From Colwellia psychrerythraea 34H (GTDB lineage Bacteria; Pseudomonadota; Gammaproteobacteria; Enterobacterales; Alteromonadaceae), in the NCBI RefSeq assembly GCF_000012325.1, contig NC_003910.7, positions 1,178,001-1,242,000 of the forward strand: DNA of 64,000 bases. Reading direction: 5' to 3'. Position 1 is the first letter of the stretch; each line of letters opens with the position of its first letter. The notes under the pieces were generated by a model that saw only the letters and a list, made by a program, of their open reading frames with translations, searched no databases and was not told the origin of the DNA. Of the stretch, positions 1 through 64,000 are shown piece by piece. The translations under genes and the position numbers were made by a program.

Positions 1-1503
1 TACATCGCCAAGGTTGATGTCATTTTCATCGCATATTAACAGCGATAATTTTGCACCAGTTTCTTTTTTAGCATGGCGTACTAGTTTGGGTAACTCCACT
101 TCAGCTAATACCGATTTACCATCATTGAGTAAAGCTGCTATTTTATTTTTAAGCGCAGTAAGCTCTTTAAAAGGAATAGTAGCACTTGCTGGAATATCAT
201 CAGTACTTAGCTCAGTTAAGTTATATTCTGCGTTATTGAAGCTTTTAAAGCGCTTTTCAATGGCACTATGATCAATGCAGTTTTTATCACTCGCGACAAG
301 TGCGCGTTGTGAATGCATAACATGAACTTGTTCTTGTACCGTTTCTTCACTGAATCCTTGGGTTATTTTCTGGTCATGGGCCTCATTAATTTTTATGGTT
401 ACTGCTAATGGTTCGCCTACTTCACCTGAGAATACTAATGACAGCTTACGTTTATCAATACTTAGGTGTTTTATTTTATCAAATACATCAGCGTGTATTT
501 GTTCTTTTTCATCATTTAAGCTTTGTTCAACGTCTTGAATTTGTACGACAGAAATAGCATTACTTTTATCAATGGCGTGGTATTTAGAGTTATCACGCGG
601 GTTTTCAATAAACATCGATTGGTTTAAATCACCACGTAAAAAGGCATTAGAAAAATCACGGTTGAATACTTTGTAAAGGCGTTCGCCATCTTCAAGTAAT
701 TCGCCTGTTTCTACAAATCCGTCTATTTGTTTACGGAAGCTATCAATAACGGTATGCACATAACTAGCACCCTTGATGCGTCCTTCAACTTTGAATGAAT
801 GAACACCTGCTTCGATTAGGGCTGGTAAATCAAAAAATGCCGAGTTGTCTTTAATGTTTAATGGAAATTTATTACCTGATTCGGTCGGTTTATATTCTTC
901 ACGACACGCTTGACTACAACGGCCTCTATTACCTGAATTACCAACACTTGCTGAGGTGGAATAACATAAACCTGAGAAGGCAACACATAATGAGCCGTGC
1001 ACAAATACTTCGGTAAGTACTTCTTCTTTTTGTGATACGGCAGTAATGGCGCTGATTTCTTTTAAGTCTAATTCGCGAGATAAGTTAACACGTGAAGCAC
1101 CCAGCTTTTTCAAAAAGGGGATTTGACCAATGTTATGGGTTGTTAATTGCGTTGAGGCATGAATATCTAGAGTAGGGAAATGCTTATTAAGGATATAAAG
1201 CATGCCCAAATCTTGCACAATGACACCATCGAGCGTGGTGTTCGCCAATTTACTTAATAATTTAGCAAGCGTTTTAAATTCTCGCTCTAGAATAATGATA
1301 TTGAGCGTTAAGAATATTTGGCATTCATACTCATGTGCAAGTCTAATAATTCCAACGAGTTCATCAAAAGAAATATTAGCAGCTCTATTTCGAGCATTAA
1401 AGGTATCTAAACCGCAGTACACCGCATCTGCGCCAGCAATAATGGCTGCTTTGATCGCGTCGATATCACCACCTGGGGCTAATAATTCTATTTTAGGACT
1501 CAT
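1..1503 (-). CDS. U32 family 'peptidase', RlhA-like (C-terminus cut by window edge)
   Basis: The frame is open from ATG at 1503 to the window edge (501 codons), so the C-terminus is missing. The N-terminus (LLAPGGDIDAIKAAIIAGAD) is the U32 barrel start. Residues about 170-215 carry the family's cysteine cluster (HGSLCVAFSGLC, then RGRCSQACR) and FKVEGR follows. The part beyond about residue 300 extends past the short U32 form and aligns by eye with the C-terminal region of E. coli RlhA (YdcP), the 23S rRNA C2501 hydroxylase. U32 proteins of this type are RNA-hydroxylation enzymes that depend on iron-sulfur metabolism rather than proven proteases. The RlhA assignment is probable but not certain, since Alteromonadales carry several U32 paralogues. 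A second U32 protein (TrhP-like) lies at 55435-56826. No strong Shine-Dalgarno sequence is visible. Confidence 0.85.
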   Translation of the reverse strand, partial: MSPKIELLAPGGDIDAIKAAIIAGADAVYCGLDTFNARNRAANISFDELVGIIRLAHEYECQIFLTLNIIILEREFKTLAKLLSKLANTTLDGVIVQDLGMLYILNKHFPTLDIHASTQLTTHNIGQIPFLKKLGASRVNLSRELDLKEISAITAVSQKEEVLTEVFVHGSLCVAFSGLCYSTSASVGNSGNRGRCSQACREEYKPTESGNKFPLNIKDNSAFFDLPALIEAGVHSFKVEGRIKGASYVHTVIDSFRKQIDGFVETGELLEDGERLYKVFNRDFSNAFLRGDLNQSMFIENPRDNSKYHAIDKSNAISVVQIQDVEQSLNDEKEQIHADVFDKIKHLSIDKRKLSLVFSGEVGEPLAVTIKINEAHDQKITQGFSEETVQEQVHVMHSQRALVASDKNCIDHSAIEKRFKSFNNAEYNLTELSTDDIPASATIPFKELTALKNKIAALLNDGKSVLAEVELPKLVRHAKKETGAKLSLLICDENDINLGDV

Positions 1504-1647
1504 TTTACAACTTTAGCCAATTAAACGGCGGTTAAATTTCAAAGGGGGGATTTTACTGGTAAAATGAGGCAATGAATACCGTTTAAGTCGCTTATTTATT
1601 CTGATTTGTATGATCATTAATAATTACTGTACTGGAATACCCTATCA

Positions 1648-2349
1648 ATGAATGACACTTTTCATGAAAAAAGTAATAAAAAGACTAATGACACGAGTAT
1701 GTTACCCATTATTTATTCGCTAAGAAATTGTCCTTATGCCATGCGGGCAAGACTCGCTATTTTTAAAGCGAAGCAGGCGGTATTACTACGAGATTTGGTA
1801 TTAAGTCATAAACCAGCAGAAATGATAGCAGTTTCACCTAAAGGCACAGTGCCAGTATTAGTGCTAGCTAATAGCACGGTAATCGAAGAAAGTTTAGAGG
1901 TAATGTTATGGGCATTACAACAAACGGATCCTGATGATCTGCTTCATTGTCAACAAGAGGGCGCATTACCTGAAATGCTCTCACTTATTAATGAATTCGA
2001 TAATGGTTTTAAAACCAGTTTAGAAGCTTACAAGTGCGCTAAGCGTTATCAAGAAGATAATATTGCCCAGTGCCGAGTCGTTTGTCAGCAGTATATTGAA
2101 CAATTAGAACAACGTTTAACTGAGCATATGTTCTTAATGTCAGATAAAGAAAGTTTGGCGGATATTGCGCTAGTACCTTTCATTCGACAGTTTGCTCGCG
2201 TTGAGCGTCAGTGGTATTTGCAATCACCTTACCCTAGGGTAAGGCGATGGTTAAATAGCTATTTGCAGAGCCCTGTTTTTACGAAAGTGATGGCTAAACA
2301 TCCTTTGTGGCTAGATAACCAGCAAGATATTTTATTTGGCGTTAACTAA
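1648..2349 (+). CDS. Glutathione S-transferase family protein
   Basis: The frame encodes up to 233 residues. An N-terminal thioredoxin-like domain carries the CPYA motif (RNCPYAMRARL, about residues 28-38) and the cis-proline segment KGTVPVLVL with the following ES pair (VIEES) that binds the glutathione gamma-glutamyl group. A helical C-terminal domain follows, with the usual LADIALVPF stretch near residue 170. Close relatives normally begin with a segment like MLPIIYSL, so ATG 1699 (216 residues) is a plausible alternative start; neither candidate has a strong ribosome binding site. The gene is cytosolic, its substrate is unknown, and it runs toward the NUDIX gene on the opposite strand only 8 bases away. 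Confidence 0.88.
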   Translation: MNDTFHEKSNKKTNDTSMLPIIYSLRNCPYAMRARLAIFKAKQAVLLRDLVLSHKPAEMIAVSPKGTVPVLVLANSTVIEESLEVMLWALQQTDPDDLLHCQQEGALPEMLSLINEFDNGFKTSLEAYKCAKRYQEDNIAQCRVVCQQYIEQLEQRLTEHMFLMSDKESLADIALVPFIRQFARVERQWYLQSPYPRVRRWLNSYLQSPVFTKVMAKHPLWLDNQQDILFGVN

Positions 2350-2357
2350 TGAGAAGT

Positions 2358-2966
2358 CTAACGAGATATAGCAGGCTCTGCTTCATTTAGTAACTCACTG
2401 ACAATACGCTTTAATAAAAAAGTTTCACGTTCTATTGAAAGGCCTTTTTTGTCATTTTTAGCGATTGTTTCTTCGTTATGGCTAATAGCCTGATGGATAT
2501 TCATCCACACTGGGTGCATACCGTTACTTAATTCATGGGCTTCAAGTTCAGGTTCAAGTAACTCATCATCAATGGTGCAGGTATAACAATAAGATTGCAT
2601 ATGGATGATATCAAAGCCTTCTTTATGCCATGGCCTGAATTCTTCATAAAGACCGAACGCCTCAACATCTTTAACACTATGCGCACCCGTTTCTTCTTTT
2701 AGCTCACGAATGAGTCCTTCGATATTACTCTCACCCTCATCTATACCGCCACCAGGCAAACTGTAATCGTGATATCGCTTGGTATATAGCAGTAATATAT
2801 TATCCCCATTAAGCACAATCGCTCTAGTCGCATTCCGGGTGAAACGTGTGGCAGAAAGATCGTTGATGTCAGGGTGAATAGTTGATTTGAGTAAACGCAT
2901 AATAGGGTAGTGTATCTGGTAGTGATTAATATTTATTGGTGTTAGATGGGGGCTTGCGCTAGGCAT
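2358..2966 (-). CDS. NUDIX hydrolase
   Basis: The protein has a complete NUDIX box: a glycine, then E, then RELKEETG spaced exactly as in GX5EX7REUXEEXGU (GGIDEGE, seven residues, RELKEETGA). The glutamates of REXXEE coordinate the divalent metal that cleaves nucleoside diphosphates linked to another moiety. The substrate cannot be read from sequence. The longest frame gives 202 residues, but an internal ATG at 2900 (MRLLKSTIHPDIND) matches the family's usual start better and would give 180. Neither start has a clear Shine-Dalgarno sequence. The gene converges on the GST gene and is not obviously in an operon. Confidence 0.88.
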   Translation of the reverse strand: MPSASPHLTPININHYQIHYPIMRLLKSTIHPDINDLSATRFTRNATRAIVLNGDNILLLYTKRYHDYSLPGGGIDEGESNIEGLIRELKEETGAHSVKDVEAFGLYEEFRPWHKEGFDIIHMQSYCYTCTIDDELLEPELEAHELSNGMHPVWMNIHQAISHNEETIAKNDKKGLSIERETFLLKRIVSELLNEAEPAISR

Positions 2967-3088
2967 ATCAAGTTATCGAGACTAACAAACTAAATGGGTA
3001 GTGATTAATGCTAGCAGTGGATAGGTTGAAGTCGTGTTAACCATGGTTAGCGCGACAGTTTTGTAACCTAGTGTATCTTCAAACAAAG

Positions 3089-3292
3089 TTATAGTGTTTC
3101 AACTTCATCATGAAAGATATCTTCAATCATTAAATTAAATAGTCTTGCTGCTTTAAATGCTAGTGGTAAGCTTGGATCAAACTTACCTTTTTCAATAGCA
3201 TTAATTGTTTGCCTTGATACTTCTAGGGCACTAGCAAGTTGAGCTTGTGTCCAGTCACGTTCAGCACGTAATACTTTTAAGCGGTTTTTCAT
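3089..3292 (-). CDS. Small XRE-family HTH transcriptional regulator
   Basis: This 67-residue protein is almost entirely a helix-turn-helix domain. The TQAQLASALEVSRQTINAIE stretch (about 15-34) is the classical Cro/C1-type recognition unit, followed by a short helical tail. It resembles the YozG-like mini-regulators. Its start codon overlaps the stop codon of the upstream membrane-protein gene (ATGA-type, 4 bases), so the two are translationally coupled and one transcriptional unit. In such pairs the regulator commonly represses its own promoter; the inverted repeat around the promoter at 3730-3797 is a candidate operator. That is inference. It is not clearly a toxin-antitoxin module. Confidence 0.85.
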   Translation of the reverse strand: MKNRLKVLRAERDWTQAQLASALEVSRQTINAIEKGKFDPSLPLAFKAARLFNLMIEDIFHDEVETL

Positions 3293-3711
3293 CGGTACTT
3301 CCTATGACCAGCAATCATCGCGGTTAAATAGGTAAGGCACATAACAATAATTAAATGAGATATTTCAGGCTCAAAGCCAATCAGTTTAATATCTTCTAAC
3401 AATTCATAACTTAGACCTAATACTAATCCAACACCTAAGGTGAAAGCCATTGCATCGAAAAGTATTTTTTGCTGCATTTCGTCTAAACCACGTAAATAGT
3501 CTCTATTAGCAACTAACATTCGAAAACCAACAGCTAAATTAATTAACAAGGTAATAATGGTTAAGCTTGTATTAAAATCCCAAATAAATCTTGGCGCAAA
3601 AGCGGCGATGGCCATAGTAATAACCCAAACAGTTGTCCAATTTCTTAATGTTCTGGTATTAGCATTATTTTTTGCTTGGTAATTATTATGTTCACAATCT
3701 TGCTTTGTCAT
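3289..3711 (-). CDS. Membrane protein paired with XRE regulator
   Basis: The 140-residue protein has a polar N-terminus (about 20 residues) and four hydrophobic segments: WTTVWVITMAIAAFAP, LTIITLLINLAVGF, AMAFTLGVGLVLGLSY and LIIVMCLTYLTAMIAG. Between the second and third lies a charged loop (NRDYLRGLDEMQQKILFDA). No enzymatic motif is recognisable. It is the first gene of a two-gene unit with the 67-residue HTH regulator, overlapping by 4 bases. Membrane protein plus mini-HTH pairs occur in many bacteria with unclear function; a signalling or stress role is only a guess. Confidence 0.75.
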   Translation of the reverse strand: MTKQDCEHNNYQAKNNANTRTLRNWTTVWVITMAIAAFAPRFIWDFNTSLTIITLLINLAVGFRMLVANRDYLRGLDEMQQKILFDAMAFTLGVGLVLGLSYELLEDIKLIGFEPEISHLIIVMCLTYLTAMIAGHRKYR

Positions 3712-3729
3712 AAGTCAGCTCTCTTTGAT

Positions 3730-3797
3730 TTTTTGTAAAGTTTATTTGACTTTATTGTAGGGGTTTTGTTTTGTAAGTCAAGTATGCTTTACAAAAA
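3730..3797. promoter_or_regulatory. Inverted repeat flanking the HTH-unit promoter (candidate operator)
   Basis: TTTTTGTAAAG at 3730-3740 and its exact complement CTTTACAAAAA at 3787-3797 flank the promoter on both sides with 46 bases between. Such placement fits autorepression by the HTH protein of this unit, possibly with looping. No binding evidence is available. Confidence 0.45.
3754..3781 (-). promoter_or_regulatory. Sigma-70-like promoter for the membrane protein/HTH unit
   Basis: Reading the minus strand there is TTGACT (complement of 3776-3781), a 16-base spacer, then TACAAT (complement of 3754-3759), close to the -35/-10 consensus. It lies 43 bases upstream of the start codon at 3711. 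The two hexamers are bracketed by an 11-bp inverted repeat, described separately. Confidence 0.65.
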
Positions 3798-3947
3798 GAA
3801 TGGTCTTGTAGTCTTTCTTAGATGATTACATCGGCATAGAGGTAACAAAAGTTAGCTAATTAAAGTTAAAATTGGGTATAATTCGGTAGGCATTGCGTTG
3901 TCTTTACCATATTAAAATTTTGATTCGTATGCGAAAAATACAATACT

Positions 3948-4211
3948 TATACCCGTTCCACTTCAAGCTGCTGGATTCAGTGGGAATTTAAAATACTTTA
4001 GGCAAGGCATTCATTGCAAAGAATGGTTATTCCCTTCTTAAAATGAATAACGCTGCACAAAGTCTTTTAAAACCCACCCGAAGGGGGACACAGAGCAACA
4101 TCACTTCGTTGTTGCATCAATTTGTAAGGGAATGCCATGACTTCATTGATGCGCCTAGAAATGAAATTGCTCTGTGTTCCTGAACTTGCATCTTGAAGTA
4201 GAGCGGGTATA
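3948..4211 (+). repeat. MITE-like structured intergenic element, copy 1
   Basis: This 264-bp element is bounded by terminal inverted repeats beginning TATACCCGTTCCACTTCAAG (3948-3967) and ending with the near-complement at 4192-4211 (2 mismatches). It holds no credible gene. Inside are two base-paired arms: TTTAAAATACTTT with AAAGTCTTTTAAA, and GGACACAGAGCAA (4086-4098) with TTGCTCTGTGTTCC (4167-4180). An inner 8-bp stem pairs 4114-4121 with 4145-4152. It is a close relative of the copy at 58968-59228. The right end is 52 bases upstream of the TTG start of the 4264 lipoprotein gene, so it occupies that gene's promoter region. Confidence 0.85.
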
Positions 4212-4263
4212 TATTATTTTTACTTATCCGTTATTTTGAAATAACATCTTGAGGATCTCCCCC

Positions 4264-5619
4264 TTGCATAAACATTTAATCTCTCCTTTATTGTTAACCC
4301 TTCTTCTTCAAGGTTGCGGTGGTGGTTCATCATCATCGCCTGAAGTGCCAGTAGACCCAGTTGAATACACTTTCTCATTAACCGCACAATTGACTAACGA
4401 TTGTGGCGTGGCAAGTGCCTTTAGTGACGTGGAACTTTTACTTCAAGATGATACTTGGCAAACGCTTAATACCTATAAAGCAGATGACAGTGGTGTGATC
4501 AGTTTTGTTACTACCAGTGAGTTTATAAACTACACGCTAGTGGCGAAAGATCAGCAAGGTAGTGAAGCACAAGGCTTGAATGTGGTGAGTTTTTATCAAG
4601 CAAGCAGTGCCACGCCATCGCACTATCAAGCCCAGTTTGATGAGTTAGTCGATAATACTAGCTGTGAGTGTGTAACGCAGAACCTTGAGCTTTCACATCG
4701 TCCTTTTGTTACACAATTGGAAGTAACTAGTTCATTACCCTTTGATAACTGGAAAGAGGTTGATGATAGTACAACCTTATTTGAAGATGTGAAGGTGTGT
4801 CGTGCTGTAGAGGGGGAATGGCCGTTACATTCTTTTTCAGTGAAGGGCACTGATGCAAATCAAAAAGCGATAGCTGCTGCCGATTTTTCAGATGACTTTA
4901 CGGAAAATGTAGCAGGCGTTTGGACTTTATCGGCTTTTCAAGTAGCGGATGCGGTTGACTTAGTCATGCCACATCAGGATTTTAATACTAATCAGTTGAT
5001 TGAAGGCACTACGCATTTTCCTATAGCAGTCACTAAAGACGATGATAGTGTCTTAGTTTTTAGCACCCATGATCATATCAGTAAAACTTTTTATCAATCT
5101 CAAGCCAGTGTGACCTTTGATGAAAGCAGTTCTATCTTCGGTAGTTCAGTCATTAAGACCCATCATCAATTGATTTCGACCATTGCAAAAGACTCGTTTT
5201 TAGTGAATGCAAATGAGCAAAAACCACCTATTGATGATAGAAATTTTTCAGAAATAAAAGAAGATGGTAGTTACGATTATTCGGCCGTCTCAGGTTACCC
5301 TGTGGCAGTGATAAGCTTTACTTTTACCACTTTTGATCCGACAACTAAATTGTTAATGCCTGCTAAATGGACATTCTACGGGCCAGAGCAAGGCATGTTG
5401 GCAATCAGTGCTGACCTGACAGGTTATACCGACATTATTAATATTGATACCGATAAAAAATCTACTGATATCCACTTAATGAAAAGTATGATGACAAATA
5501 ACTATCAAGACTATATAAAGTATTATCAAGCCGGCAATACGGTTGAGAATGCTTTAGATGCTAACAATGATTTTGTTAAAAACCTTAATGAAGTTGAAAT
5601 TAGCATTAAGCTGAAATAG
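4264..5619 (+). CDS. Unrecognised lipoprotein
   Basis: The start is taken as TTG 4264 because GAGGA at 4251-4255 lies 8 bases upstream; an upstream in-frame TTG at 4249 has no such site. The resulting protein of about 451 residues opens with a short positively charged segment, a hydrophobic stretch and the lipobox LLLQGC followed by a Gly/Ser-rich linker (GGGSSSSPEVP), so it is exported and lipidated. I recognise no family in the remainder; it has few cysteines after the lipobox (SCECV, VCRAVEG, NDCGV) and looks beta-rich. It is monocistronic, preceded by a MITE-like element and followed by a strong bidirectional terminator. Confidence 0.75.
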   Translation: MHKHLISPLLLTLLLQGCGGGSSSSPEVPVDPVEYTFSLTAQLTNDCGVASAFSDVELLLQDDTWQTLNTYKADDSGVISFVTTSEFINYTLVAKDQQGSEAQGLNVVSFYQASSATPSHYQAQFDELVDNTSCECVTQNLELSHRPFVTQLEVTSSLPFDNWKEVDDSTTLFEDVKVCRAVEGEWPLHSFSVKGTDANQKAIAAADFSDDFTENVAGVWTLSAFQVADAVDLVMPHQDFNTNQLIEGTTHFPIAVTKDDDSVLVFSTHDHISKTFYQSQASVTFDESSSIFGSSVIKTHHQLISTIAKDSFLVNANEQKPPIDDRNFSEIKEDGSYDYSAVSGYPVAVISFTFTTFDPTTKLLMPAKWTFYGPEQGMLAISADLTGYTDIINIDTDKKSTDIHLMKSMMTNNYQDYIKYYQAGNTVENALDANNDFVKNLNEVEISIKLK

Positions 5620-5637
5620 TTTAATTATTTCTACATA

Positions 5638-5665
5638 AAAAAAGCCTGCAATTGCAGGCTTTTTT
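5638..5665. terminator. Bidirectional rho-independent terminator
   Basis: A perfect palindrome, AAAGCCTGCAA joined to TTGCAGGCTTT and flanked by A and T runs, lies between the convergent lipoprotein gene and btuB. It can serve both strands. Confidence 0.9.
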
Positions 5666-5703
5666 GTGAATGAAAATTAGGCTTTGATTAATACAAGGTT
5701 AGG

Positions 5704-7572
5704 TTAAAACTTATAATCTACAGTAAGGGTATAACCACGCTCTGAACCAGGATATTCACTTGATGTTTGATAATCTTTGTCAGTTAGATTTGTTACCTTC
5801 GCTAGTAAACTTACTTGGTTGTTTAGTCGGTAATTTAAACCAACATCAAGCAAAGTAAAGGCTTTCAATGTTTTTACTGGATCGTTAGCACCATCATATC
5901 TACTACCTTGATAGTCTACATCAAAGGTGAAATCAAACTGCTTGAGTGAGTAAACGAAGTTATAATTTGCAGAAAAATTTGGTCGTCTAGCTAATTGATG
6001 ATCTGTCGTTTTGTCTTCAGCATCAACATGGCTCAATGTTAATGTGTTATTGGTGTTGTAAATAGCAGCAGTAAAAGTTGCTTCAGCACCTAATATTTTA
6101 GCTTTTGCAACATTTGAAGGCTTATATGCACCTGATGCAGTAGGAGCCCACTCAATTAAGTTATCAATATCTGATTGGTAAATAGATACTTCAGCAGAAA
6201 GAGTATCGTTTTGAAAACGTGCTAAAAATTCCGAGGTATCCGCGGTTTCTGATATTAAATCAGGGTTGCCTTGCCAAGGGTAGTATAAGTCGTTGAAGCT
6301 AGGCGCTTTGAAAGCAGTTCCGTGACTTAGTGAGAATAGTAGTTGATCATTAACTTGGTAACCCGCAGCTACTTGATACGTTGTCTCGCTATCAATGTCG
6401 CCTACTTTATCATAACGAACAGAAGCTTCTAATTTCACTTGCTCAATATCATGACGACCCGTGACAAAAACTGCGTTAGCATCTCTATCGGTTTCATCAT
6501 ATTCTTTATTACTTTCAATGCTTTCTGTATACCACTCAAATCCTGCAGTGATTTCTGATGAGTCAGCTAATGGCAGTTGAGCTAACGCGGTAACTTGCTC
6601 ACGATTGGTAGTGAATAAGCTATTTGCATTACTGGCGCTATTTTGACTGTTATATTTGCTGTAGTTATCTTCAGTGCTGTCTTCTGAAGTACTTAAACCT
6701 AATTGCAAATACACCTGTTCTAGCTGAAGATGGTTTCGTAATAGAAAGTGGTAGTTTTCATACGTGGTTTCGTCACCACCGTATTTGGTGTTAGCATCAA
6801 ATTCAGTAGTGCCTTGGTCGTACTGTGTATTTAACTCAAGTGCATAGGCTTGAGTAAACTGACTGGTACCAGAAAGTGCTATTGATTGACGGTCATAACC
6901 ATCGTCATCGTTTTGATCTACGGTATATTGGCTATTACCATCAGGGACAACTACATCAAAACCATCAGATTTTTCTGCCGTTGCGCTTAATGTGTAACCG
7001 TGTTCTTTATTACCAAAGCCTAATGCACCATAACCTTGGTATAAGCTATCACTGCCTACTTTTATTCCTACCTGGCCTTCACCTGCAGCTAAGTCACGGG
7101 TAAAAATTTGGATTACACCACCAATGGCATCAGATCCCCACAAGGCAGCTCTAGGTCCTTTAATGACTTCTACACGTTCAACCAACTGTACCGGTATCGA
7201 AGCAAGACTTTTCGAGCCAAGTGTGGCAGAGCCAATCCGAACTCCATTAACTAATACTAATACGTGGTCTGAATTAGTACCACGTACAAAGGCAGACGTT
7301 TTATGCGCAGAAGTACCTTGCGTATTAATAGAGATACCGGCAACTCGGCCAAGTAAGTCACTAATAGATAAAGGCTGAATTTGTTCTATGTTTTCTCTAG
7401 TGAATATATTCACCGAAGCTAAGGTATCAAATTTGTCTTGAATACTGCGGTTAGCAGTAATGACAATGGTTTCGTCTGCTTTATCAATCGTTGTAGGGCT
7501 AGTTTGCTCTGCAAAAGAAAGTGATGAGTAAAGTAGGCTGCTTATACTTAGTGCTATTATTGTTTTGTTCAT
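5704..7572 (-). CDS. btuB: TonB-dependent outer-membrane cobalamin receptor BtuB
   Basis: Start ATG 7572 is preceded by TGAGGAAAAC, a good ribosome binding site; the longer frame to 7593 lacks one. The 622 residues begin with a signal peptide (MNKTIIALSISSLLYSSLSFA), then a TonB box-like DETIVITANR, a plug domain with the conserved VEVIKGPRAALWGSDAIGG stretch, and a beta-barrel ending in aromatic phenylalanine (VDYKF). BtuB imports vitamin B12 across the outer membrane using TonB energy. Its place downstream of a cobalamin riboswitch and next to btuF, cobO, btuC and btuD supports the substrate. Expression is probably shut off when cobalamin is abundant. The leader is interrupted by a 267-bp MITE-like element. 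Confidence 0.93.
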   Translation of the reverse strand: MNKTIIALSISSLLYSSLSFAEQTSPTTIDKADETIVITANRSIQDKFDTLASVNIFTRENIEQIQPLSISDLLGRVAGISINTQGTSAHKTSAFVRGTNSDHVLVLVNGVRIGSATLGSKSLASIPVQLVERVEVIKGPRAALWGSDAIGGVIQIFTRDLAAGEGQVGIKVGSDSLYQGYGALGFGNKEHGYTLSATAEKSDGFDVVVPDGNSQYTVDQNDDDGYDRQSIALSGTSQFTQAYALELNTQYDQGTTEFDANTKYGGDETTYENYHFLLRNHLQLEQVYLQLGLSTSEDSTEDNYSKYNSQNSASNANSLFTTNREQVTALAQLPLADSSEITAGFEWYTESIESNKEYDETDRDANAVFVTGRHDIEQVKLEASVRYDKVGDIDSETTYQVAAGYQVNDQLLFSLSHGTAFKAPSFNDLYYPWQGNPDLISETADTSEFLARFQNDTLSAEVSIYQSDIDNLIEWAPTASGAYKPSNVAKAKILGAEATFTAAIYNTNNTLTLSHVDAEDKTTDHQLARRPNFSANYNFVYSLKQFDFTFDVDYQGSRYDGANDPVKTLKAFTLLDVGLNYRLNNQVSLLAKVTNLTDKDYQTSSEYPGSERGYTLTVDYKF

Positions 7573-7621
7573 GTTTTCCTCAGTTATAAGCACCCACCGT
7601 GCTTACAATGATAAATTAAAT

Positions 7622-7995
7622 TTCAGGCCGGTCTCCGGACTTGAGTTACCAATATACCCAAACTACTTGAAGATGTGTGCTTCAGGACGCCTGAGCAATT
7701 TATGATCAAGGCGCTTCCTTTTATTAAGGGTTATCCCCTTAATAAATGAGGTAACGAAGAGCATGTTTTGCTCAGACGTCCCCGTTGGGCTGGTTTAGAA
7801 TTGCTTTAAGCTACGTTATTGATTTCGACAATAGAATAACTATTTTCTTCAATCAATGCCTTGCCTAAAGGCGTTTCTAATTCCAGCTGAAATCTGTATC
7901 TTCATGTAGTTTGGGTATAGCTGGCAGCTCACACCGTTGCGGGGGCAGTATTGGTTTAACCAATTTCCCGTTTCACCTTTAGCTATTACTGAAGT
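7622..7995 (-). ncRNA. Cobalamin riboswitch of btuB, interrupted by a repeat element
   Basis: On the minus strand the 5' core reads ACGGGAAA (near 7970), a TTGGT/ACCAA hairpin, then CTGCCCCCGCAACGGT (about 7935-7950), the hallmark core of the RF00174 family. The 3' part, the B12 box, reads AAGTCCGGAGACCGGCC (near 7626-7642). Between them, where the variable peripheral stems normally lie, is a complete MITE-like element (7653-7919). The usual GCCACTG and GGGAAGG motifs of that region are not evident; only GCCA remains before the insert. The 3' end is about 50 bases from the btuB start. The boundaries are approximate. Confidence 0.8.
7653..7919 (-). repeat. MITE-like structured element, copy 2, inside the btuB riboswitch
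   Basis: The 267-bp element has terminal inverted repeats (TATACCCAAACTACTTGAAG at the left, complement at 7898-7919 with one mismatch over 22 bp). In its consensus orientation (minus strand) it contains the shared core AGGCAAGGCATT. Arm 2 pairs 7685-7698 (GGACGCCTGAGCAA) with 7768-7781 (TTGCTCAGACGTCC); a 10-bp hairpin pairs 7721-7730 with 7736-7745. It contains no gene. Confidence 0.85.
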
Positions 7996-8060
7996 TATTC
8001 TCTTACTCACATGTAAAGCTAATAGGCACCTAAAATATTTCTTAGTGACTAGCGTTGAGG

Positions 8061-8945
8061 CTAGCTATGCTTTTGTTGTAGAAATGATCTTGTTTGATCT
8101 ATTTCTGCACACAAATCTTTTAATGCCGTTAAGCTACGTAATGTCATTCGATGCATAGCATCGGCATCAGGCTGTAGTATTTGTTTATTAGCTACGGCTG
8201 GTATTATTGACCAATCTTGCCAGTTAAAGGCTTCGCGCTCTTTTTGATTTACTGATAATGGTTGGATAATAAGTTCCACTGACGCGGGTAGTACTTGCTC
8301 AATACTAATTTGAGGGTAGGGAGTGATCACATGCTCAAATGGGTTTTTTACTTTGCATATGTTCAAGAACTGCTGAGGCCAGCTTCCTTTTGCAACCGTT
8401 GTTAAAGGTCTAGACCAAAGCTCGTAAAAACCAGTTATCTCTGTTTTATGTTGGTATTGCTGCTTTATTTTTATTAACGCTTGTTCAAACTTTGTTGCTA
8501 CTTCTTCACCCCGTGTCGTGTGACCAGTAATTTTAGCAAAGCTGCGTACTTCGTTTGCTATGTCTTCAAACGTGTGCGGTTGGGAGTATATGATGTTGAA
8601 ACCAAGTTGCTCTAATCGCGCTAAGTCATCACTTGGATTGCCACTTTTCCAAGCAATAATTAAGTCAGGCTGTAGTTCAATCACTCGTTCTAGTTGTAAA
8701 CGTACATAATTACCAATTCTCGGTATTTTCTTAGCTGCTTCGGGATAATCAGCAAATGATGTTGTACCAATAATTTGCTCGCCGGCGCCAACATCATAAA
8801 GCATTTCAACAATATGAGGGGCAAGGGCGATAATGGTGGGTTTACTTTTTTCTTTAGTTAATTTTTTATCAGTTTCTTTATTCTGTTCAGCATACGATGC
8901 GCTTGAAATAAAGAGTAAAATAAAAAGTAGAGAGATTAATTTCAT
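8061..8945 (-). CDS. btuF: Periplasmic cobalamin-binding protein BtuF
   Basis: The 294-residue protein starts with a signal peptide (MKLISLLFILLFISSASYAEQ). It then shows the class III solute-binding fold: an N-terminal lobe with IIALAPHIVEMLYDVGAGEQIIGTT, LQPDLIIAW and a long linking helix around residue 150, and a C-terminal lobe ending in a helix. This matches BtuF, which hands B12 from the outer-membrane receptor to BtuCD. Its position after cobO and just upstream of the btuB riboswitch agrees. It is probably transcribed from the btuD promoter as the last gene of btuD-btuC-cobO-btuF. There is an 81-base gap after cobO with a GAGCTAAC/GTTAGCTC hairpin (8976-9000) but no U-run. Confidence 0.9.
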   Translation of the reverse strand: MKLISLLFILLFISSASYAEQNKETDKKLTKEKSKPTIIALAPHIVEMLYDVGAGEQIIGTTSFADYPEAAKKIPRIGNYVRLQLERVIELQPDLIIAWKSGNPSDDLARLEQLGFNIIYSQPHTFEDIANEVRSFAKITGHTTRGEEVATKFEQALIKIKQQYQHKTEITGFYELWSRPLTTVAKGSWPQQFLNICKVKNPFEHVITPYPQISIEQVLPASVELIIQPLSVNQKEREAFNWQDWSIIPAVANKQILQPDADAMHRMTLRSLTALKDLCAEIDQTRSFLQQKHS

Positions 8946-9026
8946 TAGGTTGTTTCTATGTGGTCATCAATTATTGAGCTAACTCATAAAACGTTAGCTC
9001 TTAGTTAATTCAAAAGGGAACAGTCG

Positions 9027-9644
9027 TTACCAATCGATACCTTTTTGCGCTTTTATACCGTTATCAAAAGCATGTTTGATAGATTGTACTTCGCTAACCG
9101 TATCGGCAAGTTCTATAATGGCGCGATGACATGCGCGGCCAGTAATAATGACATGTTGATGTTTAGGACGGTTGTTTAATGTTTCAATTACGTCATCTAA
9201 ATCGAGGTATTTATACGACAGCATGTAGGTCATTTCATCGAGTAAAACCACATCAAGATTTGTATCGCTGAGTAACTCTTTACATTTAATCCATACTTGT
9301 TTCGCAGCGGCGATGTCTTTTTCTTTGTCTTGAGTATTCCAAGTAAAACCTGTACCCATGACACTAAATTTTACACCAGCATTTTCAAGTAATTGTCGCT
9401 CGCCACAAGCCCATGTACCTTTAATGAATTGGGCTACTGCAGCATTAAGACCATGGCCAACCGCACGGGCAACCGTACCAAAACCAGAGGTGCTTTTTCC
9501 TTTCCCATTACCTGTTATTACAATAAGTAAACCGCGCTCATCCGTTGCATTATCAATGCGAGAATCAACTTTCTCTTTTAACTTTTGCATTCTTTGTTTG
9601 TGGTTATCAGCAATGTTGCTGTCAGTTGTTTTTTTATCAGTCAT
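9027..9644 (-). CDS. cobO: Corrinoid (ATP:cob(I)alamin) adenosyltransferase, CobO/BtuR type
   Basis: The 205-residue cytosolic enzyme adenosylates cob(I)alamin to form the coenzyme. The modified P-loop GNGKGKST (residues 45-52) and downstream GFGTVARAVGHG and LLDEMTYMLSY (Walker B-like) are the CobA/CobO/BtuR signature; length equals the family norm (E. coli BtuR 196). ATG 9644 has GGAG 9 bases upstream. It sits between the permease and binding-protein genes, so import and activation of B12 are coexpressed. The gene order supports scavenging rather than de novo synthesis, since no corrin-ring genes are in the window. Confidence 0.93.
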   Translation of the reverse strand: MTDKKTTDSNIADNHKQRMQKLKEKVDSRIDNATDERGLLIVITGNGKGKSTSGFGTVARAVGHGLNAAVAQFIKGTWACGERQLLENAGVKFSVMGTGFTWNTQDKEKDIAAAKQVWIKCKELLSDTNLDVVLLDEMTYMLSYKYLDLDDVIETLNNRPKHQHVIITGRACHRAIIELADTVSEVQSIKHAFDNGIKAQKGIDW

Positions 9645-9700
9645 AGGGTTATCTCCACTGTGCTAATTTATTAAAGATTAGTTTGTTAAACATAAGTTGA

Positions 9701-10687
9701 TTAAGTTGTCGCTCTCGAGCGATACATGATAAATAAGAAAAATATGCTACCTAGTGCTGAGGTAATAATACCAATAGGGATCTCGGCATGAGGTAGTGAT
9801 GATCGGGCAATTACATCGACCCAGATAAGAAATATAGCGCCGATTAACGCACTGCCAATAATTAATTTTAGCGTTGTTACGCCAATGAGTTGCCTAACAA
9901 TATGAGGGATCATCAAACCAACAAAGCCAATACCTCCACAATAAGCCACTATAGTCGCGGTAAGTGCAGCACAAATACCTAACATCAGTAAACGTAACTT
10001 ATCTACATCAACGCCCAAACTAGCAGCACTTTCATCGCCTAATAATAGCGCGTCAATTTGTCTATGTAGTGCAAATACGGTGATCATTGCGATTAATAAA
10101 ATACTGGCAATGACATAGAAGTTACTCATTTCAACGCGCGCTAAACTGCCCATTAACCAAAAAATGACACGATTGGTGGCAAAAGGTTCGCCAAAATAGA
10201 GAATGAATTGGGTTATTGATGCAAGCATGAATGATACGGCTACACCAGCGAGTAATAACTGCTCCATACGTTGGAGTACCTTAGCAATGAATACCACTAT
10301 GATGACTGAAAAGAGTGCTCCGAGAAATGCCGCTAGTGGTAGCGCAATAGTGAGATTATCGGCCAAGGAAATATTCGCGATTGTTGCACCTAAACCAGCA
10401 CCAGAAACAATCCCGAAAAGATAAGGGTCGGCGAGGGGATTACGCGTAGTGTTTTGTAAAATAGCACCGGCTATAGCTAAGCCCATTCCTGCAACTAGCG
10501 CAACTAATACCCTTGGAATACGTACTTGCCAAATAACAATGTTCGCTATTTGGTTTTGGCAAGATCCTACTAAGCAGGCCATCAACTGAGATGAATCGAT
10601 GTCGGCAGGGCCAAATGTTATGGCTGCGAGTGCAGATAGAATGACTAGTATCGCTAATGCGAATAAACTAGTTGATACTTTATTCAC
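9701..10687 (-). CDS. btuC: Cobalamin ABC transporter permease BtuC (FecCD family)
   Basis: The 328-residue integral membrane protein has about ten hydrophobic segments and the FecCD family signature (WQVRIPRVLVALVAGMGLAIAGAILQNTTRNPLADPYLFGIVSGAGLG). Other family marks are SLGVDVDKLR and GLMIPHIVRQLIG, which contacts the ATPase. The length matches E. coli BtuC (326). It starts with GTG and overlaps the end of the ATPase gene by 8 bases, so translation is coupled. It works with BtuD and BtuF to import B12 across the inner membrane; the substrate assignment rests on the two riboswitches, cobO and btuB. Confidence 0.92.
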   Translation of the reverse strand: MNKVSTSLFALAILVILSALAAITFGPADIDSSQLMACLVGSCQNQIANIVIWQVRIPRVLVALVAGMGLAIAGAILQNTTRNPLADPYLFGIVSGAGLGATIANISLADNLTIALPLAAFLGALFSVIIVVFIAKVLQRMEQLLLAGVAVSFMLASITQFILYFGEPFATNRVIFWLMGSLARVEMSNFYVIASILLIAMITVFALHRQIDALLLGDESAASLGVDVDKLRLLMLGICAALTATIVAYCGGIGFVGLMIPHIVRQLIGVTTLKLIIGSALIGAIFLIWVDVIARSSLPHAEIPIGIITSALGSIFFLFIMYRSRATT

Positions 10688-11510
10688 TTAAAGGCTCCGA
10701 AATGGCGCTGTATTGCATGCTGTTTTCTTCAAGATAAAAAGAGACTTGAGTGGCACCAGTGATAACATCAACATTCTGCTGACAGGGTAAGCCAAAAATT
10801 CTGCTTAGTTGCTCTGGAGCCAAAACTTCTTTAGGGGAACCATCGCAAATTAATTGGCCTTTATCTAATAGCAACAATCGCTGGCAGTATAAACTGGCTA
10901 AATTGAGATCATGTACTGTCATAATCACGGTAATATTGAGCTTATTTACTAACTGTAATACTTGATGCTGGTAATAAACATCAAGGTGATTGGTCGGCTC
11001 ATCAAGAATTAATATTTGGCTAGCCTGTACCAGTGCTCGAGCAATTAATACGCGTTGCTGTTCACCGCCAGAGAGTTGATTAAATAGACTCTCTAGGGCG
11101 TGACTTAATCCTACTTTACTTAGGGCTAATTCAATCTGAGACTTATCATAATCACTATCGAGTGAAAACAAACTTTTGTGCGGTAATAGACCCATTTTCA
11201 TCACGTCTTGTACTGATAAAGCAAAGATAGAGTCATTTTTTTGCATAACTAAAGCGAAGTGTTGAGCAATTTCTTTAGCACTGAATTGTGTTATAAGACG
11301 ATTTTTAAGATGTACACAGCCGCTAACGTTTGCACTGGCAAGAATATTGGCTTGGTTGATTATACAACGTAATAAGCTGGTTTTACCTGCACCATTAGGG
11401 CCAATAATACCGATCACTTCACCTTTGCGGACAGTAAAATTAATGTCTTGCAAGATCGTTTTATTTAGAACTTTCCAGCTGAGCCCAGAGATATTTAGCA
11501 GAGTAGACAT
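10680..11510 (-). CDS. btuD: Cobalamin ABC transporter ATP-binding protein BtuD
   Basis: With the ATG at 11510 the protein has 276 residues. Walker A is GPNGAGKT (37-44), the ABC signature LSGGEQQR (146-153), Walker B LILDEP (167-172) and the switch histidine H200. A longer frame from GTG 11534 adds MRENTSLI but its start lies in the riboswitch expression platform and it lacks a ribosome binding site, so I prefer the ATG. First gene of the btuD-btuC-cobO-btuF unit, directly behind a cobalamin riboswitch. Family members also import siderophores, but the context points to B12. Confidence 0.9.
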   Translation of the reverse strand: MSTLLNISGLSWKVLNKTILQDINFTVRKGEVIGIIGPNGAGKTSLLRCIINQANILASANVSGCVHLKNRLITQFSAKEIAQHFALVMQKNDSIFALSVQDVMKMGLLPHKSLFSLDSDYDKSQIELALSKVGLSHALESLFNQLSGGEQQRVLIARALVQASQILILDEPTNHLDVYYQHQVLQLVNKLNITVIMTVHDLNLASLYCQRLLLLDKGQLICDGSPKEVLAPEQLSRIFGLPCQQNVDVITGATQVSFYLEENSMQYSAISEPLSE

Positions 11511-11544
11511 AATTAGACTCGTGTTTTCCCGCACGGTAATAAGT

Positions 11545-11680
11545 ATAGTTTTGTTCGTTAGCTATCTGACTTTGATTTAATATTTATTGTAAAAATAAAC
11601 ATCAGTTCATTCACAGTTGCGGGTACAGCGATGGATTTACACCATCTTCGATAACACAATAAAACCTTTGAGAACGAATT
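11545..11680 (-). ncRNA. Cobalamin riboswitch upstream of btuD
   Basis: On the minus strand the core reads ATGGTGTAAATCCATCGCTG then TACCCGCAACTGTG, followed 50 bases later by a B12 box AAAGTCAGATAGCTAACG (complement of 11556-11573). This is the compact cobalamin riboswitch form with a short peripheral region. Just downstream, GTGCGGG (near 11528-11534) is complementary to CCCGCA of the core and lies before the btuD start, so it may take part in the switch. Limits are approximate. Confidence 0.82.
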
Positions 11681-11957
11681 CTATCTTGAATCAGAATCAT
11701 TAGCAAACTTTAGATGTTTAGATGGCTATTAGTTATGCTTGCCTATATTTATAATTAGGAGGGCCTTTGATATTCTTAGATACACTTTTCATTATTTATA
11801 CCTAATGAAAATACAAATTATTTTCACTTAAAATATAAACAGTTAGTAACATTAATTCTTCTTAATAATTCGATAAATTCTTATCCATCTACTACGCTTT
11901 AAGGCAACTGATTTTCAGTATTCTCAATATGTTCTCAAAATATTAAAGAGGTATAAA

Positions 11958-12443
11958 ATGAAAGGTAATCCAAAAGTTATAGCAAGTCTAAATGGCTTAT
12001 TACATAACGAGTTAGCCGCAATTGATCAGTATTTTATTCATTCTCGAATGTATCAAGATTGGGGACTAGATAAACTTTTTGACCAACTTGATCATGAAAT
12101 GCAAGAAGAAATTACTCATGCAGATGCTTTGATAAAGCGGATTTTATTTCTTGAAGGCATTCCTAACTTAGCCGACCGCCGAGATTTAATTATAGGTGAC
12201 GATGTTCCTAGCATGCTCACTAATGACTTAACACTTGAAATGGAAGTTGTCGCTGCATTAAAAGCCTCTATTACCTTGTGTGAAAGCGAAGGGGACTTTC
12301 AAAGTAGAGAGATGTTAGAAAAACTACTGGAAGATACCGAAGAGGATCATGTTTACTGGCTTGAAAAGCAGCTTGGACTCATTAATAAAATAGGGCTGCA
12401 AAATTACATCCAATCTCATATGGGTCAGCATTTACCGGGTTAA
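11958..12443 (+). CDS. bfr: Bacterioferritin, ferroxidase-competent subunit
   Basis: The 161 residues align end to end with E. coli Bfr (158). Ferroxidase residues are present: E18, E51, H54, E94, and E/H in the EDTEEDH segment (one residue inserted relative to E. coli). Position 52, methionine in E. coli where it ligates heme, is isoleucine. So this subunit can oxidise iron but probably cannot bind heme by the normal ligand. A good ribosome binding site (AGAGG) precedes ATG 11958. A second bfr gene follows after 9 bases; the two are one operon and probably form mixed 24-mers for iron storage. Confidence 0.93.
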
Positions 12444-12452
12444 GGGGTTGTC

Positions 12453-12920
12453 ATGAAAGGTAATAAACAAGTTATTGCGTTATTAAATAGTGCGTTGGCA
12501 ATTGAACTCATCGCGATTAATCAATATTTTTTGCATGCACGCATGTATAAAAATTGGGGCTTAGAAAAGCTCAATAAAGCAGATTATAAAATATCCATTG
12601 AGAAAATGAAGCAAGCAGATGATCTTATTGAACGTATATTATTTTTAGAAGGCCTGCCAAACTTACAAGATTTAGGCCGCTTACATATTGGTGAACATAC
12701 GACAGAGATGCTGCAATCAAATATGGATTTAGAGTATGCCTCTCGTCAGGCTTTACAAACATTAATTGTAGAAAGTGAGAAAGTGCAAGATTATATCAGT
12801 AGAGACTTAGCTGAAGACTTACTGGAAAATGTAGAAGAGCAAATTGATTGGATTGAATCGCAACAATACATAATTGATCATGCAGGTATCGAGAATTACT
12901 TACAATCCATGATGAGTTAA
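12453..12920 (+). CDS. bfr: Bacterioferritin, heme-binding subunit lacking ferroxidase residues
   Basis: The 155-residue protein aligns with E. coli Bfr and retains the heme ligand M52, E18 and E94. But position 51 is lysine instead of glutamate, 54 is glutamine instead of histidine, and the ligand histidine near 130 is glutamine (VEEQ). The dinuclear iron site is therefore broken. It complements the upstream subunit, which has the iron site but no M52. Paired subunits of this kind are known in other proteobacteria. It begins 9 bases after the first bfr stop; GGGG before ATG acts as ribosome binding site. Confidence 0.93.
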   Translation: MKGNKQVIALLNSALAIELIAINQYFLHARMYKNWGLEKLNKADYKISIEKMKQADDLIERILFLEGLPNLQDLGRLHIGEHTTEMLQSNMDLEYASRQALQTLIVESEKVQDYISRDLAEDLLENVEEQIDWIESQQYIIDHAGIENYLQSMMS

Positions 12921-12991
12921 TTTTTTATGTTATTTGAATATGCGAGGTGCAGCTTTAACGTTAGCTAATTATTTTATCCGTTAAATAGGAT

Positions 12992-13186
12992 TTAAGCGAC
13001 CTGTGGCTGTGCCTCAGCAATTTGTATTAACTTTCTGTTGAGTACGCGTTTAGTACATTGACAACATTTACCACATTGCGATCCTACATTAAGCTCTTGG
13101 GTTAACCCTTTCATAGTTTCTACGCCATTATCAATAGCGGATTCTATCTGGGTATCGGTAACACCATGGCAAATACAAACGTACAT
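12992..13186 (-). CDS. bfd: Bacterioferritin-associated ferredoxin Bfd
   Basis: This 64-residue [2Fe-2S] protein has cysteines C4 and C6 (MYVCICHGVTD) and C38 and C41 (GSQCGKC), the BFD Fer2-like pattern, and matches E. coli Bfd in length (64). Bfd reduces the ferric core of bacterioferritin so that iron is released, by docking at the heme-binding site between subunits. It converges on the two bfr genes. A Fur-like box at 13243-13261, about 57 bases upstream, suggests induction under iron starvation, opposite to the bfr operon. That is the usual arrangement. Confidence 0.93.
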   Translation of the reverse strand: MYVCICHGVTDTQIESAIDNGVETMKGLTQELNVGSQCGKCCQCTKRVLNRKLIQIAEAQPQVA

Positions 13187-13242
13187 AGAAAAACTCTCGA
13201 CTCAAAAAATATTGCTTAATTAATGATGCATATAGTAACCTT

Positions 13243-13261
13243 AATGATAACAATTATCAAT
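13243..13261. promoter_or_regulatory. Fur-like box upstream of bfd
   Basis: AATGATAACAATTATCAAT is a near-palindrome resembling the 19-bp Fur consensus (GATAAT hexamer array). It lies 57 bases before the bfd start, a position suitable for repression. Inferred by pattern only. Confidence 0.6.
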
Positions 13262-13442
13262 AAGATTGTTTCGTAATGAAATTAATAAGTTAGTCTTTTT
13301 GTGTTAAATCAAAGAGAGTTTTCTATAAAGTTTTTCTCAACCAGGGACGTTAATAACTCATTTTGAATGAAAGTCAGGTTCTCTATCTGCTTTAATTTTT
13401 ATGTATCGGGAATATTTCCGAGTTTAGCTTTAAAATGAGAAC

Positions 13443-13470
13443 AAAAAAAGGAGCTGAAGCTCCTTTTTTT
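13443..13470 (-). terminator. Terminator of the M13 peptidase gene
   Basis: AAAAAAAGGAGCTGAAGCTCCTTTTTTT: a GGAGCT/AGCTCC hairpin with a U-run, 36 bases after the stop of the minus-strand gene. It is symmetric enough to work in both directions. Confidence 0.85.
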
Positions 13471-13505
13471 AATTGTTATTTCTTATCGTTATATTCGTAA
13501 ACTAA

Positions 13506-15569
13506 TTACCAAATTTTAACGCGTTTTTCTGGTGCTATATACATAGCATCCCCTTCTTTAACATCAAATGCTTCATAAAATTCATTGATGTTTGAAAGAG
13601 AGCCAAGTGCACGGAATTCAGCAGGTGAATGTGGGTCAGTCGCTACACGATTACGTGCAGACTTCTCTACAATTTTTGCGCGCCAAATTTGAGCATAACC
13701 CATAAAGAAACGTTGATCGCCGGTTAAACCATCAATGATAGGTGCTTCTTTACCGTTCAATGATGCTTTATAGGCTCTATACGCGATAGTTACACCCGAT
13801 AAATCGCCAATGTTTTCACCTAAAGTCAATTTACCATTTACAGCTAAGTCGTCAAAAACGTGATATGCATCATACTGTTCAACTAAGGCTTTAGTACGGT
13901 TAGCAAACTCAGCTAAATCTTGCTCAGTCCACCAATTTCTAAGGTTGCCTTCGGCGTCATATTTACTACCTTGATCATCAAAACCATGGCCCATCTCATG
14001 CCCAATTACTGCACCGATGCCGCCGTAGTTAACAGCGCTATCAGCTTTCATATTAAAAAATGGCGCTTGTAATATAGCTGCAGGGAAAACGATTTCGTTT
14101 ACCGTTGGGTTGTAGTAAGCATTAACTGTTTGCGGTGTCATGCCCCATTCCCATTTTTGAATTGGACCACCAAGTTTTGAAACTTCTTTATCATGAGATA
14201 AGCGTGAAGAACGTAGAATATTACCCACTAAATCGTCAGCGTCGATGCTAAGTCCAGAGTAATCTTCCCATCTATCAGGGTAACCAATTTTAGGCGTGAA
14301 AGCGGCTAACTTAACATGGGCTGCTTTTTTGGTATCTGCTGACATCCATTCAAGATCATCAATGCTATTGCCATAAGAGGTACGTAAATTTTCAACTAAC
14401 TCGCTCATGCGTGCTTTAGCTTGTGGAGTAAAGTGGCGAGTAACATATACTTTGCCAATGACTTCACCTAAATTTGAGTTAACGACACTAACGCCACGTT
14501 TCCATTGTGGTCGTTGCTCTTGTCTACCACTTAATTGTTTAGAGTAAAAATCAAAGTTTTCGTTATCAATATCAGTACTTAAGTAACTAGCGAAATTACT
14601 TAAGCTGTGGAAATTCAAATAGGTTTTCCAATCTTCTAACGAAGTTTCGGCAAATATGCCACCGAAACCAGCAACAAAATCTGGTTGGTTGATAATAATA
14701 TCTTTTTGAGAGGCAACACCTTGCGCAGCTAAATAAGCTGACCAATCAAAAGCATCTGTTAATTCATTTAACTTATTAACAGCAAACTTGTTGTAGCGTT
14801 TTTCACTGTCGCGACTTTGAACTTGGGTCCAGTGAAATTTAGCTAACTTTGTCTCTAGTGACATGATAGTTTCAGCGGCTTCTTTACCATTAGCAAGACC
14901 AGCTAGTTTGAACATGTTTTCAATGTGGGCAATATAACCAGCACGTAAAGCGATAAAACGTTCTGTTTCATTAAAATAGTAGTCTTTATCAGGTAGACCT
15001 AGGCCACTTTGCCAGATGTGAGTGGCATAGCTGCTAGAGTCTTTAGCATCAACACTAATGTAAAAAGCTAAAGGGCTGCCTACACCTACGGCTTGATATT
15101 TACCAAAAAAAGTCGCTAATTCTGATTTGTCATTAATATTGTTAATAGCATCAAAAACAGGTTGAATTGGTTTAACACCTAAATTATTACGTTTTTCCGT
15201 GTTCATGTATGAGCGAAAAATATCAGCTACTTTTTGTTCATCGCTACCTTTAGCTAAGTTATCTTCTGCAGCAAGCTCTTCTATGATTGCTTTAACATCA
15301 TCATCGGCTTGATCGCGAAGATCATAGAATGAACCAATAGCCGTTTTATCACCTGGAATTTCGTGGCTTTTTAGCCAGTTACCATTTACATAACGATAGA
15401 AATTATCTTGTGGACGAACGCTGGTGTCTAAATTAGCTTTTTCGATGCCTGAAGCCAGTGCCGTTTTTTGAGTCACTAATGGTGCGTTATTGCTACTATC
15501 AGCTTGAGTAGTACAACCGCTCATTAGTAATAATGATGAGCAAATTGCACTAGTAATAATTGCTTTCAT
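13506..15569 (-). CDS. M13 family zinc metallopeptidase lipoprotein (PepO/neprilysin type)
   Basis: The 687-residue enzyme has a lipoprotein signal (AICSSLLLMSGC), so it is anchored in the envelope. The N-terminal Peptidase_M13_N region begins NFYRYVNGNWLKSHEIPGDK. Near residue 524 lies HEMGH within VIGHEMGHGFDDQGSKYD, and the third zinc ligand motif ENIGDLSG follows; canonical members have ENIADLGG-like sequence. NAYYNPTVNEIVFPAAILQ is the substrate-binding stretch and the protein ends in the family's aromatic C-terminus (VKIW). It probably degrades periplasmic oligopeptides. It is monocistronic, with a terminator downstream. Confidence 0.92.
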   Translation of the reverse strand: MKAIITSAICSSLLLMSGCTTQADSSNNAPLVTQKTALASGIEKANLDTSVRPQDNFYRYVNGNWLKSHEIPGDKTAIGSFYDLRDQADDDVKAIIEELAAEDNLAKGSDEQKVADIFRSYMNTEKRNNLGVKPIQPVFDAINNINDKSELATFFGKYQAVGVGSPLAFYISVDAKDSSSYATHIWQSGLGLPDKDYYFNETERFIALRAGYIAHIENMFKLAGLANGKEAAETIMSLETKLAKFHWTQVQSRDSEKRYNKFAVNKLNELTDAFDWSAYLAAQGVASQKDIIINQPDFVAGFGGIFAETSLEDWKTYLNFHSLSNFASYLSTDIDNENFDFYSKQLSGRQEQRPQWKRGVSVVNSNLGEVIGKVYVTRHFTPQAKARMSELVENLRTSYGNSIDDLEWMSADTKKAAHVKLAAFTPKIGYPDRWEDYSGLSIDADDLVGNILRSSRLSHDKEVSKLGGPIQKWEWGMTPQTVNAYYNPTVNEIVFPAAILQAPFFNMKADSAVNYGGIGAVIGHEMGHGFDDQGSKYDAEGNLRNWWTEQDLAEFANRTKALVEQYDAYHVFDDLAVNGKLTLGENIGDLSGVTIAYRAYKASLNGKEAPIIDGLTGDQRFFMGYAQIWRAKIVEKSARNRVATDPHSPAEFRALGSLSNINEFYEAFDVKEGDAMYIAPEKRVKIW

Positions 15570-15905
15570 GAAAAGTCCTTATTTATAAGTCATAGAATGT
15601 GTTTAAGTGCGCACAATATAAATCGTATTTTAATTTTTTTAATTATTTATACTTTTAATTTGTTTGCTATAACATGCTTTATGCGCACGATTTCTCGATT
15701 CTACGGGGAATTTTTAAGGATTTCCAGCAAGTGAAACATCATTTTACATATTTGTTTTATTTGGAAAAATAGCCAGAATTCATGATGAAAGCGCTATTGA
15801 ATGTAAGTCGTTGGTTTTGTTTGGTTAACAGGCTTGCAACATTGAGTTAACAAGCCTTATTGGAACTAATATTGATGTTCACAACATTAGTTAACGGCTA
15901 ACTCA
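15570..15905. other. Intergenic region, M13 peptidase to thrE-like gene
   Basis: No gene was seen in this 336-base stretch. It holds the promoter region of the M13 peptidase gene and the 3' region of the ThrE-like gene. An AGGCTTG/CAAGCCT inverted repeat at 15830-15857 could end transcription weakly but has no U-run on either strand. Confidence 0.5.
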
Positions 15906-17132
15906 TTATAAGTTTTTACCGTGGGGCAATACTGCGTTGGAGAATATTATACCTGCGACCAGAGACATAAATATTAAAAATGTTTGTGAGCCTAAATCGG
16001 GTACATTTAGCATATTTTGACCTGATACTGCGCTGTTTAAACCAATATATACTTTTGAACCCGGCACAAGCACAACTAAACCAAGCAGTCTTACAATGCT
16101 AGAAGGTAGGTTCATCAGTCGAGAGAATAAGTTGCTATATAAGCCAAGTGCAAAAGCGCCAACGAATGCACCTAGCGCCACGCCTAAATATTCGGTAGCC
16201 CATATGCTGACACCAAAAGCAATATAACCAGCAATCATACCCCAAGGTGCATCTTTTAATCGGACTTTAAAAAGAATAACTAAGCTTACTGATAACGTGG
16301 TTACCGCTAACCAAGAAGTCCAAACAGGCATTGTTTCAGGGGGCAGGAATATTGCGGTTCCCCACATTAAGTTACCTAAAGCCATACCCAATACCGCGCC
16401 GAAATAAAGCTTAAACAGCACCATTATACTGTCCATGATGCGTGCTGTACCAGACATTAAATGTCGAGCGGCAAGTTCAGATAAACCGACCGTTAAAGAC
16501 AAACCTGGAATAAAAACAATGATGCTAGATAGAATAACCATAGGAATATTAATACTAGGGTCAATCATAGAAATTGCGGAGGCTAATAGCGATGCCGTGA
16601 GCGCTGCCATAGGCTCGAGTAAATCTGACATGCGCCGTGAACGTTCTGACCAAAGTACAAAGGCAAAGGTAACCCAACCTAAAATAGTTGACCAAAAGAC
16701 ATCGTGCCAGCTGGTATGCATTAACATGGCGAAAGCGCCACTTGATGCACCAAAAGCTAAAAAAGATAACAGTGTGCCGTAAGGCGCTGGTTTATTTTTT
16801 ACCTCGGCTAAACGCTCGATCGCTTCTTCGAGCGTGCGTTGGCCATCAATTAACTCATCAACGAGTTCATCAATACGTGCTAAAGAGCCAAGATCAATAT
16901 CGCCAGGGCTCACTCGAACTAAGTGATTATATTGTTGATCATCTTCATCATCAGATAAGATGAATGTTAATGCGGTAGGCGTGATGATAAAAGAAGCTCG
17001 AAGTTCGAGAAACTTAGCAATAGATAATAAGTTGTCTTCTAGGCGATAAGCCGTAGAACCCAGCTTATGTAAAGCTTTGCCTAATTTGATGATAAAACGG
17101 CGTTTTTGGTAAAAATTATCGGTTTTCTGCAT
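15906..17132 (-). CDS. Threonine/serine exporter family protein (ThrE)
   Basis: The start is placed at ATG 17132 (MQKTDNFYQKRRFIIKLGKALHKLG), giving 408 residues; the longer frame to 17321 would overlap the divergent small gene at 17223 and has an atypical polar extension. The N-terminal soluble ThrE domain (GSTAYRLEDNLLSIAKFLEL to about residue 120) is followed by an amphipathic region and about ten membrane segments forming the ThrE plus ThrE_2 modules in one chain. The family exports L-threonine and L-serine using the proton motive force in Corynebacterium; the substrate here is not proven. Confidence 0.87.
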   Translation of the reverse strand: MQKTDNFYQKRRFIIKLGKALHKLGSTAYRLEDNLLSIAKFLELRASFIITPTALTFILSDDEDDQQYNHLVRVSPGDIDLGSLARIDELVDELIDGQRTLEEAIERLAEVKNKPAPYGTLLSFLAFGASSGAFAMLMHTSWHDVFWSTILGWVTFAFVLWSERSRRMSDLLEPMAALTASLLASAISMIDPSINIPMVILSSIIVFIPGLSLTVGLSELAARHLMSGTARIMDSIMVLFKLYFGAVLGMALGNLMWGTAIFLPPETMPVWTSWLAVTTLSVSLVILFKVRLKDAPWGMIAGYIAFGVSIWATEYLGVALGAFVGAFALGLYSNLFSRLMNLPSSIVRLLGLVVLVPGSKVYIGLNSAVSGQNMLNVPDLGSQTFLIFMSLVAGIIFSNAVLPHGKNL

Positions 17133-17222
17133 TGCGATATAAAATGGTAAGTTGCACTGTTCGCTATGGTAATCGATTTTACTAAAACTGGGTATAAAAA
17201 AATAACGAGAAGAGAGATAAAA

Positions 17223-17396
17223 ATGACATTGATAATTATTTTGGCTTGTGTCTTCATTGCTGTATTTTTGATGGTTACTTTGGGGGAAAAATTTGGTAAA
17301 CCCATGACCGATGAGCAACAAGGTAAATACAGTAAAATCATACGAATATTGGTATTTGTTCTGATAGTGGCAGCTATTATCAAAACCATGTTTTAA
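17223..17396 (+). CDS. Small hypothetical membrane protein (57 residues)
   Basis: ATG 17223 is preceded by AAGAGAGATAAAA, a reasonable ribosome binding site. The protein has two hydrophobic segments (TLIIILACVFIAVFLMVTLG and IIRILVFVLIVAAIIKTMF) separated by a short charged loop (EKFGKPMTDEQQGKYSK). I recognise no family. It runs divergently from the thrE-like gene and 75 bases ahead of the aldolase start at 17472. A longer in-frame start at 17166 lacks a binding site. The hydrophobic pattern makes it a likely real gene. Confidence 0.6.
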   Translation: MTLIIILACVFIAVFLMVTLGEKFGKPMTDEQQGKYSKIIRILVFVLIVAAIIKTMF

Positions 17397-17471
17397 ACGA
17401 CTTTATTGCTTATTCATCATCAGGTAAAATGGTGCAATAAACCCCTTGTCTTACCTACAAAGAGATCTGTG

Positions 17472-18242
17472 ATGCAACAATTGCCTAAACTCGACTTAAA
17501 AAATAAAGTATCAGCCCAAGAATGGCAATTACGGGTTGATTTAGCGGCTTGTTATCGATTATTGCAAATGCATGGTTGGGATGACCTTATTCATACCCAT
17601 ATTTCTGTATGTATTCCTGGTACAGAACATATTTTGATTAATGCTTTTGGTCTAGCTTTTGAAGAAATAACCGCTTCAAATTTAGTTAAAATTGATATCA
17701 AGGGTAATATTATCGACAAAGACTGCCCGTTTGAAATAAACCCTGCTGGTTTCACTATTCATAGTGCAGTACATGAAGTACGCCATGATGATATTTGTGC
17801 TTTGCACGTGCATACCAATGAAACCATTGCCGTTGCTAGTGTTGAAGAAGGTTTGTTACCGTTAAGCCAGTATTCTATGTTTGCGTTAGCTTCGATGAGT
17901 TACCATGATTATGAAGGCCTAGCGGTGAATGATGATGAAAAGCTTAGATTACAAAATGATTTAGGTGATAAAAACTTTATGTTATTGCGAAATCATGGTG
18001 CCTTAACCATGGGCAAAACCATTGGTGATGCTTTTATGCATATGTACGATTTAACGCGTGCTTGCCAAATACAGTTGCAAGTAATGGCAACGGGTATGAA
18101 ACCTATTTATGCCCCGCAAAGCATTATTGATGGTATTAAAGCGCAAGCTAATATTGTGCACGATGGGGAAACTGGCGGTCAAAAAGCATGGCCAGCGATG
18201 TTACGAAGAGTTTATCGTAATGATCCAACCTTTGCAGAGTAG
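17472..18242 (+). CDS. Class II aldolase/adducin family protein
   Basis: The start is ATG 17472 (MQQLPKLDLKNKVSAQEWQ), with AGAGA 7 bases upstream; the frame to 17406 lacks a binding site. The 256-residue protein has the class II aldolase fold: the HTHISVCIPG stretch, zinc-ligand HVHTNETIA and RNHGALTMG with the final histidine. Family members cleave sugar phosphates such as fuculose 1-phosphate, but many non-aldolase homologues exist, and no kinase gene is nearby. It is followed, after a 217-base gap, by an enolase-superfamily sugar-acid dehydratase, a lactonase-like amidohydrolase and an SDR enzyme, which suggests sugar-acid metabolism. Confidence 0.85.
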   Translation: MQQLPKLDLKNKVSAQEWQLRVDLAACYRLLQMHGWDDLIHTHISVCIPGTEHILINAFGLAFEEITASNLVKIDIKGNIIDKDCPFEINPAGFTIHSAVHEVRHDDICALHVHTNETIAVASVEEGLLPLSQYSMFALASMSYHDYEGLAVNDDEKLRLQNDLGDKNFMLLRNHGALTMGKTIGDAFMHMYDLTRACQIQLQVMATGMKPIYAPQSIIDGIKAQANIVHDGETGGQKAWPAMLRRVYRNDPTFAE

Positions 18243-18407
18243 TTATTATCTTTTTGTTGTATCGTCCAATTTACACGTCAAAAGTACTCATTGACTAACG
18301 TCAACTCCGTGCGTTTTCCTTTAAATAGAATGATACACCTTCAAGATAAGCAACTACTGTCTCTAGTTTTATGAATACGTTACATAACAAATTATTTGAA
18401 AATGAGA

Positions 18408-18452
18408 GTTAACTAAATAGAGGTTAACTAAATAAAGAATTAACTTAGTTGA
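18408..18452 (+). repeat. Short tandem repeat upstream of the dehydratase gene
   Basis: GTTAACTAAATAGAG and GTTAACTAAATAAAG are adjacent 15-base units (18408-18437), followed by a decayed third unit AATTAACTTAGTTGAG. The array ends 8 bases before the ATG at 18460, so it covers the ribosome binding site region. It could be a regulator site or slippage. Confidence 0.6.
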
Positions 18453-18459
18453 GAAAAAT

Positions 18460-19635
18460 ATGAAGATTACTCACGTTGAAGTTTTTGATATCCATTGCCC
18501 TAAGCGCATTGGTTGGAACCCTGTTTTTATACGTATACATACTGATGAAGGTATTAGTGGTGTTGGTGAGGCTGGGTTAGCTTATGATTGGGGGCATAGC
18601 GCCGCAGCAGCCATGATTAAAGAAATCAGTGAAGCGGTACTTATTGGTTTTAATCCGTTTAATACCGAGCTTTTATGGTCTCGCATGTTACGCGAAAGTT
18701 TTTGGGGCTTAGGCGGCGGACCTGTTTTATATTCAGCGATGAGCGCAATTGATACCGCACTTTGGGACATTAAAGGTAAAGCACTAGGCGTGCCGGTTTA
18801 TCAATTATTGGGTGGTAAAGTAAATGATAAATTGCGTACTTATGCTAGCCAACTTCAGTTTGATTGGGATACTGAGATAAGTAAGCTAATTGAACCAGAG
18901 CAATATGCTGAAGCCGCATTAAAAGCCATTGCACAAGGTTATGATGCGGTTAAAGTTGACCCAATAGTTTATAACGGTGATGGCAGTTCTTCTTTTGATA
19001 GAACAAAATTATTTACCAAACCTCAAATGCGTTTATTTGGTAACCGACTACGTGCTATTCGTGATGCTGTAGGCGAAGATGTTGATATTATTTTTGAATC
19101 GCACTCATTAATGGGCGCAGCCTCAGCAATACAAATGGGCAGAATTGTCGAAGAAGTTGGCTGTATGATGTACGAAGAGCCGGTTAACTATTTGAATCCA
19201 GCCGTACATAAAAAAGTGTCTGATAATGTTAATGTACCGATTGCCGGTGGTGAACGTTTGTATCATCGTTGGGATGTAAGACCTTATTTTGAAGATCAGA
19301 GTATCGATGTATTACAACCAGATGTGGGTTTATGTGGTGGTTTTACTGAATCGAAAAAAGTTTGTGATTATGCTGACGTTTACGATATTCGTATACAAGC
19401 GCACGTATGTGGTGGTCCGGTGGCAACAGCGGCATCATTACACTTAGAAACTGCTATCCCAAACTTCTTGATTCATGAACACCATACTTACGCGATTAAA
19501 GACTGGAACAGGGAGTTATGTTTGCAAGATCCACAACCAGTAGATGGTTTTTTCCAAGTGACTGAAGTACCAGGTATTGGTATAGAACTTAATGATGCAA
19601 TCGTTAAGAAGTCGCCAAACGTAACTATCAAATAA
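18460..19635 (+). CDS. Enolase-superfamily sugar-acid dehydratase (galactonate dehydratase-like)
   Basis: The 391-residue protein has the enolase-superfamily capping domain (residues 1-125) and barrel. Metal ligands are E213 (FESHS), E239 or E240 (YEEPV) and E265 (GGERL). K165 (VKVDP), the D288 (PDVGLCGG) and H315 (QAHVCGG) dyad and H215 are where acid-sugar dehydratases of the D-galactonate type place their catalytic groups. It probably removes water from an aldonate to form a 2-keto-3-deoxy acid. The exact sugar is unknown; L-fuconate, galactonate or a related acid are possible. It converges on the amidohydrolase gene, and its terminator overlaps that gene's 3' end. Confidence 0.85.
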   Translation: MKITHVEVFDIHCPKRIGWNPVFIRIHTDEGISGVGEAGLAYDWGHSAAAAMIKEISEAVLIGFNPFNTELLWSRMLRESFWGLGGGPVLYSAMSAIDTALWDIKGKALGVPVYQLLGGKVNDKLRTYASQLQFDWDTEISKLIEPEQYAEAALKAIAQGYDAVKVDPIVYNGDGSSSFDRTKLFTKPQMRLFGNRLRAIRDAVGEDVDIIFESHSLMGAASAIQMGRIVEEVGCMMYEEPVNYLNPAVHKKVSDNVNVPIAGGERLYHRWDVRPYFEDQSIDVLQPDVGLCGGFTESKKVCDYADVYDIRIQAHVCGGPVATAASLHLETAIPNFLIHEHHTYAIKDWNRELCLQDPQPVDGFFQVTEVPGIGIELNDAIVKKSPNVTIK

Positions 19636-19668
19636 AGAATTAGTAGATAGTTTAAGCTGCTAGCTTTG

Positions 19669-20625
19669 TCAGTTAGAAAGTTGATAAATACGAAGCGCAT
19701 TACTGAAAAGTAATGCGTTTTTTTCATTTTTACTGCATTGCTCAATTACTGTGGATTCAAGAATATCCTGCCAATAACTAACATAGCTCTTATGCCTTAG
19801 CTCTTTACCTACCTCTTTACCTAGCTTTTTACCGAGTAAACACAGCGGAAAATTACTGGCTAGCATCACTCGCTCAATTGAAAAGGTGCTGATGCAAAAA
19901 CTGGTTACTTCACTAAACCATGACATTGAATATTCTCGGTCTTGCATTTCCCAACCAGAGCACTTAATAAAGACATTGGGGTACTTCGCAAGTTCACTGA
20001 TATGTTGTTGCCATAACTGCCATGCATGACAGTTTATGTCTTTAGGTACTCTTTTAGGAGGGAAGCCAGCATGATTGATAACGAACCGGAGTTGGCTATT
20101 TGTGGTGATGGTTTGGGTTAATAGCGGTATAAGGTTAATCGCACTTTCATCAGCTAATGGTAATTGCAGTTCAAAAATAAAGTCAGTTATCTCATTAAGT
20201 TTGGCAAAATTTTGTTGTGCGTTTTTATTCGTTAAAATAGCCGCCGCTTGTTCATCTAAAATATGACGAGCGCCAATTAAACTCTGATATTGCTGCAATC
20301 TTTGTAATGTTGCTTGAAAGTGCTCGGGCGTTACTAATAAGTCGATGCTAGCGATAGTTCTATTTTTTTGACAGGGTAAACTTTCAATATACTCAAGTTC
20401 ATGCCAAGGCTCTGCATTATCGAAACCTGCTTCAATATGAACAAAACCAGCCAAGTTTATTTTACTGTTGGTATGTAAGGTATTATTTAATGCTTCAATA
20501 TCAAAATCGTGTCGGATAAGTGACTTATCGGGCCAAAAGGGTGGGTTTTCTGATTTAAGCCAATGATAATCTCCACGCGAGCGATCAAATAAATGCAGAT
20601 GTGGATCAATAATATTTACGGTCAT
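19669..20625 (-). CDS. Amidohydrolase (L-fuconolactonase/2-pyrone hydrolase family)
   Basis: The 318-residue protein starts with the amidohydrolase motif DPHLHLF (about residues 7-13), followed by GDYHWLK, the GFVHIEAG strand, a HAGFPP segment and CSGWEMQD, as in the Amidohydro_2 family containing L-fuconolactone hydrolase. Family members open sugar lactones or related rings with a metal or metal-free aspartate mechanism. It is on the minus strand with the SDR gene 65 bases upstream; together with the dehydratase they resemble a non-phosphorylative sugar pathway. The last codons overlap the terminator hairpin of the opposite gene (19693-19724). Confidence 0.85.
   Translation of the reverse strand: MTVNIIDPHLHLFDRSRGDYHWLKSENPPFWPDKSLIRHDFDIEALNNTLHTNSKINLAGFVHIEAGFDNAEPWHELEYIESLPCQKNRTIASIDLLVTPEHFQATLQRLQQYQSLIGARHILDEQAAAILTNKNAQQNFAKLNEITDFIFELQLPLADESAINLIPLLTQTITTNSQLRFVINHAGFPPKRVPKDINCHAWQLWQQHISELAKYPNVFIKCSGWEMQDREYSMSWFSEVTSFCISTFSIERVMLASNFPLCLLGKKLGKEVGKELRHKSYVSYWQDILESTVIEQCSKNEKNALLFSNALRIYQLSN
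19693..19724 (+). terminator. Terminator of the dehydratase gene, inside the 3' end of the opposite gene
   Basis: CGCATTAC (19696-19703), a 6-base loop, GTAATGCG (19710-19717) and seven T residues form a classical terminator for the plus strand. It lies within the last codons of the minus-strand amidohydrolase gene (stop at 19669), so the same bases serve as coding sequence and terminator. Confidence 0.75.
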
Positions 20626-20690
20626 AGTGTTTAACTTTCTATTATTTCAATGGCTAGCAGGTTCAAGTTCAACTTTAGTTTCAAGTAAAA

Positions 20691-21416
20691 CTATTGTGCG
20701 GTATAACCGCCGTCGATCACTTGTAAACTACCGGTGATAAACTTAGCTTTATCTGATGCTAAAAATAGTACTAACTCAGCAACTTCTTCTGGTTGACCTA
20801 AGCGTTGCAAAGGTTGCAACTTCTCTTCATCCCTATGCACTTCGCTTTTATCAGCACCTGATTGCTGACAATAGTTATCAATGGCTTTGTGGTACAGCGG
20901 TGTTTCAATGGTACCCGGGCAAACGGCATTAGCTCTAATATTAAAAGCGGCGTAATCAAGCGCTGTTGTTTTAGCGATAGAGGCGAGGGCACTTTTACTT
21001 AAGTTATACGCAAACGAATTATGCTTGGCGATTAATGCTTGATCAGAAGCCATCAACAAAATCGACCCATTTTTGTTAGCTTTCATTGATGGTAACACCG
21101 CTTTGATTGCAGCATAAGCACCTTTAACATTAATGTTAAATACTGTATCTAGATCAGCTTCACTGGTATTTTCAATCGTGGCTGAAAAGTGAATACCGGC
21201 ATTTGAAATTAGAACATCTATGGTGTGTTGCTTAGTAATATCATTAATTATCTCGGTTACCTGGCTAACGTTAGTAACATCACACTGGCGAAAATCTCCT
21301 TCAGCAGAAGGGGACAAATCTAAATTAAAGACTTGGTAATTATTCTTGATGAATAATTTTACAATACTTAAACCAATGCCAGAGCTTCCACCGGTGATTA
21401 CACACACTTTTTTCAT
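20691..21416 (-). CDS. SDR-family NAD(P)-dependent oxidoreductase
   Basis: The 241-residue protein is a classical short-chain dehydrogenase: TGGSSGIG (8-15) binds the dinucleotide, NAG (SNAGIHF) stabilises the sheet, LLMASDQ supplies the serine and YNLSK the catalytic Tyr and Lys; PGTIETPL follows. It resembles sugar and hydroxy-acid dehydrogenases such as those acting on L-fucose or 2-keto-3-deoxy-L-fuconate. It is the upstream gene of a probable two-gene unit with the lactonase-like amidohydrolase. The substrate is inferred from the neighbours. Confidence 0.88.
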   Translation of the reverse strand: MKKVCVITGGSSGIGLSIVKLFIKNNYQVFNLDLSPSAEGDFRQCDVTNVSQVTEIINDITKQHTIDVLISNAGIHFSATIENTSEADLDTVFNINVKGAYAAIKAVLPSMKANKNGSILLMASDQALIAKHNSFAYNLSKSALASIAKTTALDYAAFNIRANAVCPGTIETPLYHKAIDNYCQQSGADKSEVHRDEEKLQPLQRLGQPEEVAELVLFLASDKAKFITGSLQVIDGGYTAQ

Positions 21417-21518
21417 TAAATTTACTCAATTAACGCAATTAGTAGAAATGATACCTGTAAGCACCATCAAGTTCCATAAAGTTCAGTTCCAATTACTTCT
21501 TTGTATAATTTGCGTGTT

Positions 21519-21630
21519 TATACCCAGCTAAATAATCAAAATATAGAATGACTATGCCTGAATTATTTTTCTTGGCTAAAGTCATTTTAATTCCCACTGA
21601 AATCCTGCACTTTGAATGATAATGAGTATA
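21519..21630 (-). repeat. Shortened remnant of the MITE-like element
   Basis: The stretch starts TATACCC and ends GAGTATA. Its right half (about 21575-21630: GGCTAAAGTCATTTTAATTC then CCACTGAAATCCTGCACTTT) is clearly homologous to the complement of the left end of copy 1 (GCCTAAAGTATTTTAAATTC, CCACTGAATCC). The core and arm 2 are deleted. It lies between the divergent SDR and DUF3010 genes. Confidence 0.65.
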
Positions 21631-21663
21631 TAATATTGGCAATTAGATTAATGAGGTTTTTCC

Positions 21664-22134
21664 ATGAGAGCTTGTGGCGTAGAAATTAAAAGTAATGATG
21701 CGATTATTTGTATCGTGTCAAAAGAAAACAACTTGTATGATATCCCTCATACGCGCGTACAAAAAATTAGCCTTGATAATGCAGGCGATGCAGAAGAAGT
21801 GAAAAAGTTTCAATTTACTTTTGCCAAGTTAATGGAAGATTACAAAGTTACTCATGTGCAAATTAAAGGTCGTGCTTTAAAAGGTAAGTTTGCTGGCGGA
21901 CCTATTGGTTTTAAAATTGAAGCAGCTATTCAATTAATTGCTGAACTAGAAGTTGAAGTTTTATCAGGTACTTTTATTAAGAAAGAATTATCGAAAAGTC
22001 AAATCGATATTGATTTTCGTGATACCGGCTTAAAGCAATTTCAAGAGCAAGCATTTACTACTGTTTTTGCTTATTTAGAATCGCAAAACAATGCCTATAG
22101 AGTAGACTCTGAAGATAATAATCAAGAAGATTAA
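21664..22134 (+). CDS. DUF3010 family protein
   Basis: The 156-residue protein begins MRACGVEIKSNDAIICIVSK and matches what I recall of the gammaproteobacterial DUF3010 family, whose pattern of strands (acidic residues in GVEIKSNDA, VQIKGRALKGKFAGGP) recalls an RNase H-like fold. Function is unknown. It has a GAGG ribosome binding site 5-6 bases before ATG 21664 and is monocistronic, followed by two tandem terminators. The upstream region contains the element remnant. Confidence 0.8.
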   Translation: MRACGVEIKSNDAIICIVSKENNLYDIPHTRVQKISLDNAGDAEEVKKFQFTFAKLMEDYKVTHVQIKGRALKGKFAGGPIGFKIEAAIQLIAELEVEVLSGTFIKKELSKSQIDIDFRDTGLKQFQEQAFTTVFAYLESQNNAYRVDSEDNNQED

Positions 22135-22206
22135 TATTTTATCGCGCTATAAGTTTTAAATCATTCATTTTAAATGAATCTATTTGAAATAAAAATTTAG
22201 ACAAAG

Positions 22207-22238
22207 AAAGCTTAGTAATTAACGTTACTAAGCTTTTT
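22207..22238 (+). terminator. Terminator of the DUF3010 gene
   Basis: AAAGCTTAGTAA, a 6-base loop, TTACTAAGCTTT and further T residues; 12-bp stem. Confidence 0.85.
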
Positions 22239-22255
22239 TATTATCCACTTTTAGT

Positions 22256-22286
22256 AAAAAGCCAGCTCACTTAGCTGGTTTTTTTG
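22256..22286 (+). terminator. Second, tandem terminator
   Basis: AGCCAGCT, short loop, AGCTGG and a T-run of seven. It follows the first terminator by about 20 bases. Confidence 0.75.
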
Positions 22287-22446
22287 TTTTTCTGCTGGTA
22301 AATAGACAAGGAAATTTAAATTATTCAGTCAAGGTTGCTAAAGATATTTTAGGTGTTCCTTCAATTGAACCCTATAAAAATGATGATTTTATGTTGGTGT
22401 GTAAACTGTTTTTCGAAAATGATAATTTTGTTCGTGTTGAGTTTTA
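22268..22446 (+). pseudogene. Possible C-terminal gene fragment
   Basis: In frame with a stop at 22444-22446 the sequence reads ...NYSVKVAKDILGVPSIEPYK and then NDDFMLVCKLFFENDNFVRV EF before the stop. There is no start codon or ribosome binding site, and the frame runs back into the terminator. The composition looks protein-like, so it may be the decayed end of a lost gene. I recognise no family. The rest of 22287-22620 holds nothing else that I can support. Confidence 0.3.
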
Positions 22447-22619
22447 AATTCGCTGTAGCCCAGTTGATAAGGCGATGAGATATAAATGAAATAGGTGAAA
22501 ATGTACTGGAATATTAAAGTGTTCTATCGCTTAAATTTAAAAAATCGTGACTTAAAATGAGTGAAATATCACAGCTTTTGTTATTTATACTTTAAAAAGT
22601 GTTAATAACGTGATTTAAT

Positions 22620-22633
22620 CAAACACCTGTTTG
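22620..22633. promoter_or_regulatory. PsrA-like operator upstream of acyl-CoA dehydrogenase
   Basis: CAAACACCTGTTTG is a palindrome of the CAAAC-N4-GTTTG type described for the fatty-acid regulator PsrA in gammaproteobacteria. It lies 63 bases before the ATG of a fatty-acid degradation gene. The match is by pattern only. Confidence 0.55.
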
Positions 22634-22696
22634 AAAGTCAGACCTCGGACCAGTTGGCTTTTGTTAAGCCAAAAAAGTTAACCATTGGAGAAAGTC

Positions 22697-24493
22697 ATGC
22701 CAGAGTATAAAGCACCGATCAGAGATATTAAGTTTGTTATGCAAGAATTACTTGATTGCGATAATCATTATCAAAAGTTAGGTTATGAAGATGCTAGTTT
22801 AGATATGGTTGACGCCATAATTAGCGAAGCGGCAAAATTCACTGAACAAGTTATTGCCCCTATCAATCAAAGTGGTGATGAACAAGGTTGTACTTGGACA
22901 AATGGTGAAGTCACGACGCCTGATGGTTTTAAAGAGGCTTATCAACAATATGTTGAAGGTGGTTGGCCAACATTAGCACAAAATGTAGATTTTGGTGGTC
23001 AAGGTTTACCGCATTCATTAAATACTGCAATTACAGAACTTTTCTCTAGTGCGAACCATAGTTTCGCTATGTACCCAGGTTTGAGTCATGGAGCATTAGC
23101 AACCATTGAAGCACATGGTAGCGAACAGCAAAAAAATCAGTTCATTCCTAAGTTAGTTGAGGGTAGCTGGACAGGCACCATGTGTTTAACTGAACCTCAT
23201 TGTGGTACAGATTTAGGTATGTTGCGTACAAAAGCCGAGTTAAACGATGATGGTAGTTACTCGTTAACCGGTACTAAAATATTTATCTCTGCGGGTGAAC
23301 ATGATTTATCAGACAATATTGTTCATATTGTTATTGCAAGGATCCCCGGTTCCCCTGAAGGCAGTAAAGGCATTTCGCTATTTATTGTGCCTAAATTTAA
23401 TGTTACTAACGAAGGTGAAACGAGCGATCGTAATGCGGTTAATTGTGGCTCTATTGAGCACAAAATGGGTATCAACGCTAACGCAACCTGTGTGATTAAC
23501 TTTGATGGCGCTAAAGGTTATTTAATTGGCGAAGTAAATCGTGGTTTAAACTGCATGTTTACCTTTATGAATGTTGCGCGTTTAGGCGTAGCTACTGAAG
23601 GCGTTGCAGCGGCAGAAGCATCATTTCAAGGTGCATTAGCTTATGCAAAAGACCGATTACAAATGCGATCTTTATCGGGTGTTAAAAATCCTGATGGACC
23701 GGCAGATGCAATCATAGTTCATCCTGATGTTCGTCGTATGTTATTAACGCAAAAATCTATTGCAGAAGGAGGTCGAGCACTGATCGCCTATTTAGCACAG
23801 TTAGTAGACATTGGTCATGCGAGTACCTGCGAAGAAGAAAAAGCAACGGCAGAAGCTAAGCTGGCTTTATTAACACCTATTGCTAAAGCTTTCCTCACAG
23901 AGCTTGGTTTAGAATGTACTAGTCATGGCGTGCAAGTATTTGGTGGTCATGGATTCATCAAAGAGTGGGGCATGGAACAACTAATGCGCGATACAAAAAT
24001 TAGTTGTTTATATGAAGGTACTACAGGGATTCAAGCATTAGACTTATTAGCGCGAAAAATCTTGGGCTCAAAAGGAAAAATTCTTAAACCTTTCGGTAGT
24101 GAAGTTACTAAGTTCTGCTTAGAAAATGCTGAAGACGATGCTATGCAAGAGTTCATTCAACCTATCATGAGTTTTGGTGGTGATTGGCAGAAAATGACAG
24201 AAAAAGTTGGTGAAAAAGCAATGCAAAACCCAGACGAAATTGGTGCTGCATCTGTTGATTATTTGATGTATTCAGGTTATTTAACCCTCGCTTACTTCTG
24301 GGCTAAAATGGCAAAAGTTGCGCAAGATAAGCTCAAAGAGGGTTGTGATGATGAAGCTTTTTATCAAGCAAAAATTAAAACAGCACGTTTCTATTTTCAA
24401 CGTATACTGCCACGTGCCAATGGCCATGCCGCTTGTGTTGAAAATGGTGCAGAATCGATGATGGCACTCGATGCAGATGATTTTTCTTTCTAG
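22697..24493 (+). CDS. Acyl-CoA dehydrogenase with C-terminal extension
   Basis: The start is ATG 22697 (MPEYKAPIRDIKFV), preceded by TTGGAGAAAGTC; the TTG at 22685 is part of that binding site. The 598-residue flavoprotein has the N-terminal helical domain, the FAD-binding CLTEPHCGTDLG segment, a TGTKIFISAGEHD loop, and YEGTTGIQALDLLARKILG bearing the catalytic glutamate region. An extra C-terminal domain of about 120 residues is typical of the large acyl-CoA dehydrogenases of beta-oxidation. A PsrA-like palindrome upstream supports induction by fatty acids. It is monocistronic, with a hairpin terminator at 24511-24544. Confidence 0.9.
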   Translation: MPEYKAPIRDIKFVMQELLDCDNHYQKLGYEDASLDMVDAIISEAAKFTEQVIAPINQSGDEQGCTWTNGEVTTPDGFKEAYQQYVEGGWPTLAQNVDFGGQGLPHSLNTAITELFSSANHSFAMYPGLSHGALATIEAHGSEQQKNQFIPKLVEGSWTGTMCLTEPHCGTDLGMLRTKAELNDDGSYSLTGTKIFISAGEHDLSDNIVHIVIARIPGSPEGSKGISLFIVPKFNVTNEGETSDRNAVNCGSIEHKMGINANATCVINFDGAKGYLIGEVNRGLNCMFTFMNVARLGVATEGVAAAEASFQGALAYAKDRLQMRSLSGVKNPDGPADAIIVHPDVRRMLLTQKSIAEGGRALIAYLAQLVDIGHASTCEEEKATAEAKLALLTPIAKAFLTELGLECTSHGVQVFGGHGFIKEWGMEQLMRDTKISCLYEGTTGIQALDLLARKILGSKGKILKPFGSEVTKFCLENAEDDAMQEFIQPIMSFGGDWQKMTEKVGEKAMQNPDEIGAASVDYLMYSGYLTLAYFWAKMAKVAQDKLKEGCDDEAFYQAKIKTARFYFQRILPRANGHAACVENGAESMMALDADDFSF

Positions 24494-24510
24494 GCTGCTA
24501 TTTGCTTTAA

Positions 24511-24544
24511 GAAGTTAGCTTAGGTAAATGCTAACTTCCTTTTG
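24511..24544 (+). terminator. Terminator of the acyl-CoA dehydrogenase gene
   Basis: GAAGTTAGC, 10-base loop, GCTAACTTC and CTTTTG; a 9-bp stem with a short U-rich tail, 18 bases after the stop. Confidence 0.65.
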
Positions 24545-24789
24545 CTTACTTAACCTGAACTCTGGATAATGAGTGTTTGATGTTTAAGTAAAATCAACAA
24601 CTTAGATTGTTACGTATAAAAAATAATAAAGTTAAAGTAGTTATAAGCTTTATCAATGTTTCATTTTATTCAATTATCAAGGCAAAACGTTTATGAATAG
24701 CCGGCTATTTATCGACGTTTTAACGCTGAGAATTGGATGAAGAGGAATGTTGAGCAAGTGCTGCTTATCCATAGTTCAGGTTACTTAAT
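24545..24789. other. Intergenic region between convergent genes
   Basis: No gene, repeat or regulatory motif was seen between the two terminators that end the acyl-CoA dehydrogenase gene and the M49-like gene. Confidence 0.5.
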
Positions 24790-24830
24790 AAAAAGGCGCT
24801 TATCGATTAAACTCGAACAGCGCCTTTTTT
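24790..24830 (-). terminator. Terminator of the M49-like gene
   Basis: AAAAAGGCGCT and AGCGCCTTTTTT form a 10-bp stem around an 18-base loop, 10 bases after the minus-strand stop. Confidence 0.8.
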
Positions 24831-24839
24831 GTTTTTTCG

Positions 24840-26570
24840 TTAAAGGCCTAAAACTTCTTTACCTTGTTTGAAGACAATATCTACCGGGATTTTAGCTTCC
24901 TCTAAGCGGGCTAAATCTGCAGCAAGTGTTTCACCAATAACGCCACTTTCTTTTACTAAGCTATCAACGCCTTGATAGTCACCATTACCTTGTAAGGTTA
25001 AGATAAGCTCAGACAAAGAGTCTATTGCAGCGGTCATTTTATCAACATTAATGCTATACAAGCCCTGTTCATTTCGGCTAAAAGCACCTTTCTCTTGGAA
25101 GTAATTAAAACGAACCATGTTGGCTTTACCATGTGCTGAACTTGCGCCAAAGCGAATTGAACGGAAAATTCCAGCCATAAAGGTGGTGTAGTAATCTTCT
25201 AATGTACCGTCAGTGATCGCGCCTTTAACAAGTAGTTGGCGAATCATGTATAAACCAAGAATGTCGGCTTTACCTTCTTCTAATGCAGATGCATGCTCTT
25301 TTAATGCTTGGCGAACTGGGCCTTGGCCATTAAGGGTGTTTTTAATGCCTAGGCCATGAGCAACTTCATGAAACATGGTATTAGCGAAGAAACCAGTGAA
25401 AGTTACGTTCTTACGCTGCTCAGGCACGATAAGCGTATCAGCGATAGGTAACATGATGGCATCAAACTTGGCACGCATGGCATTTTTCAATTGTAAACGT
25501 CTGGTGCCTTTTTTCAGCTGTACTTCTTCATCATTGGGTAAGTTGATCGCAATAGTTTTACTACCCGCATTAGAATGTCCCGCATAATAAATAACATCAT
25601 AGGCATTCAAGTCAGCGTCAGAGCCTGGGACCTCTGCTTTATACTTTTTGCCTACAGGCAGACCCTTTTGCAATTCAGGCAAAAACTGAGCGTATTTAGC
25701 GAGCTTTTCGCTCCAAGCTAAATCTTTAATTAATACGTATGATTCAAAAGCGGCGCGGTAACCATAAAGTTGGTCTTCATAGCTCTCAATAGGCCCTATA
25801 ACAACATCAATTGGATTGTTTTTCATATCCATCCAAGCAAAATCTGATGCTTGATATTCATCAGTGCGTAATGCTTGAGCTCGCATAGTTAGGTAGTTAG
25901 CAAATTCTTTATCGTCGGCAAACTTTGCAGCTTCATCAAGAATTGCCGCTGCGCGAGTCATTTGGTCATGATAAATTTCAGAGAAAGGAACACTCATCAA
26001 TTTACCGTCATTATCACGACGAACAACGGAGTAAAGTCCTTTCTTATCGCTAAATTCACTTTGTTCAAACTCTGCTTTAGTCATATCTGCAGGATAAAAT
26101 TCGGCGCCATGTGCTTTTGTCGTCGTTTGACTTAAAAATACTTTGTCGCCATTCAGGCGATCCCAAGGACCATAGTTTATTTCAGCAAAGCGTCTTACTG
26201 TCAAATCACTAATACTGGCTAAAAAACTTGCTTTGTCTTGTGAAAAAGCTTGCTGCCAAAATAAGTCATCCATTATTTTTGAAGCATCAATAAGTAGCGC
26301 TACCATCTGCTTTTGGTTTGCAGATAAGTGGCTTAAATCTGCCGTTAAGGTGACTTCTTTGTATATATTTAAACGTTGTTCAAAACCTGAAAGAAGTTCA
26401 GGTTGGCTTGAGATGTTATCACTTTGTGCATCTACAGCAGCCTTTTGGGTGATGTTTTCTTTACTCGTTTTGTCTTTGGCATTATTTTCAGTGGCAGAGT
26501 TACAAGCGGTTAACGTTGCGCCTGCAAGTAATACCACGGCGGCTATTTTTGTAAGTTTTAGTGCTTTCAT
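24840..26570 (-). CDS. Zinc-dependent peptidase lipoprotein, M49 (DPP III)-like
   Basis: The 576-residue protein has a lipoprotein signal (AVVLLAGATLTAC) and a linker rich in N, S, K and Q, so it is an envelope lipoprotein. Near residue 400 it has HEVAHGLG, and about 30 residues later EEGKADILGLY, the third metal ligand region. The layout resembles peptidase family M49 (dipeptidyl peptidase III), although classical M49 enzymes have HELLGH with an extra residue. Bacterial relatives are often annotated only as Zn-dependent hydrolases. Its substrate is unknown. Monocistronic, with GAGA before the ATG. Confidence 0.75.
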   Translation of the reverse strand: MKALKLTKIAAVVLLAGATLTACNSATENNAKDKTSKENITQKAAVDAQSDNISSQPELLSGFEQRLNIYKEVTLTADLSHLSANQKQMVALLIDASKIMDDLFWQQAFSQDKASFLASISDLTVRRFAEINYGPWDRLNGDKVFLSQTTTKAHGAEFYPADMTKAEFEQSEFSDKKGLYSVVRRDNDGKLMSVPFSEIYHDQMTRAAAILDEAAKFADDKEFANYLTMRAQALRTDEYQASDFAWMDMKNNPIDVVIGPIESYEDQLYGYRAAFESYVLIKDLAWSEKLAKYAQFLPELQKGLPVGKKYKAEVPGSDADLNAYDVIYYAGHSNAGSKTIAINLPNDEEVQLKKGTRRLQLKNAMRAKFDAIMLPIADTLIVPEQRKNVTFTGFFANTMFHEVAHGLGIKNTLNGQGPVRQALKEHASALEEGKADILGLYMIRQLLVKGAITDGTLEDYYTTFMAGIFRSIRFGASSAHGKANMVRFNYFQEKGAFSRNEQGLYSINVDKMTAAIDSLSELILTLQGNGDYQGVDSLVKESGVIGETLAADLARLEEAKIPVDIVFKQGKEVLGL

Positions 26571-26722
26571 AAGAGATCTCTACATATAAGTTGCGTAAAG
26601 GTTAAAAAAAAACTGACGGGAGTGCAATAGTGGAGGGTAATATAATGTGGTATTGACTGTAAAGCTAACGGTGTACTTCAATAGGGCATGTTCAAATAGG
26701 CATGAACGAGGAATTTTAGGCA

Positions 26723-26749
26723 TAAAAAAACCGACCTAAGTCGGTTTTT
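26723..26749 (-). terminator. Terminator of rpsT
   Basis: AAAAAACCGAC, short loop, GTCGGTTTTT; ends the minus-strand rpsT transcript about 60 bases after its stop. Symmetric A/T runs allow it to act both ways. Confidence 0.8.
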
Positions 26750-26809
26750 CAATGGAAAATAAGGTGCACCATATTTTCACTTCATAAAACAGTACAGCTA
26801 AAGCAATAA

Positions 26810-27070
26810 TTAAAGTGCTTTGATTGCTGCGTTTAAACGGCTCTTAGAACGAGCTGCTTTGTTTTTATGAATAAGACCTTTACTTGCGTAACGGTCTAAA
26901 GTTGGTGTAGCAGCAGCTAATTCTTTAGTTGCTACTTCTTTGTCACCAGCTTCAATTGCTGCTAGTACTTTTTTTACTAAAGTACGCATCATTGAGCGAC
27001 GACTTGCATTATGTTGACGGCGCTTTTCAGATTGTCCTGCGCGCTTCTTAGCTTGCTTTGAGTTAGCCAA
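26810..27070 (-). CDS. rpsT: 30S ribosomal protein S20
   Basis: The 86-residue basic protein ([20 protein letters not shown] start, [20 protein letters not shown] end) is S20, a primary 16S rRNA binding protein, and has the same length class as E. coli S20 (87). The start codon is TTG (complement of 27068-27070), preceded by AGGAG. E. coli rpsT also uses UUG, and there the weak start is part of its translational autoregulation, so the unusual codon is conserved and probably functional. The gene is divergent from murJ, as in many gammaproteobacteria. Confidence 0.96.
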
Positions 27071-27404
27071 GGTATTCTCCTAAAAGAGTGATTATAAGCT
27101 TAAATTTAAGGCGACGAAATATGCCTTTTTTTTTGCTATATGTCAAATGTTTTAATTGTTTAATTTAATGTTGACGGTAAAAGTTAACGATAAAAAGCAA
27201 TTAAAAAGAATATGGTTGATGTTTACGACTAGAACTATGCCGATATAACAAAACATGTTGTGAACAGCGTTAAGTATACATTGTTTAAATAGCTAAAATC
27301 ATCACATAATACACATTATTTATTTTTGCTGTGTTTTTTTTTATTTTTACATGAGTGAATAGTTATAAAATAGCCATGTTTAACTTGGGTTTGAGGATGT
27401 TTTT
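27071..27404. other. Divergent promoter region rpsT/murJ
   Basis: This A/T-rich 334-base stretch separates two divergent genes and must hold both promoters. I see no repeat element and no unambiguous promoter hexamers. Confidence 0.5.
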
Positions 27405-29000
27405 TTGAGTAAAAAGTTAATTAAATCAGGGATGATTGTCAGTGTGATGACATTGATTTCTCGAGTGTTAGGATTAATTCGAGATGTCGTTATTGCCAAT
27501 GTGATGGGCGCAGGGGTAATGGCCGATGTATTTCTATTTGCCAATAAAATCCCAAACTTTTTTCGGCGACTATTTGCTGAAGGAGCATTTGCTCAGGCAT
27601 TTGTACCTGTACTCAGTGAATATCAGGTAAAAGATGAACAACAAGCAGAGCAAAACGATAAACAAAATGCCCATGAGCAAACACGATTACTGATAGCACA
27701 GGCTTCCGGTACGCTAGGCATAATTATCACCGGAGTGACGTTATTCGGTATGTTAGCCTCACCTCTGTTTGTAATGCTTTTTGGCTTTGGTTGGTTTATC
27801 GATTGGTTAAATGACGCGCCAGGAGGCGAGAAGTTTGATTTAGCGAGTAACTTATTATCAATCACTTTCCCTTATCTATGGTTTATTAGTTTTGCAGCAC
27901 TAACGGGGGCGGTGCTTAATACCTTGGGCCGATTTGCCGTTGCTGCTTTTACGCCTGTTCTGCTAAATATTGCTATTATCGGAATGGCCATTTTTGGTTC
28001 CCCTTATGCCGAAAGTCCTGCTCACGCGTTAGCTTGGGGCGTGTTTTTAGGTGGTCTTATACAATTTCTTTTTCAAATTCCTTTTATGTACAAAGCGGGC
28101 ATGTTGGTAAAACCTAAATGGGCTTGGCACAGTGAAGGAGTCACAAAGATTCGAAAACTGATTGTGCCTGCGTTATTTGGTGTGTCAGTAACACAGATTA
28201 ATTTATTGCTTGATACCGTTATTGCCAGCTTTTTAATTACAGGATCTATCAGCTGGCTCTATTATGCCGATAGACTACTTGAATTCCCGCTGGGTCTTTT
28301 TGGTATTGGTATTGCGACAGTGATACTGCCTAGCTTGTCAAAATTACACAGTAAAAATAGCCCAGAAGAATTTAGTGCCACCTTAGATTGGGGGATCCGA
28401 GTGATTTGTCTTTTTGGCTGGCCAGCGTTGGCAGGATTAATGGTGTTAGCTCAGCCTATTATTATGGTGCTATTTATGCGGGGCGAGTTTGACCAACAAA
28501 CTGTATTACAAGTTTCCATGGCATTATTTGCCTATTTATCAGGGTTGTTGAGTTTTATGTTTATCAAAATACTTGCTCCCGGTTATTACGCACGACAAGA
28601 TACCAAAACACCAGTTAAAATCGGCATTATAGCTATGGTTGCCAATATGATATTTAACTTAATGCTGGCACCTTTTATCGGGTATGTAGGGCTTGCCTTA
28701 GCAACCTCATTATCTGCAACATTAAATGCTTGGCTGTTATATCGAGGCTTAAAGGCACAAGGTGTTTATCAGTTATCGGCTAAAACACTCATTTTTATTG
28801 CTAAATTAGTGTTAAGTGCTGGGGTTATGGCATTGGTTGTTTATCAATTATCCAGCAGCTTTGATGTTTGGCTAACGATGAAATTTTTAGAACAAGTAGA
28901 GCAACTAACCCTGTGCATTGTTGCCGGTGTTGCTAGCTATTTGGTAATGATTATTTTGTTAGGTGTACGTTTTAGTGACTTTAAGGTTATAAAAAGATAA
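27405..29000 (+). CDS. murJ: Lipid II flippase MurJ (MviN)
   Basis: The 531-residue inner-membrane protein has about 14 hydrophobic segments. MSKKLIKSGMIVSVMTLISR and VLGLIRDVVIANVMGAGVMA at the N-terminus, then FFRRLFAEGAFAQAFVPV, are the MurJ signature; the arginines in the early segments line the cavity that carries lipid II in peptidoglycan synthesis. The start is TTG 27405 with GAGG about 9 bases upstream; no suitable in-frame ATG lies nearby. Located between rpsT and ribF as in E. coli relatives. A MITE-like element lies between it and ribF. Confidence 0.95.
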   Translation: MSKKLIKSGMIVSVMTLISRVLGLIRDVVIANVMGAGVMADVFLFANKIPNFFRRLFAEGAFAQAFVPVLSEYQVKDEQQAEQNDKQNAHEQTRLLIAQASGTLGIIITGVTLFGMLASPLFVMLFGFGWFIDWLNDAPGGEKFDLASNLLSITFPYLWFISFAALTGAVLNTLGRFAVAAFTPVLLNIAIIGMAIFGSPYAESPAHALAWGVFLGGLIQFLFQIPFMYKAGMLVKPKWAWHSEGVTKIRKLIVPALFGVSVTQINLLLDTVIASFLITGSISWLYYADRLLEFPLGLFGIGIATVILPSLSKLHSKNSPEEFSATLDWGIRVICLFGWPALAGLMVLAQPIIMVLFMRGEFDQQTVLQVSMALFAYLSGLLSFMFIKILAPGYYARQDTKTPVKIGIIAMVANMIFNLMLAPFIGYVGLALATSLSATLNAWLLYRGLKAQGVYQLSAKTLIFIAKLVLSAGVMALVVYQLSSSFDVWLTMKFLEQVEQLTLCIVAGVASYLVMIILLGVRFSDFKVIKR

Positions 29001-29068
29001 AAATAAGCATAAATAAAGTGCTCGGGCTACTGATTATTCGCGCGCGCTGTTATATAATTCGTCGATTT

Positions 29069-29331
29069 GTACCAATCCATATAAGAAAGTAGCCTCTTAG
29101 TGAGATTTTAAAGGCTTACAGGCAAGACATTGAACGTAGGTAATGGTACTTCCTTATCAAGGTCAATAACGAAGCTTGTAAGCCTTTAAAACCACCCTTC
29201 GGGAATGCATGGACACCATGATAACAGCACAAAATTTGTTTGATATAGAATAACTATACCTACACATATTTTATTTGTTTTAATGTCGTCCATGTCATTC
29301 TAAGTGGTTACTTCTTTATATGGAGTGGTAC
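29069..29331 (+). repeat. MITE-like structured element, copy 3
   Basis: The 263-bp element is bounded by 32-bp imperfect inverted repeats that begin GTACCAATCCATATAAGAAA and end with the near-complement (29300-29331; about five mismatches). Arm 1 is a perfect 15-bp pairing, TTTTAAAGGCTTACA (29106-29120) with 29177-29191. Arm 2 pairs GAATGCATGGAC (29203-29214) with GTCCATGTCATTC (29288-29300). The shared core GGCAAGACATTGA follows arm 1. Its ends differ from the TATACCC type, so it is a separate subfamily. It occupies the ribF promoter region. Confidence 0.82.
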
Positions 29332-29416
29332 TATTTATGCGAATGTCAAAGTTGATGTTCGTCAGTGACTTATCTGAGTCATTTAGCGTGATAGTAAAAA
29401 GGCAGAATAATAGCTA

Positions 29417-30337
29417 ATGCAGTTAGTTCGCGGAATACATAATATTCAATTAAATGATCATAGTTGTGTGTTAACTATTGGTAATTTTGATGGTGTTCAT
29501 TTAGGACATCAGCAAGTGATTAAGGCGTTGGTAAGTAAAGCGAAAGCTTTGAATTGTGTGGCTGCAGTGTTAGTTTTTGAACCACAACCACAAGAGCTTT
29601 TTTCACCAGAAACAGCACCTGCTAGATTATGCCGTCTACGCGATAAATATAATTTATTAGCAAAACTTGGTGTGCAGCGACTTATTTGTGTCAATTTTAC
29701 CGCTAAATTTGCTAATCAAAGCGCTAAACATTTTATAGAAAATTTGTTGGTAGCTAAATTAGGAATAAAGCATCTTATCGTCGGCGATGATTTCCATTTT
29801 GGTAAGAATCGAACCGGTAACTTTTCTATGTTACGTCAAGCAGGAGAAAAGTTTGGCTTCGATGTTTCAGATACCGCAAGTTATAAAATGGCGGATTGCC
29901 GCATTAGTTCAACCGCTATTCGTCAAGCATTAGAACAAGATGATTTAGTGTCAGTTAAACAGATGCTAGGCAGAGAATATTCGATAATTGGTCGCGTGTT
30001 CCATGGTGACAAGCGAGGTCGACAGTTAGGCTTTCCAACCGCTAATGTCTTACTTAAAAGGCGTGTTTCTCCCCTTAGTGGTGTTTTTGCTGTGATGGTA
30101 AAAACAAATGATGGTGAATTTAAAGGGGTTGCAAATATTGGTGCTAGGCCAACAGTTAACGGCATTAGGCAACAATTAGAAGTACATATTTTTGATTTTG
30201 ATGAAAATCTCTATGGGCAATGCATTGAAGTGGTCGTTAAGAGAAAACTACGCCCAGTGATTAAGTTTGACAGCCTTGAAGCGCTTACCGCGCAAATTCG
30301 TCAAGACAGTGAACAAGCAAAACAAGTATTAGCTTAA
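29417..30337 (+). CDS. ribF: Bifunctional riboflavin kinase/FAD synthetase RibF
   Basis: The 306-residue enzyme makes FMN then FAD from riboflavin. The N-terminal nucleotidyltransferase domain has GNFDGVHLGHQ (residues 22-32) and a later ISSTAIR motif; the C-terminal kinase domain has GRVFHGDKRGRQLGFPTANV near residue 200. It begins the ribF-ileS-lspA-fkpB cluster that is conserved across gammaproteobacteria. The leader contains a MITE-like element and no FMN riboswitch that I can see. Confidence 0.95.
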   Translation: MQLVRGIHNIQLNDHSCVLTIGNFDGVHLGHQQVIKALVSKAKALNCVAAVLVFEPQPQELFSPETAPARLCRLRDKYNLLAKLGVQRLICVNFTAKFANQSAKHFIENLLVAKLGIKHLIVGDDFHFGKNRTGNFSMLRQAGEKFGFDVSDTASYKMADCRISSTAIRQALEQDDLVSVKQMLGREYSIIGRVFHGDKRGRQLGFPTANVLLKRRVSPLSGVFAVMVKTNDGEFKGVANIGARPTVNGIRQQLEVHIFDFDENLYGQCIEVVVKRKLRPVIKFDSLEALTAQIRQDSEQAKQVLA

Positions 30338-30449
30338 TGCTTTACTTGTAATGATTAAAAATAATATATTCAATTAACAGTTATAAACTTGGTTGATATT
30401 TATAGCGTTTTGTTAAGTTATCAGCCAACATAAACGGATAATGATTTAA

Positions 30450-33311
30450 ATGAGTGATTACAAACAGACCCTGAATTTACCAGCCACCTCCTTTGCTATG
30501 AAAGGTAATATGGCTAACCGTGAACCTAATATGCTCAAATATTGGGCAGCTAAAGATCTTTATGGCAAGATTCGTGAAGCCAAGAAAGGTAAAAAGTCAT
30601 TTATTCTTCATGATGGCCCTCCTTATGCCAATGGTAATATTCACTTAGGCCATGCCGTTAATAAAATCTTAAAAGATATTATTGTTAAATCAAAAAACTT
30701 ATCTGATTTCAATTCTCCTTTCGTACCCGGTTGGGATTGTCACGGTTTACCGATTGAATTAATGGTTGAGAAAAAAGTAGGCAAACCTGGTCATAAGATT
30801 AGCGCTAGCGACTTTCGTCAAAAATGTCGTGAATACGCCGCTAAGCAAGTTAATGGTCAACGTGAAGATTTCAAACGTTTAGGTATTTTCGCAGATTGGG
30901 AAAAGCCATACTTAACCATGGATTTTGGTACAGAAGCCAATATTATCCGTTCATTAGGTAAAATTGCTGAAAATGGTCACTTACATCAAGGTTTTAAACC
31001 TGTGCATTGGTGTACTGATTGTGGTTCGTCTTTAGCTGAAGCTGAAGTTGAATATAAAGACAAGCAATCTCCAGCTATTGATGTGAAATTTACTATTAGC
31101 GACGAATCAGTAGCAGATAAATTCTCTCACCCAGAAGGCCATAAAGGCGAAGGTGAAATCGGCGCTGTGATTTGGACAACAACACCTTGGACACTTCCAG
31201 CTAACCGTGCAATAGCAGTGAATGCTGAGGTTGAATATACTTTAGTTCAATGTGAACAGGCAGGTGAAAAGCAACGTTTAATCATTGCTTCTGATTTAGT
31301 TACTACCTGTATGGACCGCTTTGGCTTTGATAAATACCATGCATTAGGTTTCTGTAAAGGTAGCGAGCTAGAGCTAGTACAATGTCAACATCCGTTCTAT
31401 GACTTCACGGTTCCTGTTGTTTTAGGTGAACATGTAACGACAGACTCAGGTACCGGTTGTGTACATACTGCACCAGGTCACGGTGTAGAAGATTTTGTTG
31501 TTGGTAAACTATATGACTTAGAAGTGGCTAACCCTGTTGGCGCTAACGGCGTATACCTTGAAGATACGCCATTACTTGCTGGACAACATGTATTTAAAGC
31601 CAATGCTAGTGTTGTTGAATTGTTAAAAGAAAAGGGTGCTTTAGTACATCATCATGCGTTAGATCATTCTTACCCGCATTGTTGGAGACATAAAACACCA
31701 CTAATTTTCCGTGCTACGCCGCAGTGGTTTATCAGCATGGACAAAAAAGGTTTACGTCAAGATTCATTAAACGAAATCGAAAAAACACAGTGGATCCCTG
31801 ATTGGGGTCAACGCCGTATAGAATCTATGGTTGAAGGTCGTCCAGATTGGTGTATTTCACGTCAACGCACGTGGGGCGTGCCTATGGCATTGTTTATTCA
31901 TCAAGATTCGGGTGCATTGCATCCGCGTAGCATTGAGCTTATTGAAGAAGTTGCTCTTCTTGTTGAAAAATCAGGTATTCAAGCTTGGTTCGATCTAGAG
32001 GCGATCGAGTTAATTGGCGATGATGCGAAAGAATACATTAAAGTACCTGATACGTTAGATGTATGGTTTGATTCAGGTACTACCCATGAATCAGTTATCA
32101 AAGCGCGTGACGAATTTGACGGTATTGCAGATTTATATCTTGAAGGCTCTGATCAACATCGTGGTTGGTTTATGTCATCAATGATTTCATCAGTAGCGAT
32201 GAATGGTGCAGCGCCATATAAGCAAGTACTTACTCACGGTTTTGTGGTTGACGCTAAAGGTCACAAAATGTCTAAGTCGTTAGGTAATGTTATTACGCCA
32301 AAAGAAATTACTAACAACTTAGGCGCTGATATTTTACGTCTGTGGACTGCTTCAGTAAATTACACGCAAGAAATAACTGCGGGTGATGAAATCTTCAAAC
32401 GTCAAGCCGATGCTTACCGTCGTATTCGTAATACGTCACGTTTCTTATTATCTAACTTAACTGGTTTTGAACCAGCTAACCACATGGTTGCTGTTGAAGA
32501 TATGGTTGCGCTTGATCGCTGGGTTATCGATAAAGCAGCTCGTTTACAAGAAGAAATTATCAACGCGTATGATGAATATGAATTTCATGTAGTTGTACAT
32601 AAGTTAATGAACTTTTGTACGAATGAATTGGGTGGCTTTTACTTAGATATTATCAAAGACAGACAATACACAGCTAAGAGCGATTCAAATGCACGTCGTT
32701 CATGTCAAACAGCTATGTACTTAATTGCTGAAGCCATGACTGCATGGATGGCACCAATCTTGTCATTTACTGCACAAGAAATCTGGGAAGCCTTACCGTT
32801 ACCTGTTAGTGGTGAACGCGATGAGTTTGTTTTCACTGGTGTTTGGTTTGATGGCCTTATGAAGCAGGAAAGTAAGCAAGACGAAAGCACTGAATCTTCA
32901 GATGAGCTTGGTAATGAGTACTGGACTGAATTGCTGACTGTTCGTGGTGAAGTTAACCGCGCGTTAGAGCAAGCAAGAAAAGATAAGTCTGTTGGTAAAG
33001 CACTAGAAGCGCAAGTTACTTTGTTCGCAACTGCTGACCTAGCCGCTAAATTAGCTAAATTGGGTGATGAGCTTCGTTTTGTTTTAATCACCTCTAAAGC
33101 GACTATTGAAACAGTAACGTCGGCACCAGAAAATGCCCTTGAAACTGAGGTTGAAGGTTTATGGTTAACTGTGGCACCTGCTGAAGGTATTAAGTGTGAG
33201 CGTTGTTGGCATGTCACTACTGACATTGGCGAAAGCGAAAAACACCCAACGTTATGTGGTCGTTGCATCACTAATATTGATGGTGAAGGTGAAACAAGAC
33301 AGTTTGCTTAA
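30450..33311 (+). CDS. ileS: Isoleucyl-tRNA synthetase
   Basis: The 953-residue class Ia synthetase has the HIGH-type motif HLGH ([11 protein letters not shown], near residue 67), the editing domain ([17 protein letters not shown]), KMSKS ([10 protein letters not shown], near residue 606) and a C-terminal zinc finger (CERCWH and CGRC). Length is normal (E. coli 938). It charges tRNA-Ile and edits valine. It follows ribF by 112 bases and precedes lspA; the 130-base gap to lspA contains a long hairpin. Confidence 0.97.
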
Positions 33312-33384
33312 TTCGAACCGTCAGATTGCATTAAAAGTTGCTTAACTTTGTTAACTAACTTAACTAACTTAAGTAACTAATCGG

Positions 33385-33424
33385 GCTACTAGCCACTATC
33401 AATTCATAGGTAGTGGCTAGTAGC
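33385..33424 (+). promoter_or_regulatory. Long hairpin between ileS and lspA
   Basis: GCTACTAGCCACTA (33385-33398) pairs perfectly with TAGTGGCTAGTAGC (33411-33424) across a 12-base loop. It ends 17 bases before the lspA ATG at 33442 and is followed by TTATTTAATT, not a clean U-run. It could be an attenuator, a weak terminator or an mRNA-stabilising structure. Confidence 0.6.
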
Positions 33425-33441
33425 TTATTTAATTGCGCTAT

Positions 33442-33984
33442 ATGAGATTACCACCATTGAAAAAATTATTTAGTGATACCGGATTACGTTGGTTATGGCT
33501 AACCTTACTATGCTTAATCATTGATCAGGTGAGTAAACATTGGGTTGCAGGTACATTTGATTATCGTGAAACTTTGTCGGTTTTGCCATTTTTCAACCTC
33601 ACGTACGTTCATAACCCTGGTGCAGCCTTTAGCTTTTTAGCTGACCAAGGTGGTTGGCAACGCTGGTTTTTTACTGGGATTGCCAGTATAGCTAGTATTG
33701 TATTTCTCGTTTGGATGGCAAAAACACCTAAACAGCAACGTTTATTAAGTATTGCTTTTGCTTTGATTTTAAGCGGCGCCGTAGGTAACTTGATCGATAG
33801 AGCTTTATTTGGTTACGTTATCGACTTTCTTGATTTTCATTGGGCGGGCTACCACTTTGCCGCTTTTAATATTGCCGACTCAGTTATTTTCATTGGTGCA
33901 GCACTAATGATTTTTGAATCCTTCTCTAATCAGGGAAATAATAAAGAAGCTAATAAAGAACCTAGTCAAGAAAACAAGAAATAA
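33442..33984 (+). CDS. lspA: Lipoprotein signal peptidase II LspA
   Basis: The 180-residue inner-membrane aspartyl protease removes the signal peptide from lipidated prolipoproteins. It has four membrane segments and the catalytic aspartate regions GNLIDRALFG and VIDFLDFHWAG, with FNLTYVHNPGAAFSFL. The start is ATG 33442; a TTG at 33433 is possible but less likely. No strong ribosome binding site is visible. The C-terminal tail (NKEANKEPSQENKK) is charged. It probably relies on coupling or its own leader, since a strong hairpin precedes it. Several lipoproteins in the window are its likely substrates. Confidence 0.95.
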   Translation: MRLPPLKKLFSDTGLRWLWLTLLCLIIDQVSKHWVAGTFDYRETLSVLPFFNLTYVHNPGAAFSFLADQGGWQRWFFTGIASIASIVFLVWMAKTPKQQRLLSIAFALILSGAVGNLIDRALFGYVIDFLDFHWAGYHFAAFNIADSVIFIGAALMIFESFSNQGNNKEANKEPSQENKK

Positions 33985-34064
33985 AATAGTTATGAAAGTC
34001 ATTATTGAAGCAATAGTGATAACAAAATACAAAAGAATTAAACAAATAAGGTAGAGAAGTAATC

Positions 34065-34508
34065 ATGACCGTTTCAACGCAAGCTCAGATTCAAAGTGAC
34101 TCAAGTATTCTTGTTCATATAACTATGAAATTAAGTGATGGTTCGGCTGCAGATAGTACTAAAGTCAATAATAAACCAGCAAAAATAATCATGGGCGATA
34201 ACAGTATCTCACCGGCTTTCGAAGCTCAGCTGATTGGTATGGATAAAGGTGATTCAAGAGAGTTCACCCTTGAAGCAAAAGATGCTTTCGGTGAGACAAA
34301 CCCAGACAATATTCATTATATGGGTCTTGATAAATTTTCCGCTGAGGTGCCAGCAAAAATAGGTAATATTATTACTTTTTCTCAACCAGGTGGTGATTTA
34401 CCGGGCATGATTAAAGAAATTAATGGTGACTCGGTTACTATTGATTTTAATCACCCGCTTGCAGGTCAAACAGTAACGTTTGTAATTGACCTTGTAGACA
34501 TCCTTTAA
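34065..34508 (+). CDS. fkpB: FKBP-type peptidyl-prolyl isomerase (FkpB/SlpA)
   Basis: The 147-residue cytosolic protein has the FKBP fold with an inserted IF-like segment (SREFTLEAKDAFGE to ITFSQPGGDLPGM), as in SlpA/SlyD-type chaperones, and GDNSISPAFEAQLIGMDKGD. It catalyses proline isomerisation and acts as a chaperone. It follows lspA by 80 bases in the conserved cluster. In E. coli the next gene is ispH; here tsaB follows after a 168-base gap instead. Confidence 0.92.
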   Translation: MTVSTQAQIQSDSSILVHITMKLSDGSAADSTKVNNKPAKIIMGDNSISPAFEAQLIGMDKGDSREFTLEAKDAFGETNPDNIHYMGLDKFSAEVPAKIGNIITFSQPGGDLPGMIKEINGDSVTIDFNHPLAGQTVTFVIDLVDIL

Positions 34509-34676
34509 ACTAATTTATTCGCTTAAATTCACTTTTTCTTTGTTGCTATGCATTCACATAGATAAACTATGCTTCATTTCTAGCGCCGGGAAAAAAGTAT
34601 TTAATTCGAACAAATATTAATTTAATGAGTCTTTAATGCTAAGTCTCTGTCCAACTTTATATAGGTAAGTAATATA

Positions 34677-35396
34677 GTGAATTATTTGGCTCTTGATGCC
34701 TCAACTGAAGCATGCTCTGTTGCGTTGCAAGTGAACGGTAAAACCTTTTCTCGTTATGAGCTTTGCCCACAGTCGCATAGTTTACATCTACTGCCGATGA
34801 TAGATGCAGTACTTCACGAGGCGGGTATAAAGTTAGCTGAGCTCGATGGCCTTATTTTTGGTCAAGGACCTGGCAGTTTTACCGGTGTCCGCATTGGTGT
34901 AGGCGTAGCTCAAGGGTTAGCGTTTTCTGCTAACCTACCTGTTGTTGGTGTATCAAGTTTACAGGCTATGGCTCAATTAGCTTATATAAAACATGGTCAA
35001 AAACAGGTCTTAGCAGCAATAGATGCCCGTATGTCGGAAGTTTATAATGGCTATTTTGTACTTGATGAAAACAATGTTATGCAAGCGCAGAAAGGTGAAG
35101 CCGTTACCCCGCCTGAGCATTTAGCACAACAACTATCAGACGTTGTCGTTGCTCCTTTCTATGCGGTTGGTACAGGTTGGGATGCGTACCCTGAAAAGTT
35201 AAGTGAAAAATCAGGCGAACAATTGTTGGCATTGAAAATTAATGAAGGTAGCCCAGATATACTTTTCCCGAGCGCTGAAGCAATGTTAGCAATAGGTAAA
35301 GTAAAACTAGAGCTAGGGCAGGGCGTTTCGGCAGAACATGCTCAACCAGTATATGTTCGCGATACAGTTTCCTGGCAAAAACTTCCGGGTAAATAA
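34677..35396 (+). CDS. tsaB: tRNA threonylcarbamoyladenosine biosynthesis protein TsaB
   Basis: The 239-residue ASKHA-fold protein starts with GTG and reads MNYLALDASTEACSVALQVN, with FGQGPGSFTGVRIGVGVAQG near residue 60-80, the diagnostic TsaB stretch. With TsaD and TsaE it forms the complex that makes t6A37 in tRNAs reading ANN codons. The 168 bases upstream contain no obvious feature. It is followed closely by the M50-like gene (38 bases). Confidence 0.95.
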   Translation: MNYLALDASTEACSVALQVNGKTFSRYELCPQSHSLHLLPMIDAVLHEAGIKLAELDGLIFGQGPGSFTGVRIGVGVAQGLAFSANLPVVGVSSLQAMAQLAYIKHGQKQVLAAIDARMSEVYNGYFVLDENNVMQAQKGEAVTPPEHLAQQLSDVVVAPFYAVGTGWDAYPEKLSEKSGEQLLALKINEGSPDILFPSAEAMLAIGKVKLELGQGVSAEHAQPVYVRDTVSWQKLPGK

Positions 35397-35434
35397 TATA
35401 AAATTCTTACGGTAGCAAATTCTGGAAGCAAATT

Positions 35435-36115
35435 ATGGCAAGTACCTCGCACAATAGCTCAGCCAGTTTTTGGCAAAAATATCAGCTGTATTTTCTCCTG
35501 GTAGCCGCGATTATCATCAGGCAAATTCCTATCGTATCTATTCCGCTTAATTGGCTGGAAAGTTACTTTCATGAAATAAGCCATGGCATTGCTGCACTAT
35601 TAACAGGTGGCGAAATTATGCGCATTCAATTGTTTGCCAATGGTGCTGGTTTATGTACTACTCGAGGTGGTTTAAGTTTCATTATTAGTTTCTTTGGTTA
35701 TGCTGGAGCCACCTTTTGGGGCTGGTTACTCTTTAAGTTAGCAAATAGTCATCAACGGACTGCGCAGATTGTTTCTGGCTTCATGATCGTTTTACTGCTT
35801 GTTTCAATTATTTTTTGGGCAAGAGATCTCCTCACTATAATTATTATCTCAAGCTTAGCTGTCATGTTTGTGCTAACGATAAAAATGCGCCGATTATACA
35901 CTCTTCAGGTATTGTTAAAATTCTTTGGTTTGAGTATTTTATTAAATAGTTTGTTTAGCCCAACGTATTTATTTGATGGTCGTGATCTAGGTGATGGTGC
36001 TGCTTTAGCTTCAATGACAATGGTCCCTGAATTAGTTTGGGTATTGTTATGGTGCGTGCTGGCTGTTGTTGCGCTCTACTCCTTAATAAAAACGAACAAA
36101 AAGTCTTATAATTAA
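35435..36115 (+). CDS. M50-like membrane metalloprotease family protein
   Basis: The 226-residue protein has six or so hydrophobic segments and a zinc motif HEISH at residues 46-50, preceded by LESYFHE as in Peptidase_M50B-like proteins. A matching LFDGRDLGDGAALASM stretch lies near the C-terminus, where site-2 protease relatives have a third ligand. Function is unknown; proteolysis in the membrane is possible. It lies between tsaB and the alpha/beta hydrolase, with spacing that suggests a tsaB-35435-36160 operon leading to fadD. Confidence 0.75.
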   Translation: MASTSHNSSASFWQKYQLYFLLVAAIIIRQIPIVSIPLNWLESYFHEISHGIAALLTGGEIMRIQLFANGAGLCTTRGGLSFIISFFGYAGATFWGWLLFKLANSHQRTAQIVSGFMIVLLLVSIIFWARDLLTIIIISSLAVMFVLTIKMRRLYTLQVLLKFFGLSILLNSLFSPTYLFDGRDLGDGAALASMTMVPELVWVLLWCVLAVVALYSLIKTNKKSYN

Positions 36116-36159
36116 ATCAAGGGCTTAACTTAAAGTTGCATTCTTAAAGGTACAATCCA

Positions 36160-37086
36160 ATGGCAGATACCAACGAAATTTATGAGCTTAGCTACCAACT
36201 AGATGACTTAACGCTTACCGCATTAGCTTGTGGGAATAAAGCCCATGAACCAGTACTATGTTTACATGGTTATTTGGATAATGCCGCAAGCTTCTTACCT
36301 TTAATGCAGCAAATGATGCAGAAAAGTGATTTACTAACTGATAGGCGTATTATTGCGCTAGATTGGCCCGGCCACGGTCACTCAGAACATCGAAGTGTCG
36401 GTGCTCATTACCATTTTTTTGATTATGTTAGTGATTTGGTTACGTTATTTTCACTTAATAATTGGCAAGCAATTGATATTGTTGCGCACTCAATGGGAGC
36501 CATGATTGCAAGTGCATTTGCCGCAGCTTTTCCTGAAAAAGTAAAATCACTCACCTTAATCGATTCATTTGGTTTTATTTGTGCCCCAGAAGAACAAATG
36601 ACGGATCAGCTTCGACGTGGTCTGCTAAGTCGAATGAAATCAGCTAATACTACCCGATCATTTACTGAAGAAACGGCTGTAAAAGCACGGTTGCATGTTT
36701 CAGACTTGACCGTTGAACACGCAAAATTAATAGTAAAAAGATCATTGATAGAAATTGAACCTAAGTCAATGGATACAGTGGGTGTTGATAGCGCGAGTAT
36801 TTTATATCGTTGGCGTTCAGATCCGCGTTTACGGTCAGTTTCACCTTATCGCTTAAGTCTAAAACAAGGGCAACAATTGTTTAGTGACATTAAGTGTCCT
36901 TTACAACTTATCTATGGTGATAAAGGCATGAAAATGGTTGTCACGGGGCTGAAAAACTTCTCTTCAGGTGTTAATAGCCTACAAACTACCAAGCTGTCAG
37001 GCGGTCATCACGTTCATATGGAAAAAGCGGAAGAGTTATTGCCTATTCTTCATCATTTTTTCAGTGAAATTAAAACAAGCGTTTAA
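36160..37086 (+). CDS. Alpha/beta-fold hydrolase
   Basis: The 308-residue protein has LHGYLDNAASF (oxyanion loop), DWPGHGHS, the nucleophile elbow AHSMGAM with S111, and a C-terminal catalytic histidine in GGHHVHMEK. It looks like a soluble esterase or lipase-type enzyme without signal peptide. The substrate is unknown; its place directly ahead of fadD suggests a link to acyl esters. It follows the M50-like gene by 44 bases and precedes fadD by 115. Confidence 0.85.
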   Translation: MADTNEIYELSYQLDDLTLTALACGNKAHEPVLCLHGYLDNAASFLPLMQQMMQKSDLLTDRRIIALDWPGHGHSEHRSVGAHYHFFDYVSDLVTLFSLNNWQAIDIVAHSMGAMIASAFAAAFPEKVKSLTLIDSFGFICAPEEQMTDQLRRGLLSRMKSANTTRSFTEETAVKARLHVSDLTVEHAKLIVKRSLIEIEPKSMDTVGVDSASILYRWRSDPRLRSVSPYRLSLKQGQQLFSDIKCPLQLIYGDKGMKMVVTGLKNFSSGVNSLQTTKLSGGHHVHMEKAEELLPILHHFFSEIKTSV

Positions 37087-37201
37087 ATTTGTGGCGCATT
37101 GCTAAAAAATTTGATAAAACAGTGGTATTAAAATAAGAGTTGCTGCAAATAAAATAATTATTAAGTCAGTTGCAACATAATTACCTATTGAGGAAGCCAT
37201 T

Positions 37202-38857
37202 GTGGAAAAGATTTGGTTAGAAAAAAGTTACCCTAGTGATGTGCCGTTTGAAATAGATGCGGATAAATATCCATCCATTGTGGCTATGTTCACAAAATAC
37301 TCTACTCAGTTTAGTGACAAAACAGCTTTCATCAATATGGGCGCTTCTATTTCTTATGCAGAACTTTCAGTTCAAGCAACCGCCTTTGCAGCATACTTAC
37401 AACAAGATTTAGGTTTAGAGCGAGGTGATAAATTCGCCATCATGGTGCCTAATTGCTTACAATACCCAATAGCATTATTTGGCGCTTTATTAGCAGGGCT
37501 TACTGTTGTAAACGTAAATCCTTTATATACAGCCCGTGAACTTGAGCACCAATTAAAAGACTCAGATGCTAAAGCAATGTTGATTATAGAAAACTTTGCT
37601 CAAACTCTTGAGAAGGTAGTTGATAAAACAGCGGTTAAACATGTCATCATGACATCTTTAGGTGATCGATTGGGCCTAGTTAAGGGCACTGTTGTCAATT
37701 GCATGGTCAAATACGTTAAAAAAATGGTACCTGCTTTTAAACTGCCACACGCGGTACGTTTTAATACTGTTTTATCGCGAGGCTTAGCACTTAAATTATC
37801 GCCGGTAGAGTTGTGTGGAGATGATCTCGCATTTTTGCAATATACCGGTGGTACAACAGGTTTATCTAAAGGCGCCATGTTAACGCATCGAAACATGGTG
37901 GCAAACTTACAGCAAGCTAAAGCTGCTATTTTCCCATTGTTAGAAGAGGGCAATGAGCTAGTGGTAACAGCGTTACCGCTTTATCATATCTTTGCTTTGA
38001 CGGCGAATTGTTTAACGTTCTTTACCATGGGGGGCACTAATTTATTAATTACCAACCCAAGAGATATGCCTAATTTTGTAAAAGAATTATCAAAATACCC
38101 ATTTACAGCCATTACGGGTGTAAATACCTTATTTAACGGCTTATTGAATACGCCTGGCTTTAGTGAACTAAACTTCAGCACGTTGAAAATGTCACTTGGT
38201 GGTGGAATGGCTGTACAACGACCTGTTGCAGAGCGTTGGCAGCAAATAACGGGTACCAGATTGTTAGAAGGTTATGGTTTAACTGAGTGCGCACCTTTAG
38301 TGACGATAAGCCCTTATAATCTTGCCGCTTATGACGGAAGTATAGGTCTTCCTGCGGCTTCAACGGATGTTAAAATCATGCGTGAAGATGGTAGTGAAGC
38401 TGATATTGGCGAATCAGGTGAAATGTGGGTTAAAGGCCCTCAGGTAATGCTAGGTTATTACAAGTGTGTAGAAGCGACTGAAGAAGTATTGAAAGACGGT
38501 TGGTTTGCTACAGGTGATGTTGCCATGATGGATGATAAAGGTTTCTTCACTATCGTTGATCGTAAAAAAGATATGATAATCGTTTCTGGCTTTAATGTTT
38601 ATCCCAATGAAATTGAAGAAGTGCTTGCCATGCATGAAGGCGTCTTAGAATCTGCGGCCATTGGTGTACCCCATGAAGTTTCAGGCGAGGTTGTCAAAAT
38701 TTTTGTGGTAAAAAAATCAGATGATTTAGATGAAAAAACGCTTATCAAACATTGTCGCGAAAACCTGACTAATTACAAAGTGCCAAAACTGGTTGAGTTT
38801 CGAAAAGAATTACCTAAAACCAATGTAGGTAAAATTTTAAGAAGAGAGTTACGCTAA
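37202..38857 (+). CDS. fadD: Long-chain fatty acid--CoA ligase FadD
   Basis: The 551-residue enzyme of the ANL family activates long-chain fatty acids for beta-oxidation. AMP-binding motif [23 protein letters not shown], and the acyl-CoA synthetase signature [16 protein letters not shown] with [12 protein letters not shown] are all present, and the C-terminal lysine in [12 protein letters not shown]. It starts with GTG behind GAGGA. E. coli fadD also lies near tsaB, so the neighbourhood is conserved. No PsrA-like palindrome was seen before it. It converges with yciK across a bidirectional terminator. Confidence 0.95.
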
Positions 38858-38912
38858 GGCAACCTAGAAATAAAACGGATATGACTTACGTAATAAATTC
38901 GAATCAATAAAC

Positions 38913-38946
38913 AAAAAGGCAAGCTGTAATAGCTTGCCTTTTTTTT
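38913..38946. terminator. Bidirectional terminator fadD/yciK
   Basis: AAAAAGGCAAGCT, 5-base loop, AGCTTGCCTTTTTTTT; perfect stem with A and T runs on either side, between convergent genes. Confidence 0.9.
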
Positions 38947-38994
38947 GAGCTTTAAAATGAGCATTAGCACAAAGATTAAATATCACATTAAAGG

Positions 38995-39732
38995 TTATTG
39001 AGCCTTTAACGTTTGACCATTTATTTCTAAACTATCATCAGACATTAAATAAACATATAAAGGCATAATGTCTTCTGGTGTAGCAAGTTCGTCTTTATCT
39101 TCTGCTGGAAAAGCACACGAGCGCATGTTGGTATTTGTAGCACCAGGGTTTATCGCGTTGGTACGTAAATTTGATCCTTCATATTCATCTGCAATTACTT
39201 GCATCATGCCTTCAGTGGCAAATTTTGAGATACTATATTGACCCCAGTAAGCTCTGCCTTGGCTACCAACTCCTGAAGAAGTAAATACTAAAGAAGCATT
39301 TGGTGCTAACAATAAAGTCGGTATTAATGTTTGAGCTAATAAACATTGAGCTGTTACATTGACTTTCATCACATCATTAAATACTTGCTCATGCATTTGA
39401 GTGAACGGTGTTAGTTCACCTAAAATAGAAGCATTTAGTAATACCCCATCTAAATGACCAAACTGACTGGAAATTGTCGAAGACATGTCAATATAATTTT
39501 GTTTGGTCGCACCCTTCAAATCAAGGGGGATAATGGCGGGTTCAGCAAGCCCTAATGCAACAATCTCATCATACACAGCTTCAAGTTTACTCACCGTTTT
39601 ACCAAGTAAAATAACAGTAGCACCAAGTTGTGCATAGGTTAATGCTGCAGTGCGGCCAATGCCGGCACCAGCACCCGTAACTAGAATGGTTTTGTTGCTT
39701 AAATTGGCATCTTTTGTTGAATAATTAAACAT
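38995..39732 (-). CDS. yciK: YciK family short-chain oxidoreductase
   Basis: The 245-residue SDR has TGAGAGIG (20-27), NASIL, TSSG(VGSQGRAYWGQ) and YSISK catalytic residues, and GATNTNMR after the active site, as in E. coli YciK. The substrate is unknown. In enterobacteria yciK lies next to sohB and btuR; here sohB is at 42779 and btuR/cobO at 9027, so only part of the neighbourhood is kept. Confidence 0.88.
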   Translation of the reverse strand: MFNYSTKDANLSNKTILVTGAGAGIGRTAALTYAQLGATVILLGKTVSKLEAVYDEIVALGLAEPAIIPLDLKGATKQNYIDMSSTISSQFGHLDGVLLNASILGELTPFTQMHEQVFNDVMKVNVTAQCLLAQTLIPTLLLAPNASLVFTSSGVGSQGRAYWGQYSISKFATEGMMQVIADEYEGSNLRTNAINPGATNTNMRSCAFPAEDKDELATPEDIMPLYVYLMSDDSLEINGQTLKAQ

Positions 39733-39992
39733 CTTAAGGTCTTATCGTTAGGAGTGAGAAAGTTACTTCCCTATTCTACGCGTTGACATTTTCATTGACG
39801 AGAGAAAAGTTGGTTAACATGAAAATATTCGACGAAAAAGTAAAAAATGACTAGCACCTTGCGACATCTTGGGGTAACTTTAACTGGTCTTACTAGTTAT
39901 TAAAACATTAGTTTGAATTTTTGATTTGAACGATGAAATAAAAATAACTTAAAAAAATACATAATAAAAATTACGGCATTGGGGAATTCAAT

Positions 39993-42593
39993 ATGAAAAA
40001 GCTAGCTCTCAGTCTTGCGATTATTAGCGCACTTGGTTTAAGTGCCTGTGATAGCGAAACTATCGAAGATGTACAAAAAGAAGTCGCAGATAATGGCACG
40101 GCTGTTAAGTCGTTAGCTCGTATAGTTTTTGATCCCGGTGCCGCTGAGCCGCTTTTATCTATTCCAAATGATTTATTACTTTCAGGTACTACTGACGGTA
40201 CACTAAATTTACCCGCTGAAAATTTGGTTGATGAAGACGGAAAAAAACTTCCTACTGATTATCTAAACCCATCAGCAGCTGTTGGGGCTCTTGATGGTTG
40301 GTCAACAGTAAACCCGTTTACTATTGAAGTTGCTCTTCCTGAGGGGAGAACATTAAATGGCGATAGTATCTTTAGTCCCGGTGCTGTTCATATTTATGAA
40401 GCAATCATGGGCGGAGACCAAAGTGATGCAGAGTGTGCCGCAATCCCTAGAGGACCCGCTTGTAAATTAGTTGCAGAGCTAACTTTTGGTGTTGATTTTG
40501 TTGCTAAAGCATCAGGGAATAATGTTGCCATTGTACCGTTAAAGCCTTTAAAAGCGAAAACGGCTTATGTGATTGCCTTAACGGATGCTATTCAAGATAG
40601 TGAAGGCATGGCGGTTGCAGGCTCAATTTCTTATGACTTGGTAAAACAAGACCTTAACGACAACCCACTGAAAACTGAAAGCCAGTTATTACTACAAACC
40701 TTAACCAACAGCTTTGAAAATGTAGCTGTTGCCGGTGGCCTTAATAAAGATAATATAATTTATTCATTCTCAATGACTACACAGTCTATTGGGGATGTTT
40801 CTCAAGCCACTAAATCGCTAATGCTATCAGGTATTCCAGGTACAACACCTATATTATCTGCTATTACTCCAACAGGGGCTAATGCAGCAATGTTAGTTGG
40901 TTTAGACCCTAATGATTTTGGTGCAGGGACTGTAGCAAGTTATGCCGCTGTTTCTAAATCGACTTTATCGTCGCCTTATTACCTAGAAACACCCTATTAT
41001 GACGGCGCTGCTGGCAGCTGTAATCTGCTAGCAGATGACATAACTAAAGGCTGTCCAGATTTATTTAGCCGTTGGGAAGCTATGGGCGATAGCCCTGTGA
41101 CTGTTGGTGGAGCATTAGCTTCAGGTGTGTTATCACAAGAATCTTTTGCTGAGCAAGCTATTGCTCAAGGGAAAGATCCTGCTGAGTTATTAGCTAATCC
41201 TGCTAAATTAGTAGGGCTAACATTTACCGTCGACGTTCCTATTGATGATGAAGGTAATACTGTTGCGGTAAACCTGGATCAAACGCGCCATCTTACCAAA
41301 TATAATCCACTACCTCAGGTTAAATCATATAAATCAGGTGCTAGTGCCATCGATGTTATTGTAACTACACCTGATATTGCCCGTATTAATGCTATTGCGG
41401 CAATGAAAAAAGGTTCAGCGCTTACTACAGAAGAAACAATGCAAGTTCCTGCTGCTGGCTGGCCGGTAATGATTTTTTCTCATGGCATCACTTCTTATAA
41501 AGAAACTGTTCTTGCCATTTCAGGAACGTTAGCGAGTCAAGGTATTGCTACTATTTCAATCGATCACCCGTATCATGGTGCTCGAGGAATAGATTTTAAT
41601 GCTGATGGCGTTTATGAAATTAGTGCAACTTCATCTCTCAGTGACTCGGATCCTGCTTATGTTAATGCTAATGTTACCAGCTATATGAACTTAGCTAGTC
41701 TTTTAACAGCAAGAGATAATGTCCGTCAAAGTGAAGTTGATTTATTAGCACTGCGTTTAAGTTTAAATAGTGTGAATTTAGCTGGGCAACTTGATGCAAC
41801 AAAAGTGAGCTTTTTAGGGCATTCATTAGGCGCTATCACTGGTATTCCTGTGATGGCGTTAGCAAACTCTGGCATCATTGATCCAGCAACTGGTCAGTTA
41901 TCTGAAGTTAACCCGTATGCAATGACAAGTGTATCTCTTGCCTTCCCAGGTGGCGGTATTCCAGGGGTTTTACTGAACTCACCTTCTTTTGCTCCAGTAG
42001 TTATGGCTGGCTTAACTTCAAGTCAAACATTTATCGATTTAGTTGAAGCGGCTGCTATTGCTGAAGGTAAGGCACTAGAAGACTTAACTGAAGCTGAATA
42101 CCAAGGTTATGTGGCTGCAATTTATCCAGCTTTTGCTGCTGAGTTTAATTTTGCCGGGCAAACTATTATAGATGCGGCAGATCCTATTAACTACGCTGCG
42201 GGTCTGAAAGAAACAATGACTCCTGTGCATTTAATGGAAATTGTTGGTGATGAAGCTGCAGGTGGGACGAACAAATCTGACCAGGTTATTCCAAATTATA
42301 ACGCCAACTTACCATTAGTGGGAACTGAGCCATTAATTCAAGCGCTAGGCTTAGTTGGAGCAGATGAAACTGTAGGTAACGGTACCACAGCGGTAAGTGC
42401 TGCGGTTCGATTCTTAAAAGGCCATCATAGCTCTATTCTTAGTCCAGCAGTTTCACCTGGTGTAGCTGAGGATGCACAAGCTAATTTGGAAGTGACAATT
42501 GAAATGCAAACTCAGGTTGCTGCATTCGCTAAGACCGGTGGTAAGCTAATATTGATTAGCGATAACCAACACTTGGTTCCTGTTGGCGAGTAA
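39993..42593 (+). CDS. VolA/Pla-1/cef family surface lipase (lipoprotein)
   Basis: The 866-residue protein starts with a lipoprotein signal (ALSLAIISALGLSAC). Its N-terminal half matches VolA-type lipases (FDPGAAEPLLSIPNDLLLSG) and the catalytic domain contains FSHGITSYKE and the nucleophile elbow GHSLG (609-613, S611). The C-terminal KGHHSSILSP segment probably supplies the catalytic histidine. VolA of Vibrio is a surface-exposed lysophospholipase that feeds on host or environmental lipids; the substrate here is inferred. It is monocistronic, ending at a terminator. Confidence 0.9.
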   Translation: MKKLALSLAIISALGLSACDSETIEDVQKEVADNGTAVKSLARIVFDPGAAEPLLSIPNDLLLSGTTDGTLNLPAENLVDEDGKKLPTDYLNPSAAVGALDGWSTVNPFTIEVALPEGRTLNGDSIFSPGAVHIYEAIMGGDQSDAECAAIPRGPACKLVAELTFGVDFVAKASGNNVAIVPLKPLKAKTAYVIALTDAIQDSEGMAVAGSISYDLVKQDLNDNPLKTESQLLLQTLTNSFENVAVAGGLNKDNIIYSFSMTTQSIGDVSQATKSLMLSGIPGTTPILSAITPTGANAAMLVGLDPNDFGAGTVASYAAVSKSTLSSPYYLETPYYDGAAGSCNLLADDITKGCPDLFSRWEAMGDSPVTVGGALASGVLSQESFAEQAIAQGKDPAELLANPAKLVGLTFTVDVPIDDEGNTVAVNLDQTRHLTKYNPLPQVKSYKSGASAIDVIVTTPDIARINAIAAMKKGSALTTEETMQVPAAGWPVMIFSHGITSYKETVLAISGTLASQGIATISIDHPYHGARGIDFNADGVYEISATSSLSDSDPAYVNANVTSYMNLASLLTARDNVRQSEVDLLALRLSLNSVNLAGQLDATKVSFLGHSLGAITGIPVMALANSGIIDPATGQLSEVNPYAMTSVSLAFPGGGIPGVLLNSPSFAPVVMAGLTSSQTFIDLVEAAAIAEGKALEDLTEAEYQGYVAAIYPAFAAEFNFAGQTIIDAADPINYAAGLKETMTPVHLMEIVGDEAAGGTNKSDQVIPNYNANLPLVGTEPLIQALGLVGADETVGNGTTAVSAAVRFLKGHHSSILSPAVSPGVAEDAQANLEVTIEMQTQVAAFAKTGGKLILISDNQHLVPVGE

Positions 42594-42643
42594 TAAAAAC
42601 GGATAAAAGCTTTATCTGGTAAAATACTTATCAAAGCTTAGTT

Positions 42644-42671
42644 AAAAGCCCTCATTAGAGGGCTTTTTTTT
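42644..42671 (+). terminator. Terminator of the VolA-like lipase gene
   Basis: AAAAGCCCTC, 4-base loop, GAGGGCTTTTTTTT, about 50 bases after the stop. Confidence 0.85.
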
Positions 42672-42778
42672 ACCTGTTTATTACACTATTTTATCAATGG
42701 TTCTCAAGACAAAAAAATAGTGTAGAATTGGCGCAATTATTTTATCCATTCTTAACAATCAAATCCTCAGGAGTTCTC

Positions 42779-43828
42779 TTGGAATTTTTATATGAATACG
42801 GCTTGTTTTTAGCGAAAGCCATTACTTTTGTTTTGGCTGTTATTGCCATTATTATTGCGATTGCTGGTGCAGCGACGAAACAGCAGCACAAAAAAGGTGA
42901 GCTTGATATCACCGACTTATCTGAACAGTTTACTGAGACTGAAGAAGATATTATTCATGCATTATTGAGCAAGGATGAATTTAAAGAGAAAGAAAAAGCA
43001 GATAAAAAGCTGGCTAAAGAGCAAGCGAAAGCAGATAAAAAATCAGCTAAAGCTGGTGAAGATAAAGAACCTAGTAAATCACATGTATTTGTGGTTGATT
43101 TCAACGGCAGTATTGATGCTAAAGAAGTTAGTTCTTTACGTGAAGAGGTGTCAGCGATACTTTCTGTGGCGAAACCTGAAGATGAAGTTTTTGTTCGTTT
43201 AGAAAGTGGTGGCGGTATGGTACATGGTTATGGTTTAGCATCTTCACAGCTTGATCGTATTCGTCAGCACAATATTCCACTGACAGTATCAGTAGATAAA
43301 GTAGCTGCTAGTGGCGGTTATATGATGGCTTGTGTAGCAAATAATATTATCTCTGCACCTTTTGCTATCTTAGGTTCTATTGGTGTTATTGCCCAAGTAC
43401 CAAACTTCAATAAACTACTAAAGAAACATGACATTGATTTTGAACAGTTTACTGCTGGTGAATTTAAACGCACTGTAACTATGTTCGGCGAAAACACAGA
43501 AAAAGGTAAAGAAAAATTCATCGAAGAATTAGAAGAAACTCACGTTCTATTTAAAAACTTCGTTAGTGAGCGCAGACCAAGTTTAGATATTGTTAAAGTT
43601 GCAACGGGCGAGCATTGGTTTGGTACAACAGCCTTAGAACTTGGCCTAGTTGATAGTATCCAAACGAGTGATGATTATTTACAAGGTAAAAGTAAAAGCC
43701 ATAAAGTCGTTGCCATTAAATATGAAGTGAAAAAAGGTTTGGCTGAAAAATTCTCTAAAGCGGCTTCATTATCAGCTGAAAGCTTTTTAGGTAAACTAAT
43801 ACAGCGCAATAATATCTTCCCTAGTTAG
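42779..43828 (+). CDS. sohB: Membrane-associated serine protease SohB
   Basis: The start is TTG 42779 (LEFLYEYGLFLAK), preceded by AGGAG at 42769-42773; a TTG at 42728 has no binding site. This gives 349 residues, the same length as E. coli SohB. One N-terminal membrane segment (AITFVLAVIAIIIAIAGA) is followed by a lysine-rich linker and the S49 domain: SGGGMVHGYG, VAASGGYMMAC with the nucleophilic serine, and GEFKRTVTMFG with the general-base region. It is a signal-peptide-peptidase-like protease of the periplasm or membrane. Terminator at 43895-43933. Confidence 0.93.
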   Translation: MEFLYEYGLFLAKAITFVLAVIAIIIAIAGAATKQQHKKGELDITDLSEQFTETEEDIIHALLSKDEFKEKEKADKKLAKEQAKADKKSAKAGEDKEPSKSHVFVVDFNGSIDAKEVSSLREEVSAILSVAKPEDEVFVRLESGGGMVHGYGLASSQLDRIRQHNIPLTVSVDKVAASGGYMMACVANNIISAPFAILGSIGVIAQVPNFNKLLKKHDIDFEQFTAGEFKRTVTMFGENTEKGKEKFIEELEETHVLFKNFVSERRPSLDIVKVATGEHWFGTTALELGLVDSIQTSDDYLQGKSKSHKVVAIKYEVKKGLAEKFSKAASLSAESFLGKLIQRNNIFPS

Positions 43829-43894
43829 TAGTTGGTTGATCATTAGTTATCAGATGCGGATTTAGTTAATTATTAAATTAAGAACCAAGTGATA

Positions 43895-43933
43895 TAAAAA
43901 AGCCTTACTGGGTTAACTCAGTAAGGCTTTTTT
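43895..43933. terminator. Bidirectional terminator sohB/symporter
   Basis: AAAAAAGCCTTACTG and CAGTAAGGCTTTTTT pair around a short loop between convergent genes. Confidence 0.9.
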
Positions 43934-43976
43934 GTTTAACTATTACAGTACTTCCTAAAAGGCACTCTACAAAATA

Positions 43977-45338
43977 TTAATTGTCTTTTAGGTGCTTAAA
44001 GTCGATTTCTTCAATGTTATGGCCTGCTTGTGGGTCAAGATACATTTCATGGTCAAACTGGTCTTCACTTTTAGCAACCACAAGACTCACCATACTGTCG
44101 CCAGTAACATTGACCGCAGTACGTGTCATATCCAGTAATCTATCGACACCAATAATAAGAGCAATGCCTTCAACAGGTAAACCTACTTGCTCTAATACCA
44201 TGGCTAGCATGATTAAACCAACGCCTGGCACACCTGCTGTGCCTATAGAAGCTAGGGTTGCAGTAAGCACAACGGTTAAGTAGTCGGCTAGGGTTAAATC
44301 CTGGGTAAAAACTTGCGCGATAAAAACAGTAGCCACACCTTGCATGATTGCGGTGCCGTCCATATTAATGGTGGCACCAAGCGGCACGGTAAATGATGCG
44401 ATGGAGTTTTTTACACCCATCTTTTTTGTTGCTGTTTCTAAAGTAACAGGGATAGTGGCATTTGAACTGGCGGTAGAGAAAGCAAAAATAGCAGCGTCAC
44501 GCATTTTCTTTAAAAAGATTACCGGATTTAAACCCGTAAATAATTTTAAAATAATAGGGTAAGTAACTAAAGCATGAATAACTAGAACAAAAAATACTAC
44601 TAAGAAATATTCAATTAAATTACCAAAAGTCGTTAATGACACAGTCGTAAACAAGGTTGCCAATAGTGCAAATACACCATAAGGAGCGATATTCATTAAA
44701 ATTGTGACCAGACGCATGATCACTTCACTTAAATCTTCAAATAATAAAGCGACACGTTCACCAGCTTTACCTGAAAGAGCGATAGCAATACCAAAAAGTA
44801 ATGCAAAAACGATTACTTGCAGCATATTACCTTGTGCAAAGGATGCGAAAGGATTGGTAGGAAACATTTGGATAATAACTTGTGCTAAAGAAGGAGCTTC
44901 TCTACCTGAAAAGCTACTGTTAGCTACCATATTAACGCCTTCGCCCGGAGCAATAATTAGCGCAACAAAAATAGCAAAGCTTATAGCAATAGCTGTAGTG
45001 GCGAGATATAAGGCTACCGCTTTGCCACCTATGCGGCCAAGCTTACTGGTATCTTTTAAGGAGCATACCCCACAGACTAACGATACAAAAACTAAGGGAA
45101 CAACTAACATACGTAAACTGGCCATAAAAACTTGGCCAATCACTTCTAATATGCCATCTACAAATAAGCCTTTTAGAGAAAGTTCAAATAAATAAAGGTT
45201 AATAACTTTGTCAGAGCCATTGGGCATAAGCCACTGCAAGAAAGTTCCTAATAAAATACCTGCAACCATACCGATAACAATGCGGCTGGTTAAGCTATTT
45301 TTTTTGGAGGGTGGGGACATTGTTTTTTCAATTGTCAT
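43977..45338 (-). CDS. Dicarboxylate/amino acid:cation symporter (DAACS family)
   Basis: The 453-residue inner-membrane protein has eight or more hydrophobic segments and the family marks SSNATIPVTLETA, TINMDGTAIMQGVA (the sodium and substrate site), and VTGDSM with a preceding RTAVN near the C-terminus. DAACS proteins import glutamate, aspartate or C4-dicarboxylates with Na+ or H+. The specificity cannot be read here. Monocistronic, divergent from the Big-1-type lipoprotein gene. Confidence 0.9.
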   Translation of the reverse strand: MTIEKTMSPPSKKNSLTSRIVIGMVAGILLGTFLQWLMPNGSDKVINLYLFELSLKGLFVDGILEVIGQVFMASLRMLVVPLVFVSLVCGVCSLKDTSKLGRIGGKAVALYLATTAIAISFAIFVALIIAPGEGVNMVANSSFSGREAPSLAQVIIQMFPTNPFASFAQGNMLQVIVFALLFGIAIALSGKAGERVALLFEDLSEVIMRLVTILMNIAPYGVFALLATLFTTVSLTTFGNLIEYFLVVFFVLVIHALVTYPIILKLFTGLNPVIFLKKMRDAAIFAFSTASSNATIPVTLETATKKMGVKNSIASFTVPLGATINMDGTAIMQGVATVFIAQVFTQDLTLADYLTVVLTATLASIGTAGVPGVGLIMLAMVLEQVGLPVEGIALIIGVDRLLDMTRTAVNVTGDSMVSLVVAKSEDQFDHEMYLDPQAGHNIEEIDFKHLKDN

Positions 45339-45605
45339 AGGGTTTATGTTACTTCAGCTAGGTTGTAAGTTAAGTGATGATTATTATGTATCTACTATAC
45401 AAATAATTTTAATCGCCTAGGTTAGCAATAATCGCGTAGATTAAAAACTAATTTATTTTGACCGTTTTAGGCGTAGTCATAACTAAAAACTCACTAACTT
45501 AGTCATTGATTGTGATTTTTTTATGATAAGCAGTACCTTTTTGTTATTTATCAGTTAATATGAGTTATTAGGTCTATTTATAAAAAGAAAAATTAGGATG
45601 CTTCT

Positions 45606-48242
45606 ATGCAGTTATTTCGACGTTTAAGTTTTACCATGTTATTGATGTCAATGATGACACTCGTAGCGTGCGGTGGTGGAGATGGTGATCTAACTGGTGG
45701 AGGTGATGGCGGAGGCGGCACGTCTGATGCTGTAACGTTAACTGTTGTAAAATCTGATGGTGATTTGTCAGCAGCTAATGATGTGACCGTTTCAGCAACA
45801 GTTGTTGAAAATGGTAGTGCCGTAGTTAATAAAACCGTTACTTTTACGTTAGCCGTTGAAGGCTCGGCTACATTCGACCCTGTTTCAAGTACAGCAACAA
45901 CGGATGCAAATGGTATTGCGACCATTATTGTAAAAGTAACCGATGTAAAAGGCTCTGTTAATGTTATCGCCAGTTATGAAAGTGCTACAGATAATATTAG
46001 TTTTAATAGTGCCGGGGATGGCGATGGTACTGACTTAGCTACTATACTTTCTATTTCAATTTCGGATAGCAATGTAACCGAACAAAGCCCAGCGACAATT
46101 TCCGTTACCGTATTAGCCGATGGAGAAGTTGTTATTGGTGAAGTTGTTACTTTTACAACCACACTTGGCAGCTTTTCACCAGAAACGGGGACTGCATTAA
46201 CAGGAGATGGTGGTATTGCTACAATCGTGTTGAATGGTGGCGATGTATCTGGCGCAGGAACAGTAACGGCGAATGTCTCTTCCAGTGAGAGCGTTTCAGT
46301 TGGTTTTACTACTCAAGCAGCAGGCTCTATCGTTTTGAAACTAGGTGCAGGTGAACCTTTTGTTGAAGGAGAGATTCTCGTTAGTTTATCACCTCTTTCA
46401 GCTGGCGGTACAAGTGTTATTTCTGTAAGTTTGGTTGATGAACAAAACCAATTGTATGCGGAATCGGCTGAATTTACATTTACCTCGTTATGTTCAGCAC
46501 AAACAACTCCTACCGCTTCTTTAGATAGCCCTATAGTTACTTCAAATGGTAAAGCTGAAAGTGTCTACTTTGCTAAGGGCTGTGTTGGCGATGACCCAAT
46601 AACGGTAAACGTAGTTGTTAATGGTCAAAACCTCTCAGCTACAGGCTCCATTGAAGTATTATCTGCAGCCCTTGGTAGTATTCAATTTGTTTCGGCTACC
46701 CCTGAACATATAGCAATTCAAGGGGCTGGAAGTGATGAGCGCCCGGAAAGTGCAACGGTAATTTTTAAAGTACTAGATACAAATAGCAATCCGCTCAGCG
46801 GCAAGGATGTAACTTTTTCATTAAGCAGTACTATTGGTGGAATTATATTAAACCCAATTAATGCGACAACTAATAATGAAGGTTTAGTACAGACGGTAGT
46901 CAATTCGGGAACTGTAGCTAGAACTGTAAGGGTGCTTGCTAGTGTTGATGATAGTGACCCTGTTATTCAAACTCAATCAGGTGAATTAAAAATATCTACG
47001 GGTATCCCTGATCAAGACAGTATGAGCATTGCTGCAAGTAATTTAGCGCCAAGAGCATGGAACCATGATGGTGTTGAAGTAACACTTACCGCAAGATTAG
47101 GAGATGCTTTTAACAACCCACCCCCAGCAACGGCAGTATACTTCACCACTGAAGGTGGCTCCATTGAGAATTTAGATGCTAGTTGTACAACTGGTGATGA
47201 TGGTTCATGTTCTGTTATTTGGCGTAGTCAATACCCTCGTCCTGTAGGTCACATTTTAGGAGATGTTAATAACCCTAATCAAGTTCCTAAGCTCCCTTTA
47301 GCTAATAATAAAGGTGTTATGGGACAAAATTATGGAGGCCGAGTCACTATTTTAGCAACGACAATTGGTGAGGAGTCTTTTCCTGACTTAAATGGTAATG
47401 GTCGATTTGATGTGTGTGAATTGCCTGCTTTCCTTGGTACTACAATTTATAATAACACTTATAATAAAACTGGTAACGGTAAACCTTGTCTAGGTGATGG
47501 TAGTTTTGATGACTCAGCCGATGATATTCCTTTTTCTTACCTAGGTAAAGACGTCAGTGGTCGGTTTTATGATATTGGTGAAGCTTTTGCTGATTATAAT
47601 GAGGATGGGGTATTCAACCAACTATCAGGCGCTGAAGCAGGTGGTGAACTAGAAGAACTAGTTGATTTTAATCAAAATGGAGTTTATGACGGTAAAGATG
47701 GTAAATATAATGGTATTTTATGTGCCATTCCTGCACACGATGGCTGTGCTGCAGAAACATCGTTAGATATCAAAGCACAAATGGTTATTGTAATGTCTGG
47801 GGATACACCATATATATGTGTTAATTCTTCTTTCGACAGTGGTGTTATTGCCGCAGGAGATGAAAGTAAACTTACAGCATATTCAGCTAGCTCTAGAGAA
47901 TTTTGTGAAAATAAGACTGATGATACCTTTGCAGCTAAGCAGCACCGTGACAATGATGATAAATTGTTTTTAGCACCTAAGGCGTCTGGAAGTGTTGTTA
48001 TTACTATGGCTGACTTGCATAACCAGCCTATGCCAGCAGGTACTGAAGTGTCTTTTAAGTCGTCTGTTGGTTCTGTAACATCGGGGACATCAGACTGGGA
48101 AGGTAATAGAAATGGCGGTAGCCAGTTTTTTGCGACAATTAAAGCTGGCGAAGATATAGAGTCGGGGACGTTAGATGTCATATTGACATTTGAGGGAGGT
48201 GATAAAGTTACTGTCCGTGTTGCAGATATTTATATTCAATAA
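45606..48242 (+). CDS. Big-1 type Ig-like domain lipoprotein
   Basis: The 878-residue protein begins with a lipoprotein signal (MLLMSMMTLVACGGG) and a glycine/aspartate-rich linker. It then has repeated Ig-like domains with the Big-1 pattern: each has a strand like VTFTLAVEGSATFDP, a short SSTATTDANGIATI turn, and a V-rich closing strand. At least four such units lie in the first 450 residues and another near the C-terminus (VSFKSSVGSVTSGTSDW). The middle (about 590-760) holds Asp/Asn-rich calcium-binding-like loops (DLNGNGRFDVCE, DYNEDGVFNQ, DFNQNGVYDGKDG). Probably an exported cell-surface adhesin or matrix protein; function unproven. Confidence 0.82.
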   Translation: MQLFRRLSFTMLLMSMMTLVACGGGDGDLTGGGDGGGGTSDAVTLTVVKSDGDLSAANDVTVSATVVENGSAVVNKTVTFTLAVEGSATFDPVSSTATTDANGIATIIVKVTDVKGSVNVIASYESATDNISFNSAGDGDGTDLATILSISISDSNVTEQSPATISVTVLADGEVVIGEVVTFTTTLGSFSPETGTALTGDGGIATIVLNGGDVSGAGTVTANVSSSESVSVGFTTQAAGSIVLKLGAGEPFVEGEILVSLSPLSAGGTSVISVSLVDEQNQLYAESAEFTFTSLCSAQTTPTASLDSPIVTSNGKAESVYFAKGCVGDDPITVNVVVNGQNLSATGSIEVLSAALGSIQFVSATPEHIAIQGAGSDERPESATVIFKVLDTNSNPLSGKDVTFSLSSTIGGIILNPINATTNNEGLVQTVVNSGTVARTVRVLASVDDSDPVIQTQSGELKISTGIPDQDSMSIAASNLAPRAWNHDGVEVTLTARLGDAFNNPPPATAVYFTTEGGSIENLDASCTTGDDGSCSVIWRSQYPRPVGHILGDVNNPNQVPKLPLANNKGVMGQNYGGRVTILATTIGEESFPDLNGNGRFDVCELPAFLGTTIYNNTYNKTGNGKPCLGDGSFDDSADDIPFSYLGKDVSGRFYDIGEAFADYNEDGVFNQLSGAEAGGELEELVDFNQNGVYDGKDGKYNGILCAIPAHDGCAAETSLDIKAQMVIVMSGDTPYICVNSSFDSGVIAAGDESKLTAYSASSREFCENKTDDTFAAKQHRDNDDKLFLAPKASGSVVITMADLHNQPMPAGTEVSFKSSVGSVTSGTSDWEGNRNGGSQFFATIKAGEDIESGTLDVILTFEGGDKVTVRVADIYIQ

Positions 48243-48253
48243 TAATTGAAAAC

Positions 48254-48287
48254 ATATAAAAAGCCGCTTACAAAGCGGCTTTTTATA
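48254..48287. terminator. Bidirectional terminator Big-1 gene/ureohydrolase
   Basis: ATATAAAAAGCCGCTT and AAGCGGCTTTTTATAT pair with a 3-base loop; a perfect stem that ends both convergent genes. Confidence 0.9.
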
Positions 48288-48296
48288 TAACTTTGT

Positions 48297-49403
48297 TTAT
48301 TTACTCATCTGACTTATCAAAAATGCTGAAATTTCAGCGCCTACTTTTAAGGTTTTTTCTTGTCCTGCTAACCCTTGCCCACAACTATCTGTGAAAGGGG
48401 CTATCTCCATCATATCAGCACCCGTAATTGGATACTTAGCAGCTAAGGCGCGTAATATGCCCATGGCATCTTCTGGCATTAAACCATCCGGCTCAGGCGT
48501 ACCTGTTGCACAGGCAAAACTGTCATCAATGGCATCAATATCAAAACTTACATAAAGCTCGTCAATATTTTCATCTTCGAGTTGAGCAAAAATGTTTTCT
48601 ATTGTTTGGTCAATACCATGTGCTTTAATATCTTTTGCCCAATGCTGTCTCACACCAAAAGTCTCTTCCCAATGACTTTGAGGTCTGCCACTTGAGCGAA
48701 TTCCAACTTGAATAAGGTGATGTTTTTCATGCAGGTCATCTAAAATATGGGTACACCAAGAGCCAAAACATAAATCTATTCCTAAGCGCTCAACCAATAA
48801 ATCAGTATGAGCATCAAAGTGAATTATTGCAGCACGTTTACCTTGTTTCTTTTTAGCTTGCAGATAGGCTTTGGTTAAAGGGTAACTAACACTGTGATCA
48901 CCGCCAATGCCGAAAATGCCTTTTTCCGGGAATTCAGCATAAAAGTCATGTAACACATCTTCTGTAATGCTTAATGGGCTAATGGCATATTTACTATGCT
49001 CATCTTGATATAAAGCTTTTTTACAGTTAGCTAACGTCGCTTCGTTTAAATATTTATCTGATAATAAATGTGGAATAACACGGACATCACCTAAATCAAA
49101 TGCAGTTAATTCGGGGTAAGTTGCAAGTAAAGTTGAACGTAAAAATAAAGGACCCCAGTTAGCACCACGTAAAATACCACCACCACAATCTGATGCTACA
49201 CCTAAAATAACTGCTTTAGACGCTTCTGGCAGTTGATTTAATGACGTTTTCCACAAATCCTCAACTCCAACCGCTTGTCCGAATATAGTTTGGTGTAATT
49301 GCTCTTTACGCTCTTTAGCGGTATTTACGGTAAATACGCCATTGCCGGGAGGACACAAACAATTGCTTAGTTTGTTATAAAATGTTGATGTAATTGTTGT
49401 CAT
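48297..49403 (-). CDS. Arginase/agmatinase (ureohydrolase) family protein
   Basis: The 368-residue enzyme has the binuclear manganese motifs of the family: GGDHSVS, FDAHTD, and SFDIDAIDD, with GTGTPEPDGL-like GTPEPDG. The N-terminal 60 residues are longer than a minimal agmatinase. Reactions in the family release urea or formamide from guanidino compounds; whether this acts on arginine, agmatine, formimidoylglutamate or guanidinobutyrate cannot be told. Monocistronic; its 5' region is the 417-base gap before topA. Confidence 0.87.
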   Translation of the reverse strand: MTTITSTFYNKLSNCLCPPGNGVFTVNTAKERKEQLHQTIFGQAVGVEDLWKTSLNQLPEASKAVILGVASDCGGGILRGANWGPLFLRSTLLATYPELTAFDLGDVRVIPHLLSDKYLNEATLANCKKALYQDEHSKYAISPLSITEDVLHDFYAEFPEKGIFGIGGDHSVSYPLTKAYLQAKKKQGKRAAIIHFDAHTDLLVERLGIDLCFGSWCTHILDDLHEKHHLIQVGIRSSGRPQSHWEETFGVRQHWAKDIKAHGIDQTIENIFAQLEDENIDELYVSFDIDAIDDSFACATGTPEPDGLMPEDAMGILRALAAKYPITGADMMEIAPFTDSCGQGLAGQEKTLKVGAEISAFLISQMSK

Positions 49404-49820
49404 TTAAGGTCTCTATTTGATTATTTATATGAGTTATCGATTGAGGAAGGTGACCCCTATGCTTTCACTATTTAAATATTTTTAACATTATGCTCTTATG
49501 TTTTATCGTAAAGTCGATTATGATTGCCGCTAAATGTAGGCAAAATGTGACTAAGCGCACTGTAATATTAATTATTGCCCATTATAGCTAAAACCAGTAA
49601 CTGGGTGAATAGCAATTACTGTGAAGTAAAATAATTACTTGTCAGTTTGCATATTTATAGATATACCTATAAATAGTTATGCAAAGAATAACTTTAAATA
49701 AAATGTTTTTTTTATCGCTAGCAAAGTCAGAACAAGTACGCTCGCACTTTTTTGATTAATTTAGCGTTTGAATAAAAAGGCAAAAAATAATTTGTCTTTA
49801 TCGAAGGATTAGAAATTTTT
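49404..49820. other. Divergent intergenic region, ureohydrolase/topA
   Basis: No gene or MITE-like element was seen in this A/T-rich 417-base stretch. It must hold promoters for both genes. The only symmetric motif noted is a short imperfect repeat around TTTATAGATATACCTATAAA near 49655-49675. Confidence 0.5.
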
Positions 49821-52520
49821 ATGGCAAAATCACTAGTTATTGTCGAGTCGCCAGCCAAAGCGAAAACAATTAATAAATATCTAGGTAATGACTTTATTGT
49901 AAAGTCGAGTGTTGGTCATGTACGTGATCTTCCGCACAGTAGCACAGGTAAAAAAGTTGCTGCCAAGTCTCCAGCGGAAGTGCGTAAAATGGAACCAGCA
50001 GCAAAAGCTAAATACAAAGCCAAGCGTGATAAACAAGCGCTGGTTAATCGTATGGGCATTGACCCAGATAAAAACTGGGCAGCCGATTATCAAATACTGC
50101 CAGGAAAAGAAAAAGTTGTTGCTGAGCTTAAAAAGTTAGCGGATAAAGCAGACATTGTTTATCTCGCAACGGATTTGGATCGCGAGGGAGAAGCGATTGC
50201 TTGGCATTTAAAAGAGATTATCGGTGGGGAAGATGAAAAGTTCCGTCGTGTTGTCTTCAATGAAATAACTGAATCATCAATTCAACAGGCGTTTGCTACA
50301 CCGGGTGAGTTGAGTATGCCGGGTGTTAATGCTCAGCAAGCAAGACGTTTTCTCGATCGTGTGGTTGGCTTTATGGTCAGTCCATTATTGTGGAAAAAAG
50401 TAGCCCGTGGTTTATCTGCCGGACGTGTTCAATCTGTTGCTGTAAAATTAGTCGTTGAAAAAGAACGTGAAATCAAAGCATTTGATCCCAAAGAGTTTTG
50501 GGAAATTGCCGTAGATACGCACGCATCGACAGGTGAAGTACTAACCCTTGATGTGACCCATGAAAATGGCAAAGCGTTTAAACCGACTACTGAAAAAGAG
50601 ACCAATGCTGCTTTAGCAATATTAAAGCCAGCGGATTATGCTGTTAGTAAACGTGAAGATAGGCCGTCAAAAAGTACACCATCTGCACCGTTCATTACCT
50701 CAACGCTACAGCAAGCCGCCAGTACTAAACTGGGATATGGTGTCAAGCGTACTATGGGCTTAGCCCAGCGTTTGTACGAAGCCGGTCATATAACTTATAT
50801 GCGTACCGATTCAACAAACTTAAGTAAAGATGCGGTAGAAATGTGTCGTAAGTACATCAGCGATAGTTTTGGTGATAATTACTTACCAGAAAATGCAAAA
50901 ACTTACGGTTCTAAAGCGGGGGCACAAGAGGCGCATGAAGCCATACGCCCATCAAATGTTAAGCTTGAAGCTGCATTTCTTGAGGGTATTGAAGCCGATG
51001 CGAAGAAGCTGTATGAGTTAATTTGGCGTCAGTTTGTTGCCTGTCAAATGACCGCTGCTCGTTATACTGTTAGTACTTTAACTATTAGTGCTGCTAGCTT
51101 TGACTTAAAAGCTAAAGGCCGAGTGATGCAATTTGATGGTTGGACAATTGTTCATCCACAACTGAGTAAAGGTGATGATACACACTTACCTGATTTACAA
51201 GTTGGCGAAGCGTTAACGTTAGATAAAATCGAACCAAGCCAGCATTTTACTAAGCCACCAGCACGTTTTGGTGAAGCTTCTTTAGTTAAAGAATTAGAAA
51301 AACGCTCAATTGGTCGTCCGTCAACTTATGCGTCAATTATTTCTACGATTCAAGATCGTGGTTATGTTCGGTTGGACAAAAAACGTTTCTATGCTGAAAA
51401 AATGGGTGAAATTGTTACTAACAGTTTATCTGGTAGCTTTGAAAAGTTAATGAGCTACGAATTCACGTCGAACATGGAACAAGAACTTGATGAAATAGCA
51501 GGTGGTAGTGCTGATTGGAAAGGGGTTTTAGACGAGTTTTATAAAAACTTTACCAAACAATTATCAAAAGCTGACCAACCCTCTGAAGATGGTGGTATGC
51601 AAACCAATGAACCAGTATTAACGGATATTGATTGCCCTACCTGTAATCGTAAAATGGGCATTCGAACCGCTCAAACAGGTGTGTTTTTAGGCTGTTCTGG
51701 ATATGCTTTACCACCAAAAGAACGCTGTACAAAGACTATGAACTTAACCGCTGGTGAAGAAGCGGTGAGTATTTTAGCTGAAGATGCTGAAACTGAAGCG
51801 CTCATGGCAATGCGTCGTTGTGATAAATGTGGCACTGCGATGGATAGTTACCTTATTGACGAAACACGTAAGTTGCATGTTTGCGGTAATAATCCCGTAT
51901 GTGATGGCATTGAAGTTGAAAAAGGCGAATTTAAAATTAAAGGTTATGATGGACCAATTTTAGATTGTGACCGTTGTGAATCGCCGATGGAGTTGAAATC
52001 TGGCCGTTTTGGTAAGTATTTCGATTGTACCAATGAAGAATGTAAAAATACTCGTAAGTTACTCGCCAGTGGTGAAGCTGCGCCGCCAAAAGAGGACCCA
52101 GTGCAATTACCTGAGCTTGAGTGTGAAAAGTCTGAAGCTCACTTTGTGCTTCGTGATGGCGCTGCAGGTATCTTTTTAGCTGCGCACACTTTTCCTCGCT
52201 CAAGAGAAACTCGAGCGCCAAAAGTAGCAGAATTGCAAAGGTTCAGAGATCGTATTTCAGAAAAATTCTATTATTTAGCTGATGCACCTGCAGAAGATAA
52301 TGAAGGAAATTTATCGGTAGTACGTTACAGCCGTAAAACGAAAGAGCAGTACGTGATGACCGAGATTGCGACTGAAGAAGGCAAACCTAAAGCAACAGGT
52401 TGGACTGCGAAATATATTGACGGCAAATGGATTGAAGACATTCCCAAGAAAAAGGTGGCTAAAAAGAAAGCAGCCAAAAAACCAGCAGCAAAGAAAAAAG
52501 CTAAAACAGCAGCTGAGTAA
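49821..52520 (+). CDS. topA: DNA topoisomerase I
   Basis: The 899-residue type IA enzyme relaxes negative supercoils. The Toprim domain opens with [15 protein letters not shown]. The active-site tyrosine is Y326 in [13 protein letters not shown], at the position equivalent to E. coli Y319. Three C4 zinc-finger units lie in the C-terminal part ([33 protein letters not shown]), followed by another domain and a lysine/alanine-rich tail ([18 protein letters not shown]). The upstream gap has AGGATT before ATG 49821. It is followed by a perfect bidirectional terminator. CysB follows further downstream, a linkage seen in E. coli. Confidence 0.97.
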
Positions 52521-52541
52521 AGATATTCCTTGCTAGAAAAT

Positions 52542-52574
52542 AAAAATAGATACCTTAAGGTATCTATTTTTTTG
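52542..52574. terminator. Bidirectional terminator topA/downstream gene
   Basis: AAAAATAGATACCTTAAGGT and its complement form a perfect palindrome ending in T-run, between convergent genes. Confidence 0.88.
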
Positions 52575-52623
52575 TCTATTCTACTCTTAATGTAGACCTT
52601 AACTTAATTTCTTATTTAGCGCT

Positions 52624-52992
52624 TTAATCTAAGCCTTCTAACTCATCTAATACTTTTCTTGCCTGTGCTAAAGTACAGTCAGTTTGTGCCATCAAGGCAG
52701 TAATAGTTACACTTTCCAGGCGTGTCGCTAGGACTAAAAGGTTATCGTGACTTAAATGCTGATATTCTTTTTTGAGTAACTTGGCAAGCCACAGCCAGCT
52801 CTTTTCATCTTTTTGTTCAATATACTCAATGATGCTTTGAATTTGATCAAAATTGGCTTTTAGTTGCCAGTTCCTTGAACGACCAATACGACTTAGATCA
52901 CAGCCTAACTGCCTGATATGAGCTTTCAAAGCATACGCTTTCAAGGTACGGCGAAGAAAGGAGGGCAGGTTAATTTTGTTGATTTTTTCCAC
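52624..52992 (-). CDS. Small conserved protein, possibly RRF_GI family
   Basis: The frame starts with GTG 52992 and gives 122 residues: a basic N-terminal half (LRRTLKAYALKAHIRQLG, SRIGRSRNWQL), a helical middle and a C-terminal helical region ending TDCTLAQARKVLDELEG. The pattern of basic N-half and C-terminal TLAQARK motif matches what I recall of small gammaproteobacterial proteins placed in Pfam 'ribosome recycling factor' (RRF_GI), but I cannot confirm that; it shows no similarity to true RRF. No strong ribosome binding site is visible. It is 58 bases downstream of the 53051 gene on the same strand. Confidence 0.65.
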   Translation of the reverse strand: MEKINKINLPSFLRRTLKAYALKAHIRQLGCDLSRIGRSRNWQLKANFDQIQSIIEYIEQKDEKSWLWLAKLLKKEYQHLSHDNLLVLATRLESVTITALMAQTDCTLAQARKVLDELEGLD

Positions 52993-53050
52993 AGGACTTT
53001 AAACCTTGAAAGTTAAAGTAAACTAATGGTATAAAAGTACGAAAAATAAT

Positions 53051-53821
53051 TTACCACTTTTTCTTTGGTTGAAATAATAAATCCAATTCATTTTCTTCGC
53101 TTTTTGCTTTTTTCGCAGCATCTTTAGCATTGGTATGTTTTAACGCATCAGTAATTTCTTCTAATTGTTGAGAAATATCAGATTGCCTTGTTGTGACATA
53201 ATCATTTTTTACCGTGCTACTCGCTAAACTTTGTAAGGCCTTCTCAAAATATTGTCTAGCAGAGCCAAGCATTTCTTTATTAAAAGCTTGAGTACCGCGC
53301 TTAACTAGGCTTTCAATATTGATTTTTAATTGCATGGTCGCTAGTCGTTGATCTTCTGCAGTAAAAGTTTGTGCGTCAAGAGCTCCTTTATTTTGTTCAG
53401 ATTTAAGTACCGCACGTAATTTCTTAATGCATTGTAATATGCCAACAAGCTGTTGCTCATTGTCTGGTAAGGTAAAATGCTCTTCAACCGAAGCTTGGTT
53501 ATTAGCAAGATCTTCTGAGGCTTTTAATCGAGACTGTAATTCTTGAACTCTTTTTTTGATGCCTTTAACTTCAGGCATAAGTTCTTGCATAGTTTTAGCT
53601 GCATTGAGGCTACGGCGATTTAATATTTTAACGATATTTGGGTTATTTGGTAAATTTGCTAAGTTAAAAATAAGGTCTTCACTTTCATCAATAACTGCTT
53701 TTTGTTTTGCGACTTTAATGCGTTTTTCTGCTTCTAATTTTTCTTTATGTTGTTGAATAGAGCTAACTACAACAACAATTACAATTAAGGCAACAATTAA
53801 CCCTATAATAATAGCAATCAT
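53051..53821 (-). CDS. Membrane-anchored coiled-coil protein, unknown
   Basis: The 256-residue protein has one N-terminal membrane segment (IAIIIGLIVALIVIVVVVSS) and a long, mostly helical, charged remainder with coiled-coil character (QELQSRLKASEDLANNQ, and the region near 185-225). It ends in a basic tail (LFQPKKKW). The segment FNKEMLGSARQYFEKALQSL recalls a tetratricopeptide-like helix pair. I recognise no family with known function. It is adjacent to the 122-residue gene on the same strand and both converge toward topA. Confidence 0.7.
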   Translation of the reverse strand: MIAIIIGLIVALIVIVVVVSSIQQHKEKLEAEKRIKVAKQKAVIDESEDLIFNLANLPNNPNIVKILNRRSLNAAKTMQELMPEVKGIKKRVQELQSRLKASEDLANNQASVEEHFTLPDNEQQLVGILQCIKKLRAVLKSEQNKGALDAQTFTAEDQRLATMQLKINIESLVKRGTQAFNKEMLGSARQYFEKALQSLASSTVKNDYVTTRQSDISQQLEEITDALKHTNAKDAAKKAKSEENELDLLFQPKKKW

Positions 53822-54071
53822 CTAAGATTCTCTTGAATAAATAAACTACTAGGCAGTCTACAAAAAATGTTTTGGTTAGCATAGGACTAGTTGTATATTT
53901 AAGTTAAAAATGACCTATAAAAGTTGTTCTGCAGTCGCGTATAACTAAGTAAAGAATAATCTTTATGAAATTAATAGCAAAGTGGAGGATTTTATTTACA
54001 AAAACTAAAAAATATAATGGAATAAATGTTGGATTAAGTATATTATTTTATTATAAGAACGTTACAAATAA

Positions 54072-55073
<1,002 letters not shown>

Positions 55074-55083
55074 AAGTCGTAGT

Positions 55084-55116
55084 AACTACGAGTAATGATT
55101 TTTGTTACTCGTAGTT
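55084..55116. repeat. Inverted repeat after cysB
   Basis: AACTACGAGTAA (55084-55095) and TTACTCGTAGTT (55105-55116) form a perfect 12-bp stem with a 9-base loop. No U-run follows on either strand, so it is not a standard terminator; it may act with Rho or protect the 3' ends. Confidence 0.6.
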
Positions 55117-55149
55117 CACCATAACACCTTTGCAAACTCTAATTGCTAA

Positions 55150-55395
55150 CTATCCATGTAATCGAACAAATTTTGCTAGTAATGCATCCTCATCTTCAAC
55201 ATGGTCCAGATCAGGTTTAACACAATCAATAGGGCAGACACTGACACAAGTTGGTTGCTCATAATGACCGATACATTCAGTGCATTTATCCACATCTATT
55301 TCATAAATCTCAGCGCCAAGGGTAATTGCACCATTGGGGCATTCTGGATCGCACATATCGCAATTGATGCATGAGTCTAATATTTTTAATGCCAT
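55150..55395 (-). CDS. yfhL: YfhL family 4Fe-4S dicluster ferredoxin
   Basis: The 81-residue protein has two [4Fe-4S] cluster motifs: CINCDMCDPECP and KCTECIGHYEQPTCVSVCPI, the second with the long insertion typical of YfhL-type ferredoxins. It transfers electrons in the cytosol. It lies 39 bases downstream of the U32 gene at 55435 on the same strand, so the two are probably an operon. U32 RNA hydroxylases need iron-sulfur metabolism, which makes the link suggestive. Confidence 0.92.
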   Translation of the reverse strand: MALKILDSCINCDMCDPECPNGAITLGAEIYEIDVDKCTECIGHYEQPTCVSVCPIDCVKPDLDHVEDEDALLAKFVRLHG

Positions 55396-55434
55396 ATCAT
55401 TGTTGACCTTTTAACATTAGCAATTGATAAGCGC

Positions 55435-56826
55435 CTAAGTTTTTTGGTTTTGTGCGAATGGGTGACGGGTAGTGCCACCTTCATCTAAATAACGCATGAT
55501 AATACCAAAATCTAGTTCTAATTCAGTATCAAGCTCAATTTCTACCTTATGACCAGAGCCCTTAGCATCATCAATGCTTTCACCCGTTTTACTATGGATC
55601 ATCTTGTTTAATGTAAAGGTCTGGTTGCCTTTAGGTGTCATCAACTCAAGTTGGTCACCAACAAGAAACTTATTTTTAACGTCAATTTGTATTAGACCAT
55701 TTATTTCATTTCGTCCTAGCACTTCCCCAACAAATTGTTGAGTGTCACTTTTTGAGTAACCATACTCATAGTTTTGAGTATCACTAGGGCGATGTCGCTT
55801 TAAAAAACCTTCAGTATAACCACGATGCGCTAGATGCTCCAAATCGGTATTAAGGCTTGGATTAAATGCTCTATCTGCAATCGCATCATTAATCGCCTTA
55901 CCATATACCTGCGCTGTTCTTGCGCAGTAATAGAAGGATTTAGTTCGGCCTTCAATTTTTAAGGAGTGAACACCCATTTTAACCAAGCGTTCAACATGCT
56001 CAACAGCACGCAGATCTTTTGAATTCATGATATATGTGCCATGCTCATCTTCAAAAGCAGGCATATATTCGCCAGGGCGACCTTGTTCTTGCAGTAAAAT
56101 GACATCATCAATAGGTTTTTGCTCAGGTATAATGATCTCTTTCTCAGGCATATAAACTTCAACAGGCTCAGGTTTTACTGCAATAATATCGCCAGTTTCT
56201 GTTTCCTTAGCTTCATGAATATCATATTTCCAACGACAAGAGTTAGTGCATGTTCCTTGGTTAGGATCTCTTTTGTTGATATAACCAGAGAGTAGACAGC
56301 GACCAGAATATGCCATGCAAAGCGCGCCATGGACAAATACTTCTAATTCCATTTCTGGACAATGAAAACGAATATCTTCAATTTCATCAAGGGAAAGTTC
56401 TCTGGATAGTATTACTCGTTCAACGCCTTGTTGTTGCCAAAACTTAACTGTTGCCCAATTGACTGCATTGGCTTGTACTGACAAGTGTATTGCCATGTCA
56501 GGAAAGTTCTCTCTTACCAACATAATAAGGCCGGGATCCGACATAATTAATGCGTCTGGCTTCATGGCAACAATAGGTGCAATATCTTTAAGGAAGGTTT
56601 TTAGTTTTCCGTTGTGTGGTGCGATATTGTTAACGAGATAGAACTTTTTACCTAATTGGTGTGCTTCATTTATACCAATTTGAATATTCTCTAAACTGAA
56701 TTCATTGTTTCTAACTCTTAAGGAATAACGAGGCTGGCCAGCATAAACAGCATCTGCGCCGTAAGCAAAAGCATACCGCATATTTTTTAAACTACCGGCA
56801 GGAGAGAGAAGTTCAGGTTTTATCAT
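55435..56826 (-). CDS. trhP: U32 family tRNA hydroxylase TrhP-like (YegQ)
   Basis: The 463-residue protein (E. coli YegQ/TrhP 453) begins MIKPELLSPAGSLKNMRYAF AYGADAVYAGQPRYSLR-like sequence of the U32 barrel. The cysteine cluster lies at GALCMAYSGRCLLSGYIN then GTCTNSCRW, and IEGRTKSFYY follows. TrhP makes 5-hydroxyuridine at tRNA position 34, using prephenate in E. coli. The long C-terminal beta-domain with FLVGDQLELMTPKG is also as in YegQ. The neighbour YfhL ferredoxin gene may supply electrons or cluster help; this is inference. Confidence 0.92.
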   Translation of the reverse strand: MIKPELLSPAGSLKNMRYAFAYGADAVYAGQPRYSLRVRNNEFSLENIQIGINEAHQLGKKFYLVNNIAPHNGKLKTFLKDIAPIVAMKPDALIMSDPGLIMLVRENFPDMAIHLSVQANAVNWATVKFWQQQGVERVILSRELSLDEIEDIRFHCPEMELEVFVHGALCMAYSGRCLLSGYINKRDPNQGTCTNSCRWKYDIHEAKETETGDIIAVKPEPVEVYMPEKEIIIPEQKPIDDVILLQEQGRPGEYMPAFEDEHGTYIMNSKDLRAVEHVERLVKMGVHSLKIEGRTKSFYYCARTAQVYGKAINDAIADRAFNPSLNTDLEHLAHRGYTEGFLKRHRPSDTQNYEYGYSKSDTQQFVGEVLGRNEINGLIQIDVKNKFLVGDQLELMTPKGNQTFTLNKMIHSKTGESIDDAKGSGHKVEIELDTELELDFGIIMRYLDEGGTTRHPFAQNQKT

Positions 56827-57096
56827 GGGGTACTCAAATGTATGATGGAATGAAAACGTAAGAAAAAATCAGCGGCGAATTATACTCAATATGGTCCATG
56901 CCTACTATTTCAAATCATACCAAGCGTGATCTAGATCAAGACTTACTTTTTCTTGGGCAAGGAGAGCTTGCAATTTATTTTGGCAAAAAGCAGACTTATT
57001 ATTGCTATTAGCTTGAAAAATATTGATAAAAATAATTACATTGTAAAAAAATGTGCTACTTTAAATAATCATCACAATAAAAATGAAAGTGGATTT

Positions 57097-57939
57097 ATGG
57101 CAACTGAAAATGCTCTATATGAGATTTTGACTGAAAAAATAAAACAAGACACGCTTGTACTTCCAACTTTACCTGAAGTAGCATTGAAAGTTAGAAGTGC
57201 TGCTGATGATCCTGATATTAATTTAAATCAAATGAGTGACATCATTGCTCATGACCCCGCTTTATCTTTAGGTATGCTCAAAGTTGCCAATAATGCTCTT
57301 ATGGGTCGTAGTATAAAAGTAGAAACGGTACCACAAGCTGTAACTCGTATTGGCTTAATCCAAATTAAAAGTATTGCTACAGCAATGGCTATTGAACAAG
57401 TCTTTGTTTCTAACAATGATGTTGTGGCTATGTATATGAACAAGGCATGGGTTAAAACTATTGATATAGCATCAGTTGCCATTAGCTTGATGAATATATA
57501 CCTAAAAGAAAACAAACATACGTCACTCTCTTTAGATACTATTACTTTAGCTTCGTTAATACATAATATTGGTGTTTTACCTATTTTAACTGAAGCAGAA
57601 AACCATCCTGATGTTTTTGCCAACCCGACTTTTTTACAACAAGCCATTATTAAGTTATCAGGGCGAGTAGGTGGAGCTATAACTCGAAAGTGGGGGTTTT
57701 CTGAAGAATTTACGTTATTAGCCGAGAGTTGGAGTGATTTAACTATTTTACCTAGCGAAGTGCATTATTTGGATTTCATTAGAGCAGGGGCCATTTATCA
57801 TAATGTCTTTAAAAATGAGTCAACTAAAGTAGCATTATTGAACAATTATACCAAAAAAGGCATTTTACCTGAAGTTGATTACATGGATAGTGATGAATTT
57901 AAAGGCATGTGTGAAGACGTAAGAGCTATGTTTATTTAA
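57097..57939 (+). CDS. HDOD domain signalling protein
   Basis: The start is ATG 57097 (MATENALYEILTEKIKQD) with AGTGGA 6 bases upstream; the longer frame from 56953 contains low-complexity basic sequence and has no binding site. The 280-residue protein has the HDOD pattern: LPTLPEVALKVRSAADDPDI, IIAHDPALSLGMLKVANNA, and a later ASLIHNIGVLPIL. HDOD proteins are HD-fold relatives without full catalytic metal residues, found in signalling with response regulators. No other domain is fused here and its partner is unknown. Terminator at 57973-58007. Confidence 0.88.
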   Translation: MATENALYEILTEKIKQDTLVLPTLPEVALKVRSAADDPDINLNQMSDIIAHDPALSLGMLKVANNALMGRSIKVETVPQAVTRIGLIQIKSIATAMAIEQVFVSNNDVVAMYMNKAWVKTIDIASVAISLMNIYLKENKHTSLSLDTITLASLIHNIGVLPILTEAENHPDVFANPTFLQQAIIKLSGRVGGAITRKWGFSEEFTLLAESWSDLTILPSEVHYLDFIRAGAIYHNVFKNESTKVALLNNYTKKGILPEVDYMDSDEFKGMCEDVRAMFI

Positions 57940-57972
57940 TTATTACTAAACTTATGAATAAATATAACAGTA

Positions 57973-58007
57973 ATAAAAATGGCAGCGGTAAGCTGCCATT
58001 TTTATTT
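57973..58007. terminator. Bidirectional terminator HDOD gene/rdgC
   Basis: AATAAAAATGGCAGC, short loop, GCTGCCATTTTTATT between convergent genes. Confidence 0.9.
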
Positions 58008-58023
58008 AATAAAAAGTAATCGT

Positions 58024-58947
58024 TTAATCTTTTTCCAATAAGTCCGTCGTCTTCATAGAAAACTCAGCTAATAGTTCGATAATAAAACGGTTTAACTCAC
58101 CTGACATAAGAGCAAAATCTGCGTCAAGCTTAGCAATTACATCATCACTATCAATATCATCATTTTGTTCGTGAATAACATCAAAAAACTTCACTCGTTT
58201 TATCGCTAAGTCATCACACAAAATGAATGATAACGATTCATCCCATTCTAGAGCTACCTTTACCACGTACTTATCGGCATCTAAATGCGATTTAATCTCT
58301 TCACTTAATAGGTCTTGATTTTTTACACGAACAACTGCGCCATCATCGCCTAAAGCATTAAATTCGGCTTCCATGCCTAAAGTAAACTTACCACCTAAGC
58401 TTTTTTCGTTCAGCCAGTCAGTCATTGTTTCATCGGCACAAACGTCAGGTTCCAAACTGCTAACAGGTAAGGTACCAAGTACTTTACGTAATAAAGCTAA
58501 TAAATCTTCTGCTTTACCACGAGAACTTGAATTGATAACGATAATATTATTAACCGGGCTTATATAAGCATGAGTATCTGTTATCCGAGAGAAAGCGCGA
58601 GGGAGTAACTCAAAAGTTATATCTTCTTTGAATTGTTCCTTTTCTTTCTTCGTAGCACCACGGCCTTGTTCTTGTTCAAGTAAATTAACTTTCTCTTCTA
58701 TCATATCTTTAATAACAGAAGCAGGAAGCATTTTTTCTTCTTTGCGTGCACAAATTAGAAAGTTACCGTTTGCACTATGAACACTTGTATCACCATGTTT
58801 TCCTAATGCGTTTATCCAGCCAAAATGAGATATTTCTGTGGAGCCTAGCGGAGTAAAAAGATGTTCAGATAAATGTTTTTCTAAGTCTTGCTCTGACCAT
58901 TCAAAAGGGCGAGTAAAAGCAAAAAAGTAAAGGTTTTTAAACCACAT
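58024..58947 (-). CDS. rdgC: Recombination-associated protein RdgC
   Basis: The 307-residue protein starts MWFKNLYFFAFTRPFEW, has GWINALGKHGDTSVH and ICARKEEKMLPASVIKDMIE, the diagnostic RdgC features, and normal length (E. coli 303). RdgC is a ring-shaped DNA-binding protein that limits RecA function and helps replication in recombination mutants. ATG 58947 has a weak binding site (CTAGGATTTACTT). The element at 58968-59228 lies 20 bases upstream, so promoter and leader are displaced into or beyond it. Confidence 0.94.
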   Translation of the reverse strand: MWFKNLYFFAFTRPFEWSEQDLEKHLSEHLFTPLGSTEISHFGWINALGKHGDTSVHSANGNFLICARKEEKMLPASVIKDMIEEKVNLLEQEQGRGATKKEKEQFKEDITFELLPRAFSRITDTHAYISPVNNIIVINSSSRGKAEDLLALLRKVLGTLPVSSLEPDVCADETMTDWLNEKSLGGKFTLGMEAEFNALGDDGAVVRVKNQDLLSEEIKSHLDADKYVVKVALEWDESLSFILCDDLAIKRVKFFDVIHEQNDDIDSDDVIAKLDADFALMSGELNRFIIELLAEFSMKTTDLLEKD

Positions 58948-58967
58948 AAGTAAATCCTAGGTTGATA

Positions 58968-59228
58968 TATACCCGTTCCACATCAGGATGCAGGATTCAG
59001 TGGGAATTTAAAAGACTTTAGGCAAGGCATTCATAGTAAAGAATGGTTATCCCTTCTGAAAATGAATAACGCTGAATAAAGTCTTTTAAAACCCACCAAG
59101 GGGAACACAGATCAACATCACTTCGTTGTTACACCAATTTGTAAGGGAGTGCCATGACTTCATTGGTGTGCCTAGCAGTGAAATTGCTCTGTGTTCCTGA
59201 ACTTGCATCTTGAAGTAGAACGGGTATA
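58968..59228 (+). repeat. MITE-like structured element, copy 4
   Basis: The 261-bp element is the nearest relative of copy 1, with TATACCCGTTCCAC at the left and GTAGAACGGGTATA at the right. Arm 1: TTTAAAAGACTTT pairs perfectly with AAAGTCTTTTAAA. Inner stem: ACACCAAT (59131-59138) pairs with ATTGGTGT (59162-59169), whereas copy 1 has GCATCAAT and ATTGATGC at the same place; two base pairs changed on both sides. It lies between rdgC and the histidine kinase gene, both on the minus strand, next to the rdgC start. Confidence 0.85.
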
Positions 59229-59280
59229 AGAGTATTTTGTCGATTATCATACCTGAATTCTAATGTTAAGACAGCAGCTT

Positions 59281-61023
59281 TTAGCTATACCTCATGTCGG
59301 GTAAAGTCATGCGATAGCTTAAGCCGCCTTCTGATCCTGAGTAAGCGTCAATAGAGCCATTAAGTGTACCAACTACTAAATTTTTAATTATATGAGTCCC
59401 TAAACCCGTCCCACCTTTATCTGCTTGAGTGGTATAAAAAGGGTCAAATAATTTATCAAGCTGCTCTTCATTAATGCCAGTGCCATTATCTCGGTAAAGT
59501 ATTATTAACCTTTGCTGCTCTACGGTCACATCTATAGTGATTGTGCCTCGGTTAATATCATGAAATGCATGGATTATAGAATTAATAATTAAATTAATAA
59601 TTATTTGGGCAATAGCACCTGGGTGAGTATAAATTTCTATATGTGGGTCACAATTTATTTTGACACAATGATTGGTTTTTTTTAATTTGGGATGAATTGA
59701 CTGGATGATTTCATCAAGATATTTTGAGATATTTATTAATCTAACTTTATCATTGGTTTGATCAACTGCAACCTGCTTAAAGCTAGTAATTAACTCAGCA
59801 GCCCTTTGCAAGTTATTTGATAATAACGTAATGCTGTGTTGAGCATTACTTATAAAACAGTCAATTGTCCGCTTTGATAGCTTTTGAGCGCTGATGTCTT
59901 GTTGAAGTTTAGTAATAATATCAGCTAAATAACTTGTTGAAGTGATACTAATACCAATAGGTGTATTAACTTCATGGGAAACCTCAGCGCTTAGTTGGCC
60001 TAACGATGCCATTTTTTCTGCTTCTAACAATCTATCTTGAGCTTTATTTAATTCTAATATTGAATTCTTTAGCTCTTTGTTAGTCGTCATAAGCGTACTT
60101 TCTGTTTTTCGGCGACGATTATTTTCTGCTTTCAATTCGTTTTGTTGCTCTAGCATTTCTTTTTGTTGAACTTCCATTCGTAATAACGTGCTACTTAATG
60201 TCGACGTTTTTCTAGCGACTTCCTGCTCAAGCAATAAATTTTGTTCATCTAATTTGTCATTAGCTAAATTAGTTTCTCGTTGGGATAATGAAAGTTTATC
60301 TTTGAATTCAACAAGTTCATCAATTAAATTGTTATAAGCATCTTCAAGGATATTTAGCTCGTTTTTCTCGTCGTTCATAATATGGAATTTAGAAGCTTCG
60401 GGATCATGTAAATCAAGTTGCTTCATTTGATCGGTAAGCTCTTGTAGAGGTTCGGTCAACAACTTAGAAAAAGCCAATAAAAATAAGAAAACTAAAAAAG
60501 TTGTTTTTACAATGGCATTGCCAATTAGAAAGTAAATTCCGACCTCAATACGGCTAAAAATAACATCATTACTTGATAATAAAGTGACAGTACCAACCGT
60601 TGTTGTTCGCCCAGAAAATTCAAATATTAATGGAAAAGAGTGACCGAATAGACCTTCTGCTAAGGAGCTTATACTTTGGTGTTCACTGAACGTGTCTTGC
60701 GAGGTCTCAGAGGGGGCTGATAATACCTCACCCAGTTGAGTGATAACATTATTCGCTTCGTCAGTTACAGTTATCCCTTTTATCATTGGTATGGCGATTA
60801 AGCCTTCAGAAATATCAACAGCTTGTTGAGTATTAAGTTCCCATACCGCACGGGTTAAGCTACCACTAATGGTTTTTTGCAAAGTAAGTAGCTCACTGTT
60901 TATGTGACTTTTGGTATTAAAATATTCTGCAATTATCTGAATGCCAGTAACACTGATAGTTAAAATAAAATAAACAGAGAGTACTCTTGTTAGCAGCTTA
61001 CGCGATATGCTGGTTCTTTTCAT
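59281..61023 (-). CDS. Orphan sensor histidine kinase
   Basis: The 580-residue protein has a membrane segment at about 13-33, a periplasmic region to about 160, a second segment (YFLIGNAIVKTTFLVFLFLL) near 164-185, a HAMP-like linker (LTEPLQELTDQMKQLDL), a long coiled coil (240-330) and the kinase core. The phospho-acceptor is H350 in AEVSHEVNTPIG. The ATPase has N-box NLIINSIIHAFHD, DNGTGI and GGTGLGTHI. This HEVNTPIG class resembles DctB-type or chemosensory kinases. No response regulator is adjacent, so it probably works with a distant partner. The promoter region has a Pho box for the divergent porin gene. Confidence 0.87.
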   Translation of the reverse strand: MKRTSISRKLLTRVLSVYFILTISVTGIQIIAEYFNTKSHINSELLTLQKTISGSLTRAVWELNTQQAVDISEGLIAIPMIKGITVTDEANNVITQLGEVLSAPSETSQDTFSEHQSISSLAEGLFGHSFPLIFEFSGRTTTVGTVTLLSSNDVIFSRIEVGIYFLIGNAIVKTTFLVFLFLLAFSKLLTEPLQELTDQMKQLDLHDPEASKFHIMNDEKNELNILEDAYNNLIDELVEFKDKLSLSQRETNLANDKLDEQNLLLEQEVARKTSTLSSTLLRMEVQQKEMLEQQNELKAENNRRRKTESTLMTTNKELKNSILELNKAQDRLLEAEKMASLGQLSAEVSHEVNTPIGISITSTSYLADIITKLQQDISAQKLSKRTIDCFISNAQHSITLLSNNLQRAAELITSFKQVAVDQTNDKVRLINISKYLDEIIQSIHPKLKKTNHCVKINCDPHIEIYTHPGAIAQIIINLIINSIIHAFHDINRGTITIDVTVEQQRLIILYRDNGTGINEEQLDKLFDPFYTTQADKGGTGLGTHIIKNLVVGTLNGSIDAYSGSEGGLSYRMTLPDMRYS

Positions 61024-61411
61024 TATCAGTTATCTTATGGCTTGGTTTAGGAAGTTATTGTTAATTCTAGTAAATAAATATAAAAAATTTCAAATTATTT
61101 TTTCATATAATTTACAGCTATTTTTTTTATAGAATTATTTAAAAAAAAGGCCATGTTTTGAGTCCTCTTTACTCATCTTGCTTATCCTTACGTAGATTCA
61201 TTTAGCGACAGAACTAATGACAACGCTGAAAGATTAACAGCTATTACTCAATTGAAACATTATTTAAAAAAAATAGATACTATGACAAAAATAGGTGTTT
61301 TTTATGAATATAACCTTACATCTGTAACAAAACTGTAATGTATGTGTTGTAAAATATTTCGTATTAGCTCTATTACTCAACAATTTAAAATTTAATTATC
61401 TAGGGATATTT
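61024..61411. other. Divergent promoter region, histidine kinase/porin
   Basis: This 388-base A/T-rich region holds no gene. The Pho box at 61322-61339 is the only motif I can support. Confidence 0.6.
61322..61339 (+). promoter_or_regulatory. Pho box upstream of the porin gene
   Basis: CTGTAACAAAACTGTAAT: two CTGTAAN direct repeats separated by four A residues, matching the PhoB site layout (7-4-7). It lies 72 bases before the porin start. A similar site precedes phoB. Confidence 0.72.
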
Positions 61412-62434
61412 ATGAAACTGGTTAAAAGCTGTATTGCAATAACTCTTTGTTCTTTATTATCAATGCCAACATTTGCGGCCGATAAAGCATCTGAGAAGAC
61501 ACAGAAACAAGAAGAAGTTATTAATTTTTATGGCAAATTAAATATTTCATTACAGGCAAGCGAAGAAAAAGGTGAGTCTTTTAATGAGCTAAAAAGTAAT
61601 GCTTCTCGAGTAGGGGTAAAGGGTAAATATGAATTAGACCATGATCTAACGGCTATTTATAAACTTGAATGGCAGGTTAATGTTAATGATGATAGTAAAG
61701 ATACACTAACTGCGCGTAATCAGTGGGTTGGTGTCAGAGGTGGATTTGGTGAGCTTACGGTAGGTCGTTCAGATACAACCTTAAAAGTTTCACAAGGAAA
61801 ATTTGACTTATTCAATGATTATGAAGCTGATTTAAAGCACTTATTTATCGGTGAAAACCGTGTAGCTGATTCAATTACCTATAAATCACCTGTTTTTAGT
61901 AATGTTCAACTATTAACCAGTTATATAATTTCCGATGATATCGAAGCCGATGACCCATACTCTGTTGGGATATTTTTTGGTGATTTGAGCTTGAAAAAAA
62001 CTGATTTTTTCTTATCCGTTGCTCATGATGAAAATATGCCAGTTAAATTTAAACCGGTAGATTCAGGTGAGAGTTCAAGAACTGAAGCATTAGCAAATAC
62101 GCGTGTAACGGGTATGTATAAATTTGGTGATTTACGTTTAGGGGCGATGTTTGTAGATACTGAAGTTGTCAATACAGGTAAGTCTGAAACAGGCTATGCG
62201 GCCAATGTTTCTTATAAGATAGGCAAGGTGCTTGCGAAGGTTCAATATCAAGAGTTTTCAGGCGCTGATTCGATAAGTGTTGGTGCAGATTATAAACTAG
62301 GTAAAAATACTAAAGTATATGCTTGGTTTACAGATAGAGAAGGCAATGAAGTGACTGCTGGTGATGATGGCGTTGATTACATTCTTGCCACAAAAGGACA
62401 GTATTTTGCCCTTGGTATGGAACAAAAATTCTAA
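61412..62434 (+). CDS. Gram-negative porin, probably phosphate-regulated
   Basis: The 340-residue protein has a signal peptide (MKLVKSCIAITLCSLLSMPT FA, cut after about residue 23) and alternating beta-strands typical of a 16-strand porin: VINFYGKLNISLQ, SRVGVKGKYELDHDL, GVRGGFGELTVGRSDTTLK, ending in phenylalanine (GMEQKF). A Pho box in the promoter and location beside phoB-phoR suggest a PhoE-like role in taking up phosphate or anions. The sequence does not show selectivity directly. A strong 18-bp terminator hairpin follows at 62463-62505. Confidence 0.88.
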   Translation: MKLVKSCIAITLCSLLSMPTFAADKASEKTQKQEEVINFYGKLNISLQASEEKGESFNELKSNASRVGVKGKYELDHDLTAIYKLEWQVNVNDDSKDTLTARNQWVGVRGGFGELTVGRSDTTLKVSQGKFDLFNDYEADLKHLFIGENRVADSITYKSPVFSNVQLLTSYIISDDIEADDPYSVGIFFGDLSLKKTDFFLSVAHDENMPVKFKPVDSGESSRTEALANTRVTGMYKFGDLRLGAMFVDTEVVNTGKSETGYAANVSYKIGKVLAKVQYQEFSGADSISVGADYKLGKNTKVYAWFTDREGNEVTAGDDGVDYILATKGQYFALGMEQKF

Positions 62435-62462
62435 GGTTTATCGCGAGATTTAATCTTTAATT

Positions 62463-62505
62463 CAAACAAAGCCGTTAATTTCTTGTGAATTAACGGCTTT
62501 GTTTG
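62463..62505 (+). terminator. Terminator of the porin gene
   Basis: CAAACAAAGCCGTTAATT (62463-62480) and its exact complement (62488-62505) form an 18-bp stem with a 7-base loop and a T-rich 3' arm. The next element copy begins 3 bases after it. Confidence 0.88.
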
Positions 62506-62507
62506 TG

Positions 62508-62821
62508 TATACCCAAGCGACTTGAAGATGCGTATTTCAGGATGCCTGAGCGATTCATGCTCAAGACGTCTCTTTTTATTAAGGGGTATTCAGGAGAATA
62601 TGCTCCTGCATTCTCTAAGAAACTACATCCATGTATCGCCCTTAAAAAAGAAGACAACGAAGTGCATGGTTTGCACAGACGTCCCCATAGGACTGGTTTA
62701 TAAACGCTTTATGCCGCGTTATTGATTTCAATAAGGGAATAACCATTCTCTTTAATCAATGTCTTGCCTAAAGGTGTTTCTAATTCCAGCTGAAACCTGC
62801 AACTTCATGTAGTTTGGGTAT
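62508..62821 (-). repeat. MITE-like structured element, copy 5, with loop insertion
   Basis: The ends are TATACCCAAG... (62508) and ...TAGTTTGGGTAT (62821), and in minus orientation the core reads AGGCAAGACATTGATTAAAG. It belongs to the copy 2 subfamily but is about 47 bp longer because the loop of the AAGGG/CCCTT hairpin has gained a segment containing CAGGAGAATATGCTCCTG (62591-62608), itself a small hairpin. It fills most of the gap between the porin terminator and the phoB Pho box. Open frames of about 66 codons inside it are chance. Confidence 0.82.
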
Positions 62822-62861
62822 TTACTTGCTAAAACGTTAAGCTTGTTTGATAATTTTGTTT

Positions 62862-62879
62862 TTGTCATAAAACTGTCAC
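62862..62879 (+). promoter_or_regulatory. Pho box upstream of phoB
   Basis: TTGTCATAAAACTGTCAC closely fits the Pho box consensus (CTGTCATAAA then CTGTCA). It lies 99 bases before the phoB start and 41 bases after the end of the element, so phoB is likely autoactivated under phosphate limitation. Confidence 0.82.
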
Positions 62880-62978
62880 TTAACTTCTGCACAATAACTC
62901 ATCAAGTGTGAATTTTTGTTAATGTTTGTTTATTAACAGTAGATTGCATCAGTTAGTTATATTATTAGGATGTTTATC

Positions 62979-63680
62979 ATGAGTAGAAAAATTTTAGTTG
63001 TTGAGGATGAAACTCCTATCAGGGAGATGATTAGCTTTGTATTGGATCAAAATGGTTTTAATGCGATTGAAGCTTGTGATATAGAACAAGCCCTAGCTAA
63101 AATTCACGAACCGTACCCCGATTTAATATTACTCGACTGGATGTTGCCTGGTGGCACGGGAGTTTCGTTAGCAAAAAAACTAAAACAAAATGAGTATACT
63201 CGTAATATTCCAATCATTATGTTGACTGCTCGAAGTGATGAAGATGATAAAGTAAAAGGTTTTGAGGCCGGAGTTGATGACTTTGTAACTAAACCTTTCT
63301 CACCAAAAGAATTAATTGCCCGTATTAAGGCGGTAATCCGTCGTGTATCCCCTACATCTCTTGAAGAAGAAGTTGATTTTCATGGTCTTAAACTAGATCC
63401 TGTTGCTCATCGTGTAGCTATTAACGGTAATAGCTTAGATTTAGGCCCTACCGAGTTTCGCTTATTGCACTTTTTTATGACCCATACAGAAAGAGTATAT
63501 TCACGAGAACAATTACTTGATAATGTTTGGGGCACAAATATTTATGTTGAAGATCGAACTGTTGATGTTCATATCAGACGCTTACGCAAAGCCATCTCTG
63601 GTGAAGGACATGAAGACTTTGTGCAGACTGTCCGTGGCGCTGGTTATCGTTTTTCAAGCAAATTAAAAAAAGTTAGTTAA
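62979..63680 (+). CDS. phoB: Phosphate regulon response regulator PhoB
   Basis: The start is ATG 62979 ([11 protein letters not shown]), with AGGA 8 bases upstream; the frame from 62970 is less likely. The 233-residue protein has a receiver domain with D53 (LLDWMLP) as phosphoacceptor and K105 (FVTKPFSP), then an OmpR/PhoB winged-helix domain ([34 protein letters not shown]). It controls phosphate-starvation genes by binding Pho boxes, one of which lies before itself and one before the porin. It is followed after 38 bases by phoR. Confidence 0.96.
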
Positions 63681-63718
63681 CTGTAACGGCTTCTCTGTTG
63701 AAAAGTAATTAGGCAAGT

Positions 63719-64000
63719 ATGCATTTTCGTTTATCATTTATAAGTATTATTTATCGTTTACTAGGTATATTGCTGGCAAGTGCTTTTGTAGGCTGGTTAT
63801 TCGATTATGTTTTGTTAGTAATGCTTGCAACCAGTATATTTTTATTGGTTTGGCATTATCACCATTTGTTTAAACTGATTAATTGGATCTGGCAATCGAA
63901 AGCTTTATCTCCTCCACAAGCAAAAGGGGTCTGGGGATATTTATATGATGGCTTATATCGACAAGTTAAGCAGCAACGCAATAAGCAAAAACAATTAAAT
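63719..64000 (+). CDS. phoR: Phosphate regulon sensor kinase PhoR (N-terminal part only)
   Basis: The frame from ATG 63719 is open to the window edge (94 codons). Its two hydrophobic segments (SIIYRLLGILLASAFVGWLF and VLLVMLATSIFLLVWHYHHL) and the WIWQSKALSPPQAKGVWGYL YDGLYRQVKQQ stretch match the DUF3329 N-terminal region of PhoR. Together with phoB it forms the phosphate two-component system. The rest lies outside the window. Confidence 0.93.
   Translation, partial: MHFRLSFISIIYRLLGILLASAFVGWLFDYVLLVMLATSIFLLVWHYHHLFKLINWIWQSKALSPPQAKGVWGYLYDGLYRQVKQQRNKQKQLN

Follow-up and report, generated by a model that had tools for sequence, protein, structure and literature searches.

A MITE-like repeat in the P6-extension loop of a btuB cobalamin riboswitch in Colwellia

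Structured RNAs carry peripheral arms of variable length and sequence, and the birth of such an arm is seldom observed. The btuB leader of Colwellia psychrerythraea 34H lies in the 64,000-nucleotide stretch of DNA analysed here (the window, from a genome that is a single contig of 5,373,180 bp) and raises the question of what becomes of a riboswitch when a mobile repeat lands inside its aptamer. The first-pass annotation had proposed that the core and the B12 box of one cobalamin riboswitch flank an intact element at this locus. A cmscan match to RF00174 at 7609-8048 on the minus strand bears this out: both parts align to the model (positions 1-189) with 46.3 bits, above the gathering score of 31.5 (E 2e-08), and a 237-nt stretch is skipped within the match.

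The interrupted leader and its relatives

The features of the leader are given below in the order of transcription, with the basis of each in brackets. We took the conserved ATG (7572) as the start of btuB; the mechanical ORF begins at 7593.

7609-8048, minus strand: cobalamin riboswitch aptamer (RF00174), interrupted, upstream of btuB (cmscan, 46.3 bits)
7950-7964, minus strand: P5 hairpin ATTGGTTAAACCAAT with L5 (P5 of the RF00174 model)
7933-7948, minus strand: conserved core CTGCCCCCGCAACGGT (same letters in 10/10 btuB leaders)
7920-7931, minus strand: 5′ arm of the P6-extension hairpin (UGAGCUGCCAGC), kept (position and fold)
7653-7919, minus strand: MITE-like insert of 267 bp, counting the TA dinucleotide on each side (40 or more copies in the genome; missing in C. 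demingiae)
7653-7674, plus strand: terminal inverted repeat, arm 1 of the insert (inverted-repeat comparison)
7898-7919, plus strand: terminal inverted repeat, arm 2 of the insert (inverted-repeat comparison)
7642-7652, minus strand: 3′ arm of the P6-extension hairpin (UUGGUAACUCA), kept (position and fold)
7626-7640, minus strand: B12 box GTCCGGAGACCGGCC (RF00174 match and position)
7588-7604, minus strand: expression-platform hairpin AAGCAC-GGTGG-GTGCTT, probable P13/L13 (position and leader comparison)
7570-7581, minus strand: Shine-Dalgarno-like GAGGAAAAC and ATG of btuB (ATG kept in ten leaders)
5704-7572, minus strand: btuB, probable TonB-dependent vitamin B12 receptor (from the conserved ATG)

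The insert runs from TATACCC to GGGTATA, TA to TA, and its terminal inverted repeats of 22 nt are 95% complementary. With its short length, these repeats and no space for a transposase it has the properties of a MITE, so that the MITE-like element of the first-pass annotation stands; within the interval 7622..7995 of that annotation, the insert proper is confined to 7653-7919. Under the scheme of PMC11260477, the aptamer resembles a Class II-like cobalamin riboswitch with a truncated P6 extension, an assignment that is our own. In the expression-platform hairpin all six pairs are standard in 7/10 leaders, with one mismatch in G017, G018 and G033, and the candidate L13 loop reads GGTGG in nine leaders and GGAGG in one; a contact between L5 and L13 is a candidate only. 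The top NCBIfam match of the btuB product is TIGR01779 (TonB-B12), with 428 bits and thus below the cut-off of 599.7, and its Pfam plug and barrel domains score above their cut-offs. Scans of 7560-8100, insert included, gave no sigma-70-like promoter and, on the btuB strand, no terminator-like site, the single such site being on the opposite strand.

Elsewhere in the window, a second and weak RF00174 match was observed at 11540-11693 on the minus strand (32.7 bits against the gathering score of 31.5). It precedes what is probably an operon for cobalamin transport, comprising an ABC ATPase, a FecCD permease, a CobO-type adenosyltransferase and a periplasmic binding protein. Its B12-box region is degenerate, yet the loci L063 and L065 retain the match upstream of btuB's neighbours.

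When we aligned ten btuB leaders, those of the window and of nine related loci (L063-L071, leaving out L072, a distant btuB with 35% identity), the uninterrupted form was found in six. C. demingiae (G003) has a natural empty site that reads GAGCTGCCAATCATTGGTAACTC, a short hairpin, whereas the window reads GAGCTGCCAGC-element-TTGGTAACTC. The arms of the host hairpin were thus kept and its loop was opened by the insert, and the earlier idea that the element replaces the variable peripheral stems has to be given up. The arms of the six uninterrupted leaders, only 24-25 nt long, all fold as hairpins with differing arm sequences, and those of the four insert-bearing leaders measure 290, 290, 130 and 77 nt; an equally long region of unrelated sequence was looked for in these near relatives and none was found.

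The core followed by TACCC was present, as an exact pattern, in 4/39 Colwellia genomes: the window genome (G000) and the metagenome bin G011, with inserts of 267 bp each, the metagenome bin G035 (107 bp) and strain ND2E (G012, 57 bp). All four share one insertion point, the TA-to-TA insert being preceded by AGC and followed by TTG, and the insert sequence is common to all. The left flank of ND2E lacks three bases, and its host arm retains just two helices, one of 3 pairs and one of 2. Among 394 genomes sampled from the order, three of them Colwellia, the same repeat followed a cobalamin core, with no mismatch allowed, in the window's own genome alone. Under strict filters, the next longest cobalamin riboswitches among 122 matches in 69 genomes of the family measured 303, 273 and 265 nt, in a model search that may miss aptamers with very long inserts, and none of these three contains inverted repeats of 12 nt or more. 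The 303-nt riboswitch (L271 101-403, minus strand, genome G459) has a long stretch of unrelated sequence at the corresponding place in its periphery.

The repeat family and the history of the insertion

The insert belongs to a repeat family that occurs in at least 40 separate places of the window genome (44 match rows, 80-100% identity). This count comes from a search with 296 bases around the insert, in which 40 of 235 first-look candidates were scored, and the true copy number is therefore higher. The family was matched in all 39 Colwellia genomes, with one or two weak matches each in G002 and G005. At the loci of the 39 other scored copies of the window genome, no known RNA was matched at gathering score. 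Further copies lie in the window at about 3948-4211, 58968-59228 and 62508-62822. At the first of these, C. demingiae (L063) and a metagenome-assembled genome (L064) are empty and read GATATAAAT where the window reads TA-element-TA, which indicates duplication of a TA target. This is the one clean case; the riboswitch site and the 62.5-kb site, whose empty counterpart has drifted, are compatible with TA duplication without being clean. A search of the window genome for an IS630/Tc1-mariner-type parent, by the Pfam transposase family PF13358, gave no match.

The shortened inserts might be taken as a sign of selection for the stem. In G035, the deletion spans the interval between copies of a direct repeat, GAAACGCCTT, found in G011. 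Short forms of the repeat are common, however: the pattern TATACCC-38 to 68-GGGTATA occurred 50 times on one strand in 7/7 genomes, at lengths of 52-71 bp, against 2 for a reversed control, a count that includes a few chance or other-subfamily cases and two ND2E copies (those of the riboswitch and of the 3948-4211 locus). Shrinkage as a sign of selection for a stem was accordingly ruled out, and interior loss looks like a general fate of the repeat that is not peculiar to the riboswitch site. The copy at 3948-4211, downstream of btuB, was observed as a 55-bp hairpin remnant in L065 of ND2E, the genome with the shortest riboswitch insert.

Trees of different genes place the insertion differently. 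In the btuB tree (ten genomes) the four insert alleles are split from the other six, including C. demingiae, with a support of 97. In the gyrB+recA tree (16 genomes), C. demingiae groups with the insert-bearing G000 and G011 with a support of 100, and in the tree of the upstream genes (nine genomes) it groups with G000 and then G011, with supports of 94 and 94. The conflict among the btuB, upstream-gene and gyrB+recA trees (window 5704-11534, L063-L071) suggests recombination with a breakpoint near the riboswitch. The idea of four independent hits on an insertion hot spot draws on the grouping of the empty C. demingiae with two insert-bearing genomes in the gyrB+recA and upstream trees. Nevertheless, the common insert sequence, the shared insertion point between AGC and TTG and the union of the four alleles in the btuB tree speak against it, and we hold independent hits to be highly improbable. 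The simplest reading of these sequences is a single insertion in a btuB allele followed by recombination between species; loss of the insert in C. demingiae could be a further way to the empty site.

Recombination may also have touched the leader itself. P2 shows 0 to 15/49 differences among the four insert-bearing leaders, and it is identical between G000 and G035 despite a divergence of 33% at their btuB fourfold sites, a pattern that suggests recombination in the leader. For this reason P2 was set aside as a test of whether structure was kept after insertion.

Folding, conservation and the state of the switch

The first-pass annotation had left open two outcomes, a tolerated stem extension or a dead switch. 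We consider it probable that the insert is a tolerated extension of the truncated P6 arm and that the riboswitch is still under selection, with cobalamin binding and repression of btuB presumably retained. According to the mechanism we propose, a mobile repeat that is non-autonomous and bounded by terminal inverted repeats would have entered the truncated P6-extension hairpin at its apical loop, probably at a TA. As the element is self-complementary, its RNA would fold into a long closed arm that extends the host hairpin, interrupted by just one bulged base, and since the insert would form such a closed arm, the core and the B12 box could be held together as before. The riboswitch would then most likely still repress btuB when cobalamin is plentiful, and the insert would be tolerated cargo, shrunken by internal deletion in two relatives.

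The fold model is consistent with this mechanism. The leader and the arm both fold far more stably than shuffled sequences (z -10.3 and z -11.8, respectively). In the window, the host arm (UGAG, UGCCAG) is predicted to continue into the stem of the element with one bulged C, as the first-pass annotation had expected of inverted repeats that let the core and the B12 box meet. This predicted arm comprises 34 pairs, arranged as helices of 3, 6, 14, 7 and 4 that are separated by small loops or a bulge, up to a 5x5 loop. The coaxial picture is weaker in ND2E because of its shorter left flank and its host arm of only 3 + 2 pairs.

Eight leaders were folded, and in all eight the P3 and P6 letters, which would pair the core with the B12 box, are complementary. 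When P3, P5 and P6 were enforced, the cost was 7.1 (G000), 7.2 (G011), 7.1 (G035) and 9.0 (G012) kcal/mol in the insert-bearing leaders and 7.1 (C. demingiae, empty), 9.9 (G017) and 7.0 (G018) kcal/mol in the uninterrupted ones, G014 being left out of this comparison. In the model, the insert thus does not compete with the core fold and is energetically independent of it. These energies bear on whether the insert folds independently and are no measure of aptamer activity, because in the unconstrained ensemble the probability of P3 was at most 0.02 in 8/8 leaders, empty or not, and that of P6, which ranged from 0.00 to 0.39, was near zero in G012 (0.01) and G017 (0.00).

The length of the arm brings up a different reading, in which the insert alters regulation, either through RNase III, which would cut the long arm and leave a two-piece aptamer, or through slower folding that would change the response. 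The 34 pairs and their arrangement in helices are in its favour, as is the conservation that resumes on both sides of the insert, and the Neisseria CREE repeat is reported to be capable of binding RNase III, with cleavage or protection as the outcome (PMC2649163). On the other hand, the longest perfect helix has 14 pairs in the window arm and at most 9 in the other three insert arms, and the arms of two genomes are shortened, so a long duplex is not required. We therefore regard altered regulation as rather unlikely. As for a split riboswitch, in which the MITE arm would be a processing site and a two-piece aptamer would be kept together by the cut arm and the helices that remain, we think it unlikely; if it were true, mRNA life and switching would change together. 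In a wider form of this reading, the loops of aptamers would serve as landing sites where self-folding mobile repeats turn into new peripheral domains.

If the insert had instead killed the switch, no binding pocket would form from the core and the B12 box, and btuB would be constitutive or permanently off. The RF00174 score indeed falls from 68.1 bits in the empty leader of C. demingiae to 46.3 (window) and 41.2 bits in the leaders with full-length inserts. However, this drop tracks the length of the insert, as the leaders with shortened inserts score 64.4 and 62.6 bits. The core and the B12 box are moreover near-invariant in the four genomes: with P2 and the arm set aside, the core differed pairwise at 1-3 of 145 aligned positions, against 22-41% at the fourfold sites of btuB in 6/6 pairs. 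The uninterrupted pair G017-G018 was similar (3/145 in the core against 29% at fourfold sites).

The core also changes less than the insert that lies between its halves. Differences were 12/267 in the insert against 1/145 in the core for G000-G011 (p 0.027), 7/107 against 2/145 for G000-G035 (p 0.033), 5/57 against 2/145 for G000-G012 (p 0.020), 8/107 against 3/145 for G011-G035 (p 0.039) and 6/57 against 2/145 for G035-G012 (p 0.007), while G011-G012, with 3/57 against 3/145 (p 0.22), was the one non-significant pair of six. Since these six pairs are not independent of one another, we pooled G000-G011 and G035-G012, taken as sharing no branch, and obtained 18/324 in the insert against 3/290 in the core (one-sided Fisher p 0.00145). 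Given the conflict of the trees, exchange of leader segments could lower the apparent divergence of the core, and the interleaved insert clock is a partial guard against this. A dead switch does not explain a preserved core, and we find it quite improbable; of the two outcomes first proposed, the fold and the near-invariant core favour the tolerated extension.

The insert is a conservative clock, because slow divergence is also seen in copies of the repeat at other loci. We compared orthologous copies among 96 loci, the best-scoring copies of five genomes, in 28 pair rows, six of which are the riboswitch copy; the row L007-L252 (48%) was dropped as an orientation artefact. Away from the riboswitch, 21 orthologous pairs, including one that was matched through a single flank, differed by 0-13.8%. 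At 4.5% between G000 and G011, the riboswitch copy is ordinary in this respect; special conservation of the insert was thus ruled out and, with orthologous copies elsewhere diverging as little, nothing shows that the insert is useful. As an observation on the family itself, L023-L231 and 20 other orthologous repeat pairs remain this similar, one pair with 0/269 differences, despite a divergence of 22-41% at btuB fourfold sites among such genomes. This low divergence could come from gene conversion, constraint or recent exchange.

Comparison with known systems

The btuB leader shares with the RF00174 Class II-like riboswitches with truncated P6 extension (PMC11260477) the core, the B12 box, P5 and a candidate L13 hairpin and, in the uninterrupted relatives, a short P6-extension hairpin. 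It departs from them in that the P6-extension loop holds a 267-bp mobile repeat or its remnants. The insert in turn resembles MITEs such as CREE/NEMIS and RUP (PMC10969869, PMC3049150 and PMC2649163): like them it is short, has terminal inverted repeats, many copies and a self-folding transcript, and belongs to a family with target duplication. Unlike them, it has an aptamer loop as its home. A 2024 review of prokaryotic MITEs goes no further than to call it conceivable that MITEs form riboswitches (PMC10969869).

The nearest precedent that we found is the leader of the pneumococcal trp operon, in which two T-box riboswitches are separated by a BOX repeat; on the basis of RNA-seq, the authors of that study infer that the riboswitches remain able to function. 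Both are mobile, self-folding repeats co-transcribed in a riboswitch leader, but BOX stands between two riboswitches, whereas the btuB insert lies inside one aptamer, between the ligand core and the B12 box (PMC3049150). Among the papers listed in searches of open-licence PMC full text, no case of a mobile repeat inside one aptamer was found.

The empty allele, the full insert and the two shrunken inserts of close relatives make up a natural series from repeat to riboswitch arm, which lets the tolerance of an aptamer for foreign RNA and the role of the arm be tested directly. In filamentous cyanobacteria, insertions of STRR repeats lengthen a peripheral part of another structured RNA, that of RNase P; those, however, are tandem short repeats, and their host is a ribozyme and not a ligand switch.
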